From positions 1 through 64,000 of the forward strand of contig CALMGU010000093.1 in NCBI GenBank assembly GCA_937865685.1: a stretch of 64,000 bases of DNA, written 5' to 3'. The stretch is from an uncultured Alphaproteobacteria bacterium (GTDB taxonomy: Bacteria > Pseudomonadota > Alphaproteobacteria > Micropepsales > Micropepsaceae). This document shows positions 1-64,000 of the stretch, piece after piece. How positions within the stretch are numbered: the first letter of the stretch is position 1; every line of letters starts with the position of its first letter. A model generated the notes under the pieces. It worked only from the letters and a program-made list of their open reading frames with translations, had not been told where the DNA came from and ran no database searches. A program made the translations under genes and the position numbers.

Positions 1-303
1 CACGAGATAGCGCGAGGGCAGCGTGATGTAGGTGGTCAGGCGCGCGCCCTTGCTGCCCAGCGGGTCTTTGAGCACCTGCACGAGGATCTCGCTGCCCTCG
101 GACACCAGCGTGCGGATGTTGTCGGTGCGCGGCTGCTCGATGCCGGTGTCGGCATGGCGTGCATCGAAGATGTCCGAGGCGTGCAGGAACGCCGTACGCT
201 CCAGGCCGATTTCGATGAAGGCGGCCTGCATGCCCGGCAGCACCCGCGACACCTTGCCCTTGTAGATGTTGCCGATCAGGCCGCGGCGGCTGGTTCCGGC
301 CAT
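1..303 (-). CDS. rng: Ribonuclease G fragment (N-terminally truncated, runs off the window)
   Basis: The 101 visible residues read like the S1-domain part of RNase G: GNIYKGKVSRVLPGMQAAF, then a FLHASDI segment, then KDPLGSKGARLTT and LPSRYLV. RNase G/E cleaves single-stranded RNA in rRNA maturation and mRNA decay. The usual first 30-35 residues, before the RRG..GNIYKG motif, are missing. The frame begins with ATG only five residues before that motif, 10 bases after the stop of the upstream receptor gene, with a possible GAGGA ribosome site overlapping that stop. The sequence looks more gamma/betaproteobacterial than alphaproteobacterial to me, so this is either a real truncation or transfer, or a sequence-assembly join near position 300. 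The family call is firm; intactness is doubtful. Confidence 0.8.
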   Translation of the reverse strand, partial: MAGTSRRGLIGNIYKGKVSRVLPGMQAAFIEIGLERTAFLHASDIFDARHADTGIEQPRTDNIRTLVSEGSEILVQVLKDPLGSKGARLTTYITLPSRYLV

Positions 304-313
304 GGATCCATCC

Positions 314-2725
314 TCAGAACTTGGCGTCGAAGCGGACGTACCAGAGCCCGCCATTGGTGTCGTAGGGCGAATTGCGCGAATAGACGAGGCCCCGGCTGGC
401 CTGGAAGACCGCCTTGTCGGGATGGGTGTCGAAGATGTTCTCGCCGCCGGCCCGCACCGACAGGGCCTTGCTGGCATGCCAGGTCACCGAGGCGTCGAAG
501 AGAGCGATCGCGCCGAAGCGCTGGAAGATGTCGCCGGTGGAATTGCCGGTGGAGTCCGTCCACGGCCCGTAGAACCGCATGCGGCCCGTGAGGTCGAAGG
601 CGCCCCAGGCATAGACCCCCGTCGCGGTGGCGTTGTGCTGCGGCAGGCTCTCTTCATAGAGCCGCTTCTGGGTGGCGTTGGCGGTCAGGGAGCCCGAGGT
701 CACCTTGGTCTGGTTGTAATTGTAGGCGCCGGTCAGGCTGAGGCGCCCGGGCCCCAGGTCGTGGGCGTAGGACACCGTCAGGTCGATCCCGCGGGTGCGG
801 GTGTCGAAATCGTTGGTGAAGAAGTTGACCGAGGTGAACGAGGTCGCCCCGGGAATGCCCAGCGCCACCAGTTGGGCCTGGATCGCCGGGGTCACGGCGA
901 TGTTGGCCGACTGGCTGAAGCGCTTGTCGACGTCGATCTCGTAGAGGTCGAGCGAGGCGGAAAGGCCGGAACCGTCCTTCCACACCACTCCGGCGGTGTA
1001 GCTGCGCGAGGTCTCCGGCCGCAGCGGCTTGGCGCCCAGGAAGGCGGCCACAGGATTGGTCGGCGACAGGCGCCCGGTGGTGAAGAGCTGCAGAGTGACG
1101 GTGTCGAGGCCCTGGGATGTGCTGGTGGAGAAGAGCTGCGCCGGGGTCGGGGCGCGGAAGCCTTTCGCATAGCCGCCGCGCACGGCCAGGTTCGGCGTGA
1201 TCTCGAAGCGGGTCGACACCTTGCCGGTCACCGAGTCCCCGAACGACTGGTAGTGCTCGTAGCGCAGGGCCAGGTCGAGGCTCCAGCGCTCGGTCAGAGG
1301 CGCGTCGGCGTCGACGTAGGCGGCGTAGCTTTCCTGGTTCCAGGTCCCCGCCTGCAGGTCGCTGAAGCCGGGGAAGCCGTTGGAATTGGGGGCCAGGCCC
1401 GCCGCGGCGCCGGGACCGACGGCGTAGGAGGCGGGGTCGCCCGCGACGATTCGATAGGTCTCCAGCCGGCGCTCGCCCCCGAAGGCCAGGTTCACGGGCT
1501 TCTCCAGCATCGGAAGCTTAAGCCGGTAGCTGGCGTCGGCGTTCAGATTGAACTCGCTCTGGATCAGGTCGCCCAGCTGGAAGTTCACCGGGCTCTGCGG
1601 TCCCAGCGAGGCGTTGATGGAGTTGTTCAGGAAGAAGCTCGACCGGTTGCGGCCATAGGAGGCGCTGAGGTCCCAGGTGAACACATCCGAGGTCTTGTGG
1701 CGCAGGCCGCCGACGATCTGCACATCGCCGTAGTCGATCCCCTCGCGCGGGGTGAAGCCGGCCGGATAGAGGGTGCGCAGGTCGAAGCCCGGGAACACCG
1801 TCGTGGTCTTGTAGATGCTGGCGTTGGTGTCGGGGTTGCGCCAGTTTATGTCGTTGATCCCCCGGCCGCCCCCGATGGTCGCGAAGCCGTAGGCCTCGCC
1901 GATGTCGCCGGCCGGAACCGCCGCGTCGATGGCGAAGTGGTAGGTTTTGAGGTCCGGATTGCCCCAATGCTGCACAGGGTTAGGCACGCTGACCGTCGGA
2001 TGGGCGGCCGCGAAGGCGATGGCGTCCGGCCGCTGATTGGTGCGCGAGGTTGCGTCGGCCTTGGCGTAGTCGGCGGTCAGGGTCAGGTGGCCCGCCTCGC
2101 CCAGCTTCAGCCCCGCCCGCGCGCCCAGCTGCCAGGTGGTCCCGTCGCCGAAGTAGTATTGTGACGCCTGGCCGTAGGCGGCGAAGCCCGGCTTGTCGTC
2201 CAGGATGACGTTGATCACGCCCGCGATGGCGTCGGAGCCGTACTGCGCCGAGGCGCCGTCGCGCAGCACCTCCACCCGGCCCACGGCGAAGGTGGGGATC
2301 TGCGCCAGGTCCGAGGCCTGCGAGCCGCGCTGGCCCAGGAAGGCCGAGCGGTGGAACCGCTTGCCGTTGACCAGCAGCAGGGTCATGTCCGGCGACAGGC
2401 CGCGCAGGGTGGCCGGCCTCACGAACTGAAGCCCGTCCGAGGTCGGCAGCTTCTGCACATTGAACGACGGAACCAGCTGGGTCAGCTTGTCGCCCAGCTG
2501 GGGCGAGGCGGTGCTGCTCACCTGGTCGCCGCCCACCACGTCCACCGGCGAGATGGCGGTGAACTGGGTGCGGGTGGTCTCGCGCGTGCCGGTGACGATC
2601 AGCTCGTCGAGGGTGGAGGCACCCGCATCGGCAGACGTCTCCGCCCGCGCCGCGCCGGCCGCAATCGCCGCCGCAAGGGCCGCGCCGCCCATCAATCCCA
2701 GCGCATCCCGGCGGGTCGTTTCCAT
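314..2725 (-). CDS. TonB-dependent outer-membrane receptor 1
   Basis: An 803-residue TonB-dependent receptor. It has a plug domain (LDELIVTGTRE, LRGLSPDMTLLLVNGKR, VEVLRDGASAQYGSDAIAG, INVIL) followed by a long beta-barrel ending in the typical C-terminal aromatic (FDAKF). Such receptors import siderophores, peptides, glycans or vitamins using TonB energy; the substrate cannot be told. The start has a good GGAGGA site 7 bases upstream. The leader METTRRDALGLMGG is odd: it carries an RR pair followed by a hydrophobic stretch and resembles a Tat signal rather than a plain Sec signal. By eye its GC is higher than that of receptors 2 and 3. No terminator separates it from the RNase G fragment. 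Confidence 0.93.
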   Translation of the reverse strand: METTRRDALGLMGGAALAAAIAAGAARAETSADAGASTLDELIVTGTRETTRTQFTAISPVDVVGGDQVSSTASPQLGDKLTQLVPSFNVQKLPTSDGLQFVRPATLRGLSPDMTLLLVNGKRFHRSAFLGQRGSQASDLAQIPTFAVGRVEVLRDGASAQYGSDAIAGVINVILDDKPGFAAYGQASQYYFGDGTTWQLGARAGLKLGEAGHLTLTADYAKADATSRTNQRPDAIAFAAAHPTVSVPNPVQHWGNPDLKTYHFAIDAAVPAGDIGEAYGFATIGGGRGINDINWRNPDTNASIYKTTTVFPGFDLRTLYPAGFTPREGIDYGDVQIVGGLRHKTSDVFTWDLSASYGRNRSSFFLNNSINASLGPQSPVNFQLGDLIQSEFNLNADASYRLKLPMLEKPVNLAFGGERRLETYRIVAGDPASYAVGPGAAAGLAPNSNGFPGFSDLQAGTWNQESYAAYVDADAPLTERWSLDLALRYEHYQSFGDSVTGKVSTRFEITPNLAVRGGYAKGFRAPTPAQLFSTSTSQGLDTVTLQLFTTGRLSPTNPVAAFLGAKPLRPETSRSYTAGVVWKDGSGLSASLDLYEIDVDKRFSQSANIAVTPAIQAQLVALGIPGATSFTSVNFFTNDFDTRTRGIDLTVSYAHDLGPGRLSLTGAYNYNQTKVTSGSLTANATQKRLYEESLPQHNATATGVYAWGAFDLTGRMRFYGPWTDSTGNSTGDIFQRFGAIALFDASVTWHASKALSVRAGGENIFDTHPDKAVFQASRGLVYSRNSPYDTNGGLWYVRFDAKF

Positions 2726-2763
2726 CAGCCTGTCCTCCGACGCCTTAACCGGGCTGTTTTACC

Positions 2764-2807
2764 TCTAAAAAAGAAAAGGCGCCTCCCCTATTTTCAGGAG
2801 AGGCGCC
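2764..2807 (-). terminator. Intrinsic terminator after TonB receptor 2
   Basis: On the minus strand a 12-pair stem (2778-2789 with 2796-2807, one mismatch, GGCGCCTC core) is followed by a T-rich tract (TTTTCTTTTTT). It lies 30 bases past the receptor 2 stop codon and just upstream of receptor 1, so it separates the two transcription units. Confidence 0.9.
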
Positions 2808-2837
2808 AGGGTGATTCAGGCCGGGGATTAAGCCGAA

Positions 2838-5768
2838 TCAGTACTTTACGCGAACGCCAATGCGGAAGCTGCGACCGATTGCGTCATAGATATCGTCGCG
2901 AATCGACTGGTCGTAGAAATTGAGCGCATTGGAGGTCGCCGCCGGGATCGGCGGGGGGGTGTTGATGACATTGTCGATGGCGCCATAGAGCTGGATATTG
3001 TCGTTCCATTTGTAGGACGCGCGCAGATCCAGATAGGCGACCGCCGGGATGGCGTTGTTGTCCACGTCCAGGGGGCCCCAGGCATTGTTGAGCTTGGCCG
3101 AGCCGATGATGCGGCTTTGCACGGTGCCCTGCCATGGGCCTTCGATATAGCTTGCCGACAAGGTAGTGCGGAATTTGGGAATGCCGCGCGGCGATGAATC
3201 CGAACCGATGGCGCCGGCATAATCGAGCGTGATGCCCGCCGCCGACTGGCTCTGCTGATCCATGTAATTGCCGATCGCCCGCAGATTGAGCGCGCCGGAC
3301 ATGAACTCCGTCGTGTAGTCCGCCTGGAAGTCCAGACCCGATACGCTTTGGCTGTTGGCGTTGATCGGCTGGGTGGCGACCTGCAGATAAGTGCCCGAGC
3401 CGTTGGTGATGTAGGTGACCTGATTGCAGAAGAGCTGTACGCCCTTCTCGCACTGCGTCGTGATCACGTCAGAGGAGATGGTGGCGATCGCTTTCTTGAG
3501 CTCGATCGAATACCAGTCCGCCGACAGGCTGAGCCCTTCGACCCAATGCGGGGTCAGGACCACACCGCCAGATATGGTGGTCGACTGTTCCGGCTTCAGG
3601 TTGGGATTGCCACCCTGCAAGGAATAGCCGTTGACCGCCGACTGATGGGTATAGGGATCGCGGAACGTCCCCGAGATCGAAAAGCCGCTGGCGAACAATT
3701 CCTGCAAATTGGGCGCCCGGATATCGAACGACCAGGTGCCGCGCAGGCGGATATCGTCATTGACTTGGCTGGTAGCGCCCAATTTCCAGGTTTCGACCAT
3801 GCCGGAGGTGGAGTAGCTGGTGATGCGGCCAGCGGTGTTGAAGTCCAAGGACTGGACGATATTGTCCTTGAGAATCGGGACCGTGACTTCGCCAAAACCT
3901 TCCGCCACGCTGTAGTGACCGGAGAAGGCGGAGAAGTTGCCCACGCTGTATCCCACCGAAAGCGCCGTGGCATCGGCGGTGACGCGTGCGCCTTCCTGGC
4001 GGTATTCCGCGCCGAAGGCCACAGCGACCGGGCCCGCGCCCAGGGACCATTCCTCCGGCAAGGTACCGCTGGCGGACGCCGCGAAGACGTCTTCGTTCAG
4101 CACGGTCTGCGCCCAGTTGCCGCCGGCACGGGCTTTGCCGTTGGTATAGTTGATCGCGGCCTGCGACGCATTGCCGACGCCGAATACATTCAGGGGCGAG
4201 CAACCATTGGTGGGATTGGCCAGGGTCGAACGGCAGGCGATGGAGCCGATCGGCAGACCCGAGGTACCGACATTAGCCGCAGTGACGCGCACCGCATCGA
4301 CGGCGTTGTTGTAGTTCACTTTCTCGACATTGTTAGTCACAACCGTGCGAACACGCGCCAGACCGTGCTGGGCATAGGCGTTCCACGACCAATTGTCGCC
4401 GATCGAACCGTCCAGGCTGAACACGCCGCGGAAGAGTTGGCGGCGGTTGGTGGACACCGGAATGCCCAGCGATTGATTTTCGTTGTTGAGGCTGTTGTCG
4501 GTGAAATGGGCGCCGTTGGTGCCCATATTGTTCATGTTGTTGGTGCCCAGATATAGATATTCATATCCGGCGGCCTGTGCCGCAGCGCGAACCGAATCCG
4601 GCAGGAAGGGATTATCGGCCACGTTGATCGGCACGTTGCTGTAGCGGTTATAGACATAGCTGTTGTTCTTGGAGAAGGACTTGCCGTAGTTCAATTCCAA
4701 GGAGGCGCTGATGTCATTGGTGATCTTGTAGCGGGTATGGCTGAACAGGGTCGTGGTGTGCAGTGGAATGGTGAGGTGATCCAGGTCCGCTTGCGCCGTT
4801 TCCGCACTGCCGCCATTGGAGAAGGCGCCGGAAACGTTGCCGAAATTGAACGGTGCGGGTGTGGCGCTGGTGCCCACGAACTGGATGCCGCGCAGGTTGC
4901 AGGTGGTTACCGCAGTACCTGCGGCACCATTTGGGAGGGCGTGGGCGCAACCGGTGATCAAACCGCCTTGGGTCGCCTGGGATTGTCCGACATTGTTGGC
5001 ATGGATCAGGCGCGGCTGGCCGTTGGCGCCGCCATTATAGGCGGGATTATTGACCAGGCGGGTATTCTTGAACCAGCTGCGCTGGTTGATGAAGAACGTG
5101 TCCGGGCTGGCCAGATAGGAGGCGCTGAGGATGATGTGACCGCGATTGCCGTCGAAATCGGTGCCGTAGGAGATTTCGCCCTTATATTGGCGGTGATCGT
5201 CCTTCCAGGAATCGCTGCCTTCGATATTGGCGGCCAGGCCGTCGAAATTCTTGTTCAGAACCACATTGACCACGCCGGCCACCGCGTCGGAGCCCCAGGC
5301 GGCGGAGGCGCCGCCGGTCACCACGTCGATGCGCTGCACCAGGCTGGAGGGCATGGTCGAAAGATCGACGCCGCTCGAGACGCTGGACGGCACCACGCGC
5401 TGATTGTCGAACAAGACCAGGGTGCGCAGCACGCCCAGCTGGCGCAGATTGACCACGTCGATGCCGGGGGTGGACGACACGATAAAGTTGGCGGAGCTGG
5501 AATTGTTGGGGCCCGAAGAGGTGCCGAATGCCGGCAGCTGGCGGATCACATCGCCGATATCGGTGTGCGCGTCGCGGGCGAGCTGGTCGGCGCCGACCAC
5601 GGTCACCGGCGTGGGCGCCTGATAGCCCTGGATCTGAATGCGCGAGGCGCTGACGATGACTTCTTCGGTTTCCGCGCCCGAAGCCGGGGCCGCCGTCTGG
5701 GCAAAGGCCGAAGAGAATGCCGCCATCGCCATCATCGACGATGCCGCGAGCAGATAGGATTTACGCAT
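2838..5768 (-). CDS. TonB-dependent outer-membrane receptor 2 (large)
   Basis: A 976-residue receptor with a Sec signal peptide (MRKSYLLAASSMMAMAAFSS..AFAQ), a TonB box/plug start (TEEVIVSASRIQ), plug motifs (VLFDNQRVV, IDVVTGGASAAWGSDAVAG, VNVVLNKNF) and a barrel ending in GVRVKY. It belongs to the large alphaproteobacterial receptor type with long, Asn/Ser-rich extracellular loops and several Cys pairs in loops. It starts at ATG with a very strong GGGGGAG site 5 bases upstream. Its own terminator follows it, and two minus-strand hairpins lie upstream. Substrate unknown. It is not closely similar to receptors 3 and 4. Confidence 0.95.
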   Translation of the reverse strand: MRKSYLLAASSMMAMAAFSSAFAQTAAPASGAETEEVIVSASRIQIQGYQAPTPVTVVGADQLARDAHTDIGDVIRQLPAFGTSSGPNNSSSANFIVSSTPGIDVVNLRQLGVLRTLVLFDNQRVVPSSVSSGVDLSTMPSSLVQRIDVVTGGASAAWGSDAVAGVVNVVLNKNFDGLAANIEGSDSWKDDHRQYKGEISYGTDFDGNRGHIILSASYLASPDTFFINQRSWFKNTRLVNNPAYNGGANGQPRLIHANNVGQSQATQGGLITGCAHALPNGAAGTAVTTCNLRGIQFVGTSATPAPFNFGNVSGAFSNGGSAETAQADLDHLTIPLHTTTLFSHTRYKITNDISASLELNYGKSFSKNNSYVYNRYSNVPINVADNPFLPDSVRAAAQAAGYEYLYLGTNNMNNMGTNGAHFTDNSLNNENQSLGIPVSTNRRQLFRGVFSLDGSIGDNWSWNAYAQHGLARVRTVVTNNVEKVNYNNAVDAVRVTAANVGTSGLPIGSIACRSTLANPTNGCSPLNVFGVGNASQAAINYTNGKARAGGNWAQTVLNEDVFAASASGTLPEEWSLGAGPVAVAFGAEYRQEGARVTADATALSVGYSVGNFSAFSGHYSVAEGFGEVTVPILKDNIVQSLDFNTAGRITSYSTSGMVETWKLGATSQVNDDIRLRGTWSFDIRAPNLQELFASGFSISGTFRDPYTHQSAVNGYSLQGGNPNLKPEQSTTISGGVVLTPHWVEGLSLSADWYSIELKKAIATISSDVITTQCEKGVQLFCNQVTYITNGSGTYLQVATQPINANSQSVSGLDFQADYTTEFMSGALNLRAIGNYMDQQSQSAAGITLDYAGAIGSDSSPRGIPKFRTTLSASYIEGPWQGTVQSRIIGSAKLNNAWGPLDVDNNAIPAVAYLDLRASYKWNDNIQLYGAIDNVINTPPPIPAATSNALNFYDQSIRDDIYDAIGRSFRIGVRVKY

Positions 5769-5865
5769 CGGAACTCCCCCTGAGATGAGCCGCCTGTCAT
5801 CGGGGCTCTAGGGAGGAGACGAGCCGCCGGAATGAAACCTCAGGCCCGCCCGGCGATTTTGTCGC

Positions 5866-5907
5866 AAAAAAATGCCCGCTCGCTTTGCAATGCACAATGA
5901 GCGGGCA
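5866..5907 (-). terminator. Second hairpin with T-tract in the receptor 2 leader
   Basis: A perfect 9-bp stem TGCCCGCTC/GAGCGGGCA (5873-5881 with 5899-5907), with a 17-base loop, is followed on the minus strand by seven T (5866-5872). It lies about 100 bases upstream of the receptor 2 start and 30 bases after receptor 3's own terminator. It could be a backup terminator or an attenuator for receptor 2. Confidence 0.75.
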
Positions 5908-5937
5908 GAGACCGGCGGCGCACGACGCGGCCGGGCC

Positions 5938-5978
5938 AAAGAAAAACCCGCCCATCTCTTTCTAGGGAGATGGGCGGG
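5938..5978 (-). terminator. Intrinsic terminator after TonB receptor 3
   Basis: A perfect 12-bp stem CCCGCCCATCTC/GAGATGGGCGGG (5947-5958 with 5967-5978), followed on the minus strand by TTTTTCTTT. It lies 20 bases beyond the receptor 3 stop. Confidence 0.93.
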
Positions 5979-5997
5979 CTGTTTCTAACTTCAGATA

Positions 5998-8700
5998 TTA
6001 GAAGTTGAAGGTGATACGGCCGTAATAGTAGCCGCCGTTGGGCGAGAAGGCCGCGCCAACCGGATCATGCAGCACCAGACCACCGTCGGCCGGGAAACCA
6101 TCCGGCGCCGTCGGCACAACGCTCTGGCGGATGCTGAAGATGTTGTTGCCACCGACCGCCAGACCCAGCTGTTCGGTCAGATTGTACCGGACTTCCAGAT
6201 CGGTGAGGCCCACGCCGGCCTGGTTGTCCGCCGTGAAGTCGGACAAGAGCACGCCGCCATTTTCAGACGTGTAGTTCTTCTGCGGACCATAATAGGTCTC
6301 GCGGAAGGTGATGCCCCACGCGTCCAGCGACCAGTTGGCGGTCAGGCCGACCCTTTCTTGCGGCGCGCTGTGCACGAAGTTGAACAGCCCGCCGGGGTTG
6401 AAGAAGGTCGCGCCCGGATTGGAAGCCAGCAGAATGGCCGGCGGCGGCGCCACGCGCGACAGAGCGGTGGTGTTGTAGTTCGCCGCCAGGGTCCAATCGA
6501 TCAGGCCCATATCGCCGAAGTCGGTCGGGTAGTTCATCGTCAGGTCAACGCCCTGGGTCAGGGTGCTGAGGCCATTGAGGAACGCCGTCACGCCGTTCTG
6601 GGTCGCGGTCGGATCCAGAACGTTGCCGTGCGCCGCGATCGCCACGTTCACCAGCGGGGTGTTGATGGCACCGCCGAGGCTGTTGACGGTCGAGGACGCC
6701 GTGATGCGATCGCCAAGGGCGATGCTGTAGGCATCGACAGTCACGCTGAGATCGCCGAACGGATGGGCGACGATACCGGCGCTGTAGCTGGTCGAAATTT
6801 CCGGCTTCAGGTTGGGCAGGCCCAGGATCTTGGCCGCCGCCGAGTTGGCCGGCAGCTGCACGGTGGCAGAGGTCGGCGAAACGTTGGTGGCGGAGTAGAA
6901 TTCTTCACCCAGCGTCGGGGCGCGGAAACCGGTCGAAATGGTACCGCGAACCGCAAATTGCGGGCTGAAGTCGTAACGGGCCGTGAACTTGCCGATCTGG
7001 GTATCGCCGAAGTCGGAATAATGTTCCGCGCGGCCGGCGATATCGAGCTGGAGAGCCTCGATGGGCGCCAGCGCGAGATCCAGATACACCGCATAGTTCT
7101 TGCGGGTGTGCTTGCCCGCGTCGGTGGACTGGAAGCCAGGATAGGACTGCGAGCCTTCCTTATAGACGGAGGCGGCGTCGCCCTGTGCGATGGCATAATA
7201 GTCTTCGCGGGCTTCCGCACCGATCGCCACCGTCAGAGGCGAGGCCATGCCGACATTGAACTGATGCGAAGCATCGATCGTGCCGGTGAACTGCGCCGCC
7301 GTGAAGGTGCCGTCATAGAAATTGGTCGGCGTGGTGTGGGTGTCGAGGAACAGCGAGGCGTTGCCCGAATCCAGCGTGTAGATGTTGTCGATATCCTTGC
7401 CGTAACCGACATTGGTATCGACGTCCCAGCCCATCACGTTGAACTTCAGGCCCGCATTATACTGATAATCGTCTTCCTTGATGCCTTCCTTGGGACGGAA
7501 GCCGAAGGGATAGAAGATCAGCTCGCCGGGGTCGGTGTAGTTACCCTTGGAACCCGACGCGATGATGATGCCCCTGCTGTTGAGGCCGGCGCCCGGCTGG
7601 CCAGGAGCCGCCGAACCGGCCAGAGCGAACGCACCAGTGTTGCAGGACGCGGTCAGGCCGTCCGCAGTGCTGGACGAAGTCGCATATCCGCCCGGGTTGG
7701 TCGCCGAGCAGGGCTGATTGGAGCCAGGGCTCGCCAGAATGCGGTTGGGCATACGGACATTTTCGTAGGCCTTGCCGATGCGGTGACCCCAGGTGCCGAA
7801 GCCGTAGAGCTGGACATTGTCGGAGAAGTCATAGCCAGCATTCACGCTCGCCATGGTGAGGTTATACTGCGCATCGCCGTTGATCGGGTTGATGCGCGGA
7901 TAGCCGGTCATCTGGCGGATGATGGCATTGGGAACCCCGCCCACCGAGCCGGTCAGCGCCGGATCGCCCGGCAGCGTGCCGTCCACAACGCGCGCGTCAG
8001 CGCCGCCCTGCTGGGTGTAAGTGTGGTACTGCTTGTCGACGGTGACGTTGACGAAGCCCTTGTCGAACAGGGGCAGGCCCATGTTGTAGGAGAAGTCATA
8101 GGTCTCGCCGCCGCGGTCATAGTTGCGGCCGCCGGTGGCGGAGAAAGAACCGCCCGAAGACTTCTTCTTGAGGATGAAGTTCACAACGCCGGCGATGGCG
8201 TCGGTGCCGTACTGGGCGGCCGCGCCGTCCAGCAGCACTTCGACGTGGTCGATCGCGGCTTGCGGGATCAGCGAAATGTCAGGCGAGGCGCCGCCCGAGA
8301 AGGGGCTACCAGCGAGCACATGCAGGTTGCCGGTGGGATGACGGCGCTTGCCGTTCACCATCACCAACGTGTCGTTGGGCGACAGGCCGCGCAGGTTCGC
8401 GGACAAGGTCAGGTTGGCGGTATCGCCACCGAAGGATTGCGCGGTGAAGGAAGGAACCGTCTGGCCCAGGGCGGCGCGAAGGTCGGCCGAACCGGTGTGG
8501 GTCAAGGCATCGCTGCCGAGCACGGTCACGGGCGCGGCGCTGTCGGCAGCGGTCATGCCCTGCACGCGCGTACCGGTCACGATCACGGTTTCGTTTTCAG
8601 CGTTTTGCGCCATGGCGGGCGCGGCTGCCCATGCGAAAGCCGCAACGGACGAGCCCAGAAGCAACGCGTGCTTCAGGTTGAACTTCGACGAAGTGAGCAT
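5998..8700 (-). CDS. TonB-dependent outer-membrane receptor 3
   Basis: A 900-residue TonB-dependent receptor. I chose the ATG at 8700 because AGGGGA precedes it closely and a clean signal peptide follows (KHALLLGSSVAAFAWAAAPAMAQ). Plug motifs: ETVIVTGTRVQGMTAADSAA, LRGLSPNDTLVMVNGKRRH, VEVLLDGAAAQYGTDAIAG, VVNFILKKKSSGG. The barrel ends in YYYGRITFNF. It is paralogous to the receptor at 34611-37379, with the same leader, plug and C-terminus and differing loops, so the pair probably import related ligands. It lies downstream of the amino-acid enzyme operon on the same strand, but about 230 bases with possible operators separate them. Confidence 0.95.
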   Translation of the reverse strand: MLTSSKFNLKHALLLGSSVAAFAWAAAPAMAQNAENETVIVTGTRVQGMTAADSAAPVTVLGSDALTHTGSADLRAALGQTVPSFTAQSFGGDTANLTLSANLRGLSPNDTLVMVNGKRRHPTGNLHVLAGSPFSGGASPDISLIPQAAIDHVEVLLDGAAAQYGTDAIAGVVNFILKKKSSGGSFSATGGRNYDRGGETYDFSYNMGLPLFDKGFVNVTVDKQYHTYTQQGGADARVVDGTLPGDPALTGSVGGVPNAIIRQMTGYPRINPINGDAQYNLTMASVNAGYDFSDNVQLYGFGTWGHRIGKAYENVRMPNRILASPGSNQPCSATNPGGYATSSSTADGLTASCNTGAFALAGSAAPGQPGAGLNSRGIIIASGSKGNYTDPGELIFYPFGFRPKEGIKEDDYQYNAGLKFNVMGWDVDTNVGYGKDIDNIYTLDSGNASLFLDTHTTPTNFYDGTFTAAQFTGTIDASHQFNVGMASPLTVAIGAEAREDYYAIAQGDAASVYKEGSQSYPGFQSTDAGKHTRKNYAVYLDLALAPIEALQLDIAGRAEHYSDFGDTQIGKFTARYDFSPQFAVRGTISTGFRAPTLGEEFYSATNVSPTSATVQLPANSAAAKILGLPNLKPEISTSYSAGIVAHPFGDLSVTVDAYSIALGDRITASSTVNSLGGAINTPLVNVAIAAHGNVLDPTATQNGVTAFLNGLSTLTQGVDLTMNYPTDFGDMGLIDWTLAANYNTTALSRVAPPPAILLASNPGATFFNPGGLFNFVHSAPQERVGLTANWSLDAWGITFRETYYGPQKNYTSENGGVLLSDFTADNQAGVGLTDLEVRYNLTEQLGLAVGGNNIFSIRQSVVPTAPDGFPADGGLVLHDPVGAAFSPNGGYYYGRITFNF

Positions 8701-8727
8701 GCAATCCCCTTTTTTGCGTGTTTTCAT

Positions 8728-8898
8728 AATTAATGTGAGCGGCCCCAAGGCCGCCCGAATAACCGGGAGGTCGTGTAAACCTATCCCAATAATAGACGCG
8801 GAAAAAAGCGCATATGGACTTTAACCGGGCCCGTTGCTGTAATTTGGTACGTAATGATGCAGTCCTGCAACATGGCGTTTTCAGCACATTAATTGTGC
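8728..8898. promoter_or_regulatory. Inverted CACATTAATT copies flanking the receptor 3 promoter region
   Basis: AATTAATGTG at 8728-8737 recurs as its reverse complement at 8885-8894. The second copy sits in a hairpin/dyad with arms GCACA/TGTGC around TTAAT (8884-8898). The pair brackets the only sequence available for the receptor 3 promoter. A regulator site is an inference; no known binding motif was matched. Confidence 0.35.
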
Positions 8899-8930
8899 AA
8901 TTGCGCCCATCATTTACGCCTAAACCATTG

Positions 8931-10529
8931 TCAAGCCGTTAAGACCCGCTTGTGAAGGCGCTGAATCGCGTCCAGGGACGACAGAATCGCCCCTTCCTGC
9001 CAGGCGGGCAGCCGCGAACAGTGTTCGCCCGCCAGAACGATACGGCCGTCCAGGGCGCACATATTGTTATAGTGCTTGGCGCGGCCCTCTTCCGTCCAGC
9101 TGCCGGCGCAGCCCAGGGTGAAAGGCACCTTGTGCCAGGCGACCGCCACCCCGTTGTCGAACTCCTTTTTATATTGGGGATGGACCTTGGCCCCCTGCTC
9201 CACCGCGGCCTTGACCTGATTCTCAGGCGACATGGCCGCAAAGCTGAAATCCGTCAGGTTGTTGCCATAGCCATAGCCGCCCAGAAGCACCGCCGGCCCG
9301 TTCTTGAAGAAGCCGGTCGAAGGATAGCTGATATTGGTGATGGGCTGGTCGGTATAGCTGATGCCGCCATAGATGCCGTCATCTTCTTCCCAGAAGCGGC
9401 GCTTGAACTGCAGCCCCACCTTGAATGACGATTCGTATGAGAGGGAATTGATCGCGTTCCTCATCGGCCCGCCCACATTCATGGGAATCTGACTGAGCAC
9501 CGTCGCGGGAATGGTGCAGACGCACCAATCCGCGTGCACGGTCTGCGGCGCGCCGCCTTTTTTGGTGTCGACATAGGTGGCGGTGACGCCTTTGCCGTCC
9601 TGCTGGATGGCGGTGACCTTGCAATTGTATTTGATCAAGCCGTTCAGCTGCTGACCGAACGCCTTGCCGATCATTCCCATGCCGCCGACCGGCTCGAACA
9701 ATTGCGTCTGGTAATCGTAGGAGCGGCCTTCCAGGAACATCCACATGTCCGAGGTGAACAGCTGCTTCATCGGCAGGGGATCGGAATCCTCCGGCAGGGG
9801 CGCCAGTCCGCCGCCCGGATCGGATTTATAGCCACGCAGTTCGCTGGCCGCGGGGCCTTTGCGATATTCGTAATTCTTGTCCAGCCCGCCCCAGAATTTC
9901 AGGATCTGCAGCAGTCCGTCCTTTTCGTCCTTGCCCAGCGCCACATCCAGCTTGTCCTTGGTGGTGGCCTTGGCCAGGAGCTCGGCGGCATAGCCGCTGA
10001 AATCCATGTCGATCTCGCGGCGGCGGACCGGCTTGCCGCCGAACGATTTGGTCGAATGGATATAGGCGTTGTAGTTGGTCATGGTGAAAGTCTCCAACGC
10101 CACGTTGAAGAGCTTGCAGTAGTAAAGAATGGCGTGATGGTGATGCGGCAGGCGCCAGGGGCCGGGATTGAAATAAAGACCGGGCGCGAATTTCACATTC
10201 TGGGTGACGCCGCCGATATCGGTGTAGCTGTCTCCGCCATACATGGACCAGTTCCGGCCGCCGGGGCGGGCGTTATATTCCAGCACCTGCACTTTGTAGC
10301 CGGCCTTGCGCAGTTCATACGCCGCCGTCATGCCGGCAAGTCCCGCGCCCAGGATCAGAACCGATGCGCCTTTCACATCGCCCGGCAATTTGATCGGACC
10401 GTTGAAGTCGGACGTGCCGGTATAGCCCATCGCCACCATGGTGTCGTACATCAGCGCGCTGCCGCCGGTGGCGCCGATGAATTTCAGAAGCGAGCGGCGG
10501 CTGACGGGCGGCTTGTTATTTGTCGGCAC
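8931..10529 (-). CDS. Tat-exported flavin monoamine / L-amino acid oxidase
   Basis: A 532-residue FAD-dependent amine oxidase. A twin-arginine signal (SRRSLLKFIGATGG, residues 10-23) predicts folded export to the periplasm. The dinucleotide-binding motif GAGLAG (61-66) and the following ELRKAGYKVQVLEYNARPGG are typical of the family, as is the C-terminal FAD segment (VLAGEHCSRLPAWQEGAILS). Members oxidise amines or L-amino acids to imino acids plus H2O2. It starts at GTG with a GGGGA site 6 bases upstream. It is the last gene of a six-gene minus-strand amino-acid operon, about 145 bases after the LysE gene, so it might have its own promoter. The substrate cannot be read from sequence. Confidence 0.88.
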   Translation of the reverse strand: MPTNNKPPVSRRSLLKFIGATGGSALMYDTMVAMGYTGTSDFNGPIKLPGDVKGASVLILGAGLAGMTAAYELRKAGYKVQVLEYNARPGGRNWSMYGGDSYTDIGGVTQNVKFAPGLYFNPGPWRLPHHHHAILYYCKLFNVALETFTMTNYNAYIHSTKSFGGKPVRRREIDMDFSGYAAELLAKATTKDKLDVALGKDEKDGLLQILKFWGGLDKNYEYRKGPAASELRGYKSDPGGGLAPLPEDSDPLPMKQLFTSDMWMFLEGRSYDYQTQLFEPVGGMGMIGKAFGQQLNGLIKYNCKVTAIQQDGKGVTATYVDTKKGGAPQTVHADWCVCTIPATVLSQIPMNVGGPMRNAINSLSYESSFKVGLQFKRRFWEEDDGIYGGISYTDQPITNISYPSTGFFKNGPAVLLGGYGYGNNLTDFSFAAMSPENQVKAAVEQGAKVHPQYKKEFDNGVAVAWHKVPFTLGCAGSWTEEGRAKHYNNMCALDGRIVLAGEHCSRLPAWQEGAILSSLDAIQRLHKRVLTA

Positions 10530-10674
10530 GGAATATCCCCTTGATGGCGAGGCAGCGCATCGCGGCCCGGCGGCGCCATCTCCTACAACTTAGCGGGCGG
10601 CCGGAGAAGTGTTTCGGCGCGCGGCCAGGAAAACTGTTCTTGCGGTTTCTCGTCCGTCCGCGCGACAAAAAGGC

Positions 10675-11304
10675 CTAGTGGCGCAGTTGGGTCCAGATCT
10701 CGCCCAGGATCGGCAGCACCGACGCCAGAAGCAGGACGGCCATCAGAACATTAAACAGTCGCAATGCTAGGGGTGACCGCAGCCAACGGCCGATCGCCGC
10801 CCCGCAGGCCGCCCAGGTCAGGCTGCTGGAAAAGGACACCGCCACGCTCATGGCCGCGATGATCGCCACCTGAAGATAAAGATGCGCGCCCACGCCCGCG
10901 GTATAGGCCGAGATCGCGCCCACCGCGATCAGCCAGGCTTTGGGATTGATCCATTGAAACGCGGCCGCCTGCAGGAAGGTGAGCGGCCTGGCGCTCGCGG
11001 CGGCGCCGGAGACCGACGAGCTGCGCGCGATCTGGAACGCCAGCCAGAGAAGATAAAGAGAGCTGACGATCTTCATGCCCAGTTGCAGGCCGGTGGACGC
11101 CAGCAAAATGCTCGCCAGCCCCAACCCGATCACCAGGATCATCGCTGGAAATCCCAGCGCCACGCCCATCAGATGCGGCCAGGTTCGCCGGATACCATAA
11201 GTGGCGCCCGACGAGGCCAGCATCACATTGTTGGGACCGGGCGTGAATCCCATCACGATGGAAAAGACCAGCACGGCCACGAATGTATCGAACGACATGG
11301 CCAT
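10675..11304 (-). CDS. LysE/RhtB-family amino acid exporter
   Basis: About 209 residues with the LysE signature near the N-terminus (FTPGPNNVMLASSGATYG) and five to six hydrophobic helices, including a QWINPKAWLIAVGAISAY segment. These inner-membrane proteins export amino acids such as lysine, threonine or homoserine lactone. I placed the start at MAMSFDTF because the homologous region begins there and the length then matches the family. No clear ribosome site is visible, so a start at 11298 or 11345 is possible. Its place between amino-acid converting enzymes suggests relief of amino-acid overload or export of a product. Confidence 0.87.
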   Translation of the reverse strand: MAMSFDTFVAVLVFSIVMGFTPGPNNVMLASSGATYGIRRTWPHLMGVALGFPAMILVIGLGLASILLASTGLQLGMKIVSSLYLLWLAFQIARSSSVSGAAASARPLTFLQAAAFQWINPKAWLIAVGAISAYTAGVGAHLYLQVAIIAAMSVAVSFSSSLTWAACGAAIGRWLRSPLALRLFNVLMAVLLLASVLPILGEIWTQLRH

Positions 11305-11384
11305 AGCAGATACGGGACGCATGCGGCCCGCAATGGGTCCGGTCATGAGCGCAAAGCGTAGCTGCCCCGTGAGGGTTGCGGGCG

Positions 11385-12056
11385 TCAGCTGAAATCCCAG
11401 AACGGCCCGGTCAGCGCATTCCGCTGAAAAACCTGCCGCACCTCTTCGGCCGAGCGCTTGCGCCACGGCGCCGTCACATAGCCGCCATACCAGTCGCTGG
11501 CGAAGCCCCAAAGCTGCGGCAGGGAAAGGACCGCGCCTTTGGGCATGGCATGGCGGCGGCACCAATCGTCGATCGCTTCCGCCGAACGGAAAGGCTGGAA
11601 CGACGCGCAGGCGAAAATCACATTGTCCCACCAGCGCGCGGCGGGCGTGGAAAGATGAAACACATCGCCGGTATCGACCAGCGCGCCGTCCGCGACGCGG
11701 AACACCACCGGCTCCCTCTCGCCACCATAACGGGTGTGGATATGCGCGTCGCAGGACAAGGACGCGGCGATCCCGCACGCGCAATAAAGACAGTTCGCCC
11801 AATAGCCGCCTTGGGCCGTCTCCACCCAGCAGGAGCCCGCCGAAAGCGCGAAGGGATGCACCACCCAGGGATCGGTGGTGCCCGGATGCAGCAGCAAGGC
11901 ATGCGCATCGGCAAGGCGCTGCAGGGACTGCCTGACATCGGAGGGCGTGCGCGACAATTCGGCGGCCAGCGCTTCGATGGCGGGCGCATGTCCCAGCCGC
12001 GCGATCGCGCGGGTCAAGGCGCCGCGCACCGCTTCGTCTTTCTTGTCGAGCATCAT
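11385..12056 (-). CDS. MerB-like (alkylmercury lyase family) protein
   Basis: About 223 residues. An N-terminal winged-helix-like segment (ALTRAIARLGHAPAIEALAA) precedes an organomercurial lyase-like core: VVHPFALSAG, YWANCLYCACGIA, then RWWDNVIFACASFQPF and WYGGYVTAPWRKRSAEE. True MerB uses two Cys and one Asp. Here the Asp position after the first Cys (CALD in MerB) reads CACG as I align it, so lyase activity is doubtful; the second Cys region is kept. AGGAG lies just upstream of the two ATGs (12056 and 12053). It starts 7 bases after the desulfhydrase gene ends, so it is co-transcribed with amino-acid enzymes and not with any mer gene. No mercury operon is visible. Confidence 0.7.
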   Translation of the reverse strand: MMLDKKDEAVRGALTRAIARLGHAPAIEALAAELSRTPSDVRQSLQRLADAHALLLHPGTTDPWVVHPFALSAGSCWVETAQGGYWANCLYCACGIAASLSCDAHIHTRYGGEREPVVFRVADGALVDTGDVFHLSTPAARWWDNVIFACASFQPFRSAEAIDDWCRRHAMPKGAVLSLPQLWGFASDWYGGYVTAPWRKRSAEEVRQVFQRNALTGPFWDFS

Positions 12057-12063
12057 GCTTCTC

Positions 12064-13074
12064 CTAAATCGGCAGGGCGCTTTCATAAGCGAACAGCGCC
12101 GGCATGCCGCCCGTGTGCAGGAAGACCACATGCTGACCGGCGCGCCAGCGCCCCTGCCGTATCAGCGCGATCAGTCCCGCCAGGCCTTTTCCGGTATAGA
12201 CTGGATCCAGCACCAGCCCTTCCAGCGCACCGGCCAGCTTGATCGCTTCGATGGTGGCGGCATGCGGCACGCCATACGCGGGACCGGCATGCCCGGCAAC
12301 GACCTCGATCCGGGATTCGGGGAACGGTACGCCCAACAGAGTGGCCGCCGCTTTGGTGCAGGATGCAACTTCGGCCCGCACCCGTTCCGGCTCCGCGTCG
12401 ATATCGATGCCGACGATGCGTGCATCTTTGAGGGCGATGGAAGCTCCCAGCACCAATCCTGCCTGCGTGCCGCCGCTGCCGGAGCTGTGCAGGATGGCGG
12501 CGGGATCGAAACCGGCGATGCGCGCCTGCTCCGCGATTTCCACGATTGTGGAAGCATAGCCCACCGCGCCCAGCGGACTGGAAACGCCATAGGGCACCAT
12601 GAAGACGTTTGCGCCTTTTGCCTTGATGCCGTCCGCCAGGGCCTGAACGGCGGCATTGCGATCGCCATCCCATGGCACGTCATGCAGATGCGCGCCGAAC
12701 AGGCGATTGAGCAGGGCATTGCCGGAGCGTTCATAGGCCGGCGACGGCGGCGCGACCCGCCCGTGATAGACCGCCAGATGACAGGCCATGCCCAGTTTGG
12801 CCGCCGCGGCGGCGACCTGGCGCTGACTGTTGGACTGAGCCACTCCGCCCGACACCAAGGTATCGGCCTTCATCGCCACCGCTTCAGCCAACACAGTATC
12901 GAGCTTGCGCAATTTGTTGCCGCCCAGGCCCAGCCCTGTCATGTCGTCGCGTTTGATCCAGATCATGGGCCCGCCCAGATGCGCGGTCAGCCGCTTCAGC
13001 GGTTCCAGTGGCGTGGGCAACTGCGCCAGCCCCGATCGGGGAAAGCGCGCCAACATCTCGGCCAGATCGGACAT
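12064..13074 (-). CDS. D-cysteine desulfhydrase / ACC deaminase-family PLP enzyme
   Basis: A 336-residue fold-type II PLP enzyme. The PLP lysine motif GGNKLRKLD lies near residue 50. It has SGGVAQSNSQRQVAA for substrate/PLP contact, the Gly-rich phosphate loop SSGSGGTQAG, and the typical ends PVYTGKGLAGLI and FLHTGGMPALFAY. Relatives are D-cysteine desulfhydrase (D-cysteine to pyruvate, H2S and ammonia), L-cysteate sulfo-lyase and ACC deaminase; which one cannot be decided by eye. The ATG overlaps the stop of the aminotransferase gene (TGATG), indicating translational coupling; a GTG one codon earlier is the alternative start. It is cytoplasmic, with no signal peptide. Confidence 0.85.
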   Translation of the reverse strand: MSDLAEMLARFPRSGLAQLPTPLEPLKRLTAHLGGPMIWIKRDDMTGLGLGGNKLRKLDTVLAEAVAMKADTLVSGGVAQSNSQRQVAAAAAKLGMACHLAVYHGRVAPPSPAYERSGNALLNRLFGAHLHDVPWDGDRNAAVQALADGIKAKGANVFMVPYGVSSPLGAVGYASTIVEIAEQARIAGFDPAAILHSSGSGGTQAGLVLGASIALKDARIVGIDIDAEPERVRAEVASCTKAAATLLGVPFPESRIEVVAGHAGPAYGVPHAATIEAIKLAGALEGLVLDPVYTGKGLAGLIALIRQGRWRAGQHVVFLHTGGMPALFAYESALPI

Positions 13075-14303
13075 CACGCCTTTGGCAGCGCCTGCAGCAG
13101 CTTTTCGATATCGCCCATATCGTTATAGACCGATGGCGAAACCCGCATGCGGTTGCTGCCCAACGTCACTTTGATGTTCGCCGCCTTCAAGATCGGCTCC
13201 AGCTTCTTCTGCGCGTCCTGATAGGCGAATGTGACGATGGGCCCCTGGGTTTCCGGCGGTGTCATCGGCGCGAAGCCCCGCTTGGGCAATTCTTCTCTGA
13301 GCCGCGCGATCAGGGGCGCGCGATGCGCCGCGATCCGCGCCACGCCGATCTGGGAGATATAGTCGATGGAGGCGATCAGCATGGAAAGGCCGATCCAGGA
13401 TGGCGTGCTGACTTCGAACTTGCCCGCCGCCGTATCGCGCATCTTCCAGCTGCCCACCGGCGGTCCCGGCGGATCGAACGGATAGGCATGGCTCTGCGTG
13501 TCGGTGGCCGAGCGCCAGCCCACCGCCGTGCGCTTCAGTTCCCCCACCCGGTCGGGGCGCACGTAAAGAAACGCGACGCCGAAATCCGCCATCAGCCATT
13601 TGTAGGCGCCCGAGCAGGCGAAATCGACGCCGGCCGCTTTCACGTCCAGGGGGATCGCGCCCGCGGACTGAACGATATCGGCATAGACGTAGGCGCCCTT
13701 GCGATGCGCCACATCGCACAGCGCTTTCAGATCATGCTGAAAGCCCGTGTCGCTTGCCACATGGGAAACCGCAACCAGTTTGGTGCGCGGCGTTATCGCG
13801 CGCTCCACATCAGCCAATTCGATCCGGTTGTTTTTGGACGTCAGCACCGTCAGCGGCATGCCGGCTTTTTGCCGCTCGCCGTAAAGGATCAACGAGGCGT
13901 CATAGTGATAGACGTCCGTCACCACGCCCGCATGTTCGTTCAGCCCCAGCGCGGCGGCGACATGGTTCTCGCCTTCCATGGTGCTGGGCACTACGGCGAT
14001 ATCATCGGGGCTGGCATTGATGAGAGCAGCGAATTTCGCCACCGCCGCGTTGCGGGGATTGTCGCGAGGCCAGGCGCGGGTGACTTCGCTGTCGGCGCGC
14101 GACATCAGAAAATCATTGCCCGCCTTGCGCACGATGCGATTGAGCGGATGGGCATAAGCCGCATTGAGATACGTGCCGTGGAAATCGTAAGACGCCTTGT
14201 CCGGCAGCGCGGTCAGCATGGAGGGCACGGCCCTGGCCGCCAGCGGCAACGCGGCGGACGCCACGCCAAGGCTGCCCATCAACGCACGGCGCGACAAATC
14301 CAT
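13074..14303 (-). CDS. Tat-exported class V aminotransferase / isopenicillin N epimerase-like PLP enzyme
   Basis: A 409-residue class V aminotransferase-fold protein. A Tat signal at the start (LSRRALMGSLGVASAALPLAARA) predicts export with PLP bound. The core has YLNAAYAHPL, VPSTMEGENHVAAALGL, the PLP Asp region (YVYADIVQSAGAIPLDV) and the PLP lysine (CSGAYKWLMADFGVAFLY, Lys near residue 234). Relatives include isopenicillin N epimerase, cysteine desulfurases and kynureninases. It starts 22 bases after the cyclodeaminase-family gene and overlaps the next gene by one base. A periplasmic PLP enzyme beside a periplasmic amine oxidase points to extracytoplasmic amino-acid conversion. The exact reaction is unknown. 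Confidence 0.84.
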   Translation of the reverse strand: MDLSRRALMGSLGVASAALPLAARAVPSMLTALPDKASYDFHGTYLNAAYAHPLNRIVRKAGNDFLMSRADSEVTRAWPRDNPRNAAVAKFAALINASPDDIAVVPSTMEGENHVAAALGLNEHAGVVTDVYHYDASLILYGERQKAGMPLTVLTSKNNRIELADVERAITPRTKLVAVSHVASDTGFQHDLKALCDVAHRKGAYVYADIVQSAGAIPLDVKAAGVDFACSGAYKWLMADFGVAFLYVRPDRVGELKRTAVGWRSATDTQSHAYPFDPPGPPVGSWKMRDTAAGKFEVSTPSWIGLSMLIASIDYISQIGVARIAAHRAPLIARLREELPKRGFAPMTPPETQGPIVTFAYQDAQKKLEPILKAANIKVTLGSNRMRVSPSVYNDMGDIEKLLQALPKA

Positions 14304-14325
14304 CGGAACCCCCGCATATTCTCAA

Positions 14326-15324
14326 TTACCAATCTATGGCGACAACGCTATCAGATTCGGCGGCCCGGCTCAGCGCCGCATTGGCCACGGAAATATCCTG
14401 GGCGATGTGGCCCAGCGATTTGTAGATGGTGATCTGCTCCCGGCTGGCGCGTCCGGGCACCGAGCCCGCCAAGACTTCGCCGATCTCGCCCTTGAGATGA
14501 TCCTCCTTCACCTTGCCCTGCTCGATGGCGTGGCAAAGTTCGGCCCCTTGCGACAGGGCATGAGGCCTGGAATCGGCGATGTAATAGCCCCGCGCCACCA
14601 CCTCATCGTCCACTTCGCGGGGTCCCTTCACGCTGGAGCCGACCAGATTGAGATGCTGGCCGGGCTTGAGCCATTCGCCATGCACCAAAGGCTCCGCAGA
14701 AGACGTCACCGTGCAGATGATGTCGGCCAATCCCACCGCTTGGCGAATATCCGTGACGATGTTGACGCTCTGGTTGAGGACATTGGGCAGGCTTTGCACA
14801 AAGGCTTCCACCTTTCCCGGATGGCGTCCCCACACGATCACTTGCTCGATGGGCCGTACCGCCGAGATCGCATCGATATGCGGTCCCGCCAGATCGCCGC
14901 TGCCGATGATGGCAAGGGTCTTGCTGTCCGGACGCGACAAAGCCCGCGTCGCCACCGCGCTGGCCGCCGCCGTACGCAGCCGCGTCAGGGCATGGCATTC
15001 GATCATGCAAAGCGGCCGGCCGGTGGCGTCGTCGAACAGGAGCATCATGCCCTGATGGCTATAGAGTCCGAATTTGGGCGCTTGCGACGACAGGCTCACC
15101 ACCTTCAGGCCGAAACGGCCCAGGCCCGGCATGGTGCCCGGCATCAATCCCATCCTTGTGTCGGGATTGACGGTGAGCACGGCGCGCTGGGGCGAACCCA
15201 CCTGCCCGGCCGAATAATCCCGCATCGCCGAATCCACGATGGCGATGGCATCCTGGAGCGAAACCAGTTCGTCCAGCGCGGTCTTGTTGATCAGAAGCAG
15301 TTTGCGTTTTCCCGCGTCCGCCAT
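14326..15324 (-). CDS. Ornithine cyclodeaminase / mu-crystallin family oxidoreductase
   Basis: A 332-residue member of the OCD/mu-crystallin family (ornithine cyclodeaminase, alanine dehydrogenase, ketimine reductase). Visible: MGLMPGTMPGLGRFGLKVVS, a substrate region, LLFDDATGRPLCMIEC, LTRLRTAAASAVATRALS and an NAD(P) loop IIGSGDLAGPHIDAI, followed by VIVWGRHPGKVEAF and the conserved VGSSVKGPREVDDEV. The start follows GAGGA by 7 bases. It is the first gene of the minus-strand amino-acid operon, divergent from the serine hydrolase, so the operon promoter should lie in 15325-15441. A reductase for imino acids made by the amine oxidase, or a dehydrogenase, would fit; the substrate is not determined. 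Confidence 0.88.
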   Translation of the reverse strand: MADAGKRKLLLINKTALDELVSLQDAIAIVDSAMRDYSAGQVGSPQRAVLTVNPDTRMGLMPGTMPGLGRFGLKVVSLSSQAPKFGLYSHQGMMLLFDDATGRPLCMIECHALTRLRTAAASAVATRALSRPDSKTLAIIGSGDLAGPHIDAISAVRPIEQVIVWGRHPGKVEAFVQSLPNVLNQSVNIVTDIRQAVGLADIICTVTSSAEPLVHGEWLKPGQHLNLVGSSVKGPREVDDEVVARGYYIADSRPHALSQGAELCHAIEQGKVKEDHLKGEIGEVLAGSVPGRASREQITIYKSLGHIAQDISVANAALSRAAESDSVVAIDW

Positions 15325-15441
15325 GCGACAATCCTCAGCAATATGTGCCGGCGGACCGCCATGAGGCTTCACACCGGGCGGCGGGCCTGTAATCTGTCCC
15401 GAGAGCGCACAAGATTTTAGCGCGAGACCAAGGGGGTGCCA

Positions 15442-16986
15442 ATGCTTCGTGAAACCAGGCGCGTTGTGATCGCCGCGCTGACAGGCACTGCCGCTTTGCT
15501 GCTGCCCGCCGATGCCCAACAGGCAGGCGCTCCGCCAACCCAAACGCCGCCCGCCCTTGAGCGCGTGGCGCCCCAGCTGGACCGGATCTTCACGCAATTC
15601 ATGGCCGACAATCATGTGCCCGGCCTGGTCTATGGCATCGTCGCCCATGGCAAGCTGGAATATGTGAAACCGTTCGGCATCCAGGACATGGACGCCAAGC
15701 GCCCGGTCACGCCCGACAGCCTGTTCCGCATCGCCTCGATGACCAAGGCTTTCACGGCCTTGACGCTTCTGCACCTGCGCGATGAAGGCAAAGTCTCGCT
15801 CTTGGCTAATGTGGAAGATTATATTCCCGAAATGCGGGGCTGGACCTATCCCACCGCGGATTCCCCCCGCATCAAGGTGATCGACATTCTGGGCCACACG
15901 CCCGGCTTTGTGACCGACGATCCCTGGGGCGACCGCCAGACCCCGATCCCGGAAGCCGAATTCACCGCCATGCTGCAGAAGGGCATCGCCTTCGATCACC
16001 CGCCGGAAACCCAATTCGCCTATTCCAATCTCGGCTTCGCGATGGTGGGCCGGGTGATTCAGAATGTGGAGAAGCGCCCCTATAGCGCGGTGGCGGGCGA
16101 TCTGTTGCTGAAGCCTTTGGGCATGAGTTCCAGCGGTTTCAACATCGCCAATTCGCCCATGGAACGCCGTGCCATCGGCTATCGCTGGGAGAATAACGCC
16201 TGGGCGCGCGAACCGGATCTGGGCGAAGGCGCCTTCACCTCCATCGGCGGCCTGCAGACCAGCGCCAATGATTACGCCAAATGGGTGGCCTATCTTCTGT
16301 CGGCCTGGCCGCCGCGCAGCGATGCCGATACCGGGCCGGTGCCGCGCAAGACCATGCGCGAACTCGCCAAGGGTTCGGACTTTCCCTTGGGCGTGACGCG
16401 CCCCGGCGACAAGCGCCCCAACCCCTGCCGCCAGGCGGAAGTCTATGGCATGGCGCTCTATGTGGTGAATGATTGCGACCTGCCCTGGGCGATCACGCAC
16501 AATGGCGGCTATCCCGGTTACGGCTCATCGGTCTTGATGTTCCCGGATGCGGGCGTGGGCCTGTTCGTCTTCACCAACCGCACTTACGCCGGCCCCAGCC
16601 CCACCTTGTGGGCGGCGGCGTTGCAACTGAAGGCGGCGGGTCTCTTGAACGCAAGACCCGTTCCCGTCAGCGCCGATCTGGCCAAGGCCTATGCGGCGGT
16701 GGGCCAGTCCTGGCAGAGCGGCGCGATCGCGCCCATCGCGCCGATGGCGGCGGTGAATTTCTTCATGGATCGCACGGCGGCGAACTGGAAGCTGGAACTG
16801 GCGCGGCTGAAATCCCAGACCGGCGATTGCGACACGGCCGCGCCGATCACCGCATTGGGCGCGCAGACCGGCAATTTCGAATGGTCATGCCAGCGCGCCA
16901 AGCTCAAGGGTCGCTTGCTGCTGGCCCCGCCCAATGACGGCAAGGTGCAGAGCATCACCTTCGATGTGGTGATGCCGGCGCCCTGA
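15442..16986 (+). CDS. Secreted class C beta-lactamase-type serine hydrolase
   Basis: A 514-residue serine hydrolase of the beta-lactamase/D-aminopeptidase (S12) superfamily. A signal peptide covers residues 1-26 (MLRETRRVVIAALTGTAALL..ADA). The catalytic SxxK is SMTK (Ser99-Lys102), the second motif is YSN near residue 194, and HNGG near residue 353 takes the place of KTG. A C-terminal extension of about 130 residues follows the hydrolase domain. Members cleave D-amino acid peptides, esters or beta-lactams, usually in the periplasm. AGGGGG precedes the ATG by 6 bases. It is divergent from an amino-acid operon with a D-cysteine desulfhydrase-family enzyme, so a D-aminopeptidase role is plausible but not shown. 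Confidence 0.88.
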   Translation: MLRETRRVVIAALTGTAALLLPADAQQAGAPPTQTPPALERVAPQLDRIFTQFMADNHVPGLVYGIVAHGKLEYVKPFGIQDMDAKRPVTPDSLFRIASMTKAFTALTLLHLRDEGKVSLLANVEDYIPEMRGWTYPTADSPRIKVIDILGHTPGFVTDDPWGDRQTPIPEAEFTAMLQKGIAFDHPPETQFAYSNLGFAMVGRVIQNVEKRPYSAVAGDLLLKPLGMSSSGFNIANSPMERRAIGYRWENNAWAREPDLGEGAFTSIGGLQTSANDYAKWVAYLLSAWPPRSDADTGPVPRKTMRELAKGSDFPLGVTRPGDKRPNPCRQAEVYGMALYVVNDCDLPWAITHNGGYPGYGSSVLMFPDAGVGLFVFTNRTYAGPSPTLWAAALQLKAAGLLNARPVPVSADLAKAYAAVGQSWQSGAIAPIAPMAAVNFFMDRTAANWKLELARLKSQTGDCDTAAPITALGAQTGNFEWSCQRAKLKGRLLLAPPNDGKVQSITFDVVMPAP

Positions 16987-17007
16987 CCGGGCGGCGCGAA
17001 ACCGTCA

Positions 17008-20000
17008 TCAAGGTGCCGGCGCCGGATCGGACGGCGCGGCGGCAGCCGGTTCCGGCGTGGCGGCTGTCGGCGTTGCGGCAGATGACGTCGCAGGTGGCGT
17101 GGCGGCTGTTGGCGTGGATGTTTCCTGCGCCGGTGCCGCAGCCGCTGCCGCCGGAGCGGAAACCGGTTCGGATGCAGCCGGCGCTGTCGCGGCCGGCTGC
17201 GCCTCGGCCGGATCGGTGTCACTCAGATAAGTATTGAACACCCATCCCTGTATGGAAGCCTGTGTGGCGGCGGCTTGCACCCCGGCACTTTGGGCGGCGG
17301 GAATTTCCACCCGGTCCCAGCTGCCGCGCGTTTCCAGCACGGCGACGGATGCACCACGTTTGAGATTGACGGTGATGGGGGCGCCGGTCGAAGGCTGATT
17401 GCGCACATTGATGGAACGCGTGGCGTATTTCAGCGGATGCACGGCCTTTGACTGGGTCGCGGCCGCCGCCGCGGCAACCGGCCGGACAGGCGCGGGCGCA
17501 TTATCCGATGGCAGGAACATGCCGCCCACGGTTTCGATCTGCCAGCGGATATTGTTGGGCAGCATCGCTTCCAGCTTGGGCAAGAGCAGCACGGCGGCGG
17601 CGGCGGCCATCACCACCACGCCGGCATCGCGCAGCAATCGCATATTCGCATAATCTTTTGCGGAGCGGCGCGGCTCTTCGCCCGCGCGATCGTCCATCGG
17701 CCGGCCGCCTATTTCCTGGCCGCTTGGCAGCGGCTGCCAGCGCGCGCCCGGACCTTCGCGCAACGTGCCCAGCCGGATCTGCTCCTGCGTCGCCTGGGTC
17801 TGCACCAGCGCCGCTTCGCGATCGACCAGGGTGGCGCGCAGGGTCTTGATCTCCCGCTCCAGCGAATGGACATATTCGTCCTCGCGCAGGCGGCCCTCCG
17901 CCGAACGGCGCTCCACATCCAGCGCCGTCTCCGCCGCCTCGGCGCGGGCATTGGCCTTGGCCAGCGCGCCCGCCGTTTCCTGCTCCCAGACCGCCTGCCC
18001 CGCTTTCAATTTCTCGCCGGCCGCGATATCCGCCGCCGCTTTCGCCGCCGCCATGTCCGCCTCCGCCACTTGCGCCTGCCGCGCCAGTTCTTCGCGCAGT
18101 TGCGCGATCTTCTGATCGCGTTCGCCGATCGCGGCGCTGGCATCGGCAGCAGCCAATGCCGTTTCCGCCGCCTGGCACCGCGCCGTCACCAGGGCCAGGG
18201 CTGCATCCGCCTCTGCCCGCCATTTCGCTTCGGCGTCTTTCAAGAGCTGCGCCCCATGCGCTTCGGCGGCAGCCTTGATGGCGGCGACTTCCCCTTCCGA
18301 CCGGTTGCGCAGAGATTCGAGCTGGTCCTGCAGGTGCCGGATTTCCTCGCTCCGGCCAGGCGTCGATCTCGCCGCCGCCAGTGCCGCATCCGCTTCCTGA
18401 AGGCGCGCGGTCATCGCCGCCATCGCTTCGTCGCCGCGCTTTCGCCATTCGGCTTCGGCGGCGGCCAGTGCTTCGGCCAGCTTCGCGTCGGCATCGGCCT
18501 TGAGACCGGCGATTTCGGTCTGGGATTCGAGCCGCTGACGCTCCAGCGCGGTGCTCAATTCCGCAACCTGGCTGTTGCGATGCGCACGAAGATCGGTAGC
18601 GCCTGTGGCTTGTTTCGCCGCCAGTTCCGCCAGCGCCCTGTCCGAACGTTCCTTCCATTCCGCCTCGGCAGTCTTGAGCCGCTCCGCCGCCTTGGCTTCC
18701 GCATCGGCTCTGGCTTGGGCGATATCGGTTTGCGTCTGACGTTTGAGGCGCTCCAGTTCGGCGCCAAGCTCGGCCAGCCGGTTGTCATGATGCGCCCGAA
18801 GATCATGCGTGCCCACCGACTGCTTGGCCGCCAGCTCCGCCAGCGCCTTGTCCGCGCGGGCCTGCCAATCGGTTTCAGCGGCTTTCAGACGCTCCGCCGC
18901 CTTTGCATTGGCGTCAGCCAGTTCGGCTTGCGCCTCCTGATGCTGCCGCTCCAGCTCGGCCCTGAGGCGCGCGATCTCACCGTCATGATCGGCGCGCGCG
19001 CCAGCCTGAGCGGTCTTGATGGCGTCCGCCACCTTGCTTTCCAGCATGGCCTTGGCGGCGGCGCCGTCGGCTTGCGCCCGGGCGCGCAGGCTTTCCAGTT
19101 CGCCGCGCAGCGCCGCCAGTTCGGCTTCGCCATCCTTGCGCAAGCCGGCTGCGGCGGCATCGGCGGTTTCGCGCATTGCCGCGAGTTCGGCCTGGACCTT
19201 GCTCAGGCGCGAAGCCCAATCCGCTTCAGCGGTTTTCAGCACCTCGCCGGCCTTGGCCTGCAAAGAGGCTTTGGTGGATGCGATTTCCGCTTCCCAATCG
19301 TTGCGCACGCGCTCCATCTGCGCGCGGGACGCGGCCAACTCGCTGTCGCGCGCCGCCAGCGCTTCCTTGGTGGCGGCGAATTCCTGGCGCATCAGCCGAA
19401 GCGCGGAAGCCTGCTGCTCGCTGGCGATTTCCGCCATGGCCTGGGCGCGCATCTCGCGCTCCTCGAGTCGGTTGCCGAACTGCTCTTCCAGCCGCGCTCT
19501 TTCGGCCTGCATCCGCTGGGCCTCGTCGCGCTTCCAGCGCGCTTGGGCTTCGGCCACCGCCATGTCGAGCTTCTGCTGCAGCATCACGCCCATCCGTTCG
19601 GCGGATTCGCGCAGCTGCGTCAGTTCGGTATCCCGCGCTTCCAGCAGCGATCTGAGCTTGTGCAGCTCGTTGCGGACATCGTCGGGCAAGGGCGCATTGG
19701 CGTGAGGAGACGCGGCGCTCTCGGCATCGCCCTTCACCGTGTAGTCGATCAACGCGATGGTAAAGGCTTCGGTTTCGTCCTTGGCGATCAGCCGGATCGC
19801 CAATGTGTGATCGCCGGCGATGCTCTTGGGCGCGAAATAAACCAAGTCTTCCAGCTCGTCGAGCAGGAGCGACCAGGACCCGTCGCCATTATTCTGCCCG
19901 GCGGAAAAGCGCGCCGATTGCGGCAGTTTTTCCACGCGCAACTGAAAACGCCCGCGTTTGCGATAGGCCAGGATCACCGGGCGCAGGTCGATGGGAATGG

Positions 20001-20103
20001 CGCGGCTGGACACCGAGGAATCCAGCGAGGCGCGCGCCGGCATGACGGCAAGTTCTTCCGCCGTTTCAGGGACTTTGCGTAATCTCGATGTGCCCGGTTT
20101 CAT
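17008..20103 (-). CDS. Giant coiled-coil membrane protein with N-terminal cadherin-like domain and C-terminal SH3b domain
   Basis: 1031 residues, no signal peptide. Residues about 30-125 form a beta-rich domain with SAGQNNGDGSWSLLLDEL and FAPKSIAGDHTLAIRL, resembling Ig/cadherin-like repeats of secreted adhesins. Residues about 140-760 are an Ala/Glu/Lys coiled coil containing W-anchored repeats of 70-78 residues. One transmembrane helix follows (GVVVMAAAAAVLLLP, near 825), then a bacterial SH3 domain (INVRNQPSTGAPITVNLKRG, SWDRVEI, GWVFNTYL, about 890-955) and a long Ala/Pro/Thr tail. The architecture suggests an envelope or polarity scaffold whose SH3b part touches peptidoglycan, but no family was recognised. 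It converges with the serine hydrolase gene. The start has only a weak ribosome site. Confidence 0.85.
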   Translation of the reverse strand: MKPGTSRLRKVPETAEELAVMPARASLDSSVSSRAIPIDLRPVILAYRKRGRFQLRVEKLPQSARFSAGQNNGDGSWSLLLDELEDLVYFAPKSIAGDHTLAIRLIAKDETEAFTIALIDYTVKGDAESAASPHANAPLPDDVRNELHKLRSLLEARDTELTQLRESAERMGVMLQQKLDMAVAEAQARWKRDEAQRMQAERARLEEQFGNRLEEREMRAQAMAEIASEQQASALRLMRQEFAATKEALAARDSELAASRAQMERVRNDWEAEIASTKASLQAKAGEVLKTAEADWASRLSKVQAELAAMRETADAAAAGLRKDGEAELAALRGELESLRARAQADGAAAKAMLESKVADAIKTAQAGARADHDGEIARLRAELERQHQEAQAELADANAKAAERLKAAETDWQARADKALAELAAKQSVGTHDLRAHHDNRLAELGAELERLKRQTQTDIAQARADAEAKAAERLKTAEAEWKERSDRALAELAAKQATGATDLRAHRNSQVAELSTALERQRLESQTEIAGLKADADAKLAEALAAAEAEWRKRGDEAMAAMTARLQEADAALAAARSTPGRSEEIRHLQDQLESLRNRSEGEVAAIKAAAEAHGAQLLKDAEAKWRAEADAALALVTARCQAAETALAAADASAAIGERDQKIAQLREELARQAQVAEADMAAAKAAADIAAGEKLKAGQAVWEQETAGALAKANARAEAAETALDVERRSAEGRLREDEYVHSLEREIKTLRATLVDREAALVQTQATQEQIRLGTLREGPGARWQPLPSGQEIGGRPMDDRAGEEPRRSAKDYANMRLLRDAGVVVMAAAAAVLLLPKLEAMLPNNIRWQIETVGGMFLPSDNAPAPVRPVAAAAAATQSKAVHPLKYATRSINVRNQPSTGAPITVNLKRGASVAVLETRGSWDRVEIPAAQSAGVQAAATQASIQGWVFNTYLSDTDPAEAQPAATAPAASEPVSAPAAAAAAPAQETSTPTAATPPATSSAATPTAATPEPAAAAPSDPAPAP
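17986..18867 (-). repeat. Tryptophan-anchored 70-78 residue coiled-coil repeat array
   Basis: Inside the coiled-coil gene, Trp codons lie at 18865-18867, 18655-18657, 18445-18447, 18220-18222 and 17986-17988, giving unit lengths of 70, 70, 75 and 78 residues. Each unit begins with a block like LKTAEAEWKERSDRALAELA. The first two intervals are exactly 210 bp and the most similar. A further, more diverged Trp block lies at 19216-19218, one degenerate unit upstream. Confidence 0.85.
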
Positions 20104-20341
20104 TCAAATCGCCTGCGACGCGCCACTTACACGCGCGCCCCGGTTCCATAATGACACTGGCTTCCGTGCATCCGCGTTATTCAAACCCCCGCAATTTGCG
20201 TAAATTTGTCCGCTATGCGCCAAGGATAATCGCGCCCGCGGCGGGATGCCGGCTTCGATCCGTCCCGGCACACCAGCAATGGCGCCGATTCATTGGTTAG
20301 CGAAACCTATCGGACCCGGCGGAATGGTTAGGAGCCCGGGT

Positions 20342-21307
20342 TTATTCCGCCGGTCCTTCGATGGCGACATGCAGCGCCGCCAGCCGTTCCAGCACACCGC
20401 CGCGCCGCAGAAGCGGCCCGATATCGATCACCGCGATGGACTTTCCCGGCGTGTTCAGCGCGGTGTCGATCGCGGACGTGTAATCGGCCACGTTGCGCTC
20501 ATTGATTCCGGCGACGGAATGAACCGCCGCGATGACGCAATCGGCTAGCCGCGATTCCGCGTAATTGGCTTTGACATTGCGGATGTCGCCGATCGCCCAG
20601 GCCTCGGCCGCCGGAATGGCATGGGTGAGCTGGCGGTCGATATCCTCCACCGATTGGGCAAGACAGGCGCGCTGCTGATCGAGACTGAGCTTGAGGACAT
20701 CTTCCGCCGCATCCAGAACTTCATAGCGCGCGATGGGCTTGGACGGCACGCGGCTGGCCCGCGCCAGCCGCGAGATGGGATCGCGCGGCTCGTCGCGGGT
20801 GAGATCGAGTTTGTCCTGCAGATCCTGGAACAGGCGCAGCGCCGCGCGCAGCGGCGTGTCGGTCCGGTAACGGCTCTCACTTTGATCGAGGCGCTCGCGA
20901 ATGGCGACGAAGCGGTTTCGAAGATCGGGCGAGAGGGACCCTTCCAAAGTTTGTCCCCGGGGCAGGCTGAGCTTGGATCCATTGGTGAGGAGGAACCAGG
21001 CGCCTTCGAACACGCCCACCGAAGGGCGCGGCGGCAACAGGATCGCATGCGTCCCGTCCAGCAATTCGGCCAGATAATCCTTGTTCCATTTCAGCCCGTC
21101 CGGCATGCCGCCGACCGTGCCCAGGATCCACACTTCGGAATCCCCGCGCGTCAGATGCCAGACCGCCGGGCCCGGCGCGGCCTTGACCTCGACCACTTCC
21201 GGCGTCCCCCAGATTTCCACCGGTTGCGCGGACACTGTCAGCGGCAGCGCAACAAAGCACAACGCCAGCGCAGCCAATGTCGTCCGTTTATAACACTTTG
21301 ACTTCAT
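20342..21307 (-). CDS. TraB/GumN-family (TIKI-like) protein
   Basis: A 321-residue secreted protein of the TraB/GumN family. A signal peptide (MKSKCYKRTTLAALALCFVALPLTVSAQ) is followed by the family start AVWHLTRGDSEVWILGTVGG, where homologues have LGTxH; the His is replaced by Gly-Gly here. Later come HAILLPPRPSVGVFEG and, at the C-terminus, GKSIAVIDIGPLLRRGGVLERL, matching the family GPxHLxGxxG end only loosely. TIKI/TraB proteins are candidate metalloproteases. Loss of the first His and of the His in the final motif suggests a catalytically altered member. I start it at the ATG at 21307; an ATG at 21325 is possible. Confidence 0.75.
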   Translation of the reverse strand: MKSKCYKRTTLAALALCFVALPLTVSAQPVEIWGTPEVVEVKAAPGPAVWHLTRGDSEVWILGTVGGMPDGLKWNKDYLAELLDGTHAILLPPRPSVGVFEGAWFLLTNGSKLSLPRGQTLEGSLSPDLRNRFVAIRERLDQSESRYRTDTPLRAALRLFQDLQDKLDLTRDEPRDPISRLARASRVPSKPIARYEVLDAAEDVLKLSLDQQRACLAQSVEDIDRQLTHAIPAAEAWAIGDIRNVKANYAESRLADCVIAAVHSVAGINERNVADYTSAIDTALNTPGKSIAVIDIGPLLRRGGVLERLAALHVAIEGPAE

Positions 21308-21553
21308 GTCCTTTTCCGCAGACATGCCGCAATGCAATAGTTCAGCATCGATTTCTCTCGCGCGCGTGAAGCGAGCCTTTTGCTCACCTCTTCTTCCCGC
21401 TAGGATCGTGGAAACAAAGCGGATTGTTTCCCGAAGGATACGACCCGAACAAGGAAAATAAGAGCACCAGGCCAACGGACATACATCAATAGCGCGTGCA
21501 CCATCAGACGTTGGTCTCATCAGAGGCAGGTCATTGGGGAAACGGTCGGCGAC

Positions 21554-23431
21554 ATGAGCAGTCCATCGGTGAGTGAGCCGTCGCGGCAGACGCCCGGCGC
21601 AGGTGTAAAATTGTCGCCCGAGGCGGGCATGCCGCCCACCGATATCAAGAACCCGGATTACTTCCATAAGGTCGTGGACTGCCAATGGGCCTGCCCCGCC
21701 CATACGCCGGTGCCCGAATATATCCGCATGATCGCGGCGGGGCGTTATTCCGACGCCTATATGGTCAACTGGCATTCCAATGTTTTTCCCGGTGTTTTGG
21801 GCCGCACCTGCGACCGCCCCTGCGAGCCTGCCTGCCGGCGCGGCCGGGTGGAGGAAGTCACGGGCGCCCCGCAACCGGTGGCGATCTGCCGTCTGAAGCG
21901 CGTCGCCGCCGACAATAAGAGTGACGTCAAAGCGCGCATGCCGCGCCCCGCCCCGCAGAAGAACGGCAAGCGGGTGGCGCTGATCGGCGCGGGGCCCGCT
22001 TCCCTCACCGTGGCGCGCGATCTTCTGCCCCTGGGCTACACGGTCGTTCTTTATGACGGCGATGCGGCGGCGGGCGGCATGATGCGCACGCAGATTCCAA
22101 AATTCCGCCTGCCCGAAACCGTTCTGAACGAAGAGGTCGATTACATTCTCGATCTGGAGCCGGAACTCAGGCTGGGCCAGAAGGTCAATTCTCTCAAAGG
22201 GCTTCTGTCGGAAGATTACGACGCGATTTTCGTCGGCTGCGGCGCGCCGCGCGGCCGCGAGCTGGACATTCCCGGCCGCAAGGAAGCCAAGGCGAATATC
22301 CATATCGGCATCGACTGGCTGGCCTCGGTCTCGTTCGGCCATACCGACAAGATCGGCAAGCGGGTGATCGTTTTGGGCGGCGGCAACACCGCCATGGATT
22401 GCTGCCGCACGTCGCGGCGCCTGGGCGGAGACGAAGTGACGGTGGTGGTGCGCTCCGGATTCGAGGAAATGAAAGCCTCGCCCTGGGAAAAAGAAGACGC
22501 GATGCATGAAGGCATCCCGATCCACAATTTCCTGGTGCCCAAGGAATTCCTGCACGAGGACGGCAGGCTGACCGGCGTGCGCTTCGAGAAAGTGAAAGCC
22601 GAACGCGACGCCAAGGGCCGCCGCAATCTGGTGCCGTCGGGCGAGCCGGACACCATCCTGCAATGCGATGATGTGCTGGTGGCGGTGGGCCAGGAGAACG
22701 CCTTTCCCTGGATCGAGCGCGACATCGGGCTTCAGTTCGACAAATGGGACATGCCTGTGGTCGATCCCGCCACCATGCAATCGACCAATCCCAAAGTGTT
22801 CTTCGGCGGCGATGCCGCGTTCGGGCCCAAGAACATCATCTGGGCGGTGGCGCATGGCCATGACGCCGCCATCTCCATCGACCTCTATTGCCAGGGCAAG
22901 CCGGTGGGTCTGCGCCCGCCGCCGACGGTCAATCTTTCCTCTCAAAAAATGGGCATTCACGAATGGAGCTATGACAACGATATCTCCAACGACAATCGCT
23001 ACAAGGTGCCCCACGCGCCCATCGAAAAGACGCTCAAGAATGTGAAGATGGAAGTGGAGCTGGGCTTCGACGTGAAGCAAGCCTTCCTGGAAGCGCAGCG
23101 CTGCCTGAATTGCGACATCCAGACCGTGTTCGACACTCCGAAATGCATCGAATGCGATGCCTGTGTCGATATCTGCCCGATGGACTGCATCACCTTCACC
23201 GGCAATGACCCGGAAGAAGAGCTGCGCCTGCATTTGAGCGCGCCGGCCCTGCACGCAAGCCAGGACCTCTACATTTCATCCACGCTGAAGACCGGCCGGA
23301 TCATGGCCAAGGATGAAGATCTTTGCCTGCATTGCGGGCTTTGTGCCGAGCGCTGCCCCACCGGCGCCTGGGACATGCAGAAATTCCTGCTGGAAGCACC
23401 CAAGACGGGGTACGCATGCCAACACCGGTAA
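21554..23431 (+). CDS. GltD-like FAD/NAD(P) oxidoreductase fused to a 2[4Fe-4S] ferredoxin
   Basis: 625 residues. The N-terminal Fe-S domain has Cys in VDCQWACPAHTP and GRTCDRPCEPACRRG. A glutamate-synthase-small-subunit-type FAD/NAD(P) domain follows (GKRVALIGAGPASLTVARDL; second nucleotide loop VIVLGGGNTAMDCCR; C-terminal FAD loop VFFGGDAAFGPKNIIWAVAHG). The C-terminus carries two ferredoxin motifs, CIECDACVDICP and CLHCGLCAERCP. It should pass electrons between NAD(P)H and ferredoxin. It is the first gene of an operon with both subunits of a 2-oxoacid:ferredoxin oxidoreductase and overlaps the next gene by 16 bases, so it probably serves as that enzyme's redox partner. The ribosome site is weak. 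Confidence 0.9.
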   Translation: MSSPSVSEPSRQTPGAGVKLSPEAGMPPTDIKNPDYFHKVVDCQWACPAHTPVPEYIRMIAAGRYSDAYMVNWHSNVFPGVLGRTCDRPCEPACRRGRVEEVTGAPQPVAICRLKRVAADNKSDVKARMPRPAPQKNGKRVALIGAGPASLTVARDLLPLGYTVVLYDGDAAAGGMMRTQIPKFRLPETVLNEEVDYILDLEPELRLGQKVNSLKGLLSEDYDAIFVGCGAPRGRELDIPGRKEAKANIHIGIDWLASVSFGHTDKIGKRVIVLGGGNTAMDCCRTSRRLGGDEVTVVVRSGFEEMKASPWEKEDAMHEGIPIHNFLVPKEFLHEDGRLTGVRFEKVKAERDAKGRRNLVPSGEPDTILQCDDVLVAVGQENAFPWIERDIGLQFDKWDMPVVDPATMQSTNPKVFFGGDAAFGPKNIIWAVAHGHDAAISIDLYCQGKPVGLRPPPTVNLSSQKMGIHEWSYDNDISNDNRYKVPHAPIEKTLKNVKMEVELGFDVKQAFLEAQRCLNCDIQTVFDTPKCIECDACVDICPMDCITFTGNDPEEELRLHLSAPALHASQDLYISSTLKTGRIMAKDEDLCLHCGLCAERCPTGAWDMQKFLLEAPKTGYACQHR

Positions 23432-25245
23432 AATCGATCAACGACTTTGTCGTCAAATTCGCCAATGTGAACGGCTCCGGCTCGGCGTCCGCTAATGAGA
23501 TGTTCGCCCGCTCGATCCTGCGCATGGGCGTGCCGGTGGCCTCGCGCAACATTTTCCCGTCCAATATTCAGGGCCTGCCCACCTGGTATGAAGTGCGGGT
23601 CTCCGGCCATGGCTGGCTGGGACGGCGGGGCGGCGTCGACCTGATGGTGGCGATGAACCCCCAGACCTGGGACAAGGATGTCGCCTCGGTCGACCCGGGC
23701 GGCTATCTCTTCTACGATTCCTCGCGGCCCATCCCCCAATCGAAATTCCGCGACGACATCAACGTCATCCGCATGCCGCTGACCGAGATCTGCAACGCGG
23801 TCTATAGCGATCCGCGCCAGCGCCAGCTGTTCAAGAACATCATCTATATCGGCGCGCTGGCCCAGCTGTTGGGGATCGAGCCGGATGTGCTCGAAACCCT
23901 GATCGGCGAACAATATAAAAGCAAGCCCGCTTTGATCGCGCCCAACCATCAGGCGCTGCGCATGGGCTATGATTATGCGCGGGACAATCTGGCGGGCGCC
24001 TGCGGCCTGAAGGTAACACGCGCCGATGGCGTGAAGGACCGCATCTTCGTCAACGGAAATGACGCGGCGGGGCTGGGCTGCGTCTATGGCGGCGCCACCG
24101 TGGCGGCCTGGTATCCCATCACGCCTTCCACTTCCGTCGCCGAGGCCTTTGGCAAACATTGCAAGAAATACCGGGTCGATGCCGCGACCGGCAAAAACAA
24201 ATTCGCCATCGTTCAGGCGGAAGACGAAATCTCCGCCATCGGCGCGGTGATCGGCGCGGGCTGGAACGGGGCGCGGTCTTTTACCGCCACCTCCGGCCCG
24301 GGCGTTTCCTTGATGCAGGAATTTCTCGGCCTGGCCTATTTCGCGGAAATCCCCATGGTGCTGATCGATGTGCAGCGGGGCGGCCCCTCCACCGGCATGC
24401 CCACCCGCACCCAGCAGGCCGATCTGATCCTGGCCGCCTATGCCAGCCATGGCGACACCAAGCATGTGATGCTGTTTCCGCAGGACCCCAAGGAATTGTT
24501 CGAATTCACCGCCCGGGCCTTCGATCTGGCGGAGCGGTTGCAGACGCCCATCTTCGTGATGGAAGACTTGGACATCGGCATGAACGAATGGCTGTGCGAG
24601 CCTTTCGCCTGGGACGATGCCCGCAAATATGACCGCGGCAAGATCATGACCGCGGAGGATCTGGATGCGGGCAAGCTGTTCGGCCGTTATCTGGACGTGG
24701 ACGGCGACGCCATCGGCTATCGCACCCTTCCGGGCACCCATCCCAGCAAGGGCGCTTATTTCACCCGGGGCTCCAGCCACGACAAGATGGCCAAATACAC
24801 CGAGGAAGGCGACGCCTACCAGGAAGTGATGCAGCGGCTCTTACGCAAATTCGAAACCGCCAAATCCCTGGTCCCGGCGCCCGTGATTCATCAGGCGGCG
24901 GAGAAGACCGGCTATGGCGTGATCTATTTCGGTTCGACCGCGCCGGCCATGGACGAAGCCTTGGCGGCGCTGAAAGAAGAAGGCCTGCATCTGAACACGC
25001 TCAGGCTGCGCGCCTTCCCCTTCTCGGAAGCGGTGAGCGACTTCATCAACGCCCATGAGCAGATTTTCCTGGTGGAACAGAACCGCGACGCCCAGATGCG
25101 CATGCTTCTGGTCAATGAATGCGGCGTCGATCCCGCCCGCTTCATTTCCATCCTGAACTACGACGGCACCCCGATCACGGCGCGCTTCATCATCAGCCAG
25201 ATCGCCGGGCGCATGACCATGACATCGAGGGAAGCCGCCGAATGA
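23416..25245 (+). CDS. korA: 2-oxoacid:ferredoxin oxidoreductase, fused gamma-alpha subunit
   Basis: 609 residues. The first part is the gamma domain (FANVNGSGSASANEMFARSI, GWLGRRGGVDLMVAMNP). From about residue 210 it is the alpha (pyrimidine-binding) domain: VNGNDAAGLGCVYGGATVAA, YPITPSTSVAEAF, AEDEISAIGAVIGAGWNGAR, TATSGPGVSLMQEFLGLAYF and RGGPSTGMPTRTQQADL. Such subunits pair with a TPP-binding beta subunit and decarboxylate 2-oxoacids (2-oxoglutarate, pyruvate or branched) to acyl-CoA with ferredoxin as acceptor. The start at ATG 23416 follows GGGG and overlaps the upstream gene. The stop overlaps the beta-subunit start (ATGA). The 2-oxoglutarate assignment is by similarity of layout only. 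Confidence 0.9.
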   Translation: MPTPVKSINDFVVKFANVNGSGSASANEMFARSILRMGVPVASRNIFPSNIQGLPTWYEVRVSGHGWLGRRGGVDLMVAMNPQTWDKDVASVDPGGYLFYDSSRPIPQSKFRDDINVIRMPLTEICNAVYSDPRQRQLFKNIIYIGALAQLLGIEPDVLETLIGEQYKSKPALIAPNHQALRMGYDYARDNLAGACGLKVTRADGVKDRIFVNGNDAAGLGCVYGGATVAAWYPITPSTSVAEAFGKHCKKYRVDAATGKNKFAIVQAEDEISAIGAVIGAGWNGARSFTATSGPGVSLMQEFLGLAYFAEIPMVLIDVQRGGPSTGMPTRTQQADLILAAYASHGDTKHVMLFPQDPKELFEFTARAFDLAERLQTPIFVMEDLDIGMNEWLCEPFAWDDARKYDRGKIMTAEDLDAGKLFGRYLDVDGDAIGYRTLPGTHPSKGAYFTRGSSHDKMAKYTEEGDAYQEVMQRLLRKFETAKSLVPAPVIHQAAEKTGYGVIYFGSTAPAMDEALAALKEEGLHLNTLRLRAFPFSEAVSDFINAHEQIFLVEQNRDAQMRMLLVNECGVDPARFISILNYDGTPITARFIISQIAGRMTMTSREAAE

Positions 25246-26297
25246 CCTATATCGTCAAGCCCAAGCTGCGCCATCCCGCCTTGCCCGTGAACAAGCTGGG
25301 CTTTACCCATCGCGATTACGAAGGCACGGTGTCCACCCTGTGCGCGGGCTGCGGCCATGACTCGATTTCCGCCGCCATCATCCAGGCCTGTTTCGAACTC
25401 GCCATCGAGCCGCACCGGGTCGCCAAATTGTCCGGCATCGGCTGCTCGTCCAAGACTCCCACCTATTTCCTGGGCCAGAGCCATGGCTTCAATTCGGTGC
25501 ATGGCCGCATGCCGTCCGTGCTGACGGGCGCCAATATGGCCAACAAGGATTTGATCTATCTGGGCGTGTCGGGCGACGGCGACAGCGCCTCGATCGGGCT
25601 GGGCCAGTTCGTGCATTGCATCCGGCGCGGCGTGAACATGGTCTATATCTGCGAGAATAATGGCGTCTATGGCCTGACCAAGGGCCAATTCTCCGCCACC
25701 GCCGACAAGGGCTCAAAAAGCAAGGGCGGCGCCAGCAACATGGACACGCCGCTCGATCTCGCCAGCATGGCGATGATGGTGGGCGCCAGTTTCGTTGGGC
25801 GCAGCTTTTCCGGCGACAAGGAGCAGATGGTGCCCCTGATCATGGCGGCGATGCGCCATCCCGGCCCCTGCTTCATCGATATCGTCAGCCCCTGCGTCGC
25901 CTTCAACAATCATGCCGGCTCGACCAAGGCTTATGATTTCGTGCGCGCCCATAACGAAGCGGTGAACCGGCTGGACATCATGGAGCCGCGCGATCCCATC
26001 ACGGTGGAATATGCGCCGGGCACCACCGAGGAAGTGGCGCTGCATGACGGCTCGTCGCTCAGGCTGGCCAAGCTGGACGCCGATTACGATCCCAGCGACC
26101 GCATCATGGCGATGGCCTACCTGCAGGCCAAGGCCGCGCGGAATGAATTGGTGACCGGCCTGATCTATATGGACCGCCACGCCACCGACATGCACGCCAA
26201 TCTCAACACCGTCGATGTGCCGCTGAACGGGCTCAGCGAAAAGGATCTCTGTCCCGGCAGCAAGGCACTGGACGCATTCAACGCATCGCATCGCTGA
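25242..26297 (+). CDS. korB: 2-oxoacid:ferredoxin oxidoreductase, beta subunit
   Basis: A 351-residue TPP-binding subunit. The thiamine/Mg motif is SGDGDSASIGLGQF to ICENNGVYGLTKGQ. Cys residues for a [4Fe-4S] cluster are in TLCAGCGHDS, GIGCSSKT and SPCVAFNNH, as in the single-cluster beta subunits. It has no signal and is cytoplasmic. It is translationally coupled to the alpha subunit through an ATGA overlap. With the upstream GltD-ferredoxin fusion it forms a complete electron path from 2-oxoacid to NAD(P). In an aerobic alphaproteobacterium this enzyme would need oxygen tolerance. Confidence 0.92.
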   Translation: MTYIVKPKLRHPALPVNKLGFTHRDYEGTVSTLCAGCGHDSISAAIIQACFELAIEPHRVAKLSGIGCSSKTPTYFLGQSHGFNSVHGRMPSVLTGANMANKDLIYLGVSGDGDSASIGLGQFVHCIRRGVNMVYICENNGVYGLTKGQFSATADKGSKSKGGASNMDTPLDLASMAMMVGASFVGRSFSGDKEQMVPLIMAAMRHPGPCFIDIVSPCVAFNNHAGSTKAYDFVRAHNEAVNRLDIMEPRDPITVEYAPGTTEEVALHDGSSLRLAKLDADYDPSDRIMAMAYLQAKAARNELVTGLIYMDRHATDMHANLNTVDVPLNGLSEKDLCPGSKALDAFNASHR

Positions 26298-26336
26298 CCG
26301 CCGCGGAATCTGTGCCTTGAACCGGGGGACATCGCC

Positions 26337-26567
26337 ATGGAGCCGTTTCACGCCTTTCTATCCAAGAAATGCCATCACTGCGGCACGCCGCTGCTGCGCC
26401 TGGGCCTGTCGGCCAACAACGACATCGTGGTCTGTCCGGCCTGCCTGAAAGCGGGCGCCTTCGACGACGTGCTGGAGGAAGGCGGCGAGTTGACCGACGG
26501 ATACGACTTTTCCGCCGACACCAAGGCGATGATCAAACGCCTGTGGGCCGAGCGCGCCGCGACGTGA
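26337..26567 (+). CDS. Small zinc-ribbon protein, hypothetical
   Basis: 76 residues with one zinc-ribbon-like knuckle pair: CHHCGTPLLRLG and, 17 residues on, CPACLKAG. The rest is acidic (DDVLEEGGELTDGYDFSADT) with a basic C-terminal helix. A GGGGGAC site precedes the ATG. It lies 39 bases after korB, so it is probably the last gene of that operon. The role is unknown; metal or Fe-S handling for the neighbouring enzyme is one guess. Confidence 0.75.
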   Translation: MEPFHAFLSKKCHHCGTPLLRLGLSANNDIVVCPACLKAGAFDDVLEEGGELTDGYDFSADTKAMIKRLWAERAAT

Positions 26568-26634
26568 TGCCAGCGGACGCGGGCGATCCGGAAATTCCAT
26601 TGCAGGCCGTCCTGCCACGCGATTAATCTTCTGC

Positions 26635-26653
26635 CGCGCATATTATATGCGCG
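26635..26653. promoter_or_regulatory. 19-bp perfect palindrome just upstream of the sulfotransferase start
   Basis: CGCGCATAT-T-ATATGCGCG is symmetrical around one central base and ends directly against the GAGGGGGG ribosome site of the sulfotransferase gene, 10 bases before its ATG. It could be a repressor operator, or a 5'UTR hairpin that limits access to the ribosome site. Confidence 0.6.
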
Positions 26654-26663
26654 AGGGGGGCAC

Positions 26664-27566
26664 ATGACCGCAGCAGCCGACATCGCCTGGCCGATCAAGA
26701 CGCGCGAGATTCACAACCACCATATGAATTCGACCGTCTGGAACGATTTCAAGTTCCGCGACGATGACATTGTGATCGCGACTTACGGCAAATCCGGCAC
26801 CACCTGGATGCAGCAGATCCTGGCGCAGTTGATCTTCAACGGCGCGGAAGGGATCGATGTTTCGCCGCTCTCGCCCTGGCTTGATCTGCGCGTGATGCCG
26901 CCCGAAGCCATCGCCAGCCTCGAGGACCAGACTCATCGCCGCTTCGTCAAGACCCATCTGCCGGTCGATGCCCTGGTCTTCTCGCCACGCGCCAAATATC
27001 TCTATGTCGGGCGCGACGGCCGCGACGCGGTGTGGAGTCTCTATAACCACCATGCCAACGCCAACGAACATTTCTACGAAGCGCTGAACAATGCGCCCGG
27101 CCGGGTCGGCCCGCCAATCGAGCCGCCGCCGGATTCCATTCCCGATTATTTCCGCCGCTGGCTGGAGGAGGATGGCTATCCCTTCTGGTCCTTCTGGGAA
27201 AATCTGCGCTCCTGGTGGGCGATACGGCATTTGCCCAACGTCAAGCTGGTGCATTTCAACGAATTGAAGAAGGACTTGCCCGGCTCGATTCGCGGCATCG
27301 CCGCATTCCTGGACATTCCCATCGACGAAGCGAAATTCCCCGCCATCGTCTCCCATTGCGGCTTCGACTATATGAAGTCCCATGCCGAAGAGGTGACACC
27401 GCTGCGCGGTGCCATGTGGAACGGCGGCGCCAAGACATTCATCAACAAGGGCACCAATGGCCGCTGGCGCGACATGCTGACGGCCGGCGATATCGCCCGG
27501 TATGAAGCCAAGGTACGGGCCGAACTGGGCGAAGACTGCGCCCGCTGGCTGGCTGGCGTCGCTTAG
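26664..27566 (+). CDS. Sulfotransferase (PAPS-dependent, cytosolic SULT type)
   Basis: A 300-residue sulfotransferase. The PAPS 5'-phosphosulfate loop is ATYGKSGTTWMQQ (41-50), the 3'-phosphate region is KYLYVGRDGRDAVWSLYNHH, and the C-terminal PAPS loop is FINKGTNGRWRD. These enzymes move sulfate from PAPS to hydroxyl or amine groups of small molecules. The length and motif order match SULT-type enzymes. There is a strong ribosome site (GAGGGGGG), overlapped on its upstream side by a 19-bp palindrome. No sulfate-activation genes are adjacent. The acceptor is unknown. Confidence 0.92.
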   Translation: MTAAADIAWPIKTREIHNHHMNSTVWNDFKFRDDDIVIATYGKSGTTWMQQILAQLIFNGAEGIDVSPLSPWLDLRVMPPEAIASLEDQTHRRFVKTHLPVDALVFSPRAKYLYVGRDGRDAVWSLYNHHANANEHFYEALNNAPGRVGPPIEPPPDSIPDYFRRWLEEDGYPFWSFWENLRSWWAIRHLPNVKLVHFNELKKDLPGSIRGIAAFLDIPIDEAKFPAIVSHCGFDYMKSHAEEVTPLRGAMWNGGAKTFINKGTNGRWRDMLTAGDIARYEAKVRAELGEDCARWLAGVA

Positions 27567-27729
27567 GTCGCCACCCCCCTGGTCCTGACGGGGCCTGCCG
27601 CATTCGCCATCTGGCTGGCGCCCCGCCCACTCGTGCTGTGGATATGGCCAGGCCGGCGGTCATTGAATCTGTGATAGCTGTTTTTTTTGGTCTATACTCC
27701 CGGCCGCAAAACGGGGCGGAGCACTTCAC

Positions 27730-29631
27730 ATGCGGACGGGTTTGATCGTGACGGGGCTATGCGCCTTTTTGAGCGCTTCGGCCGCGGCCGCGCCGGATTA
27801 TAACGAATCGCCCAAAAAGGTCGTCCGCCCGGAATCCAGCTTCGACTACGTCCGCCGCGAAGAAGAGATCAAGATGCGCGACGGCGTCACCCTGCACACC
27901 GTCATCCTGATCCCCCGCGGCGCATCGCACGCGCCCATTCTCTTCACCCGCACCCCCTACAGCGCCGACGAACAGACCAATTATGCCCAGAGCGGTCATA
28001 TGGGCATGATCATGGATGGCTATGACAACGCCAACGACACCATCCTGGAAGGCGGCTATATCCGCGTGGTGCAGGATGTGCGGGGCAAATACGGCTCCAA
28101 GGGCATCTATATGATGAACCCGCCCTTGGCAGGCACGCCGTTCAATCCCACCAAGACCGATGATTCCACCGACGCCTATGACACCATCGACTGGCTGGTG
28201 AAGAACATAAAAGAATCCAACGGCAAGGTCGGCATCATCGGCATTTCCTATGACGGCTTCACGCCGTTGATGGCGCTGGTCCATCCCCATCCGGCGCTGA
28301 AGATCGCCGTGCCGATGAACCCCATGGTGGATGGCTGGCGGGGCGACGACTGGTTCCACAATGGCGCCTTCCGCCAGCAGAACATGCCTTACATCTATGA
28401 ACAGGATGGCAGCAACGACAATTCCGCCAAATGGTGGAAGTCGGTCGAGGACGAGTATGACCTTTATATGCGCGGCGTTTCGGCGGGCGCATTGGGTGAA
28501 GCCCATGGCCTGACCCAGATGGGCTTCTGGAACAAAGTCACCGCCCATCCCGCTTATGACAGTTTCTGGCAGACCCAGGCGATGGACCAGATATTGGCCA
28601 AGCAACCGATCACCGTGCCGATGCTGCTGGTGGGCAGCCTGTGGGATGCCGAGGATATCTACGGCTATATGGCGGTGTGGAAGGCGCTGAAGCCCAAGGA
28701 CACGAACAACCTGGTCCGCATGTCGATCGGGCCCTGGTATCACGGCCAGGGCATCGACGAAGGCTCGTCCCTGGGCGCCGTCAAGTTCGGCATGGACACG
28801 TCCAAATGGTGGCGCCGCCACATACTCGCACCCACCCTCGCCCATTACCTGAAAGACGAAGCGCCGCCGCTGGATGTGGCGACCGTCACCGCGTTCGAAA
28901 CCGGCACCAATGAATGGCGCAATTTCCAGACCTGGCCCGCCTCGAACGCCAAATCGGCGCCGCTGTACCTGAAGCCGGGTGGCGGACTGGGCTTCGAGCC
29001 CGCAAGCGGCGCGGCCGCCACGGTGGACTATGTCTCCGATCCGGCCAAGCCGGTGCCCTATCGCGCCCGGCCGATCAAGAACGCCGGCTATGACACCTGC
29101 GCGCAATGGGCCTGCTGGCTTACCGACGATCAGCGCGAAGCGTCCGGCCGCCCCGATGTGGTGAGTTTCACCAGCGATGTGCTGACCAAGCCCGTCACCG
29201 TGCGGGGCCAGCCGGTGGTGCATCTGACAGCGGCCACCACCGGCACCGATGCGGACTGGGTGGTGAAGCTGATCGATGTCTATCCCGACCAGGTGCCGGG
29301 CGATCACGCCATGGGCGGTTATCAGCTGGCGGTGGGCATGGATATTTTCCGGGGCCGCTATCGCGAATCCCTGTCCGATCCCAAAGCGATCGCGCCGAAC
29401 ACGCCGCTCGCCTATCAGTTCGAGCTGCCCAACGCCGATCACGTCTTCCTGCCGGGCCATCGCATCATGGTGCAGATCCAGTCCAGCTGGTTCCCGCTCT
29501 ATGACCGCAACCCGCAGAGTTTCGTGCCCAACATCTTCTTCGCCAAGCCGTCGGACTATAAAGCGGCGACGCAAAGCATCACGGTGGCGGGCCCACAAGG
29601 CAGCTTCATCGACCTGCCCGTCGCGCCCTGA
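27730..29631 (+). CDS. Alpha-amino acid ester hydrolase (CocE/NonD, X-Pro dipeptidyl peptidase-like)
   Basis: A 633-residue secreted alpha/beta hydrolase with a signal peptide (MRTGLIVTGLCAFLSASAAA). The nucleophile elbow is GISYDG (Ser173), the acid is in LWDAED (Asp near 306) and the His in WYHGQG (338). The cap region NPMVDGWRGDDWFHNGAFRQ and the C-terminal jelly-roll (DADWVVKLIDVYPDQVPGD, GYQLAVGMDIFRGRYRES) match alpha-amino acid ester hydrolases of Xanthomonas and Acetobacter, which hydrolyse or transfer alpha-amino acyl groups and can act on beta-lactam side chains. GGAG lies 8 bases before the ATG. The gene stands alone, about 160 bases after the sulfotransferase. Confidence 0.92.
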   Translation: MRTGLIVTGLCAFLSASAAAAPDYNESPKKVVRPESSFDYVRREEEIKMRDGVTLHTVILIPRGASHAPILFTRTPYSADEQTNYAQSGHMGMIMDGYDNANDTILEGGYIRVVQDVRGKYGSKGIYMMNPPLAGTPFNPTKTDDSTDAYDTIDWLVKNIKESNGKVGIIGISYDGFTPLMALVHPHPALKIAVPMNPMVDGWRGDDWFHNGAFRQQNMPYIYEQDGSNDNSAKWWKSVEDEYDLYMRGVSAGALGEAHGLTQMGFWNKVTAHPAYDSFWQTQAMDQILAKQPITVPMLLVGSLWDAEDIYGYMAVWKALKPKDTNNLVRMSIGPWYHGQGIDEGSSLGAVKFGMDTSKWWRRHILAPTLAHYLKDEAPPLDVATVTAFETGTNEWRNFQTWPASNAKSAPLYLKPGGGLGFEPASGAAATVDYVSDPAKPVPYRARPIKNAGYDTCAQWACWLTDDQREASGRPDVVSFTSDVLTKPVTVRGQPVVHLTAATTGTDADWVVKLIDVYPDQVPGDHAMGGYQLAVGMDIFRGRYRESLSDPKAIAPNTPLAYQFELPNADHVFLPGHRIMVQIQSSWFPLYDRNPQSFVPNIFFAKPSDYKAATQSITVAGPQGSFIDLPVAP

Positions 29632-29689
29632 CGATGGTTGCGGCGTCTCGCTGATATCGACGCCGGGTACGGCCCTTTGGAGAGTTGGC

Positions 29690-30088
29690 TTATTCCGCCG
29701 CGCGCCGGCCGCCCCGGCTTTCCAGGTCGCTGGCGAATTGCGGATTGCGCTTGGCGTCGACGCGGCGGATGCAGGCCTTCAGGAAATTGCGGGTCAGCTT
29801 CAATTCCGCCGGAACCGGAATGGAATGGGCGAAGCGCTCGAAGCGGGTTTCGCTTTCGCTGTTGGTGAAGCCGGGCATGGCGCCGGTCTGATGCGCATAG
29901 ATCAGGCATAGCTCGTAGACGTAACGCTCGATCCGGGCCTTGCGGTCCCCATCCGGTCCCGCACCGTCGGATATGCCGGATACCGCGCGCTCGATATCGC
30001 GCCAGGCGGCCTCTTCGTCACGCAGCACGGCATGCTTTCCGGGGCACAATGCCTTCAGAATTTCGTCCCGGTGCTTGCCCAAACTCAT
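29690..30088 (-). CDS. Hypothetical protein, helical
   Basis: 132 residues, mainly charged and helical (LGKHRDEILKALCPGKHAVL, ARIERYVYELCLIYAHQTG), with a basic C-terminus. No signal peptide or membrane segment. I do not recognise the family. A reversed gene in this frame is supported by a good third-position G/C pattern and by ends that fit the convergent ester hydrolase. A GGA 8 bases before the ATG is the only ribosome-site hint. A 7-bp inverted repeat (29641-29647 with 29659-29665) lies between the two convergent stops. Confidence 0.6.
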   Translation of the reverse strand: MSLGKHRDEILKALCPGKHAVLRDEEAAWRDIERAVSGISDGAGPDGDRKARIERYVYELCLIYAHQTGAMPGFTNSESETRFERFAHSIPVPAELKLTRNFLKACIRRVDAKRNPQFASDLESRGGRRAAE

Positions 30089-30163
30089 CAATCTTGTCCG
30101 CGCGATGCAACTTGCGCGAAGTTATGGCCTGTATCGGCGCGTGCAATTCGCGTAAGCGGATTT

Positions 30164-30251
30164 GGTTAACAACAATCGGGAATGGAACTTATTTTTCCAA
30201 AAACGGCCCGAAAATGATGGTTAACAAAAGGCGACCCCTGGTAATATTACC
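30164..30251. promoter_or_regulatory. AT-rich intergenic spot with GGTTAACAA repeats and a 12-bp palindrome
   Basis: GGTTAACAA occurs twice in direct orientation (30164-30172 and 30219-30227), and the perfect palindrome GGTAATATTACC follows at 30240-30251. The stretch is much more AT-rich than its surroundings and lies between the minus-strand CapA-family gene end and the start of the small hypothetical gene. Candidate operators; no regulator assigned. Confidence 0.35.
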
Positions 30252-30289
30252 CACATCATTACGAGTTGCAGGACCCGATCCGCGCATTC

Positions 30290-31672
30290 CTAGCTGCCGC
30301 GGATGATGCCGATTCCATTCTGGATGCTGATCTTGGTGCCGAAGACGGCGGACATGGATTTGAGATTTTCCAGGATGCGGCGCGCTTCATCGGACGAAGC
30401 CGGACCCGGCATGCCGCCGGCCGGGCCGCCGACCTGAATGGCGAAAGGATAAAGCCGGATCTCGTCGATCCTGCCATGGGCATAGCGCGTCACCGGGATC
30501 ACGGTCTGGAAATAGCCGTCGGGAAAATTCATCACCTGGCCGGTGGGCGTGGTGTAAGTGCGCCTGCCGCGAAAATCGAAGAACAGGCTGCCCAGGCTGT
30601 AGAAGATGGGCTTGCCTTTATAGATCTCGATCCCGCCCAGCACATGCGGGCCGGTGCGCACCACCGCATCGGCGCCCGCATCGATGGCGGCATGAAACAG
30701 CGCGGGCTCGAAATTGGCGGGGCGCGGATCCTCGGACGACGCCGCTTCGTTGGCCCAATGCAGCATCATCGGTTCGTAAGGCGCGCCGCCTTTATCCTGA
30801 TGTCCCGCGGTCTGGTGCGCATGGATGGAGAAGATCACGAATTTGGCCTTGCTCCGCGCCGCCTTCACCGACGCGATGACGGCATCCCGGTCGCCCATAT
30901 TCATTTCCCAGACCGGCCCGGTCTTGGCGCCCGCGCGGAAGACCTGATCGCCCAGCCGCACTTCATTCGACCCCGGCGAGCCGCCGAAATCCAGCGGGCC
31001 GACGATCTGGCGCAAACTCTGCAATTGCTGCGGTGTCACCACGCCCACTTCGCGCACATGCAGAGGGCTGATGCCCATGCGGGCGCGTGAGGCGATATCG
31101 AAACGAGCGACCGGCGGCCCGGCCATCGCCATGGGCGGAAAGGTCGATGCGGTGGAGACCAGCGCGACCCGGCCCTTCACCGTTTGCACGTAGGCAGGCG
31201 CGCGCGCCGCCTCCAGCCCCTCGCCCGCGCCCGCCTGCGTCACGCCCGCCGCCGTCAGCCAGCCCACAGTGGCGGCAAGGCCGTCGCTGCCCCAGTCGGT
31301 GGCGTGATTGTTGGCCTTGGACACCAGCGAAATGCCCATCGTTTTCAGGTCGCGGGCAAATTGAGACCGCTGCAAAGGATAGCCGCCGCCATTTTCGGCC
31401 GCCGGATAGCCGCGAAAATCCTTGATGTCGAAGATCGAGCCTTCCTGGTTGGCGTAGACGGCATCGGCGCCGCGAAACAAAGCGGCGACCTGCGCGAAGC
31501 CGGGATCCTCGGACTTGGGAAGATCGTGATAAGGGCCGATCATGTCGCCCGCCGCCGCGAAAGTGAATCCGTCCGGCACCGCCATGGCGGCCGGCGCGGC
31601 CACTGCAAGATTCGCCGCCACTATCAATCCCGTCAGCATCGCCGCCACCATCCCTGTCGCGCGGCGGATCAT
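30290..31672 (-). CDS. CapA/PgsA-family protein (metallophosphatase-like, secreted)
   Basis: 460 residues. A signal peptide (MVAAMLTGLIVAANLAVAAPAA) is followed by the CapA fold: FTFAAAGDMIGPYHDL, ADAVYANQEGSIFD, LVSKANNHATDWGSDGL, FSIHAHQTAGHQDKGG, GADAVVRTGPHVLGGIEIYK and GKPIFYSLGSLFFD. Family members are linked to poly-gamma-glutamate capsule production and resemble metallophosphoesterases. No pgsBC-type genes are near, so a capsule role is not supported here. It starts 36 bases after the FAD hydroxylase gene on the same strand, so the two are probably co-transcribed. Confidence 0.88.
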   Translation of the reverse strand: MIRRATGMVAAMLTGLIVAANLAVAAPAAMAVPDGFTFAAAGDMIGPYHDLPKSEDPGFAQVAALFRGADAVYANQEGSIFDIKDFRGYPAAENGGGYPLQRSQFARDLKTMGISLVSKANNHATDWGSDGLAATVGWLTAAGVTQAGAGEGLEAARAPAYVQTVKGRVALVSTASTFPPMAMAGPPVARFDIASRARMGISPLHVREVGVVTPQQLQSLRQIVGPLDFGGSPGSNEVRLGDQVFRAGAKTGPVWEMNMGDRDAVIASVKAARSKAKFVIFSIHAHQTAGHQDKGGAPYEPMMLHWANEAASSEDPRPANFEPALFHAAIDAGADAVVRTGPHVLGGIEIYKGKPIFYSLGSLFFDFRGRRTYTTPTGQVMNFPDGYFQTVIPVTRYAHGRIDEIRLYPFAIQVGGPAGGMPGPASSDEARRILENLKSMSAVFGTKISIQNGIGIIRGS

Positions 31673-31708
31673 GCCGGTGGTTCGCGCAAAAGAAAACCGC
31701 GCGCTGCG

Positions 31709-33259
31709 TCAGCCGAAAACACGGTGCAGCCAATCCTCCAGATCGCGCGCCCGGTCGCTGCGCACGCCAATATAGCCGTCGGGCCGGATCAGAAAGAGGG
31801 TGGGGCCGTTATCCGCCACGCCATAGGCCCGGCGGATCGCGTGATTGGCGGCGGTGGGCGGGATCACCACCACCCGAAGGCCCGGCTGGGGCGCCAGCGC
31901 CGAGGCCAGATCGTTTGTGCCGGACACGAAATTCAGCACCATCACATGGGTGCCGCGCATCAGATCGAACAGCCGGACCGGACGCCCCGACATGCCGGTG
32001 ACCGGCCCATCGGGCGCGCGGTCGCCCGCCCGCACCGGCACATCGCCGCCTTTCGACACGGTGCTGAGCGAAGCGCCCCGGTAATTGTGATCCAGATGGA
32101 AGATGTCGGATTGAATCCGCCGCTGGCGCTCTTGCGCCTCGTCCGCCTTCATGCCTTTTTCGATCAGGGCGCGGGCCAGGAGGCCCAGCACGCCCGCCGC
32201 GATGGGACGGCGCTCTTCTTCATACGTATCCAGCAGCGACGGATCGGCCCCTTGCATCACCGCCGCCAGTTTCCAGCCCAGATTGTACGCGTCCTGGATG
32301 CTGATATTCAGGCCCTGCCCCGGCGATGTGGGCGCGGAATGGGCGGCATCGCCCATCAGGAAAACCGAGCCGTCGCGCATGGCGTCCGCCAGGCGGGTAT
32401 TGGGCCGGTGCGCGATGATCCAGCGCGCATCGCTGAGCGCAATGTCGCTGCGCCCGGTGCGCGCGTTGAACAGCGCCTGCAGAGTCTCCAGCGACAATTC
32501 GGGCACGGGCTGGTCGGGCGGCAGCGGCGCCACGAACTGAAAATAGTCGCTATGCGGCAAGGGGCAGAGCGACACGCGGCGGCTTTTGTCGCCGTCCGGC
32601 GTCCAGTTCATCCAATAGCCCGGCTCCAATGCCCCCGCCTTCACATCGGCGACGATGTAAAGTTCGTCCTCCGAGGTTTCGCCGGAATAGGCGATGCCCA
32701 GCGATTTGCGCACCGCGCTCCCCGCCCCGTCCGCGCCCACCAGATAGCGGCAGGCGATGGTGTCTTCCTGACCATCGGTCCGGACCGTGGCGGTGACGCC
32801 GTCCGTCTCCTCTTCCGACCAGAGAAATTCGACTCCGAATTCCACTTCGATGCCGTGATCCAGAAGGGCATTGCGCAGAATGTCCTCGGTGCGCCATTGG
32901 GGGATCATCCAGGTGGCGGCATAAGGCCGGGCCGGCGTCGCCACCGGCTTGCCCCGACCCAGCAACTCCCAGATCGCTTTTTCCCAGAGCAATTTGGCGC
33001 CGTCATAAGCCCGCCAGCGGGGAAACTCTCCGCCGTCTTCCTGGACCGGATCGATCAGGCCCAGATCGTCGAAAATCTCAAGCGTCCGTGGCTGCAGGCC
33101 CTTGGCCTTGGAAGCCAGGACCGGGGCCGGTGCGGCGTCGATCAACCGGACGGGGATATTGCGGCGGGCCAGCTCCAGCGCCAGCACCAGGCCGGCCGGA
33201 CCCGCTCCCACCACCAGGACCGGCAGCTCACCGGCATCTTCAGCGAATTGCGATGACAT
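31709..33259 (-). CDS. FAD-dependent aromatic hydroxylase (PheA/TfdB/MhpA type)
   Basis: 516 residues. The Rossmann motif VLVVGAGPAGLVLALELARR is at the N-terminus, the DG motif is YLVGADGAGSAVR, and the GD motif is GSVFLMGDAAHSAPTSPGQG, which binds the FAD ribityl. The last 90 residues form a thioredoxin-like C-terminal domain (RVVVIPP, PTLFLIRPDGYIGVR). These flavoenzymes hydroxylate phenols, 3-phenylpropionates or polyketides with NAD(P)H and oxygen. The substrate cannot be deduced, and no ring-cleavage genes are adjacent. The ATG at 33259 lacks a strong ribosome site. It is upstream of the CapA-family gene in the same direction. Confidence 0.9.
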   Translation of the reverse strand: MSSQFAEDAGELPVLVVGAGPAGLVLALELARRNIPVRLIDAAPAPVLASKAKGLQPRTLEIFDDLGLIDPVQEDGGEFPRWRAYDGAKLLWEKAIWELLGRGKPVATPARPYAATWMIPQWRTEDILRNALLDHGIEVEFGVEFLWSEEETDGVTATVRTDGQEDTIACRYLVGADGAGSAVRKSLGIAYSGETSEDELYIVADVKAGALEPGYWMNWTPDGDKSRRVSLCPLPHSDYFQFVAPLPPDQPVPELSLETLQALFNARTGRSDIALSDARWIIAHRPNTRLADAMRDGSVFLMGDAAHSAPTSPGQGLNISIQDAYNLGWKLAAVMQGADPSLLDTYEEERRPIAAGVLGLLARALIEKGMKADEAQERQRRIQSDIFHLDHNYRGASLSTVSKGGDVPVRAGDRAPDGPVTGMSGRPVRLFDLMRGTHVMVLNFVSGTNDLASALAPQPGLRVVVIPPTAANHAIRRAYGVADNGPTLFLIRPDGYIGVRSDRARDLEDWLHRVFG

Positions 33260-33356
33260 ATGGACGTCAAACGCCCCAAGCCGGGGGGCGGTGTCAAGTC
33301 ATCCGGCCGGACGGCCCGGTTTATCGGGAAGCGGGGGAGTCGAGGCGAACCCGCGC

Positions 33357-33812
33357 TCAGGCCCGGCGCGAGCGGCGCACGAACCGGCGCAAGGTCTGAC
33401 CTGTCTCGGTGCGAAAATCGGTCGGCTTGGAAGCCGCGTCGTCACCCGCGGCGACGAAAACGAAATTGTCGCCGGACAGGTTATAGATTCCCGGCAGATG
33501 CTTGCCGGCATCCGGACCCATCTCATCGACCCAGGTCGCCTGGCGGGGAATGGTGGTGGCGTCCAGGCGGAATTTTCCCTTCAGCAGCACATTGCCTTCG
33601 GCGCTGACGACCGAGAATTCGTCACGATCGATGATCGTGAGCGTGCCCGCCGCGCTATATTCGTCGGACGGATTGGAAATACCATCGGCTTCGATGGCGA
33701 CCTGTTCCCAGGCACCCTGCAGCAGCTCGAGATCTTTTTCGGTTTTGCTGAACACCATGACTGAAACGAAATCCAGATCCACGGCGCGGATGTCTGCACA
33801 TTTCATAGGCAA
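33357..33812 (-). CDS. TIGR03067-type lipocalin-like protein, hypothetical
   Basis: 151 residues. DLELLQGAWEQVAIEADG, a GTLTIIDRDEFSVVSAEGN strand pair, KGKFRLDATTIPRQATW and the final GIYNLSGDNFVFV... LRRF match the TIGR03067 domain, a small beta-barrel best known from Planctomycetes and of unknown function. There is no signal peptide. No ribosome site supports the first ATG, and a later start at MVFSKTEKDL is equally possible because the domain begins there. No obvious operon partner. Confidence 0.72.
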   Translation of the reverse strand: MPMKCADIRAVDLDFVSVMVFSKTEKDLELLQGAWEQVAIEADGISNPSDEYSAAGTLTIIDRDEFSVVSAEGNVLLKGKFRLDATTIPRQATWVDEMGPDAGKHLPGIYNLSGDNFVFVAAGDDAASKPTDFRTETGQTLRRFVRRSRRA

Positions 33813-33973
33813 ACGGAAGGCCGCAGATTGCCGCCGGAGCGGACATTAAGGTCGCAATTTGTATCAGTGTATCTTGTTGAAATCCCGACATTTTGTCGGA
33901 GAATCCGATAATCCGCGCGCCGGTTCCGATAACGGCCTATATAGAAAGCGGTTTTTTCCAAGGTTCCAACGCC

Positions 33974-34264
33974 GTGAACCCGCATCGTTCCGCATGGATA
34001 TTTTTGTTCGCTGCCGCCTGTCTTATTGCGGCGACAAATCTTCCCGCCCAAGCAGCCACGGCCTGCTTTGCCTCCGCCAAGGTCTACCGGATTCACTCCT
34101 TACGCGGCGGCAATGAGAGCAAGGATGGCTGGTCGGTTCGCGCCGATGCGTTCAATCAATGCGTGCGCCGGGCCGAAACGGCGGACCGGATTCTGCACGC
34201 GCGCTATCCCGAAACGATCTACGCCCTGTCTTTGGCGTCGACGATCGGATGTCATAATTGTTGA
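33974..34264 (+). CDS. Small secreted protein with four cysteines, hypothetical
   Basis: About 96 residues if started at the GTG at 33974. A clear signal peptide (NPHRSAWIFLFAAACLIAA..LPAQA) ends at an AQA-A site. The mature part of about 70 residues has four Cys (TACFAS, NQCVRR and the C-terminal GCHNC), suggesting two disulfides or a metal site. The upstream frame is open for another 27 codons to an ATG at 33893, but the signal peptide argues for the GTG. No homologue recognised. Confidence 0.55.
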   Translation: MNPHRSAWIFLFAAACLIAATNLPAQAATACFASAKVYRIHSLRGGNESKDGWSVRADAFNQCVRRAETADRILHARYPETIYALSLASTIGCHNC

Positions 34265-34610
34265 CCCTATCTGTCTTCCTCCGCTGTCGCTCCGCTCGCG
34301 GGCGAAGAAAGCTAGAGCCAGGACGGTCTGGTGCTTGCCGAAGCGACTCGGGCCCGCCTCTCCTGCGCGCGCGTTAGCGCGCTGTTGGGTGTGAGGTTGG
34401 CGACCAAGCCAACCGAACGGCGGATCAGCGCTGGCGATGCGAAGGCCGGAGGGGGAAATCGATTATTCCCGCAAGAAGCAAAGTGAACGTGTCCGCTTCG
34501 GTCACGCCCACGGTGGCGATCAATTACATGCTCTGACGCGCATAAAAAAAAGCCGCCCATTTCCGGGTTTCCGGAAATGGGCGGCAAGTCTCTAAAACCG
34601 CTTGGCCGGT
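34265..34610. other. Intergenic stretch, 346 bp
   Basis: No supportable gene is seen apart from the receptor 4 terminator at its right end. A short open frame ending at about 34535 (reading VSASVTPTVAINYML) looks protein-like but has no recognisable start, so it may be a gene remnant. Confidence 0.5.
34544..34585 (-). terminator. Intrinsic terminator after TonB receptor 4
   Basis: A perfect 15-bp stem GCCGCCCATTTCCGG/CCGGAAATGGGCGGC (34552-34566 with 34571-34585) has a four-base loop and is followed on the minus strand by eight T. It begins 25 bases after the receptor 4 stop and is the strongest terminator in the window. Confidence 0.96.
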
Positions 34611-37379
34611 TTAGAAGTTCAGAGTCAGGCGGCCGTAATAGTAGCCGCCATTCGGATCGAACGACGCGCCGACCGGCGGGTTCTGCACCTGGCCGCCGCT
34701 GGCGGAATTGGTGCCGCCATTGGCGCTGAGCGGCGAGCTGGTGAAGCCCACGACATCGCGGCGGATGTTGAAGATGTTGTTGCCGCCGAACGTGACCTGG
34801 AAGCCTTCGGTGATGTTATACCGCGCTTCCAGATCGGTCAGGCCGACAGCGGCCTGGTTGGACGGATACAGCGGGGGGCCGCTGTTCGGAGTGGTGAAGC
34901 CCTTCTGCGGACCATAGAAGGTTTCGCGGAGCGTCACCCCGAACTCATCCAGCGACCAGTTGGCCGTCAGACCAACCTTCTCCTGGGGCGCGCTGTGCAC
35001 GAAATTGTACAGCGTATAGGCCTGGAAGAAGGTCGCATTCGGGTTGGAGGCGGTGAGCACGCCCGGCGTCGGCGAAACCGACGACAGGGAGGTGGAGTTG
35101 TAGTTGCCCGCCAAGGTCCAGTCGACAAGGCCGTACGCGCCGAAGTCGGTGGGATAGTTGACGGTCAGGTCGACGCCCTGGGTCAGCGTGTCCAGACCGT
35201 TCAAGAAGGCGGTGACGCCCACCTGGTTCGCGGTCGGATCCAGAATGTTGCCGTGCGCGATGATCGCCTGGTTGACCAGCGGCACGTTGATCGAGCCGCC
35301 CAGGTAATTCACCGTGCCCGAACGGACGATGCGATCGCCCAGCGACACGCTGTAGGCATCGACCGTGACGCTGAGATCGGCCAGCGGATGGGCGACAAGA
35401 CCCACGCTGTACTGGGTGGAGATTTCCGGCTTCAGGTCGGGCAGGCCCAGCACCTTGGCCGCCGCCGAGTTGGCAGGCAGCTGCACGGTGGCCGCGGTCG
35501 GCGAGACCTGGGTGGCGGAATAGAATTCCTCGCCCAGGTTGGGAGCGCGGAAGCCGGTCGAAATCGTGCCGCGAATACCGATCATCGGGCTGAAATCGTA
35601 ACGGGCCGTGATCTTGCCGATCTGGGCGTCGCCGAAGTCCGAGTAATGTTCGGCGCGGCCGGCGATGTCGATCTGCAATTCCTCGACCGGCGCCACCGCC
35701 AGGTCCAGATACACGCCGTAATTCTTGCGGCTGTGCTTGCCCGCGTCCTGCGGCTGGAAGCCCGGATAGGACTGGCCGCCTTCCTTGTAGCGCGACGCGG
35801 TGTCGCCCGCATCGATGCTGTAGAAATTCTCGCGGCCTTCGAAACCGAACGCGACATTGAGCGGACCGGCCAGGCCGACATTGAAGGAATGGCTGGCGTC
35901 GACGGTCGCCGTCAATTCGCTGGCGGTAAAGGTACCGTCATAGAAATTGGTCGGCGAGGTGTGGGTGTCGATGAACAGCGAACGGTTGGCAGAATTCCAG
36001 GTGTAGATATTCGCCCGGTCCTTGCCGTAGCCCGCGCCGACGTCGATGTCCCAGCCCATCAGGTTGAACTTGGTGCCGATATTGTACTGGTAATCGTCTT
36101 CCTGCAGCACTTCCTGAGGCGAGAAGCCGTTCGGATACATCACGAGTTCGCCGGGCGTATAGAAAGTGCCCGCCTGGCCGGACGAGATGATCTGGCCATT
36201 GGCGTTGAGGCCGGTGCCGTTGACGCCCAAGGGGGAGATGCCGCCGCCGATGCCCACGGCGCAAGCCGGGGTGATGCCGTTGGCCGAGAGCGCCGTGTTG
36301 TAACCCTGGCGGTTGGTGGCCGAGCAGGGCTGGCTGGAGCCCGGCGTCGCGATCACTTGCGACGGCATGCGGACATTTTCCCAGGCCTTGGCGAAACGAT
36401 GCGCCCAGCTGCCGAAGGCATAGACCTGGACGTTGTCGCTGAAGTCGTAGCCCGCGTTCACATAAGACGTGAACAGCTGATATTCGGGGTCGCTGTTGAT
36501 CTTGTTGGCGCGGCCATATTCCGACATGCCGCGGCGATTGGCCAAGGGAACGCAAATGCCGGCCGTGCAAGGCACGACGCCATTGGCGTTGGGGACGAAG
36601 GTATTGTTGCCCGCCGTGGCGCCCACGCCGATCAGGCCTTCCGGCGCTTCGGTGCCGGTGGGGCTGAACAGGCGGGTGTCGTTGCCGCCATTATGGGTGA
36701 AGCCGTGATACTTCTTGTCGGCGGTGATGTTGACGAAGCCCTTGTCGAACAAAGGCAGCGCCAGATTGGCCGAAACTTCGAAGGTTTCACCGCGGCGGTT
36801 GTAGTTCTGGCCGCCGGAAACCTGGAACTGGCCGCCCGAGGATTTCTTCTTGAGGATGAAGTTCACGACGCCGGCGATGGCGTCGGTGCCGTATTGCGCG
36901 GCCGCGCCGTCGAGCAGCACTTCGACATGGTCGATCGCCGCGGTGGGGATCAGCGAGATGTCCGCCGCCGCGCCGCCGCCCGACGAGCCGCCGCCGACGT
37001 TCAAGTTGGACGTGCCGTGACGGCGCTTGCCGTTCACCAGCACCAACGTGTCGTTGGGCGAAAGACCGCGCAGCGCCGCCGCGAGGGTCAGGTTCGCGGT
37101 GTCGCCGCCAAAGGAGTCGGCGGTGAAGGACGGAACGGTCTGGCCCAGCGCGGCGCGCAAGTCGCCCGAACCGGCGCCATGGGTCAGCGAGTCGGAGCCC
37201 AACACGGTGATGGGCGCGGCGCTGTCGGCGGCGGTCATGCCCTGCACGCGGGTGCCGGTCACGATCACAGTTTCATTTTCGGCGGTGGCGTTCTGCGCCA
37301 GTGCGGGCGCGGCGGCCCAGGCAAACGCGGCCATGGACGAGCCAAGCAGCAGCGAATGCTTGAAGTTCATTCTTTGCAT
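34611..37379 (-). CDS. TonB-dependent outer-membrane receptor 4 (paralogue of receptor 3)
   Basis: A 922-residue receptor. Signal peptide MNFKHSLLLGSSMAAFAWAA..ALAQ. Plug motifs ETVIVTGTRVQGMTAADSAA, LRGLSPNDTLVLVNGKRRH, VEVLLDGAAAQYGTDAIAG and VVNFILKKKSSGG are almost identical to receptor 3, and the C-terminus YYYGRLTLNF matches as well. Differences concentrate in barrel loops, and the plug here has a Gly/Ser-rich insert (LNVGGGSSGGGAAADIS). AGGGGA precedes the ATG by 6 bases, as in receptor 3. The pair arose by duplication. Transcription appears monocistronic: a long upstream region and a strong terminator flank it. Confidence 0.95.
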   Translation of the reverse strand: MQRMNFKHSLLLGSSMAAFAWAAAPALAQNATAENETVIVTGTRVQGMTAADSAAPITVLGSDSLTHGAGSGDLRAALGQTVPSFTADSFGGDTANLTLAAALRGLSPNDTLVLVNGKRRHGTSNLNVGGGSSGGGAAADISLIPTAAIDHVEVLLDGAAAQYGTDAIAGVVNFILKKKSSGGQFQVSGGQNYNRRGETFEVSANLALPLFDKGFVNITADKKYHGFTHNGGNDTRLFSPTGTEAPEGLIGVGATAGNNTFVPNANGVVPCTAGICVPLANRRGMSEYGRANKINSDPEYQLFTSYVNAGYDFSDNVQVYAFGSWAHRFAKAWENVRMPSQVIATPGSSQPCSATNRQGYNTALSANGITPACAVGIGGGISPLGVNGTGLNANGQIISSGQAGTFYTPGELVMYPNGFSPQEVLQEDDYQYNIGTKFNLMGWDIDVGAGYGKDRANIYTWNSANRSLFIDTHTSPTNFYDGTFTASELTATVDASHSFNVGLAGPLNVAFGFEGRENFYSIDAGDTASRYKEGGQSYPGFQPQDAGKHSRKNYGVYLDLAVAPVEELQIDIAGRAEHYSDFGDAQIGKITARYDFSPMIGIRGTISTGFRAPNLGEEFYSATQVSPTAATVQLPANSAAAKVLGLPDLKPEISTQYSVGLVAHPLADLSVTVDAYSVSLGDRIVRSGTVNYLGGSINVPLVNQAIIAHGNILDPTANQVGVTAFLNGLDTLTQGVDLTVNYPTDFGAYGLVDWTLAGNYNSTSLSSVSPTPGVLTASNPNATFFQAYTLYNFVHSAPQEKVGLTANWSLDEFGVTLRETFYGPQKGFTTPNSGPPLYPSNQAAVGLTDLEARYNITEGFQVTFGGNNIFNIRRDVVGFTSSPLSANGGTNSASGGQVQNPPVGASFDPNGGYYYGRLTLNF

Positions 37380-37846
37380 ATGAAGTCCCCTAGATTGCAG
37401 ATTTTTAATGCTCCGATACGTTCGTGCGCATCGGCAATTCTTTTGGATTTGAGAGACGTCTGAAGTGGTGTGGCGGCCCCCATGCCCGCAAAGAGAAGCG
37501 GGCGGAATTACCCTGCATCTCGGCGAAATCTCCGCACATGGCGGAAATCACTAAACTTTGCGACAGGCTATGAGGCCGTAGAGGTGGGTGAAATTATATT
37601 CAGGACGTGAGTATATAATACTAAATGATTAGTCCTATGCTGAAACCGGTAGGCCACGATTCCGGAAAAGCCCGAAAAGCTTGGAAAAATCCGGATCGCT
37701 CTTTCCCGGCCCGGAACTTTGAGGATTGGATTTATCGTCAATACGCATCTTTTTGGCAGAAACTGGCATGCTTGCCACAGTCGGCGCAGCATTCTGGCGC
37801 CCCAGCCGGCCGACCGAAGCCGAAATGAAGCCCGACTCAGCCGCAT
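37380..37846. other. Intergenic region upstream of receptor 4, 467 bp
   Basis: No supportable gene. It must hold the receptor 4 promoter. An AT-rich island at about 37590-37640 contains AGTATATAATACT (arms AGTAT/ATACT around ATA), which includes a perfect TATAAT. Short open frames here lack family features and ribosome sites. Confidence 0.5.
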
Positions 37847-38479
37847 TCAGATGAGATGGCTGAGCCCGCTGGCCAGTCCGAACACGACCAGGCTGAACAC
37901 CAGCACGCCGGCAATCCCCAGGGCCGCGCCCAGAAGAATGGCCGCGCCATCATGCTCGATCAGTCCCAGTCCGATCACCATCAGGGCCAATGCGGGCACC
38001 ATGTGACCGAACGGTATCGGCAGCGCCGACAGGATCGAAAGCACCACGCAAATCAGCCCGATCACCCGTTCCGCGGCGGGCGTGCTCACCGCGGGCAGGC
38101 GCGGTTTCAGCAAGGGCTCGATCCGCGCAAGCATGCCCGCCAGCCTGGGCGTGATGGATTTGAGCACGCTGGCGCCGATGCTGCGCCGGGCAATCGATTT
38201 GGGCAGCACCAGCCTGGGCCAGCCCAGCATCAGATGCACCGCCAGGATGATCACTGGAATGCCGAAAATGACATTGCCGAAGGGAATGGGCGCGGGAAAA
38301 ATATTCGGCACCGCAAAGATCGCCATCAGCACACCCAGCCCGCGATCGCCCAGGCTGGCGACCACGTCTTCAAGACTGACTCGCTCGCCGCCCAGCTGGT
38401 CCGCGAACTGACGCAACAATTGCGAGGTTTTTTCGGGGGGCGCGCCGGATGGAAAGACGGGCTCGGAAGGGTCTGTCAT
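37847..38479 (-). CDS. ExoD-family membrane protein
   Basis: About 210 residues, matching the ExoD family (exopolysaccharide synthesis, ExoD): a cytoplasmic N-terminus (TSQLLRQFADQLGGERVSLE), GDRGLGVLMAIFAVPNIFPAPIPF, then hydrophobic helices (VIFGIPVIILAVHLMLG, VIGLICVVLSILSALPIPFG, MVPALALMVIGLGLIEHDG, LGAALGIAGVLVFSLVVFGL). ExoD affects polysaccharide production and alkaline growth in rhizobia; its biochemical role is unclear. I start it at the ATG at 38479, 8 bases after the upstream small gene, with which it is probably co-transcribed. Confidence 0.87.
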   Translation of the reverse strand: MTDPSEPVFPSGAPPEKTSQLLRQFADQLGGERVSLEDVVASLGDRGLGVLMAIFAVPNIFPAPIPFGNVIFGIPVIILAVHLMLGWPRLVLPKSIARRSIGASVLKSITPRLAGMLARIEPLLKPRLPAVSTPAAERVIGLICVVLSILSALPIPFGHMVPALALMVIGLGLIEHDGAAILLGAALGIAGVLVFSLVVFGLASGLSHLI

Positions 38480-38487
38480 CGGCGCGG

Positions 38488-38724
38488 TCAGACCGGCAGA
38501 CCCAGATACCGCCACAGCTTTTCGATCTGAATCATGTCCAGTTCGATCGCCGTTTCCAGTTCTTCGATCCGGCCCGGCGCGCGGCCCTGGGCATGCCGCG
38601 CATGACCGCTTTTCAAGGCTTCTTCCAAGGTTCCGGTGACCGGCCCGCCCTCTTCTGGCGCATGCCGCCAGCCCGGCGAGGTCACTTTTTTGGTCAGTTC
38701 GTCATGCGTATATCGGCTGGCCAT
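38488..38724 (-). CDS. Small hypothetical protein upstream of exoD-like gene
   Basis: 78 residues, polar, with no signal or membrane segment (MASRYTHDELTKKVTSPGWR, then a helical IEELETAIELDMIQIEKLWRYL). A GAGGAG site 5 bases before the ATG strongly supports translation. It lies 8 bases ahead of the ExoD-family gene. Family not recognised. Confidence 0.7.
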   Translation of the reverse strand: MASRYTHDELTKKVTSPGWRHAPEEGGPVTGTLEEALKSGHARHAQGRAPGRIEELETAIELDMIQIEKLWRYLGLPV

Positions 38725-38968
38725 GGACGCTCCTCGCGGGGTCTAACGCCCCAAGACATGCAGAAGACATATATAAGCCGCCGCCTCACAATTGGAATGA
38801 AGCAAAGCCGCGGGATATCGCGGAAAATTTATTCCCCCGGACGGATGCAAGCCCTTGTTTTTCCTAACTTCGTGCTGATCCGCCGCTTTTTCGGTGAACC
38901 AAAGGGCCGGGATTCGCATTGAAAGGAGACAGAGTAAGCAAGCGTGGGGGGACCGGAGTTGAGTTGCC

Positions 38969-39148
38969 ATGTCCCTGACCTATCGCGAGCAGATTTTCAT
39001 CGCCCCCCTAGCCCGCCGCCGGAGAAATGCCTTTGAAGACGACGCGCATGGCATCGGCCGGTCGCCGCGCTTTGTGCCCGGATGGTGGCTGGCAGGCGTT
39101 GCGGTGTTTTATGCCGCCGTCGCGGCGCTCTGCATTTTTGTCTTATAG
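38969..39148 (+). CDS. 59-residue single-pass membrane protein
   Basis: Starts MSLTYREQIFIAPLARRRRN, continues with an acidic/basic cytoplasmic stretch (AFEDDAHGIGRSPRF) and ends with one hydrophobic helix WWLAGVAVFYAAVAALCIFVL directly before the stop, giving an N-in, C-tail-anchored layout. GAG five bases before the ATG is a modest ribosome site. It is convergent with the coiled-coil gene 18 bases away and near the TetR-Sel1 pair. No family recognised; the clean topology favours a real gene. Confidence 0.55.
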   Translation: MSLTYREQIFIAPLARRRRNAFEDDAHGIGRSPRFVPGWWLAGVAVFYAAVAALCIFVL

Positions 39149-39165
39149 CGATCGGCAGGCTGCGA

Positions 39166-40416
39166 TCAGTTTTCGCCCGGCGTCAGCAGGCTGTTGGCCA
39201 GCCGCGCGTGAAGCTCGGCCTGGGCGCGTTCGCGTTCCTGGGAGCGGGCGATCCATTTTTCCACCGTGCCCAGGCGTTCGGCGAGCAGTTGCGCGCCGGC
39301 CGCTTCGCCGTCGATCTTGCGGCCCAGATTGCCGAGATCGCCATACAGCACCGCCAGGCGGTCGGCACCGTCATCGAGCTTGCGGCTGAGATTGCCGATA
39401 TCGCCATGCAGTATCGCCAGCCGGTCGGTGCCGCCGTCCAGCTTGCGGGTGACCGTGCCCAGCGTATCGGCGAGCGCTTCGATCCGTTCCACCGAACGGG
39501 CGTTGCGATCCTTCAATTCCGCGATCGCTTTTTCGGCCTGTTCCATCTGGGTGCGATGCTCGCGCAGCGCCAGCGCCGCTTCGCTCAGGACATCGCCTTT
39601 TAAACGGTTCATGTCGCGCGTCAGGCCTTCGTGGCGCGCATCCGCCGCCTCGAGACGGGTTTCCAGCTGTCGGGTGGCCGCGGCGGCGCTTTCACTGGCC
39701 GCGTTCAGATCGTCCTTCAAGGCGGCGCTACGGCGCGCCAATTCGTCATGCATTCCCACCGTGCGCCGCGACAGATCCTCGTGGCGCATATCGCCCGCTT
39801 CGACCCGTTCCTCCAGCTTGCGCAGGGCGACAGCCGCCTGGCTGAGATTGGAGACTTCGCCGCGCAGCATGCGCATATTGTAAGCGAGATCCTCGTTATG
39901 GCCGTCGGCGATCTGCATGCGCTCTTCCAGATGGCGCAGGCCCGCGCGGGTTTCCTCGAAACCGCGCGCACTCACAACTTCGCTGTTGACCACGCGCAGT
40001 TCCAACGCGTCCAGACGCTCGCGGTCGGCGCCGAGCTGATGTTGCAGGGACTGCGCCAAGGCGGCGATCTTCTCGTCCCGCTCGCTGGCGCCGCGCTCCG
40101 CTTCCATGGCAAGGCCGGAAATCACGTTGCAGATTTCGCGAATGGTTTCGCGCAGATGGGCGATTTCAGCACCCTCTTCCAGGCGTGCGATGCGCTGGTC
40201 CAGATCGCTGAAGATGACGGCTTGGCGTTGGGTGCCCGGATCGAATGGCGATCTGGGCGGGGCGGGCGGCGGCTCGTCCGCCGCGGCGAAAGCGGTTTCG
40301 ATCTTCTCGTGCAGCGCGCGCAGGCTTTCGGCGGATGCTTCGTCGGCCACCAGCAGGGCGTTATCCGTCCCATCGACCAGCGGCGGACTCACATCTGACA
40401 CAGCAGCCCGGCTCAT
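39166..40416 (-). CDS. Coiled-coil protein beside the TetR-Sel1 pair, hypothetical
   Basis: About 416 residues. After a Pro-rich N-terminus (ADEPPPAPPRSPFDPG) nearly everything is a predicted coiled coil, with related segments LEERMQIADGHNEDL, LEERVEAGDMRHEDL and LETRLEAADARHEGL, and near the C-terminus a 21-residue tandem repeat (RKLDGGTDRLAILHGDIGNL, RKLDDGADRLAVLYGDLGNL). No signal peptide or membrane helix, so cytoplasmic. I start at ATG 40416 after GGGG. It is divergent from the first TetR-Sel1 gene. The style recalls the coiled-coil half of PodJ-type polarity proteins; this is inference. Confidence 0.8.
   Translation of the reverse strand: MSRAAVSDVSPPLVDGTDNALLVADEASAESLRALHEKIETAFAAADEPPPAPPRSPFDPGTQRQAVIFSDLDQRIARLEEGAEIAHLRETIREICNVISGLAMEAERGASERDEKIAALAQSLQHQLGADRERLDALELRVVNSEVVSARGFEETRAGLRHLEERMQIADGHNEDLAYNMRMLRGEVSNLSQAAVALRKLEERVEAGDMRHEDLSRRTVGMHDELARRSAALKDDLNAASESAAAATRQLETRLEAADARHEGLTRDMNRLKGDVLSEAALALREHRTQMEQAEKAIAELKDRNARSVERIEALADTLGTVTRKLDGGTDRLAILHGDIGNLSRKLDDGADRLAVLYGDLGNLGRKIDGEAAGAQLLAERLGTVEKWIARSQERERAQAELHARLANSLLTPGEN
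39317..39442 (-). repeat. 63-bp tandem repeat (two units) in the coiled-coil gene
   Basis: Two in-frame 63-bp units (39317-39379 and 39380-39442) encode a 21-residue repeat of the pattern RKLD-G-DRLA-L-GD-GNL; a degenerate unit continues on the C-terminal side. The units differ at scattered bases, so it is an old duplication. Confidence 0.8.
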
Positions 40417-40510
40417 GCTTTTGCCCCGTAAACTAATGGCCGGATTGTCAGCCAATAGAGTTAACTCCGCCTTACCAAGGAAAGTACAGCTGCAAGCAGT
40501 TGATTCTATA

Positions 40511-40592
40511 AGAAAAAACCAAAAACTTCCAGCCCTTGGCCGGCGAGAGCGGTCCGCGCCCTTCTTGGCCGCCCGCAAAGGGCGCGGCCAAG
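40511..40592 (-). promoter_or_regulatory. Possible attenuator leader of the coiled-coil gene
   Basis: On the minus strand there is first a perfect 10-bp stem CCGCGCCCTT/AAGGGCGCGG (40554-40563 with 40578-40587). This competes with an 8-bp stem CTTGGCCG/CGGCCAAG (40564-40571 with 40585-40592). Next comes a hairpin CCGGCC-AAG-GGCTGG (40529-40543) followed by TTTTTGGTTTTTT. This terminator-like element lies about 100 bases before the coiled-coil gene ATG, in the same direction. It could be an attenuator, or a terminator protecting the divergent promoters. Confidence 0.5.
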
Positions 40593-40680
40593 ACCGGCAA
40601 AGCGCGAACTATTTTAACCAAAAGCGTCGGAAAATGGGGCCGGACCGACAGATGGGTCACCGGAAGTGGATATTCGTGAC

Positions 40681-41703
40681 ATGAGCGGCCCGGCCGGCCC
40701 TGACAAGGCCGCGATACGTTTGATGACCGCCGCACGGATCCTGCTGGGGCGCGGCGACACCCGATTCTCCATCGCCCGGCTTTGCCGGGAAGCCCGCGTG
40801 ACCGAGGGCGATTTCGATCGCCACTTTGAAAACCGCGCGGCCTTGTTCCAGGCATTGGTGAAGCCCTCCGCGGCCGAAGCCGCGTTGGAAAAGCGCATCG
40901 GCCTGTTCGAGCAAAGTCTTGCCGATTTGAGCGACAATGTCCGCAAGGCGGAACATGCGCAGGCCGAGGCCATCGCGCGCCTGGAAGAAAAGATGAGAGG
41001 TACCGGACGGCTAGGCTATTTCGGGCCGCTGTATCGCGCGGCGCGGCGCTGGCGTTTGCCGCTGCCGTCGCGCCGCATGGCGATGGTCGGGGTCGCGGCC
41101 TTGCTGGTCGCCATGACGGCGGGAATTCCGTTGCTGCAAGCCGCCCGCGGCAACAGCGCCCCGCGCGATGACGCAGCCGATTCCATTGCGATGCTTCAGG
41201 CCCGCGCCGAGGACGGCGACGCAAAGGCGCAATCGGCGCTGGCATTCACTTATCTTGGCAGTCCCGGCGTCGCGCGCGATGTGTCGGCGGCCGCGCGTTG
41301 GGCGCGGGCGGCGGCGGATCAAGGCGACGCCAACGCGCAATATCTGATCGGCAGCCTCAGCCTGGCCGGAACGGGTGTGCCGCGCGATCCCGGACAGGCG
41401 GTGTCCTGGTTCACGCGCAGCGCGGCGGCGGGCAACGTCAAGGCGATGCACAATCTTGCCATCGCTTATGTGCAGGGCAACGGCGCCCCGAAAAATCCCG
41501 CGGCGGCAGCCAGATGGTTCGCGCGGGCCGCCTCGCAGGGCTATGTCGATTCCGCTTTCGACCTCGCCGTTCTTTACGAGCAAGGCTTGGGCGTCGCGCA
41601 GAGCCCGCGCGAGGCCTTGCGCTGGTACCGCATCGCCGCCGCTTCGGGCGACCGCACGGCCGCGGCGCGGGCCCATTTCCTGGAGACCGACGGACAGCCC
41701 TGA
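40681..41703 (+). CDS. Membrane-anchored TetR-type HTH protein with Sel1 repeats (A)
   Basis: About 340 residues. Residues about 12-60 are a TetR-type DNA-binding domain (MTAARILLGRGDTRFSIARL, then VTEGDFDRHFENRAALFQAL). A short coiled coil follows (FEQSLADLSDNVRKAEHAQA), then one transmembrane helix (MVGVAALLVAMTAGIPLLQA, about 133-154), then four Sel1/TPR-like repeats to the C-terminus, including GNVKAMHNLAIAYVQGNGA and GYVDSAFDLAVLYEQGLGV. The normal TetR ligand domain is absent. N-in topology puts the HTH in the cytoplasm and the repeats in the periplasm. The repeat wording is that of PodJ-type proteins. It is paralogous to the gene at 42349. The start could also be the GTG at 40666. Confidence 0.85.
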   Translation: MSGPAGPDKAAIRLMTAARILLGRGDTRFSIARLCREARVTEGDFDRHFENRAALFQALVKPSAAEAALEKRIGLFEQSLADLSDNVRKAEHAQAEAIARLEEKMRGTGRLGYFGPLYRAARRWRLPLPSRRMAMVGVAALLVAMTAGIPLLQAARGNSAPRDDAADSIAMLQARAEDGDAKAQSALAFTYLGSPGVARDVSAAARWARAAADQGDANAQYLIGSLSLAGTGVPRDPGQAVSWFTRSAAAGNVKAMHNLAIAYVQGNGAPKNPAAAARWFARAASQGYVDSAFDLAVLYEQGLGVAQSPREALRWYRIAAASGDRTAAARAHFLETDGQP

Positions 41704-41809
41704 CAGGCCGCTCAATCCGGGACAGACCCGCCGGATACCGGGAATCCGGGGAATAATTCCTGGCACAGGGCTTGCGCCTGGCTTGTCGAGATCGCGGCAG
41801 GCAGCAGAC

Positions 41810-42211
41810 GTGAAGGCTTTTTCGTTTCATATTGATCCATCGGCACGTTTCGAGGGGCCGCGCAGGCGCATCCGCAAGAGCCGGCTGGATCTGGCGCTTC
41901 AATTCCGGTTGCCACCATCCAAGGCCAAGGCGCCGCCGCCGAAGCCCAAAACCCACCCCCGCAAGCCGCCGCTCAAATTCCTGAACAGCACCAGGGAAAT
42001 TCTGACGGCCCGCCAGATCCGCTACGGGGCGTTCGTCATTTCGACCATGCAACGAAACGACGGAAGCTGGACCGCAAGCTTCGGCCGTGCCGACAATGGA
42101 CCGCTCATCGTCGATGGAAAAAAGCAGGCCGTGATGACGACCGGATCTTATCGCGCGGAATTGCTTGCCCTTGCCGAGGCTCAGATCCGCATCGACATGC
42201 GGGGTTCGTAA
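41810..42211 (+). CDS. Hypothetical protein with a C-terminal small alpha/beta domain
   Basis: About 133 residues from a GTG start preceded by GCAGG. The N-terminal half is very basic and Pro/Lys-rich (RIRKSRLDLALQFRLPPSKA, KPKTHPRKPPLKF). The C-terminal 65 residues form a compact domain (REILTARQIRYGAFVISTMQ, GSWTASFGRADNGPLIVDG, TTGSYRAELLALAEAQIRID) resembling small proteobacterial domains of unknown function. It sits between the two TetR-Sel1 genes in the same direction, so it may belong to their module. A nucleic-acid or membrane contact through the basic part is only a guess. Confidence 0.6.
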   Translation: MKAFSFHIDPSARFEGPRRRIRKSRLDLALQFRLPPSKAKAPPPKPKTHPRKPPLKFLNSTREILTARQIRYGAFVISTMQRNDGSWTASFGRADNGPLIVDGKKQAVMTTGSYRAELLALAEAQIRIDMRGS

Positions 42212-42348
42212 CCAAACCGCCATCGCCGCCCGCCCTGTGAAAAAACTTCGCCGGAACAGGCACATGAGCGTACGCAACGGTACGGGAAAAAATTGCGCAT
42301 CCTAGGCAGTCGTTAAGATTTACAAGATATAAATCCCCTGCCGAAGGG

Positions 42349-43746
42349 ATGAATTCCGGCCCCATGCCAAGCAACTGCGTTCAGGTGGATCTGGTTGAGA
42401 CCGCACGTTCTCTCCTCCTGAGAGATCCGGACCGCTTTTCCGTCGCGGCTTTGTGCCGTGAGACGGGACTGAGCCGCGCGAAGATGCGTCAGCATTTTCC
42501 CAACAAGGCCGCGCTGATGACGGCGTTGCTGAAAGACGAACCGGATGCGGGCGACCCACTTCCCGTACCGGAGGAAAATTCCCGCGAGCCGGATCCCGCC
42601 CCGGAAATCATCGGCGAAGGTTGGATCGAGCGGCGCTTCCGGGTGTTCGAACGCGCCTTGACCCTTCTGGAGCACAAGACCGAAGACGCAGCCGCCGACC
42701 ATTCGCGCGCGCTGGCGATGATCGAAGAACGGCTATACGGGCAGCCCGGCACGCCTCCGCCGGAACCACCGCCGGTCGTGGCTACGACAGAGCCGCCGGA
42801 GGAAATTTCCGTTTCCGATACGGATGTCTCGCCGTCCGTCCCGCCCGCCGCCGGCACGCCGGTGGTGATGCCGCGGCTGGAATTTCAAGCGGCCGGGCCC
42901 GGGTTCGATGCCCGCAAGAAAATGCGCAGCGTTCTGGAAAAGATGCCCGCCGCCGCCGGGACCGCGCCGGAAAAACAACCATACCTGAAACAGATGTCAC
43001 CCTGGCTGATGGCGGGCGCGGGATTGACCGGCCTGGGACTGTTGTTCGGCGGCCTGTTGATGGTCTCTATGGCGCGCAATGCGCCCAAGCCGGCCATGCC
43101 GCAAGCGCGGATCGCCGCCGCGCCGAAACCGGATGCTCCGCAGAAAATCGCCATGGCCGGATATGAAACGGCGGACCATGTGGTGGTCATCGACGCCACG
43201 GGAGCGACACCGGCGCCCGCCGTGCCACAGATCGACCTGCGCGCCGAACGCGGCGACGCCCATGCCAAGGTCGAAACGGCGCTGGCCTATTTGCGCGGCC
43301 AGGATGTCGAGCCGGATGCCGGGGCGGCGATGCGCTGGGTCCAGGCCGCCGCCGCCGAGGGCGACGCCACCGGCCAGCTGATACTGGGATCGCTTTATGC
43401 CAAAGGCATGGCGCCCGATCCGCGGCGCGCCGCGAAATGGTATGCCGCCGCGGCCGCGCAAGGAAATGTGAAGGCGATGCACAATCTTGCCCTCGCCTAT
43501 CTGGCCGGTGACGGGGTGGAGAAAAATTCCGCCACCGCGATCGAATGGTTCACCAAGGCGGCCAATGGCGGCTATGTCGATTCCGCCATGAACCTGGCCG
43601 TGCTTTACGATCGCGGCGAGGATGTGGGCCGCGATCCCCGCGAAGCCCTTCATTGGTATGACGCGGCGGCGGCCAAGGGCGATGGCGAAGCCGAGGGCCG
43701 CGCAAAGGCCCTGCGCCGGCAGCTTTCGCGTCTGGCGGATCGCTAG
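42349..43746 (+). CDS. Membrane-anchored TetR-type HTH protein with Sel1 repeats (B)
   Basis: 465 residues, the same plan as protein A but with a longer linker. The TetR-type HTH is at about 14-62 (ETARSLLLRDPDRFSVAALC, then LSRAKMRQHFPNKAALMTAL). A helical segment (RFRVFERALTLLEHKTEDAA) and a Pro/Glu-rich linker follow, then one transmembrane helix (WLMAGAGLTGLGLLFGGLLM, about 219-243) and four Sel1 repeats from about 302, with GNVKAMHNLALAYLAGDGV and GYVDSAMNLAVLYDRGEDV. The last two repeats are the part most conserved with protein A. It lacks the peptidoglycan-binding C-terminus of PodJ. The start is uncertain because AGGG abuts the ATG. Confidence 0.85.
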   Translation: MNSGPMPSNCVQVDLVETARSLLLRDPDRFSVAALCRETGLSRAKMRQHFPNKAALMTALLKDEPDAGDPLPVPEENSREPDPAPEIIGEGWIERRFRVFERALTLLEHKTEDAAADHSRALAMIEERLYGQPGTPPPEPPPVVATTEPPEEISVSDTDVSPSVPPAAGTPVVMPRLEFQAAGPGFDARKKMRSVLEKMPAAAGTAPEKQPYLKQMSPWLMAGAGLTGLGLLFGGLLMVSMARNAPKPAMPQARIAAAPKPDAPQKIAMAGYETADHVVVIDATGATPAPAVPQIDLRAERGDAHAKVETALAYLRGQDVEPDAGAAMRWVQAAAAEGDATGQLILGSLYAKGMAPDPRRAAKWYAAAAAQGNVKAMHNLALAYLAGDGVEKNSATAIEWFTKAANGGYVDSAMNLAVLYDRGEDVGRDPREALHWYDAAAAKGDGEAEGRAKALRRQLSRLADR

Positions 43747-43756
43747 CCCGCCTTCG

Positions 43757-44407
43757 CTATTTCAATTCCGTCATCACCGCGCTTTGCCGTTTCCCGGCCA
43801 GCAATTCGCCATGGGTGCGGCCCGCCTTGCTGAACCTGATCTGGTCCTTGCGGAAATCCAGGATCTCGCTCTTGCCGTCGAGGCCGGTGGAGCGGATGGG
43901 ACCGTCATAGCGGAACACCATCACCGTATCCTTGTCGTGATGATGCATCGGCACCGGCACACCCGGCGTCCAGCTGAAGCGCGACACCACCACCCGCTCA
44001 TTCTCGAAGATCTTTTCCGAGCCCGCGCGGGGGAAAGCGTTGGGAATTCCATCCGGTCCGAGATTGGGCTTGGCGATACCGCCTTTGAGCGCGATCACCA
44101 CTTCATGGGCATGATCCGACATGTCGACCGCGCCGGAACCTTTGGGCGTGAACACCGCGTCGCCGAAACTGCGGGTCGCGGCCGTCACAGTGCCGTCGGC
44201 ATGCCTGGTGCGGATGGTGCCGCCTTCCAGAAAAACCGTGACGGTGTCGAATTCCCGGGGCGTGGGCGGGGCGTTTTCGCCCGGCCCCAGCCTCACGTCC
44301 CACACCGTGACCCGCTCATTGTCGATCACTTTGTTCACTTCTGGTGCGGCGAGTGCCGGTGCCGCCAGAACGGCGGCAAGAAACGCGGCAGAGAGCGTGC
44401 GGAGCAT
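43757..44407 (-). CDS. Secreted double-cupin-like protein, hypothetical
   Basis: 216 residues with a signal peptide (MLRTLSAAFLAAVLAAPALA). Two similar beta halves: FDTVTVFLEGGTIRTRHADG with DMSDHAHEVVIAL, and PVPMHHHDKDTVMVFRYDG with GRTHGELLAGKR. The HHHD in the second half is a likely cupin metal site. AGGAA precedes the ATG by 5 bases. It is divergent from the PadR-type regulator, and the palindrome between them could control both. The function is unknown; periplasmic metal binding is an inference. Confidence 0.75.
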   Translation of the reverse strand: MLRTLSAAFLAAVLAAPALAAPEVNKVIDNERVTVWDVRLGPGENAPPTPREFDTVTVFLEGGTIRTRHADGTVTAATRSFGDAVFTPKGSGAVDMSDHAHEVVIALKGGIAKPNLGPDGIPNAFPRAGSEKIFENERVVVSRFSWTPGVPVPMHHHDKDTVMVFRYDGPIRSTGLDGKSEILDFRKDQIRFSKAGRTHGELLAGKRQSAVMTELK

Positions 44408-44504
44408 CGGAGTTCCTTCGGCGCGGGCGCCCAGCAAAGCGGCAATCCAGGAAAAAGCCCAGCCGCCGGACAATTTTTCACTTGCGCCTCTTGTTCCAGA
44501 GTGT

Positions 44505-44520
44505 TCTAGATATATCTAGA
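44505..44520. promoter_or_regulatory. Perfect 16-bp palindrome TCTAGATATATCTAGA, likely PadR-type operator
   Basis: The palindrome ends 27 bases before the PadR-type ATG, within the 140-bp divergent region shared with the cupin-like gene. Its position would block transcription start of the regulator gene, consistent with autorepression by a dimeric winged-helix protein. That this protein binds here is inferred. Confidence 0.65.
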
Positions 44521-44547
44521 CTGTGCTACAGAAGAGGAGAAAATTGC

Positions 44548-45135
44548 ATGTGGCATTCGAGACATCATGAAGAATCAAATGGTTATCGGCATTGCGGCCC
44601 CCGTGGCGGCCGGTTCCGGGGTGGCTTTGGCTTCGGCCATCATTTCGGCCGGGGCATGGGTGGCGGCGAAGGCGGACGGCGGCGCGGACTTTACGACTCC
44701 GAAGAGCTGCGCCTGGTACTGCTCTCGCTGATCGCCGAACAGCCCCGTCACGGCTACGACTTGATCCGCGAGATCGAGGAACGCACCGGCGGCGAATATG
44801 CGCCCAGCCCCGGCATCGTCTATCCCACTCTCACCATGCTGCAGGATATGGGCCTGATCGTGGAGAGCGATACGGCGGGCACCCGCAAAGTCTATGCCGC
44901 CACCTTGGAAGGCACCCAGCATCTGGCGGAGAAGAAAGAGGACGTCGCCGCCCTGTTCGCCCGCCTTGCCGAGCTGAAATCCGCGCAACGGGGCGACCGC
45001 GCGCCGGTGCGCCGCGCCTTGCGCAACCTGCATGCGGCGCTGGCCGAAAAAGTGGCGCGTTCCGACAATGACGAACTGATGCACAAGATCGCCGCGCTTC
45101 TGGATGAAACGACCCAGAAGATCGAGCGGAGCTGA
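44548..45135 (+). CDS. PadR-family regulator, YqjI-like, with His/Gly-rich N-terminus
   Basis: 195 residues. The first 45 are rich in His, Gly and Arg (MWHSRHHEESNGYRHCGPRG, FGFGHHFGRGMGGGEGG). A PadR winged helix follows (ELRLVLLSLIAEQPRHGYDL, APSPGIVYPTLTMLQDMGLI, TRKVYAATLEGTQHL) with a C-terminal dimerisation helix. The layout resembles E. coli YqjI, a nickel-responsive PadR repressor with a His-rich N-terminus, so metal sensing is plausible. Strong AGAGGAG ribosome site. A perfect palindrome lies just upstream and a terminator follows, so it is a single-gene, probably self-repressed unit. Confidence 0.9.
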   Translation: MWHSRHHEESNGYRHCGPRGGRFRGGFGFGHHFGRGMGGGEGGRRRGLYDSEELRLVLLSLIAEQPRHGYDLIREIEERTGGEYAPSPGIVYPTLTMLQDMGLIVESDTAGTRKVYAATLEGTQHLAEKKEDVAALFARLAELKSAQRGDRAPVRRALRNLHAALAEKVARSDNDELMHKIAALLDETTQKIERS

Positions 45136-45146
45136 CCGGCTTCGAT

Positions 45147-45195
45147 CACGCCGCCCCCGGGCTGCTCCCTGCGGCCCGGGCGGCGTGGCCGTTTT
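45147..45195 (+). terminator. Terminator after the PadR-type gene
   Basis: A 10-bp stem CACGCCGCCC/GGGCGGCGTG (45147-45156 with 45178-45187), extended inside by GGG/CCC pairs, is followed by GCCGTTTT. Very GC-rich stem but a short T-run, so efficiency is uncertain. Confidence 0.65.
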
Positions 45196-45247
45196 CGCCG
45201 GCGGCAAAGACGGCTAGTCTTTCGGCGCCATCTGTCCGGGCGCCTGC

Positions 45248-46678
45248 ATGGAAGATAAGACGCGCCGCCGCCTTCGCCGCTTCGCCTGGTATTTCGGCGG
45301 GGGGCTTGCGGTCCTGGCCATTCTTCTTGGCGGATTCGCCGCCGCCTTCATTCTCAATTTCCGCCTCATTCCGCCCAAAGCCGATTATCCCGCGCCCGCC
45401 TCCGCGTTGGAGGCACAGCGCCAGGATCTGGATTATTTTTCCAAGGCCATGGCGCTGGACCGCGCTTTTTCGCCCGCCGCCCGCGCCGCCGGCGAGGCCC
45501 GCATCGCCGCGTTGAAGGCGCTGCCCGAAGCGCTGCCCCGCGCCAAACTGCAGGTGGCGCTGATGCAGGTGATGGCATCGGCGGACAATGGCCATTCCCG
45601 CATGCGTCCCATCGCCGAGCAAGGCAGTCTGGTCCTGCCGCTGCGGGTGACGCGTTTTGCGGAGGGCTTTTACGTGATGCGGGCGGAAGCGGCGCATCGC
45701 GGTCTTTTGGGCGGACGGGTGGAAAGCATCGACGGCATGCCCATTCAAGCCGCGCTGGACAGGCTGGAAACATTGCGCGGCGGCGTCGAACGCTTCCGCC
45801 GCGAGAATGCCGCCGTCTTCATGGTGGTGCAGGATCTTCTCTACGGTCTCGGCATCGCCACCGATCCGCGTGCCTCGACCTGGACGGTACGGCTGGCGGA
45901 CGGGCAGTTGGTGACGGAGCATCTTTCCGCTTTCCCTCTCAGGAAAGGCGATGATCTGGTCAATGGCGTGCGCTGGCTTTCGCCCGAACCGGCCAAGGGC
46001 GTCGAGCGCGGCTGGATCGCCTATCGGCCGCGCGTGGGCGATGTGCCGGAAAGCTGGCGCGACTTCGACAACTACTTCCGGCTTTCCGATGCCGCCGGCA
46101 GCTGCGCCAAGGTGGTGCGGCTGCAGCATATCATCGACACGGACGGACAGAAGATCGCGCCCTTTCTGGCCCGCGCCGAAACCGCCTTGCGGGCTGACCC
46201 GCCTTGCGCACTCGTCCTGGATTTGCGGGGCGACAGCGGCGGCAACTACACCAACATTTGGCATTTCACCCATGCGTTGCCGGATCTGGTGAAACCAGGC
46301 GGGCGCATTTTCGTCCTCACCGATCCGCAGACTTTTTCCGCCGCCATAACCGCCACCGCTTTCGTCAAGGATGCGGGCGGCGCGCGGGTCACCGTCATCG
46401 GCGAGCCGGTGGGCGACCGGATGCCGTTCTATTCCGAAGGCGGCAAGGCCTGCCTGCCCAATCTGAAAGCGTGCGTCTTCTACCAGACCGGCAAGCATGA
46501 CTATGTCCATGGCTGCCGCGATTGGCGCGAATGCTATTGGGTCAATCTGGCCTATCCGGTGCGAGTGGCGAGCCTGGAGCCCGATATTTTCGTGCCGCTC
46601 ACTTTCGAGGATTGGAATGCGGGACGCGATGCCGCCTATGCGCGGGCCCTGGCGCTGATAGGCCAAGCCAAATCCTGA
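45248..46678 (+). CDS. S41 peptidase-like membrane-anchored protein
   Basis: 476 residues. A cytoplasmic basic start and one transmembrane helix (WYFGGGLAVLAILLGGFAAA, residues 14-35) are followed by an extracytoplasmic part. It has a PDZ-like region (VESIDGMPIQAALDRLETLRG) and a tail-specific protease core (ALVLDLRGDSGGNYT, VLTDPQTFSAAITATAF, VTVIGEPVGDRM), with the Ser in QTFSAA at the usual nucleophile position of S41 enzymes. The usual catalytic Lys is not obvious, so proteolysis is uncertain. Four Cys in a late loop (GKACLPNLKACVF, HGCRDWRECYW) probably form disulfides. It is convergent with the phosphoesterase gene. Ribosome site weak. Confidence 0.75.
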   Translation: MEDKTRRRLRRFAWYFGGGLAVLAILLGGFAAAFILNFRLIPPKADYPAPASALEAQRQDLDYFSKAMALDRAFSPAARAAGEARIAALKALPEALPRAKLQVALMQVMASADNGHSRMRPIAEQGSLVLPLRVTRFAEGFYVMRAEAAHRGLLGGRVESIDGMPIQAALDRLETLRGGVERFRRENAAVFMVVQDLLYGLGIATDPRASTWTVRLADGQLVTEHLSAFPLRKGDDLVNGVRWLSPEPAKGVERGWIAYRPRVGDVPESWRDFDNYFRLSDAAGSCAKVVRLQHIIDTDGQKIAPFLARAETALRADPPCALVLDLRGDSGGNYTNIWHFTHALPDLVKPGGRIFVLTDPQTFSAAITATAFVKDAGGARVTVIGEPVGDRMPFYSEGGKACLPNLKACVFYQTGKHDYVHGCRDWRECYWVNLAYPVRVASLEPDIFVPLTFEDWNAGRDAAYARALALIGQAKS

Positions 46679-46684
46679 GCGCCG

Positions 46685-47527
46685 TCAATGGATGGTGAGA
46701 AGCGAAATCTCCGGCGGTACGCCGAACCGGGCCGGGATCAGGCTGGTGCCGATGCCGGAGGAGACGAACATGGTCTTGCCGTCTTCGCGCACCGTGCCAA
46801 TGGCATAACGCTGGCCATACATCGAAGCCAGGGCCACCGCGGGCCGCTCCAGGAAAGGCAGCCAGATCTGCCCTCCATGGGTGTGGCCCGCCAAGGTCAG
46901 CGCGCAGTTCTTCGGCAGGATCGGCAGTGAATCCGGTGAATGGGTGAAGCAAAGCGCCCGCGCATCCGCCGGCAGATGGCGGAAGACGCGCGGCGGATGC
47001 GACTGGCCGCTGTGATAATCGCCGATCCCCACCAGATAAAAATCGCCATGATGCCCGCGCACCACCTGCGCCATATTTTCCAGATCGGGGATGCCGGCGG
47101 CACGGAACAGGCTCGCGATGCGCGGCCCGTTTTCCCAATGATCGTGATTGCCCAACACCGAATAGACGCCCATGGGCGCGCGCAGCTGCTTCAGATGCGC
47201 CGCGATTTTCTCAGCCGGCATGTGATGGCCGAACGGCATGCCCCGGATCACATAATCGCCGGTGAGAAGAATGATGTCGGGATGGGCGTCATTGGTCATC
47301 GCCACGATCCGGTCGATCTTGGCGTCGTCGATATAGGGCGCGCCGGCATGCAGGTCGCTGATCACGGCGATGGTCATGTCCTTGAGAAAGGGCGCATCGA
47401 CCGTCACGTCATGGCGCGCCAGGCGGATCGAGGACGGCTCCAGCCAGAAGGCGTCCAGCCCCAGCCCGACAACAAAAATCAGCCCCAGAAGGCCAAGAAG
47501 AAATTTGAGGCGCATAAATCGCTTCAT
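46685..47527 (-). CDS. Membrane-anchored metallophosphoesterase (YaeI/YkuE-like)
   Basis: 280 residues. An N-terminal membrane anchor (LKFLLGLLGLIFVVGLGLDA) is followed by the calcineurin-like set: VISDLHAGAP, LLTGDYVI, VLGNHDHW, a His in CFTHSPD and LAGHTHGGQIWLP. Relatives include UDP-2,3-diacylglucosamine hydrolase-like YaeI and YkuE, which act on envelope lipids. The ATG overlaps the tamB stop (TGATG), so it is the third gene of the tamA-tamB operon. The pairing suggests a role in outer-membrane lipid or assembly functions; the substrate is not known. Confidence 0.9.
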   Translation of the reverse strand: MKRFMRLKFLLGLLGLIFVVGLGLDAFWLEPSSIRLARHDVTVDAPFLKDMTIAVISDLHAGAPYIDDAKIDRIVAMTNDAHPDIILLTGDYVIRGMPFGHHMPAEKIAAHLKQLRAPMGVYSVLGNHDHWENGPRIASLFRAAGIPDLENMAQVVRGHHGDFYLVGIGDYHSGQSHPPRVFRHLPADARALCFTHSPDSLPILPKNCALTLAGHTHGGQIWLPFLERPAVALASMYGQRYAIGTVREDGKTMFVSSGIGTSLIPARFGVPPEISLLTIH

Positions 47528-50500
47528 CAATATTCGAACTGATAAGAGAGGCCCAAGGTGCCGCCCATGTCCTGGGCGGCCGCGCCTTGGGTGGCCGTGG
47601 CGTTGGGGGCCGCATTGATGGTCGCTTCCGCCTTCAGATTGCGGGTGATGTCGATCTGCACCTGGGCCTGGGTGCCGCCGGACAATCCCTGCTTGGCGCC
47701 CACATAGATGTTGCGGAAGACATATTTGCCCGCTTCCACTGTGGTGCCGGTGGTGACGCCGGAACCGCCGCTCACCGCCAGCCGGTCCAATCCCAGCCCG
47801 CCCCGGATCGAGGCCACCGGATCGAAGCCGTTGCTGATGCCGCTGAGCGAAGCCAGCGCCTGGGCGATCCCGGCCATCTGCAGCGGCGTCAATTGCTTGG
47901 AGCTTTGCTGGAAGAGAAGATGCGCCAGGATTTCATCCTGGGGCAATTGCGGCGAACTCGACAAAGTGATCTTGGGCGCGGAGGCATAGCCGCCCACCGT
48001 CAAAGTAGCGGTGACGCCGCCCGAACTGGTCTCCGCCACGAAATCCAATATGGGATCGAGGCGGCTGCGCACGCCGCCGCCGTCGAAACTGACCTTGCCG
48101 GTGGTGAAGTCCAGGATCTGTCCCGCCACCGTCAAGGTGCCGCGCTGCATCTGGAAACCGCCGCCCACCTGGGGCGCCCCGGTGCTGCCCTTGAGCGTCA
48201 ATTCTCCCCCCAGATCCGCATCAATGCCATGGCCGCGCACGATCACCGGCCCGGTGGTGGCGACCGCAAGGTCCAGCGCCAAGGCCGTGGCGGCCGGAAG
48301 CGGAGGCGGCGGCTTCTGTCCCCGGCGGCGGATATTCAGTGTACGGACTTCCGGCGGGAAGGAATCCGGGATGTTGATCTCCGCCTTGGGCACATCCAGT
48401 TTCCCGGCCAAGGTGAGCGCGCGCAAGGCCTCGCCTTTCAAACTCAGATCGCCGGTCAAGGACGCCGTCATCATGTCGCTGACAATGGGCCGCGCATTGC
48501 GCATGGTGATGGTAAGATCGGCGGGCCAGCCCGGCCGCGTGGTGTCGAGCGTGCCGTCGCCGCCGATGCTGCCCGGCCCCGCCTTGCCGTTCAGGCTCGC
48601 GATCCGGATCACGCCATTATCGGCTTTGAGATCCGCCGCGACATCTTGAATGCGCAGGCCCTGCACCGCGTCTTGATATTCCGCGCTTTTGAGCGACGCG
48701 GTGCCTGACAGGCGCGGCGCCGCCATGGTGCCCGCAACGATGCCATCCAAGGTGACGCGGCCCTTCACCTGGCGCCCCGCCGCGGTCAAAAGCGGATTGA
48801 GAAGGGACAGATCGGCGCTTCCCGCCGCATGCAGGTCCAGTGCATGTTCGGCTGACATGGGCGCGGTGCCTTGCACCGTCATCGCCACGCTTTCGCCCGC
48901 GGACAGTTTGGCGTTCACCCGCGCCGTGCTGCCGTTCATCTGTGCCTCGGCGTCGAGCGCGGCGGGCGCCAGGCGGCGCGAATAGCCCGCCACCCGCAGA
49001 TCCTTGCCGCTCAATGTCAGGGTGCCCAAGGGCGCGGCGATGGTGCCGGTCAGCTGCGCGCGGGCGGACAAGGTGCCTTCGGCGCCCAGCTCCGGCGCGA
49101 AAGAGCGGAAGGATGCCAGGTGGATATTATCCGCCGAGGCGGTGAGCGCCAGCTTGGGCAGCACCCGGCCTTCGGCGATGACATCGCCGCCCGCCGCTTT
49201 CAGCGCCAGCCGGTCTACCGCCACGCCACCCGCAAGATCGAAATTGGCCGGTTCGGCCAGTGCGATGGCTTCGCCTCGCCAGTCGCCCGCCAGTTGATTC
49301 AGCTGCAGCCGCGATTTGGGCACATCCGCCAGCGCCGCCGCCGTGACATGCGCCGGAAATCCTTGCGCATCTTTCAGGTCGCCCGTCAGCGACAAGGCCA
49401 GCTTGTCGAGCGGGCCGTCCAAGGTGCCTGTCGCCGAACCGGTGACGCCGCCCGCGGCCAACTCTCTGGCATTGAGCCTGGCGTCGATGCGGGGGGCGCC
49501 GAAGGCATCGGCGATCGTGCCGTCGATGACGGCGGCGGCGACCGTCACGCCCTCCAGCTTCATCGCACCCCCATTCAGATGCAGCGCCACGCTTTGCTTT
49601 CCGCCCTGACCGCCAAGATCGCCGGTGGCGTGCAGATTTCCCCCCATCGCCAGGCCCGTGAAGGTCGTCAGATCGTTCAAGTCGCCCGCATCCAGATTGG
49701 CGCGTCCGGCCAATGGCCCATTCTGCGGCACAGTGATCGCCGCGCTGCCGGTCAGAGATTTCCAATCCAGCGACAATTTGGCGTCATGGCTTGAACCTTT
49801 GGCGATCCAGTCCGCCGCCAAAGCCAGACCGGCATCATCCAGCCTGCCATCCGCCGTGATCCGCGCATTGACGGGATTGGGCAGGCCCGTGGCGCGGGCG
49901 CGCAAGCCGATGCGCTGGCGGGAAAAGCCGCGGCTGGCCATGTCGGCGCTGCCGGAAAGGTCGAGCAGCGCCTGGGCCGAAATACCCGCCACCGTGCCGT
50001 GGATTTCCGCCGTTCCGGTCAGCACAGGCGAAAGACGCGCGAGATCGCTGAGGGCGGTGCTCACCCGATATTCCAGCCGCCCGGCGCGAAAGCCGCCTTC
50101 GATATTGGCGTCGAATCCGGCCCCATGCAGGCGCATGCGGGAATCCATCACATCCGCGCCCGCGACCAGGCTGTGGAATTTGAGCGTGGCGTTCCGGCCC
50201 AGCATCCGCGCCACCACCGAGGCGCCATCCGCCGCTATGCCGCCATCCAGATCGAGGGTGAGTTGCTGGCCGCCGCGGATGACGGATGCTTTCAGCCGGG
50301 CGCTTCCCGTCAAGTCCGCGCCCGCCAGCGCCGCGAAAGGCTGAAGCGACGGCACCGACAGAGTCACATCCGCGCTTTGCGTGCCCGCCGTCTTGGCGGT
50401 GCCGTCGAGCGCCAGCAAGGGATGGCGAAGCTGGAACGTCACGGGCCGGGCGGGATTCTTCAAGTCGGCATGCGCGGTCAATTGGAAAGGCCGGGATGCG

Positions 50501-51528
50501 AACACGCCGGCATATTTGCTGTCGGGAAGCCGCGCGCCGCTTGCCGTGGCGGTGAGGCCGGCGCGGCCGCCCGCCCCTTTCACTTCGGCATCCACCGTGT
50601 CAATGGCAAAGCCTGCGATGCCGAGCTTGGCGAGGCGCAGCTTGGCGTCCACTTCAGGTGCGTCGAAAGCGCCATGGACATGGCCTTCCGCCATCAGGCC
50701 GGCCCAGCCGGTCGAGGCATCGAGCTGCATGGCGGCCGATGCGGCCGAGAAATCCAGATCGGTCCGGCCCGCCGCCAGGGAAATCGTTCCTTTGCCATTG
50801 GCATTGAGCGCGCCCGCGGTCAGCGCGAAGGAGACATTGTTGGCGGCGCGATCCCCCGATGCGTCCGCCGAAAGTGCGATAGGCCCCAGCCCCGGCAGCC
50901 CCGCCACCGTGCCCAGCAATCCGTCCGGGCTTTCGGCGATGGCGGCATGGCCGTGGATCACATCCGCCGCCACATAGCCCTTGAGGATATAATGATCGTT
51001 GCCGCCCGGCCGGGTGATGGCGAGATCGACGCCGAATTCATGGATGGTGGTGAAGTTCAGCGAGCCTTTCGCCGCCAGCATGGCGGGATGGCCCAGAAGC
51101 GACGGCGCGATGTCGATATGCGGCAGGGACAGTGCATAGACATCGATGCGGGGCGATTTTCCTTCGCTGGGTTTTGACGGCAAGGGACGGCGCAGAAACT
51201 CCACCTTCGCGGCGGCGGCCCGCACCACTTCATAATGATTGCCAAGGATGGTGAGCGGCGACCAATCGATCTGCGCATCCGTGACGCGCAGCCAGGTTCC
51301 GTTTGCGTCCCGAAGCTCGATCCGGCGCGCCCTGGCGCTGGCGGGCAACGCACCGTCCAGACCTTCGACGATCACTTCGCCGTTGGTGGCCTTGCCTGCG
51401 ATCCATTCGATCAGGCGATGGCCGGGCGGCGTCCGCAGCATCAGCGCCAGCATGATGCACAGACCGGCGAGGATGCCGCCGGTCCAGCGCAGGATGCGCA
51501 ATATCCGCTTTTGCCGCTCCTCGCTCAA
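47527..51528 (-). CDS. tamB: Translocation and assembly module protein TamB
   Basis: 1333 residues. A single N-terminal signal anchor (GGILAGLCIMLALML, residues 17-31) is followed by a very long repetitive beta-rich stretch typical of AsmA/TamB proteins, and by the C-terminal DUF490 part: EILAHLLFQQSSKQLTPLQM, VASIRGGLGLDRLAV and the final LGLSYQFEY. TamB spans the periplasm and works with TamA in outer-membrane protein insertion and phospholipid transport. The start is TTG, embedded in the tamA stop codon (TTGA), so translation is coupled to tamA. No upstream ATG is possible without entering tamA. Confidence 0.93.
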   Translation of the reverse strand: MSEERQKRILRILRWTGGILAGLCIMLALMLRTPPGHRLIEWIAGKATNGEVIVEGLDGALPASARARRIELRDANGTWLRVTDAQIDWSPLTILGNHYEVVRAAAAKVEFLRRPLPSKPSEGKSPRIDVYALSLPHIDIAPSLLGHPAMLAAKGSLNFTTIHEFGVDLAITRPGGNDHYILKGYVAADVIHGHAAIAESPDGLLGTVAGLPGLGPIALSADASGDRAANNVSFALTAGALNANGKGTISLAAGRTDLDFSAASAAMQLDASTGWAGLMAEGHVHGAFDAPEVDAKLRLAKLGIAGFAIDTVDAEVKGAGGRAGLTATASGARLPDSKYAGVFASRPFQLTAHADLKNPARPVTFQLRHPLLALDGTAKTAGTQSADVTLSVPSLQPFAALAGADLTGSARLKASVIRGGQQLTLDLDGGIAADGASVVARMLGRNATLKFHSLVAGADVMDSRMRLHGAGFDANIEGGFRAGRLEYRVSTALSDLARLSPVLTGTAEIHGTVAGISAQALLDLSGSADMASRGFSRQRIGLRARATGLPNPVNARITADGRLDDAGLALAADWIAKGSSHDAKLSLDWKSLTGSAAITVPQNGPLAGRANLDAGDLNDLTTFTGLAMGGNLHATGDLGGQGGKQSVALHLNGGAMKLEGVTVAAAVIDGTIADAFGAPRIDARLNARELAAGGVTGSATGTLDGPLDKLALSLTGDLKDAQGFPAHVTAAALADVPKSRLQLNQLAGDWRGEAIALAEPANFDLAGGVAVDRLALKAAGGDVIAEGRVLPKLALTASADNIHLASFRSFAPELGAEGTLSARAQLTGTIAAPLGTLTLSGKDLRVAGYSRRLAPAALDAEAQMNGSTARVNAKLSAGESVAMTVQGTAPMSAEHALDLHAAGSADLSLLNPLLTAAGRQVKGRVTLDGIVAGTMAAPRLSGTASLKSAEYQDAVQGLRIQDVAADLKADNGVIRIASLNGKAGPGSIGGDGTLDTTRPGWPADLTITMRNARPIVSDMMTASLTGDLSLKGEALRALTLAGKLDVPKAEINIPDSFPPEVRTLNIRRRGQKPPPPLPAATALALDLAVATTGPVIVRGHGIDADLGGELTLKGSTGAPQVGGGFQMQRGTLTVAGQILDFTTGKVSFDGGGVRSRLDPILDFVAETSSGGVTATLTVGGYASAPKITLSSSPQLPQDEILAHLLFQQSSKQLTPLQMAGIAQALASLSGISNGFDPVASIRGGLGLDRLAVSGGSGVTTGTTVEAGKYVFRNIYVGAKQGLSGGTQAQVQIDITRNLKAEATINAAPNATATQGAAAQDMGGTLGLSYQFEY

Positions 51529-53360
51529 AAGGCCTGCCCCAATCCGATATAAAGTTCGAACGCATCCCCGCCCGGCACCCGGTTCAGCGGCACCGCGATG
51601 TCGGCGCGCACCGCTCCCAGCGGCGTATAATAACGCGCGCCCAGGCCTGCGCCCACGCGCACCGCGCCGCTGAAAGGGCTGCCCACTTCGCTGGCCTGCC
51701 CCGCATCGACAAAAGCGACCACGCCATAATCCTCCAGGATGCGCTGGCGGAATTCGATGGTGGCGGCATCGACCGACTTGGCGCCCACCGGTTTCTTGTC
51801 GGGAAATTGCGGGCCGATGGATTGATAGGCAAAGCCGCGCACCGTGGCGCTGCCGCCCGCATAGAGCCGCTGGTCCGGCGGCAATTCCATGTTGGAACCG
51901 CCCATGATGCTGCCCGCAAGCGCCCGCAGCGCCAGCACCGAACGCCCGCCTCCGCCGAGATCGAAGTAAGCAGAGCCGGAGGCCTGCAGCACCAGGAAGG
52001 TGAGATTGTTGGCGCCGAAGGATTGAGTGGGGGTCATCGCCATCGAGGCCCGCGCGCCGCTGACCGGATCGCGCAAGGGATCGGTGAGGCCGGTGGAATT
52101 ATACGTCACCGTCATCGGCAAGGCGATCAGCTGGTAGAGCCGGTCGGTCTTTTCCTGCGCCACCTGGTCATAGAGCAAACTCGCGCCTAAGCTGCCGCTC
52201 CACAAAGGCGAGAATTTCCGGCGCAGATACACCGAGGCGCTTTCGGCGGTCTGGTCATAGGCTTCGAGCTGCTGGCGCACGCCCAGAATGTCGAATTCCA
52301 AAGTCTGATCGGGACGCAGGAATTGCGGCTTGATGAATTGCGCCCCCAGATTATAGCCCAGTCCCGACGTGGCCGTGCCCAGCCCTGTTCCCGCCGCGCT
52401 GAGATTCAGCTGCTCGGCATTGCCGAACAGATTGCGGTGCGACCAGGTCGCGCCCAGGCTGACGCCCAGATCGGTCGAATAAGCGCCGGTCAAGGTCACG
52501 GCATGGCGGGGCCGTTCCTGCATGTCGAAAGTGAGCGCGATGCGCCCATCGGCATCCAGCCTGGTGGCGGCATGCACGGTGACGCCGGAAAAGACGCCCA
52601 GCGCCGCCACCTTTTGGCGGGCCTCCTCGATGCGGCTGGGGCGATAGCGGTCGCCCGGCTTTACCGTCAGCACCTTGCGCACGAAATCCTCATGCACGTC
52701 CTTCAACCCCGAAAAGACGATGCGCCCGATATTCACGCGGGGGCCGGTGACCACCCGATAAGTGAGATTGACTTCATGCTTCTCATTGTCGGCGAAGGCG
52801 ATGGGCGCTTCCACCGTGGCCAGCGCGTAACCGTCCTCCTGCAAGGCGGCGAGCAATTGCGCCTGCGCGTCCAGCACGGCATTGGCGATGGCAGGATCGC
52901 CGCTTTTGATTCTGACCGCGTTCCGGCCGGCGGCGGGCACGGTACCGTCGAAAGCGATGGTGCCGAGATGAAAGAGCGGCCCCTTGTCGAGCGCAACATC
53001 CACCGTCACCGGAGGATTGGCGGGCGCGTCGTCCAGAAATCCGGGCAATTCCGGATCGGAAAGCGGATGGCCCGCGATCTTGATGGTCACGCCATTGAGG
53101 TAATAGCCGAAACTGTCCAGCGCGGTCTGGAAGCGGGCGATGTCGGCTTGCGCCCGTTGCACCAGAGCAAAAGGCGGCACCGGCACCTTGTCCTGCAGGC
53201 TGGCGAGTTGGGAGCTGGAGCGCAGCACTGCGTCCATCTCGCCCGAACCGGTACCCTGGATATTGACTTTATAGGGCTGCGGATCGGCGGCACGCGCCAT
53301 GCCCGCGCCGAACGCAAGCAAGGCAAACATTGCGCTGTTGAACAGAACCAAAAACCGCAA
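51525..53360 (-). CDS. tamA: Translocation and assembly module protein TamA (Omp85 family)
   Basis: 611 residues. A signal peptide (FLVLFNSAMFALLAFGAGMA) is followed by POTRA-like domains (VTIKIAGHPL, FHLGTIAFDG, VNIGRIVFSGLKDVHEDFVR, GDRYRPSRIEEARQKVAALG) and a 16-strand Omp85 barrel with the lid-lock motif VRGF in GGSATVRGFAYQSIG and the end LYIGLGQAF. It is the outer-membrane partner of TamB. I start it at TTG 53360 because that gives a full signal peptide; the ATG ten codons later would leave it too short. It is the first gene of the tamA-tamB-phosphoesterase operon. Confidence 0.93.
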   Translation of the reverse strand: MRFLVLFNSAMFALLAFGAGMARAADPQPYKVNIQGTGSGEMDAVLRSSSQLASLQDKVPVPPFALVQRAQADIARFQTALDSFGYYLNGVTIKIAGHPLSDPELPGFLDDAPANPPVTVDVALDKGPLFHLGTIAFDGTVPAAGRNAVRIKSGDPAIANAVLDAQAQLLAALQEDGYALATVEAPIAFADNEKHEVNLTYRVVTGPRVNIGRIVFSGLKDVHEDFVRKVLTVKPGDRYRPSRIEEARQKVAALGVFSGVTVHAATRLDADGRIALTFDMQERPRHAVTLTGAYSTDLGVSLGATWSHRNLFGNAEQLNLSAAGTGLGTATSGLGYNLGAQFIKPQFLRPDQTLEFDILGVRQQLEAYDQTAESASVYLRRKFSPLWSGSLGASLLYDQVAQEKTDRLYQLIALPMTVTYNSTGLTDPLRDPVSGARASMAMTPTQSFGANNLTFLVLQASGSAYFDLGGGGRSVLALRALAGSIMGGSNMELPPDQRLYAGGSATVRGFAYQSIGPQFPDKKPVGAKSVDAATIEFRQRILEDYGVVAFVDAGQASEVGSPFSGAVRVGAGLGARYYTPLGAVRADIAVPLNRVPGGDAFELYIGLGQAF

Positions 53361-53523
53361 GATGCAAAACCGTCTGAAAGCCTTCGGACCACTCGCTCAG
53401 ACCGGTCGCTTAGGCGGTGTCTGTGAATTGGCGGCAGGCCCGATTGTATGGAGGGGCCCCAAGGAAATACAGGCACAATTGGCCGCGCGTTTCGCCGAAA
53501 AGCCCGGAAATGCGGCCGCGCGA

Positions 53524-54648
53524 TCAGGAAGATTGCGCGGCGCCGCCGGCGGGCGCATCGCGCCCAGGGAACACGATCGGTTCCTGGCGTGTCCGGGGCA
53601 AGGAGGCGGCATGGCGGTCGCGCACGAACGCGATGAGACGCTCGCGCAAGAGCGCTCCCAGGTCGGATGAAACCCCGGCATTGGGGGCACTGACCAGGAC
53701 GCGCACTTTCATGCTGGTTTCGGTGGTGTCGACCACCTGGACCTTCAACACCTGACCGTCCCACAGACCGGATTCCTTGACCACCCGTTCCGCTTCGGCG
53801 CGGAGCACATCGATGTCCATTGTGTAATCGAAGAAGAACATCACCGAACCCACGATGGAGGCGGAAGAACGCGTCCAGTTCACGAAGGGATTGGTGAAAA
53901 GATAGGACAAAGGCACGATCTGCCGGCGCAGATCCCACAGCCGGATCACGACATAGACGCTGCCGATCTCTTCCACCGTGCCGAATTCATTGTTGATCAC
54001 CACCGCATCGCCCAACCGCAGCGGCTGGGTGAAAGCCAGTTGGAGTCCCGCGATCAGATTCTCGAACAAGGGACGCGCCGCCAGGCCCGCCACGATGCCC
54101 GCCAGTCCCGCCGACGCGAACAGCGAGATGCCGAACTGGCGCACCGAATCGAAACTCATCAGGGCGAAGCCCACCGTGAGCGTGCCGATCAGCACGTTCA
54201 GGGCCTGGCGCAGGATGCGCATCTGGGTCGCCGCCCGGCGGGCATGAAGATTGTCGGCGGCGTCGATCTTGAGGCCGAAAGTGTAATGGTCCATCGCCAG
54301 ATTGGCGATCACTCCGACGATCCAGCCCAGCTGGATCACCGCCAGGGCCAGGAAAATGCAGCGGATATCGTCGCGCAGATCGTGCGGCGGATGCAGCAGC
54401 GGCAGGATCACCGACAGGGCGAACAGGACCAGCATGAAGCGCACCAGACGTCTCGTGCGCCTCCAGGCATGCCTCAGAAAGGGCCGCCAGTCGGCGGGAC
54501 GCCGCTTGATGACCTGGTTGATCAGGCTTTGCAGCGCCAGCCCCGCGGCGACGATGCCGATAAAGGCCGCGATGGCGAAAACCCAGTCCGGAATCCAGGG
54601 CACGAAGGCGGCGATCTGTTCGATCAGGGAGCGAAGCGTGGATTTCAT
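53524..54648 (-). CDS. MscS-family mechanosensitive ion channel
   Basis: 374 residues. Several N-terminal membrane helices (VFAIAAFIGIVAAGLALQSL, FMLVLFALSVILPLL, IFLALAVIQLGWIVGVIANL), the pore helix ISLFASAGLAGIVAGLAARP, and the MscS beta domain (LRLGDAVVINNEFGTVEEIG, IVPLSYLFTNPFVNWTR), then a cytoplasmic alpha/beta domain (DIDVLRAEAERVVKE). It opens under membrane tension to release solutes. It lies upstream of tamA on the same strand, about 160 bases away, so tamA may have its own promoter. The start is ATG 54648; a TTG just before it is less likely. Confidence 0.92.
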   Translation of the reverse strand: MKSTLRSLIEQIAAFVPWIPDWVFAIAAFIGIVAAGLALQSLINQVIKRRPADWRPFLRHAWRRTRRLVRFMLVLFALSVILPLLHPPHDLRDDIRCIFLALAVIQLGWIVGVIANLAMDHYTFGLKIDAADNLHARRAATQMRILRQALNVLIGTLTVGFALMSFDSVRQFGISLFASAGLAGIVAGLAARPLFENLIAGLQLAFTQPLRLGDAVVINNEFGTVEEIGSVYVVIRLWDLRRQIVPLSYLFTNPFVNWTRSSASIVGSVMFFFDYTMDIDVLRAEAERVVKESGLWDGQVLKVQVVDTTETSMKVRVLVSAPNAGVSSDLGALLRERLIAFVRDRHAASLPRTRQEPIVFPGRDAPAGGAAQSS

Positions 54649-54809
54649 CAAGGCGTAAAGTCCTGCAATATCGTCTGACGTTTCAATCGGGAAAGCGTTC
54701 CGCCCGGTTCATGATTCCGGTCGATCCTGGCTGCCGGAATTGAGCAACAGGATGATGACCGGAACAAGGCATCGCGGGCTATGGCAACGCCGGACAAGGA
54801 GATCAATGG

Positions 54810-55145
54810 ATGGCACGGATCAACTTCATCGAACTGCCCGCCGCCGATATCGGGGCGGCGAAATCCTTTTATGCGAAGGCCTTTGATTGGGCACTGACGG
54901 ATTACGGCCCCACTTATTCCTGCACCATGACCGGCGACATCGATATCGGATTGCAGGGCGATGCCGCCGACGCGCCCCGCGCGCCCTTGGCCGTGATCAT
55001 GGTGGACGATCTGGAAGCGGCCCTGGCGGCGGTCGAGAAGGCGGGCGGCACCATCACCCGGCCGATCTTCGGATTTCCAGGAGGCCGCCGTTTCCAGTTC
55101 CGCGATCCGAACGGAAACGAACTGGCCGCCTGGAAAAGCGAATAG
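54810..55145 (+). CDS. VOC (glyoxalase/bleomycin resistance-like) family protein
   Basis: 111 residues, one VOC module: FIELPAADIGAAKSFYAKAF, a central TMTGDIDIGLQG strand, VIMVDDLEAALAAVEKAGGT and the closing FQFRDPNGNELAAW with the metal-ligand Glu. Single modules dimerise to form a metal-bound active site. GGAG lies 8 bases before the ATG. It is convergent with the small Tyr/Ser-rich secreted protein gene. Substrate unknown. Confidence 0.88.
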   Translation: MARINFIELPAADIGAAKSFYAKAFDWALTDYGPTYSCTMTGDIDIGLQGDAADAPRAPLAVIMVDDLEAALAAVEKAGGTITRPIFGFPGGRRFQFRDPNGNELAAWKSE

Positions 55146-55148
55146 GAC

Positions 55149-55508
55149 TCAGCGGTCGGCTTCGGCGTCCTCGGCCGCGTCGCGGTCGGCGGCGGCCCGG
55201 TCCTGGGCGGCTTCGCGATCGGCCACGGCCGCGTCGCGATTGGCGATGGCGCTGTCCACCCGGGCTTGGGCCTCGGCGGCTTCCAGCTTGTTGCGATAAT
55301 AGCTTTCGCGCGCCGCATTGGCGGCGGCGATCCGCGTATCCTCGACGGATGCGCGCGGGGCCACGATGGTGGTGGTGGAATCCACGCGCGGCGTGACCAC
55401 GACTGTGGATTCAGTGGAAGTCGAATCCGAATAATCGGAATAATCCGGCGCCGCCAAGGCCGGCGTGGCGGCGAGAAGCGGAACAGCCGCAAGCATTGCA
55501 AGACGCAT
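55149..55508 (-). CDS. Small secreted acidic helical protein, hypothetical
   Basis: 119 residues. The signal peptide (MRLAMLAAVPLLAATPALA) is followed by PDYSDYSDSTSTESTVVVTP, then a charged helix of repeating Ala/Asp/Arg (VDSAIANRDAAVADREAAQD, RAAADRDAAEDAEADR). A strong AGGAGT ribosome site lies 8 bases before the ATG. The helix has near-heptad spacing and could be a short periplasmic coiled coil. No family recognised. Confidence 0.72.
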   Translation of the reverse strand: MRLAMLAAVPLLAATPALAAPDYSDYSDSTSTESTVVVTPRVDSTTTIVAPRASVEDTRIAAANAARESYYRNKLEAAEAQARVDSAIANRDAAVADREAAQDRAAADRDAAEDAEADR

Positions 55509-55596
55509 TGTTGGACTCCTTTGGCTAAAGCTGCTGAGGAGTAACCAGCAGGCGCGGGTCAAGGTTGCGATTGTTCCTCGCGGAACCGCCTCGGGC

Positions 55597-56976
55597 CTAT
55601 TTCGGTGCGGGCCGGGCGGAAAGATTGGCGCCCACCGCGCCGGAGGTTCCGGGGAATGAAACCGGGCTCTCATAGCCGTCGGCCGACAGCGATGAAACTC
55701 CGAACAGCCAATCGTCGATATTCACGTGTTCCAGCTTGATCGAGGTGGCATCGCCCGCCATGCGGCCATGGGTCCAGTTGGGATCCAGGCTGTCGCGCCA
55801 CCAGGCGCGATAGGACGCAGCCCCCGGGACCGGCAGCCAATTGAGCGTGGTGTCATATGTGACCGCGCCGGAAATGCCGACTTGCGGCGGCGCGGGCGCC
55901 ATCGCCAGGGCCGCCATGGTGACGATGTTCAAGCGCGCCACCTGCGCCAGATAGAAGAAATCCACCCCGTCCAGCACATCGCCATAATCGATGCCGTTCT
56001 CGCGGCGCACATTCTGATGCTCGCGGGTGTAATTCTCCGCGCCTTCGGTGACGCGCACGGCGGGAAAGCCCGCCGCCAGCAGGGGCACTTGATCGCCGCC
56101 GCGGCCATAGCGGTCGGTGCGGTAGATCAGGCGGACATCGAAATTGCTGAGATAATTCTCGCCCAGGACGGCCATGAAACGGGCGATGTTGCGCGAAGGG
56201 CTGTCGATCTCCCCGCCATTGTAGCGGATGCCCCGCGCTTCGGCCTCGGTTTCGAGGTCGCGCGTGCCTTCGGAAAAGACCCGCACCCGGTCGGCCGCCA
56301 CGGTGCCGTCGCCGCCCCGGCTGTTGCCGATAATGTCGTTGTTGAGATCGGCTTCCACATTCCAGTGATGATCGCGGGCGTAATGCGCCAGGACGGTGCC
56401 ACCATAAAGCCCCTGCTCTTCGCCCGTCAGCACCGCATAGACCAGGGTGGCGGGAAATTTGCGCTTGGAGAGAATGCGGGCCGCTTCCATCACCGCCGCC
56501 ACGCCAGATCCGTCATCGTCGGCGCCGGGCGCGTCATTGACCGCGTCCATCGCATCGCTGTTGCGGCTGTCCAGATGGGCGGCGATGATGATGACGCGGT
56601 TGGGATCGGTGGTGCCGCGCTGGATCGCCAGCACGTCCATGAAGGCGGTGGGGACCGGCACGCGGCTGCCGGTGAAATTCTCCGACGGGGTGTCGATCTG
56701 AAGGCAGCCGCCGCAGCCCTGCGCGATCTGGGCGAAACTGTCCTTGATCCAGGCCTGTGCCGCGCCGATGCCGCGCGTCTTGGAGCTGTTGCCCGAAAGG
56801 CTGTGGCGCGTGCCGAAGCCGACCAGCTTGCCGATGGTGGCGTGCAGAGCGTCCGGATTCACCTCCGCGGCGACCTGATGCAGCAAGGGATGGTCATTGT
56901 CCTGCGCGCCGGCCTTTGCCAGCGGCCACGCCATCAGCGCCATCCCCAGCGCGCATGCAACCCAACGTCCGATCAT
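55597..56976 (-). CDS. Secreted M28-family zinc aminopeptidase
   Basis: 459 residues. A signal peptide (MIGRWVACALGMALMAWPLA) is followed by the M28 zinc site: IIIAAHLDSRNSD, PGADDDGSGVAAVMEAARIL, VLTGEEQGLYGGTVL, a later Asp in EADLNNDIIGNS and a His in YTREHQNVRR. C-terminally a short fibronectin-like segment (TLNWLPVPGAASYRAWWRD) forms a beta extension. M28 enzymes remove N-terminal amino acids or dipeptides in the periplasm or medium, fitting the peptide-use theme of the window. The start at ATG 56976 follows AGGGGG by 8 bases. It is divergent from the epoxide hydrolase-like gene. Confidence 0.9.
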   Translation of the reverse strand: MIGRWVACALGMALMAWPLAKAGAQDNDHPLLHQVAAEVNPDALHATIGKLVGFGTRHSLSGNSSKTRGIGAAQAWIKDSFAQIAQGCGGCLQIDTPSENFTGSRVPVPTAFMDVLAIQRGTTDPNRVIIIAAHLDSRNSDAMDAVNDAPGADDDGSGVAAVMEAARILSKRKFPATLVYAVLTGEEQGLYGGTVLAHYARDHHWNVEADLNNDIIGNSRGGDGTVAADRVRVFSEGTRDLETEAEARGIRYNGGEIDSPSRNIARFMAVLGENYLSNFDVRLIYRTDRYGRGGDQVPLLAAGFPAVRVTEGAENYTREHQNVRRENGIDYGDVLDGVDFFYLAQVARLNIVTMAALAMAPAPPQVGISGAVTYDTTLNWLPVPGAASYRAWWRDSLDPNWTHGRMAGDATSIKLEHVNIDDWLFGVSSLSADGYESPVSFPGTSGAVGANLSARPAPK

Positions 56977-57142
56977 GGTGAATACCCCCTCGCCGCAAGA
57001 TAGGCGCATTGGCTGGATGGGTACAGGCCTGGAGCGGGAGGGTGGTGCGCTGCGGCATGGTTTTCCGCGATTAAGCACAGAATGTTTGAACCGGAACCGC
57101 GATCATGCGTTTCACGTTTTGGGGGATCGAGGACGGGCCCCT

Positions 57143-58093
57143 GTGCCGGACATTCAGACCGAAAGACTCTCCATATCCTTCCGCGACACCGGGCCAAGGC
57201 ACAGTAAGGCCGCCCTGCTGCTGCATGGCTGGCCGGACGATTGCTCGACCTGGGACGGGGTGGCGGAAAAACTCAACTGGAGCGGCATCCGCACCATCAT
57301 GCCCAATCTGCGGGGCTTTGGCGGCACGCGGTTCCTGTCCGACGATCTGGAGCGCACCGGCAATAGCGGCGTCCTGGCGATGGATGCGATCGCGCTGATG
57401 GACGGGCTGGGGATCGAGGATTTTTCCGTGGCGGGACATGATTGGGGCGCCAATATCGCCGAGGCGCTGGCGGTGGGCTGGCCGGACCGGATCGAAGCCA
57501 TCGCCATGCTGTCGACATCGCCGCAGTTGGACGAAGTGCCGATCCATGCGGAGAACTCCGCCATACCCCCGGCGCGTCCGGAATGGTGGTCGCGCTGGTT
57601 TCATCCCAGGAAGCACAGCGCGGAACAGGCGCGCAATGTGCGCAAGGATAATGCGCGCAAGGACAGCAAGAGTTTCGCACAGGCCATGGGCAAGGACCGC
57701 AAGGGCTTCGCGCTCGCCATGTGGCAAAGCTGGTCGCCGCCCGGCTGGTTCGACGAAGAGACCTTCGAGCAAGTGGCGCGCTCTTTCGAGAATCCCGATT
57801 GGGTGGATGTCACCTTGCATGCCTATCGCGCCCGCTGGGGCGAAGCGCCGCCGGACGCGCATAGCCTCTGGCTGGAAGAGCGGGTGAAGGAAACGCGGAG
57901 CCTGTCGCTTCCCGCGCTGATCTTTCAAGGCGCCAAGGACGGCGTCGTCCGGCCGGACGGCGCGCGGATGATCGCGGAAAAATTCGACGGGCCGTTCGAA
58001 TATGTCGTGCTGCCCGAGGTGGGGCATTTCCCCACCCGCGAAGCGCCCGACATGGTGGGCGAACTCCTTATCGAACATTTCGGCGGTTGCTGA
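57143..58093 (+). CDS. Alpha/beta hydrolase, epoxide hydrolase-like
   Basis: 316 residues from a GTG start that follows GAGGA by 9 bases. The oxyanion motif is HGWP (28-31). The nucleophile is Asp100 in AGHDWGAN, as in epoxide hydrolases and haloalkane dehalogenases. The acid is in FQGAKDGVVRPD and the His in PEVGHFPTREAPD. The cap domain between them is basic (RKHSAEQARNVRKDNARKDS), which is unusual. Asp nucleophiles open epoxides or remove halogens through an ester intermediate; the substrate is unknown. No signal peptide. Its stop is 4 bases from the stop of the convergent VOC gene. Confidence 0.86.
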   Translation: MPDIQTERLSISFRDTGPRHSKAALLLHGWPDDCSTWDGVAEKLNWSGIRTIMPNLRGFGGTRFLSDDLERTGNSGVLAMDAIALMDGLGIEDFSVAGHDWGANIAEALAVGWPDRIEAIAMLSTSPQLDEVPIHAENSAIPPARPEWWSRWFHPRKHSAEQARNVRKDNARKDSKSFAQAMGKDRKGFALAMWQSWSPPGWFDEETFEQVARSFENPDWVDVTLHAYRARWGEAPPDAHSLWLEERVKETRSLSLPALIFQGAKDGVVRPDGARMIAEKFDGPFEYVVLPEVGHFPTREAPDMVGELLIEHFGGC

Positions 58094-58097
58094 ACGC

Positions 58098-58472
58098 TCA
58101 TGCCGAAGACCTGACCTGCGCCATGATCGCCAGGGGGCGGCCCTCATTGTCTTGAAAGAAGCACATCCATTCTTCCATCCCGTCAGCGTGACGATGGATC
58201 ATGTGCGGCGCATCGGTGAAAGCCACGCCCCTTGCCGCCAGCGTGTCTCGGGCGGCATGAATATCCGGCACCCGGAAATAGAGGATCGATGCGCCCTCGC
58301 CCCCGTCCTGGGACAGGAACAGCCGCACCTCGCCGCATTGATGGAAAGCCAGCGTGCCGAAGGAATAAAGATGGGGAAGACTCAGAACATCGCCATACCA
58401 GCAGCGCGCCGCTTCGATATCCTTCACCGGGCGCGCGATCTGGCCGATGGCGCCGAACGCGATTGCCGTCAA
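58098..58472 (-). CDS. VOC family protein, TTG start coupled to DinB gene
   Basis: About 124 residues with the VOC fold: IGQIARPVKDIEAARCWYGD, LAFHQCGEVRLFLSQ, ASILYFRVPDIHAARDTLAA and MCFFQDNEGRPLAIMAQV. The only start that preserves the first strand is a TTG sitting in the stop codon of the upstream DinB gene (TTGA), giving tight coupling. It probably works with the DinB-like protein; both families include thiol or metal-dependent modifying enzymes. Substrate unknown. Confidence 0.8.
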   Translation of the reverse strand: MTAIAFGAIGQIARPVKDIEAARCWYGDVLSLPHLYSFGTLAFHQCGEVRLFLSQDGGEGASILYFRVPDIHAARDTLAARGVAFTDAPHMIHRHADGMEEWMCFFQDNEGRPLAIMAQVRSSA

Positions 58473-58996
58473 GCCATCACCGCCGGGTTGAACTCGAAGA
58501 ATTCCGGCGCCACCACATCGGCCTGGCGCAGATAGATATCGATATTGCCGATATGGAAGGCACGGTGCGCATAGGCGCCCCACAGAAATCCCATCACCGT
58601 CCAGGTGCGGCCCACCCAGACCACATGCCTGTCGAGCTGCTGCTGCGACAGGCCGGCGAAAGCCGCGACGATCTTTTTCTGGCTGCGATGGGCGATGGCC
58701 CGAAAATCGCCCGCCGCGAATTCTTCCTGCAAGGCGGAATAGTGCGGGATCGGCATCACCGCGCCATCGGCGATGTCCGGCAGCGAATGGGCCCAATGAT
58801 CCTCGCCCACCACGATATGGGCGATCAGGCCCTTGATGGTGACTTTGGAGACCCGGTCGCCGAAGCGCATGGCGCTGGTCTGGATCGGCACCCAGTCCAG
58901 CTTGTCCGGCGGCGTTTTCTCGATCCAGGCGTCGGTGTGATCCACCATCCGCTGGAACAGGGTGAGAAACCGCGCATGTTCCGCATTGGCCGCCAT
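58469..58996 (-). CDS. DinB-family four-helix protein
   Basis: 175 residues. ARFLTLFQRMVDHTDAWIE, IKGLIAHIVVGEDHWAHSLP, FAGLSQQQLDRHVVWVG and WGAYAHRAFHIGNIDIYLR place His residues as in the DinB/YfiT metal site (one His per helix). Such proteins include thiol S-transferases using bacillithiol or mycothiol, and uncharacterised enzymes. A GGGAGG site 6 bases before the ATG at 58996 supports this start. It overlaps the VOC gene downstream and is divergent from the Rieske-FAD reductase. Confidence 0.83.
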   Translation of the reverse strand: MAANAEHARFLTLFQRMVDHTDAWIEKTPPDKLDWVPIQTSAMRFGDRVSKVTIKGLIAHIVVGEDHWAHSLPDIADGAVMPIPHYSALQEEFAAGDFRAIAHRSQKKIVAAFAGLSQQQLDRHVVWVGRTWTVMGFLWGAYAHRAFHIGNIDIYLRQADVVAPEFFEFNPAVMA

Positions 58997-59107
58997 CGTC
59001 CGCCTCCCGGTATTTTGCGGCATCATCGCCAGCGTCCCCTGCCGCGGCAATGGGAATCTGCGCGACGGAGGGCTAGGCTTGGACGCCCCGCATGGGAGGA
59101 TGCCCGC

Positions 59108-60631
59108 ATGACCGACGACGCGAACCAATTGAAGGGGCCCGACCTGGCGCGCGGCATCGCGCTGTCGGACTTGAGCGAGAACACACCGTTCCTGGGTCAC
59201 GCCGGCGGCGAGCAGATGATCCTGGTGCGCCAGGGCGCGGAGGTCTTCGCCCTCGCTCATCAATGCACCCATTATCACGGGCCATTGGCCGAGGGGCTGG
59301 TTGCCGAAGGCGGCCTGCGCTGTCCCTGGCATCATGCCTGTTTCGATCTTCGCACGGGAGAAGCCTTGCGCGCGCCCGCGATCGATCCGTTGGACATTTG
59401 GGAGGTGACGACGCGCGACGGCAAGGCGTTTGTGGGCGCCAAGCGCGCATCCCGCCCGGCGAAAGCGCCGCGCAAAGCCTTGCCGGACCGGATCGTGATC
59501 CTGGGCGGCGGTGCCGCCGGTTTCGCGGCGGCCGAGCAGCTCAGGCGCGACGGCTATCAGGGCGAATTGACCATGCTGAGCGGCGAAACGGCACCGCCCA
59601 TCGACAGGCCCAATTTGTCCAAGGATTATCTGGCGGGCACGGCGCCGGAAGAATGGATGCCGCTCAGGCCCGATAATTTCTATGCCGACAAAGGCATCGA
59701 TCTGCGGCTGGGTGCCTCCGTCGCCGCCATCGACCGCGGCGCACGCCAGCTTCAATTGGCCGATGGCGGCACGGTGCCATATGACCGGCTGCTGCTGGCG
59801 ACGGGGGCGGAACCGGTGCGCCTTTCCGTGCCGGGGGCGGACCAGCCGCACATCCATACGCTGCGCACCCTGGCCGATTGCCGCGACATCATCGCAAGCG
59901 CCAAGGAGGCAAAACGCGTCGCGGTGATCGGCGCCAGCTTCATCGGCCTGGAAGTGGCGGCGTCGCTCAGGACGCGGGGGATCGAAACCCATGTGATCGC
60001 GCCTGAAACCGTACCGATGGAGAAAATACTGGGCGCGGAGATGGGGCGTTTCGTGCGCGCCCTGCATGAAGAACGCGGCGTGGTCTTCCATCTCGGCGAA
60101 GGCGTGACCGGCTTTGAAGGAAAAGACGTGAAGCTCAAAAGCGGCGCCAGCCTCAAGGCCGATCTGGTCGTCACCGGCGTGGGCGTCAGGCCCCGCATCG
60201 CTTTGGCCGAGAAAGCAGGCCTTACCATCGACCGCGGCGTGGCGGTGAATGCCTGGCTGGAGACCAGCGATTCCACGATCCTGGCGGCGGGCGACATCGC
60301 GCGCTGGCCCGACCCGCATACCGGCCAGAACATCCGGGTCGAGCATTGGGTGCTTGCCGAACGCCATGGCCAGGCGGCGGCGCGCATTCTGATGGGCGAG
60401 CGCGAGAAATTCGAAGGCGTGCCCTTCTTCTGGAGCCAGCATTACGACGTGCCGGTCAATTATGTCGGTCACGCCGAAAGCTGGGATGCCATCGACATCG
60501 AAGGCGACATCGCCGCTCGCGATTGCATCCTGCGCTATCGCAAAAACGGCCGCGTGCTGGCGGCGGCTTCGATCTATCGCGACATCGCCAGCCTCCAGGC
60601 GGAACTGGCGATGGAAAAGAGCTACGCCTGA
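59108..60631 (+). CDS. Rieske-FAD pyridine nucleotide-disulfide oxidoreductase (AIFM3-like)
   Basis: 507 residues. The N-terminal Rieske domain has CTH (Cys53, His55) and CPWHH (Cys72, His75). From about residue 125 there is a two-dinucleotide reductase: IVILGGGAAGFAAAEQLRRD for FAD, VAVIGASFIGLEVAASLRTR for NAD(P)H, and AAGDIARWPDPHTGQ for the FAD end, then a reductase C-terminal domain (WSQHYDVPVNYVGHA). Fused Rieske/ferredoxin reductases of this type feed electrons to oxygenases or detoxify; the partner is unknown. GGGAGGA lies 8 bases before the ATG. It is convergent with the DUF748 gene 7 bases away. Confidence 0.92.
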   Translation: MTDDANQLKGPDLARGIALSDLSENTPFLGHAGGEQMILVRQGAEVFALAHQCTHYHGPLAEGLVAEGGLRCPWHHACFDLRTGEALRAPAIDPLDIWEVTTRDGKAFVGAKRASRPAKAPRKALPDRIVILGGGAAGFAAAEQLRRDGYQGELTMLSGETAPPIDRPNLSKDYLAGTAPEEWMPLRPDNFYADKGIDLRLGASVAAIDRGARQLQLADGGTVPYDRLLLATGAEPVRLSVPGADQPHIHTLRTLADCRDIIASAKEAKRVAVIGASFIGLEVAASLRTRGIETHVIAPETVPMEKILGAEMGRFVRALHEERGVVFHLGEGVTGFEGKDVKLKSGASLKADLVVTGVGVRPRIALAEKAGLTIDRGVAVNAWLETSDSTILAAGDIARWPDPHTGQNIRVEHWVLAERHGQAAARILMGEREKFEGVPFFWSQHYDVPVNYVGHAESWDAIDIEGDIAARDCILRYRKNGRVLAAASIYRDIASLQAELAMEKSYA

Positions 60632-60638
60632 CAGGCTC

Positions 60639-63600
60639 TTATTTGAGCTTCAATTCCAGCCGGGAGTGACCGTCCGTGGGCGTGGCCGTCAAAGCCGTCG
60701 CCAGGAAGACACGCTCCGGATTGACGCTTTTATCCGCCAGCAAGGCGTCGCGCACCGCGGTGGCGCGCGCCAGGCCCAACGCCGCCAGCTGCGCATTCGC
60801 CGGCGCGAAGGCTTTGCGCAATTCGGCCCGCAGCCATTGGGTTTCCAGCAAAGTGCGCTGGTCGCTTTCGTCCAAGGGCGGAGTGGCGGCGGCGCCGGCC
60901 TTCAGCACTTCGGGTGGGAATTCCGGATACTCCGCCCGCTTGCCCAGCTTGGCGCGATAGACATCCTCCAGCCGGTCATGCTGTTCGTCGCGGTCGAGGG
61001 CAGAGAATTTCGCGGGATTGCCGCGCTTGATCTCCTTGGCCATCGCCTGCGCTTCGATGGCGGCATCGGCGATCCCGGCGGCATCTTCGGCGGTGGCGGG
61101 ACCGGCGGGAATATCCAGGTTGATCGCGGGCCGCTCCACCAGCGCCTTGGCGAAAGCGCCCAGCGATTCCGTCGCGCCGGGCGGCAGGTCGGCCGTGCCA
61201 GGCGCGAAATCGACGAACTGGGCTTTCTCGGCGCCCGCGAACAAAGAGCCGATCAGCTGAAACGGCGCGGCGATGGCTTTTTCGATGACATTGCCGATGA
61301 TCTGCCAGACCAGCGGCCAAATGCGGAATTTGGGATCGTCCAAGGATCCCACCACCGGCAGGCTGAGATCGATCACGCCATCCTTGTCTTTCAGAAGCGC
61401 GGTCGCCAGCCGGATCGGCAGCGGCACGGCTTCCTTGCTTTCGGTGGCCGCGCCCCATTCCAGCTGGTCGATCACCACATGATGGTCGGCCTTCAGCGCG
61501 CGATTGTCGATCTTGTAGCTGAGTTCGGTGGTGAGCTTGCCTTTGGCGATGGCGTAACCGGCATAGCGGCCGGAATAGGGATTGAACACCGGCAGCTCGA
61601 TATTGTGGAACGCCAGATGAAGTTCGGTCTGCCGGTCATAGGCGAAGGGATCCATCGAGCCCTTGATGGTGACCGGCGAGAATTGATCAATCACCTGGCC
61701 GGAGAAATCGACGGCCGCGACCTGGCCGGGCTGGTTGGTGATGTTGGTGATCGCGCCCTGCATCGCATCGATGCGGGCCTCGAAATTCGGCTGCATCGAA
61801 TAATCCGCGAAACTCATGGTGCCGTGATCGACATCCAGCCGCTTCATCCGGATTTTCAGGGCGGGCGCGGGGGCGGCTTTGACGGGCACGGGCTTTACGG
61901 CCGCGAGCTTTGCAACCGGCGCATTCTCGCCCGCCGCCACTGTCGCGGCCGGGGCGGATGCCGGCATGAACTGCTTGTAGCTGAAGGAGCGATCCGGCAG
62001 CACCGCCAGCCGGCCCAAGGGATGGCTGAGCCGTCCGCTGGCGATCTCCAGCCGGTCGGCGCGGTAATCGATGGATTTCAGCGCGAAGGATTGCCAGGAG
62101 ACCAGCGGGCTCTTGCTGGCATTTTCCATCACGGTGAAATTGCCCACCGACGCGTCGCCCTGGAAGCGCAGCGCGGCCATGTCGTTCATCTCATAGTGCA
62201 GGCTGCCGGAGGTGCTGAGCGTGCCGGATTTGAGCTCCAGATCGGGAATGCGCGGCATATAGGGAACGAAGGCGTCGAGCGGCAACCCGGCCAGCGTGAA
62301 TTTCATGTCCGCGATGCCGCCTTGCGGCGTCACCGCGCCCTCGCCGCTCAAACTCGCCTTCCGGTCGATCCGGGCATCGAAGCGGATATTCACCGGCTGG
62401 GTGAGGTCGCTGCCCGCCCCGGTGGCGGAGACATTGATCGGCGTGACGGTGAAGCGCGCCATGGGCGTCACCGCGCGGTCTTCGTAACGCAAGGTGGCGG
62501 CGCTGAGTGCGAAATTCTCCAGCTTGATATTCCAGGGCGCGGATGCGACAGGTATCGCGGGCGTGGCGTCCCCGGCTTTCTCCGGCATCATCGCCATCAG
62601 GCTGATCCGGCCGTCGCGCTCCCGGCGCACGGGAAGATCGGCGCCGTCCAGCGCCAGGCTGCCCAGGGTGATCAAGTGCGCGCCCATGTCGAGCTTTGCG
62701 CCTTTCAGCGACAGGCTCGCCAGCTTGATCGCATTGCCGCCGCCGGCGGGATTGACGCCCAGGCCCTCAACATCCAGGCGCGGCATGGCGGCCAGCATCG
62801 AAAGCGACTTTCCGCCGGTCATCGCGATGGGACCGATACTGGCCTGGAGCCGGTCGAGCTTCACCGAACCGCGGAACAGATTCTTCTTGCCATCGAGACT
62901 GAGGCCGGTCAGCGACAAGGCGGGTACCGATGCGCCCAGCCGCATGCCGTTCGCGTCATAGGCGAAATTGTAATCGGCGGTGAACCCGATCTGGCCGCCC
63001 GTCAGCACCACCGGCAGCATCTCGCCGAGGAATTTCTGAATCGTGTCGCTTTGCAATCCGGCGACGGTGAGACGCCCGCCCGACGCAATCGGCGCGATGG
63101 ACAAGGTGCCGGTCCAATCAAAGCCTTCGCCCTTCTCGCTTTTTGCTTTCAACGCAAAGGCGCCGCCCTTGGCCTGGTCGGTCTGGAAATCCTTGAGCGT
63201 GAAGCTGATGGGCGTCAGGGTTTTTTCCGGTCGCAATTCGCGGCTGTCATCGGCATAGACGATGCGGCCTTGATCGACCGTGAAAGTATCGATCCGCACT
63301 GCCGGGCTGGGCCCTTCGGATTTGGTCTTGGGCACCAGCTCGATCAGGTTCAGCGCGCCGTCGGGCCGCACGATGGCCCGCACAAAGGGCCGGTCGATGC
63401 GCACATCGGTGAAGCGATAGGCGTGCTGGAACAGGGAGAGGATGGAAAAGCCGATCTTCAGATGACCCACGGCCACCATGGGCTGCTGCTGCGCGTCGGG
63501 TATGGCGATGTCGCCGACATCGACGGTGAAGCGCAGCGGATCGAATTTGATTTCACCCAGTGCCAGCTTCTTGTCGAGATTGGTCCCCACCCACGCCACG

Positions 63601-63767
63601 GCCTGTGAGCGGATCAGGCCGGGGACGAGGAAATAACCGGCCAGCAGATAGGCGAAAAAAAGAAACGCAAGGGCGGACGCCGCCCAGATCCATTTGCGGT
63701 ACCGGCGCACCCCCGAACCGGCGCCTTCGGGCGACAGCGGATCGGAGCCGGGCTTTTCACTAGTCAA
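60639..63767 (-). CDS. DUF748/AsmA-like envelope protein
   Basis: 1042 residues. The N-terminal membrane anchor (WIWAASALAFLFFAYLLAGY, about 27-46) is followed by AsmA-like beta repeats, DUF748 segments (MSFADYSMQPNFEARIDAMQ, LEWGAATESKEAVPLPIRLA, LKDKDGVIDLSLPVVGSLDD, FRIWPLVWQIIGNVIEKAI) and a C-terminal OmpA-like helical tail (ALGLARATAVRDALLADKSV, RVFLATAL). DUF748 proteins resemble bridge-like lipid transporters of the TamB/AsmA group and act in the periplasm. The start appears to be TTG 63767, since no ATG or GTG lies in frame nearby. Substrate not known. Confidence 0.88.
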   Translation of the reverse strand: MTSEKPGSDPLSPEGAGSGVRRYRKWIWAASALAFLFFAYLLAGYFLVPGLIRSQAVAWVGTNLDKKLALGEIKFDPLRFTVDVGDIAIPDAQQQPMVAVGHLKIGFSILSLFQHAYRFTDVRIDRPFVRAIVRPDGALNLIELVPKTKSEGPSPAVRIDTFTVDQGRIVYADDSRELRPEKTLTPISFTLKDFQTDQAKGGAFALKAKSEKGEGFDWTGTLSIAPIASGGRLTVAGLQSDTIQKFLGEMLPVVLTGGQIGFTADYNFAYDANGMRLGASVPALSLTGLSLDGKKNLFRGSVKLDRLQASIGPIAMTGGKSLSMLAAMPRLDVEGLGVNPAGGGNAIKLASLSLKGAKLDMGAHLITLGSLALDGADLPVRRERDGRISLMAMMPEKAGDATPAIPVASAPWNIKLENFALSAATLRYEDRAVTPMARFTVTPINVSATGAGSDLTQPVNIRFDARIDRKASLSGEGAVTPQGGIADMKFTLAGLPLDAFVPYMPRIPDLELKSGTLSTSGSLHYEMNDMAALRFQGDASVGNFTVMENASKSPLVSWQSFALKSIDYRADRLEIASGRLSHPLGRLAVLPDRSFSYKQFMPASAPAATVAAGENAPVAKLAAVKPVPVKAAPAPALKIRMKRLDVDHGTMSFADYSMQPNFEARIDAMQGAITNITNQPGQVAAVDFSGQVIDQFSPVTIKGSMDPFAYDRQTELHLAFHNIELPVFNPYSGRYAGYAIAKGKLTTELSYKIDNRALKADHHVVIDQLEWGAATESKEAVPLPIRLATALLKDKDGVIDLSLPVVGSLDDPKFRIWPLVWQIIGNVIEKAIAAPFQLIGSLFAGAEKAQFVDFAPGTADLPPGATESLGAFAKALVERPAINLDIPAGPATAEDAAGIADAAIEAQAMAKEIKRGNPAKFSALDRDEQHDRLEDVYRAKLGKRAEYPEFPPEVLKAGAAATPPLDESDQRTLLETQWLRAELRKAFAPANAQLAALGLARATAVRDALLADKSVNPERVFLATALTATPTDGHSRLELKLK

Positions 63768-63892
63768 AATTCGACGTCCAGAACACCCCGCCCCATGGTG
63801 CGGAGTTTCGCGCCTGAAGGCAACAATATTGCGGCATGCCGGCCCGCATTCCGGTTCATAACTCTGTCACGGGCCGCAAACGCCAAGGGCGT

Positions 63893-64000
63893 TTAAAGGC
63901 TGGCCAATTCCGTCAGCCGGATATTCTTGAGCGGCAGCGAACGGATGCGTTTGCCCGATGCGGCGAAGATGGCGTTGGCGATGGCCGCCGCGATGGGCGC
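63893..64000 (-). CDS. C-terminus of a xanthine dehydrogenase-family molybdopterin subunit (partial)
   Basis: Only the last 35 codons are inside the window. They read APIAAAIANAIFAASGKRIR and end SLPLKNIRLTELASL, the typical tail of large molybdopterin-binding subunits of the xanthine dehydrogenase/isoquinoline 1-oxidoreductase type, where a final helix (ANAIFAATGKR) precedes a short LPL strand. The gene begins beyond the right edge. A short inverted repeat (AACGCC/GGCGTT) overlaps the stop but lacks a T-run. Confidence 0.72.
   Translation of the reverse strand, partial: APIAAAIANAIFAASGKRIRSLPLKNIRLTELASL

Follow-up and report, generated by a model that had tools for sequence, protein, structure and literature searches.

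How is a protein arranged in the cell envelope when it begins with a domain resembling the modules of giant adhesins, ends with an SH3b domain, has one transmembrane helix between the two and lacks a signal peptide? This question is raised by a gene on the minus strand of the window, the whole 64,000 nucleotide stretch of DNA analysed here, the product of which is a candidate scaffold protein. Cadherin/Ig-like adhesin modules of bacteria are known from outside the cell, where Ca2+ often stiffens them, and an initial annotation had proposed that one domain of this protein must be used in an unexpected compartment. The features of the gene and its product are listed in Table 1.

Table 1. Scaffold gene and protein features, with positions in the window
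Feature	Residues	Position	Strand	Remark
Scaffold gene		17008..20103	minus	ORF from ATG, 1031 aa
N-domain	33-125 (approximate)	19729..20007	minus	relative of cadherin/Ig-like adhesin modules; predicted cytoplasmic
Basic loop AYRKRGR	46-52	19948..19968	minus	in the position of the acidic DxDGSE loop of adhesins
NNGDGSW motif	71-77	19873..19893	minus	in N-domain
Ala/Glu-rich helical rod	about 139-812	17668..19689	minus	periodicity 3.65; boundaries by eye
Five Trp	413, 483, 553, 628, 706	17986..18867	minus	intervals 70/70/75/78
Single transmembrane helix	823-841	17581..17637	minus	Kyte-Doolittle hydropathy
SH3b domain	898-961	17221..17412	minus	PF08239 SH3_3; predicted periplasmic
Ala/Pro/Thr-rich C-terminal tail	962-1031	17011..17220	minus	from translated sequence

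The gene and its family

An in-frame TGA is located immediately 5' of the ATG, which leaves no room for an overlooked upstream signal peptide; a missed signal peptide is thereby excluded, and the earlier statement that there is none holds. Purifying selection acts on the gene, with dN/dS values of 0.19, 0.21, 0.30, and 0.36 against four relatives. A 738 aa open reading frame lies on the opposite strand (17866..20082, plus), however the codon-position pattern and the dN/dS favour the minus strand gene and the reading of it as antisense or spurious was rejected. The best antisense frame contains 1, 1, 2, and 2 stops in the four relatives, which taken alone give no strong exclusion.

Searches with an N-domain profile (A1, built from 14 sequences) identified a family of 39 members from 39 genomes of the class, including the window protein. 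Most of these (36) are in the taxonomic family of the window genome, while three are in other families (G243, G219, and G107). The domain order is identical in 36 out of 36 complete members, which excludes three cut by contig ends (L122, L127, and L128), and consists of the N-domain, an Ala/Glu-rich helical region, one transmembrane helix, and SH3b. This shared architecture, together with the low dN/dS, suggests that the features observed are more than chance. The C-terminal tail appears by eye to be shorter in many other members. The labels L033 and L060 refer to one and the same protein.

Within the genus, an N-domain match at E ≤ 1e-5 is present in 26 of 69 genomes, and within the family a match at E ≤ 1e-15 is present in 36 of 96, in each case with one per genome. 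The gene is absent at E ≤ 1e-5 from 43 of the 69 genomes of the genus and is therefore not essential to the lifestyle. Four named records (L015 to L018) come from metagenome-assembled genomes labelled Alphaproteobacteria (three) or Proteobacteria (one). These represent genomes of the same genus, L017 being identical to L020, the G014 copy, and the others being paired through ORF length.

In the class search of 385 genomes there were matches at E ≤ 1e-5 in 37, and in the phylum search of 398 genomes there were matches at E ≤ 1e-15 in seven, own genome included; both searches scored the 10 best candidates per genome, therefore distant scaffolds may have escaped. Extended loci were read for 13 of the 37 matching class genomes (15 loci), as well as for the window genome and G031. 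Five of the 15 loci are scaffolds and 10 are adhesin-like or unclassified. For five of the phylum-search genomes the loci read are tandem adhesin-like arrays, and G483, with nine matches in one 4350 aa frame, was judged to be tandem from the match pattern rather than from the locus itself. The scaffold family is apparently undescribed, with a layout of a known kind and an unusual, predicted cytoplasmic head, and consists of candidate wall-linked scaffolds in an alphaproteobacterial group known here largely from metagenome-assembled genomes. Among the matches listed in a literature search of titles and the openings of abstracts, which excluded subscription literature, no description of the N-domain, rod, transmembrane helix, and SH3b architecture was found.

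An adhesin module with an altered loop

The resemblance of the N-terminal region to NGDGSW cadherin/Ig-like modules, noted in the initial annotation, is borne out by the NNGDGSW motif and by profile-profile comparison. Aligned with hhalign against 24 adhesin modules, the N-domain gives a probability of 98.9 and an E-value of 1.3e-17 over 121 columns, and many of the matches to its profile in the class recur along tandem ORFs that reach 6679 aa. By this comparison the N-domain is homologous to the tandem cadherin/Ig-like modules of giant adhesins, and the likeness to the extender modules of RTX/T1SS adhesins (NGDGTW type) extends over the module. The scaffold differs from these in having one module, N-terminal and with the acidic triad described below replaced, joined to a rod, a transmembrane helix, and SH3b. 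The tandem modules that characterise RTX/T1SS adhesins are not seen, there being one module in the window protein and one match per genome in the genus and family.

A single branch with support of 99/93 separates 39 scaffold domains from 53 adhesin modules in a phylogenetic tree, which is based on only 97 columns and has an unsettled bootstrap. The adhesin modules were gathered with a profile of 14 scaffold domains, so that the set samples those modules near to the scaffold domains. The split at one branch is compatible with a single capture of the module.

AlphaFold (AF2) models of the N-domain were made from five close sequences, with pLDDT of 63 for residues 1-136 and 74 for the trimmed domain. 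The structures most similar to the models are two Ig-like pilins, MyfA (Z 6.9) and PsaA (VIA Z 6.3, trimmed model). Ranked lower are alpha-dystroglycan (Z 5.7 and 5.3), an Aeromonas RTX-like domain (Z 5.5, 18% identity, trimmed model), and protocadherins (Z 4.9 and 4.4). None of these matches reaches Z 8, and they lie in the range termed a common arrangement by the tool. The models are of moderate quality and at most agree with an Ig/cadherin-like sandwich, so that the structural check suggested with the initial annotation points towards this fold but, at this pLDDT and Z, falls short of proof.

Other searches gave little. With Foldseek the models matched nothing under E 0.001, and the matches of the N-domain profile to PDB sequences are chance-like; the best of them by whole-sequence E-value, to RecA fusions (1e-4), arises from repeats with single-stretch E-values near 1000. 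No Pfam family covers the N-domain, save a chance-like FAF match in 3 out of 14 sequences (best E 0.032), and the single NCBIfam match, to EntC (E 0.062), is weak and far under its cut-off. No relative was found in the viral contigs searched and no match in PADLOC or PHROGs.

The scaffold and adhesin branches differ in one loop. Adhesin columns 46, 48, and 51 are mostly D, D, and E, forming a DxDGSE loop. From a total of 115 adhesin modules, 85 have these columns filled, 64 of them with three acidic residues; after redundancy filtering 53 modules remain, of which 46 have the columns filled and 36 have all three acidic. By contrast, 37 of the 39 scaffold domains, including that of the window protein, have no acidic residue in these positions. 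At least two K/R are found in columns 47-52 of 37 of the 39 scaffold domains, compared to 0 or 1 in all 85 filled adhesin modules. The basic loop has the pattern [PA]-[YFH]-[RK]-[KR]-x-G-R. On average the domain carries a net charge of -0.4 in the scaffolds and of -10.5 in 88 adhesin modules. R104 and E58 are present in 39 out of 39 scaffold domains, with R56 in 37 and R65 in 35; together with D82, E83, and Y89 the latter two belong to a set that is nearly invariant (34 to 37 of 39) in this branch and not so in the adhesins. Such branch-specific residues suggest selection for an interaction or for a new stabilising network. L061 and L062, the most distant pair of members, do not have the basic loop, which may thus be a later gain.

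The acidic triad of the adhesin modules is probably a Ca2+-binding site. In RTX adhesins Ca2+ is held in the linkers between modules (PMC7493085). Loss of the triad is the change that would be expected of a move into the low-calcium cytoplasm. Judged by these alignments, the scaffold N-domain is a distinct and altered branch of the adhesin modules that has lost the acidic triad, not an ordinary adhesin domain that has been misplaced, and the sequences give good support to the proposed adaptation of an extracellular adhesion module to a cytoplasmic role.

The rod, the membrane helix, and the SH3b domain

The five Trp residues of the rod lie at exactly the intervals first reported, however the interval of 70 to 78 residues is not the repeat unit, since the lattice of the family is one of 15 residues. 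The 36 complete proteins contain 357 adjacent Trp pairs, and 147 of these have a spacing of exactly 15 residues, against a mean of 5.7 and a maximum of 14 in 500 shuffles, and at least one such pair is found in 30 of the 36. Counting from a Trp, the downstream positions +4, +8, and +11 are most often occupied by A, L, and A, ahead of the next W at +15, and the mirrored upstream positions -4, -7, and -11 by A, L, and A or E. S and E are also frequent near +4. This pattern can be read as a coiled-coil repeat of four turns and 15 residues, and it is almost pure in L061. In the window protein itself the 15-residue spacing between Trp residues does not occur; its longer spacing is best read, from its relatives, as a worn form of the 15-residue lattice. 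A right-handed coiled coil with a 15-residue repeat is named for the tetramerisation domain of VASP in a title cited in PMC4721544. VASP differs in being a eukaryotic tetramer domain, and the likeness to the rod carries no claim of homology.

The helical periodicity of the window protein's rod has a power of 2.14, compared to a shuffle maximum of 1.64, although the frequency grid was coarser for the shuffles than for the real sequences, to the slight advantage of the latter. Across 20 rows, in which one protein is present twice, the best period lies between 3.47 and 3.75, and in five of these (L021, L022, L023, L027, and L028) the periodicity does not exceed that of the shuffles. The length of coil analysed is 202 to 703 residues. 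A rod of 675 residues at 0.15 nm per residue would reach up to about 100 nm if it were one continuous helix.

The membrane helix of the window protein is its only one, as stated in the initial annotation; no second segment was found by Kyte-Doolittle hydropathy, the windows of which are the sole basis on which membrane helices were called. In the other members there is no extra segment above a mean hydropathy of 1.6, except for N-terminal peaks in L117 and in the truncated L122. Weaker peaks (1.2 to 1.6) are also present in other members. K/R are more numerous on the N-terminal than on the C-terminal side of the helix in 34 of 37 proteins, with one tie and two reversed, when 15 residues are counted on each side; L122 and L127, which have no transmembrane helix within the contig, are omitted. 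The result is the same with 18 residues (34 of 37, one tie, two reversed) and with 20 (34 of 37). In the window protein there are four K/R in the 15 residues before the helix and two in the 15 after. From this positive-inside bias we infer that the N-domain and rod are cytoplasmic and that SH3b is periplasmic, the compartment in which such domains normally lie. The proposal of one domain in an unexpected compartment is thus upheld, with the adhesin module as the domain that would be displaced; neither of the contrary observations named in the initial annotation, an N-domain unrelated to cadherin-like folds or a second membrane segment, was made.

The C-terminal SH3b domain reported earlier was recovered as PF08239 SH3_3 with an E-value of 2.2e-6 and 28.2 bits, passing the gathering cut-off of 27. 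SH3_3 is found at E ≤ 0.01 in all 36 complete members, the comparison of score with cut-off being available for the window protein. Peptidoglycan binding is not universal among bacterial SH3b domains.

Role of the protein and comparison with known systems

The explanation favoured here, at a probability of about 0.55, is that the protein is a trans-envelope scaffold which ties a cytoplasmic partner to peptidoglycan and has a repurposed, calcium-independent adhesin module as its head. It would be a single-pass protein with its N-terminus in and its C-terminus out, fixed in the inner membrane by the transmembrane helix, with the putative peptidoglycan grip provided by SH3b in the periplasm. The long helical rod, built on the 15-residue coiled-coil repeat, would reach into the cytoplasm and probably oligomerises or bundles. 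Its far end would carry a head that descends from a secreted cadherin-like adhesin module and no longer depends on calcium. The new basic loop and the conserved Arg and Glu residues of this head may bind the putative partner, so that a structure in the cytoplasm, or a group of clients, would be fastened to the cell wall. More tentative is the full history, in which a secreted and probably calcium-dependent module was captured once in the Alphaproteobacteria, lost its acidic ligands, gained the basic loop, and became the cytoplasmic head of a rod tied to peptidoglycan. If true, a conserved branch that entered the cytoplasm and exchanged an acidic loop for a basic one would clearly exemplify domain compartment switching, and would reveal what the cadherin/Ig-like fold needs to work without calcium.

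The nearest working analogue is Csd5 of Helicobacter pylori, followed by PodJ of Caulobacter crescentus. Csd5 has one transmembrane helix, a periplasmic SH3 domain that binds peptidoglycan, and a cytoplasmic N-terminal part to which the bactofilin CcmA binds (PMC9507126), a layout like that predicted for the scaffold. It is unique to Helicobacter, and in the available portion of that paper no adhesin-like head or long rod is named for it. The polar organisers FimV and HubP are similar in having a periplasmic LysM-like domain, a transmembrane helix and a large cytoplasmic part, but a TPR domain lies at the C-terminal end of this cytoplasmic part, and the available portion of PMC12918733 makes no mention of an adhesin module.

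The predicted domains and topology of the scaffold also agree with the PodJ layout of a cytoplasmic coiled coil, one transmembrane helix, and a periplasmic part, which in the scaffold would bind the wall. A protein of the same topology may instead be a client hub of the PodJ type, in which the rod gathers signalling or division proteins at one site and peptidoglycan binding is just for placement. In PodJ a cytoplasmic part rich in coiled coils is followed by one membrane passage and a periplasmic part with a peptidoglycan-binding domain (PMC9684454), and the wide range of rod lengths would fit a loosely constrained hub. The likeness is however one of description, and the periplasmic part of PodJ is a repeat domain with a peptidoglycan-binding domain rather than SH3b; neither a cadherin-like head or similar N-terminal folded module nor a Trp lattice is mentioned in the portion of that source available. 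A hub of this kind is considered rather unlikely. The basic loop, the invariant R104 and E58, and the nearly invariant R56 and R65 could also be those of a tether from the wall to the nucleoid or to lipid, with the loop binding DNA or acidic phospholipid. With a net domain charge near zero, strong general affinity for nucleic acid is not expected, and the loop is missing in the most distant members, making such a tether improbable. A similarly low probability is given to the N-domain being an inert cap or folding seed of the rod with no binding role, as might be proposed for a single small domain at the rod end that has lost its ancestral acidic residues, but which carries the branch-specific R56, E58, R65, D82, E83, Y89, and R104 in 34 to 39 of 39 members.

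RTX adhesins are likewise not known to carry an N-terminal signal peptide. This shared feature, and the otherwise extracellular nature of the module, could be taken to indicate that the N-domain and rod are outside the cell, through an inverted transmembrane helix or through type I secretion as true adhesins. Against this are the conserved transmembrane helix with its more positive N-terminal flank, the location of SH3b after it, and the loss of the acidic triad, which together make external exposure very improbable.

For the scaffold reading, a partner might be sought among neighbouring genes. Neighbouring ORF clusters reach at most 5 of the 39 loci, all of these close relatives, and many of the ORFs listed in the comparison are antisense shadows. 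No common partner gene was found at these loci, thus the scaffold gene seems to stand alone. TraB/GumN was considered as an operon member or partner and rejected: it is present in 59 of the 69 genomes of the genus, yet adjoins the scaffold gene in five close relatives only. Bactofilins show no co-occurrence signal in the genus, where all 26 genomes carrying the gene and 41 of the 43 lacking it have them; they are therefore possible partners but not specific ones. In G434 the scaffold and a bactofilin are approximately 2.4 kb apart, a single case among the 26 genomes of the genus that may be due to chance.

Two predicted membrane proteins of genome G219

Besides the L061 scaffold with its putatively cytoplasmic head, genome G219 encodes the 922-residue L067 protein, for which a Pfam search found no match. 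By eye, its long, low-complexity N-terminal part is followed by one hydrophobic segment, with one NGDGSW module and TPR/Sel1-like sequence both C-terminal to this segment. The module, as judged from this same visual inspection, is predicted to lie on the periplasmic side of the membrane. In the L061 rod the 15-residue Trp repeat is almost pure through most of its length, and the majority of the 26 Trp in the coil are spaced at exactly 15 or 30. This rod is a good candidate for structural study of 15/4 coiled coils.

Surroundings of the scaffold gene

Features in the window and in genome G219
Feature	Location	Strand	Remarks
L067 protein	G219, locus L067, 6783-9548	-	922 aa
L061 scaffold	G219, locus L061, 7743-10025	+
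Antisense ORF	window, 17866..20082	+	738 aa; opposite scaffold gene
TraB/PrgY/GumN-family gene	window, 20342..21166	-	upstream of scaffold gene
2-oxoacid:ferredoxin oxidoreductase-like set	window, 21554-26297	+	flavin/Fe-S subunit, POR/POR_N fusion, TPP subunit
Sulfotransferase-like ORF	window, 26664-27566		after oxidoreductase-like set

The antisense ORF looks like a high-GC shadow, since the best antisense frame has 1-2 stops in each of four relatives. The TraB/PrgY/GumN gene adjoins the scaffold gene only in the five close relatives. In a single case, L119 (G434:C333), a bactofilin gene lies ~2.4 kb from the scaffold gene on the same contig and strand, a proximity that may be due to chance.

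Follow-up and report, generated by a model that had tools for sequence, protein, structure and literature searches.

Two adjacent genes of an uncultured alphaproteobacterium of the family Micropepsaceae, here called A and B, encode proteins in which a TetR-type helix-turn-helix (HTH) domain, a coiled coil, a transmembrane (TM) helix and a Sel1 domain are joined, and we give even chances to the reading that they are lineage-restricted, single-pass inner-membrane one-component transcription regulators with a new domain combination. Both lie in a stretch of 64,000 nucleotides (contig CALMGU010000093.1, assembly GCA_937865685.1), referred to below as the window. The TetR fold, purifying selection on the HTH of a third copy in the same genome, a TetR-like charge and recurrence of the design in 44 genomes support the regulator reading; it is weakened by the failure to find an operator, by the loss of the HTH in genomes G066 and G068, and by the acidic recognition helix of gene A.

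Gene models and domain order

Genes A and B are real open reading frames with good coding scores at the positions given in Table 1. Since the DNA of a relative carries a one-base deletion between GTG 40666 and ATG 40681, the latter is the more likely start of gene A. Proteins of the family share one order, namely HTH, variable linker, coiled coil, proline-rich linker, one hydrophobic helix and Sel1 solenoid. Elsewhere in the window, at 2838-8748 and 34611-37379 on the minus strand, there are large open frames whose starts resemble TonB-dependent receptors.

Table 1. Positions in the window of genes A and B, their domains and their neighbours
Feature	Position	Strand	Remarks
Divergent coiled-coil protein, 416 aa	39166..40416	-	Neighbour, without conserved partner status
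Gene A, 340 aa from ATG 40681 (345 aa from GTG 40666)	40681..41703	+	TetR-type HTH, coiled coil, TM helix, four Sel1 repeats; Pfam, family alignment
Gene A, TetR-type HTH	40711..40866	+	Recognition helix TEGDFDRHFENRAAL, more acidic than that of gene B
Gene A, predicted TM helix, residues 139-157	41080..41136	+	Five basic residues immediately N-terminal
Gene A, Sel1 repeats	41173..41682	+	Predicted periplasmic
Small basic protein, 133 aa, between genes A and B	41810..42211	+	In G025, a weak relative precedes a B-type gene
Gene B, 465 aa	42349..43746	+	TetR-type HTH, coiled coil, proline-rich linker, TM helix, four Sel1 repeats
Gene B, TetR-type HTH domain	42382..42534	+	Pfam, predicted structure, Foldseek, VIA-align
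Gene B, coiled-coil helix, residues 90-130	42616..42738	+	Family signature, in gene B WIERRFRVFERAL
Gene B, predicted TM helix, residues 221-239	43009..43065	+	Hydrophobicity, structure model
Gene B, Sel1 repeats	43240..43692	+	Predicted periplasmic; high-confidence solenoid in model

The N-terminal domain is of the TetR type

A first-pass annotation of the window had proposed a TetR-type domain at the N-terminus of both proteins and named structure prediction as a check. Pfam placed TetR_N in both A and B with 22.3 bits (E 1e-4), narrowly missing the gathering score of 24, and 30 of 37 aligned relatives scanned singly matched the same model, the best at 5.4e-12. HTH_25 was not found by Pfam in the HTHs of the family; TetR_N was found instead. 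When solved structures were searched with phmmer, residues 14-81 of gene B matched the TetR regulator 3jsj (E 0.0025), and Sel1 proteins were also reported. The AlphaFold model of residues 1-135 of B, for which the input consisted only of the window proteins and the relative L012, shows a TetR fold: helices at 8-25, 32-39, 43-49 and 53-62 follow the TetR helix order with a pLDDT of mostly 80-88, and a single long helix (90-130) comes after the HTH. The linker region is of low confidence in the structure model. The matches listed by Foldseek for the HTH model of B were TetR-family chains, SlmA among them, with a probability near 1 and a best E of 0.077, the weak E-values being due to the shortness of the domain. 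VIA-align gave a Z of up to 9.3 over 60 residues at 1.5 A, a score insufficient by itself for a small helical domain; it is on sequence evidence that we regard the TetR assignment as secure, as the first-pass annotation had it.

The same annotation held that the normal TetR ligand domain is gone. Pfam indeed recognized no TetR C-terminal ligand-binding/dimerization domain in A, B or their relatives; a linker and the coiled coil stand at this place. The net charge of the HTH is mostly zero to +6 in the family, similar to that of ordinary TetRs of the same genome. Recognition helices are alike within clades and different between clades in the family alignment, as would be expected if operators differ; most of them carry basic residues, whereas that of gene A is acidic. 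Among the ordinary TetR regulators of the genome, one (L202:2141-2752, on G000:C136) has an HTH near that of the family and is a possible HTH donor. In most genomes of the genus the top match outside the family is an ordinary TetR like this one, and in many cases its gene lies about 13-30 kb away from that of the PodJ-type protein.

The Sel1 part resembles that of PodJ

In both A and B one hydrophobic helix separates the HTH from Sel1, and family-wide the basic residues lie mostly N-terminal to this helix, which predicts that the HTH is cytoplasmic and the Sel1 part periplasmic. Pfam found four Sel1 repeats in each protein (E 1e-32 in A and 3e-28 in B). The coiled-coil signature, DAWLERRLRVFERALxALE, hardly varies within the main clades of the family alignment, and most of the 48 HTH-bearing family proteins carry the near-invariant signature WLERRLRVFERAL. 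Outside the family, the closest Sel1 protein of the same genome was a PodJ-type protein of 893 aa (G000:C117), encoded separately at L010:2913-5594; it scored 112.6 bits, and the runner-up 77.7. The proposed arrangement of a membrane helix followed by a PodJ-like periplasmic Sel1 domain is thus upheld, its periplasmic location by prediction. The N-terminus of the PodJ-type protein itself (L010:2913-3050, PWNVAGIPPEAREAARAAARREGLSVGEWLTRRI) looks ribbon-helix-helix-like by eye.

Some relatives have parted with the HTH. The clade formed by G066 and G068 lost it and kept the coiled coil, TM helix and Sel1 domain, which suggests that these three are of use even where no DNA is bound. In the family gene of G019 the HTH is in a different frame from the rest, through either a frameshift or a sequencing error. 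For the third copy, rather than for A or B themselves, dN/dS among the three close orthologues (G000, G036 and G033) came to 0.064-0.073 in the HTH, 0.01-0.04 in the coiled coil, 0.13-0.28 in the linker and 0.08-0.15 in Sel1. This strong purifying selection argues that the third-copy HTH is not a decaying remnant.

A separate Sel1 membrane protein of G019 (L161:4864-6087, on G019:C24) has DUF6538 at its N-terminus, in the place of the HTH. DUF6538 occurs in phage-type integrases, and here it may be a second DNA-related domain mounted on the same framework.

We considered it unlikely that A and B are PodJ-like scaffolds or tethers, anchored by Sel1 at a pole or at a site of the cell wall, where the HTH would hold chromosomal DNA rather than serve mainly as a gene switch. 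The layout and functions of PodJ have been described (PMC8980812), and the family shares with it a predicted cytoplasmic coiled coil, one TM helix and periplasmic Sel1/TPR-like repeats, in the same order, as well as a Sel1 part that is nearest to PodJ. The loss of the HTH in one clade that kept the rest, and its replacement by DUF6538 in the G019 protein, would also fit a scaffold. However, the cytoplasmic part of the family is much shorter than that of PodJ and has no long multi-coiled-coil region, the TetR HTH stands instead of the PodJ N-terminal signature, and Pfam found no peptidoglycan-binding C-terminus (A, 345 aa; B, 465 aa). The genome, moreover, encodes its PodJ-type protein separately, and there is no sign of many genomic binding sites. 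Of the two roles initially put forward, ToxR-like signaling is moderately favored over a polar tether for A and B.

The family is confined largely to one genus and has no conserved partner

Profile searches combined with region reading recovered 48 proteins with matches to both the HTH and the Sel1 models in 44 genomes, nearly all of one genus; the order-level search set comprised 96 genomes of one family and seven genera. In a class sample of 385 genomes, for which few candidates per genome were scored, all matches listed from other genera started at model position 125 or later, and the HTH-profile matches listed there had open frames about as long as those of ordinary TetRs; rare members in other genera may exist. 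No plasmid record covers 80% of gene B, and all plasmid matches listed fall in its C-terminal Sel1 half. The third copy in the genome of A and B is a protein of 463 aa on G000:C7 (L009).

In a tree of 58 proteins, A grouped with an FTR1-linked G043 gene (100/98), and B with the second copies that G025 and G069 carry (97/95); judged from this tree, A and B are separately related copies that stand side by side on long branches. Family members elsewhere are mostly single genes, not A-B pairs. The idea of two tandem paralogues forming a unit therefore has to be given up.

The coiled-coil gene divergent from A had been annotated as a partner. The gene is present, but a neighborhood survey spoke against a general partnership: full similarity was seen only in G000, G036 and G033 (3 of 96 genomes) and weak similarity in two more, the gene is not adjacent to other family members, and G033, listed as 100% complete, has it without A and B. 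The G036 contig ends at the start of gene A, so that this genome probably has A and gives no counter-evidence to a partnership. In G033, the position of A and B is occupied by a CHAT-domain gene and a trypsin-like protease gene, which suggests that the A-B segment sits at a variable site. The CHAT-domain protein (1328 aa) and the protease beside it are a possible CHAT-protease pair (L129:3310-8610, on G033:C24). The basic small protein reported with A and B is present as well; as a conserved partner it was rejected, a relative being found beside a B-type gene only in G025. A 108-aa neighbor in G069, tried as a further relative, is cupin-like and unrelated.

RodZ has an HTH, a TM helix and a periplasmic domain in this order, and its HTH binds MreB; SlmA is a TetR fold that binds FtsZ. 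An HTH that binds protein in the manner of RodZ or SlmA, as an adaptor between a Sel1 complex of the envelope and a partner in the cytoplasm, is in our judgment quite unlikely for A and B, even though RodZ is a transmembrane protein of like domain order that interacts with MreB, and the acidic recognition helix of gene A would suit such a role. The typical TetR fold is retained, most recognition helices have basic residues, and no partner gene is linked to the family, while RodZ has an HTH of a different type and a periplasmic part that is not Sel1.

Iron-gene context and upstream regions

FTR1 was found directly upstream of the family gene on the same strand in 18 loci, usually with a cupredoxin and often with a P19-type gene, and one or two genes away in 6 further loci (neighbors were identified by Pfam as FTR1, Iron_transport and Cupredoxin_1). 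On the far side there are often AsmA, YihY-like and LemA-like genes. At the third copy, for example, FTR1, cupredoxin and P19-type Fe2+ transport genes are directly upstream of the TetR-Sel1 gene (L009:6052-9230), and likewise at orthologous loci. Upstream of the gene in the FTR1-linked clade, a promoter-like block is conserved (TTGnnn, about 18 bases, GTAA, with spacing taken by eye). Since the block is kept even in G032, where FTR1 is missing, the family gene probably has its own transcription. That the proteins regulate or assist the upstream FTR1/P19/cupredoxin iron-uptake genes is very improbable despite this frequent linkage, which may be inherited gene order only, as A and B have no iron genes alongside, G018, G034, G070 and G075 keep the gene without a neighboring FTR1, and the conserved promoter-like block belongs to the gene itself.

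No palindrome was common to the upstream regions of family genes, and no operator was found there. The pattern CTAGC-N11-GCTAG was rejected as a shared operator because it is confined to G000, G036 and G033, where CTAG is rare. Its single genomic occurrence is in the gap ahead of the third copy (L009:7456-7476), compared to 216 occurrences per strand for the reversed control pattern, so that CTAG seems to be strongly avoided. Upstream palindromes numbered 323 against 226 in simple base shuffles, a weak excess since the upstream sequences are related. The divergent neighbor was dismissed as a general target; it varies by clade (beta-lactamase family, pentapeptide repeat and others).

Discussion

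If A and B are membrane-bound regulators, the coiled coil would dimerize the HTH, replacing the lost TetR C-terminal domain, and the flexible linker would allow the HTH to contact DNA close to the membrane. On the periplasmic side, Sel1 would bind a protein or cell-wall partner and relay its state inward. The targets would include the promoter of the regulator gene itself and, probably, genes for the envelope or for transport.

Transmembrane transcription regulators, described in the main text of a census as proteins for which a DNA-binding domain is predicted together with one or more TM regions, are common in bacteria, and over 50,000 were found (PMC10269533). A DNA-binding domain and a TM region are likewise predicted in one protein in our family, as in the definition given there. 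The main text of that census does not mention TetR or Sel1, though its tables may list TetR cases. No description of a TetR plus Sel1 architecture was found in the open-access literature, in line with the original impression that the layout is without a known description, and the membrane-anchored TetR-Sel1 design appears to be undescribed.

The HTH of the family is like that of TetR/AcrR repressors in fold, helix order and sequence motif; unlike them, the family is membrane-anchored and without a ligand-binding/dimerization domain. With ToxR, TcpP, CadC and HigX it shares a DNA-binding domain and a TM segment in one protein, but ToxR-type regulators use a winged helix and HigX combines LytTR with four TM helices, whereas the family has a TetR HTH, one TM helix and Sel1. 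A Caulobacter membrane-bound transcription factor binds the promoters of envelope genes (PMC13384398). A periplasmic Sel1 solenoid works as signaling input in ExoR (PMC4550343), which differs from the family in being secreted, in having no HTH and in acting via the kinase ExoS/ChvG.

Tentatively, we suggest that TetR HTHs joined to PodJ-type Sel1 domains, with paralogues of differing recognition helices in one genus, may constitute a new class of envelope-to-gene receptors by which polarity or wall state would reach transcription without kinases. Few membrane-bound regulators are understood; the TetR-Sel1 combination adds to their number and joins a polarity-type receptor to a DNA-binding domain. 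The full protein, the clade that lost the HTH and the protein in which it was swapped make up a natural series for probing the role of each part, in a design that probably lets cell-envelope events control genes directly.
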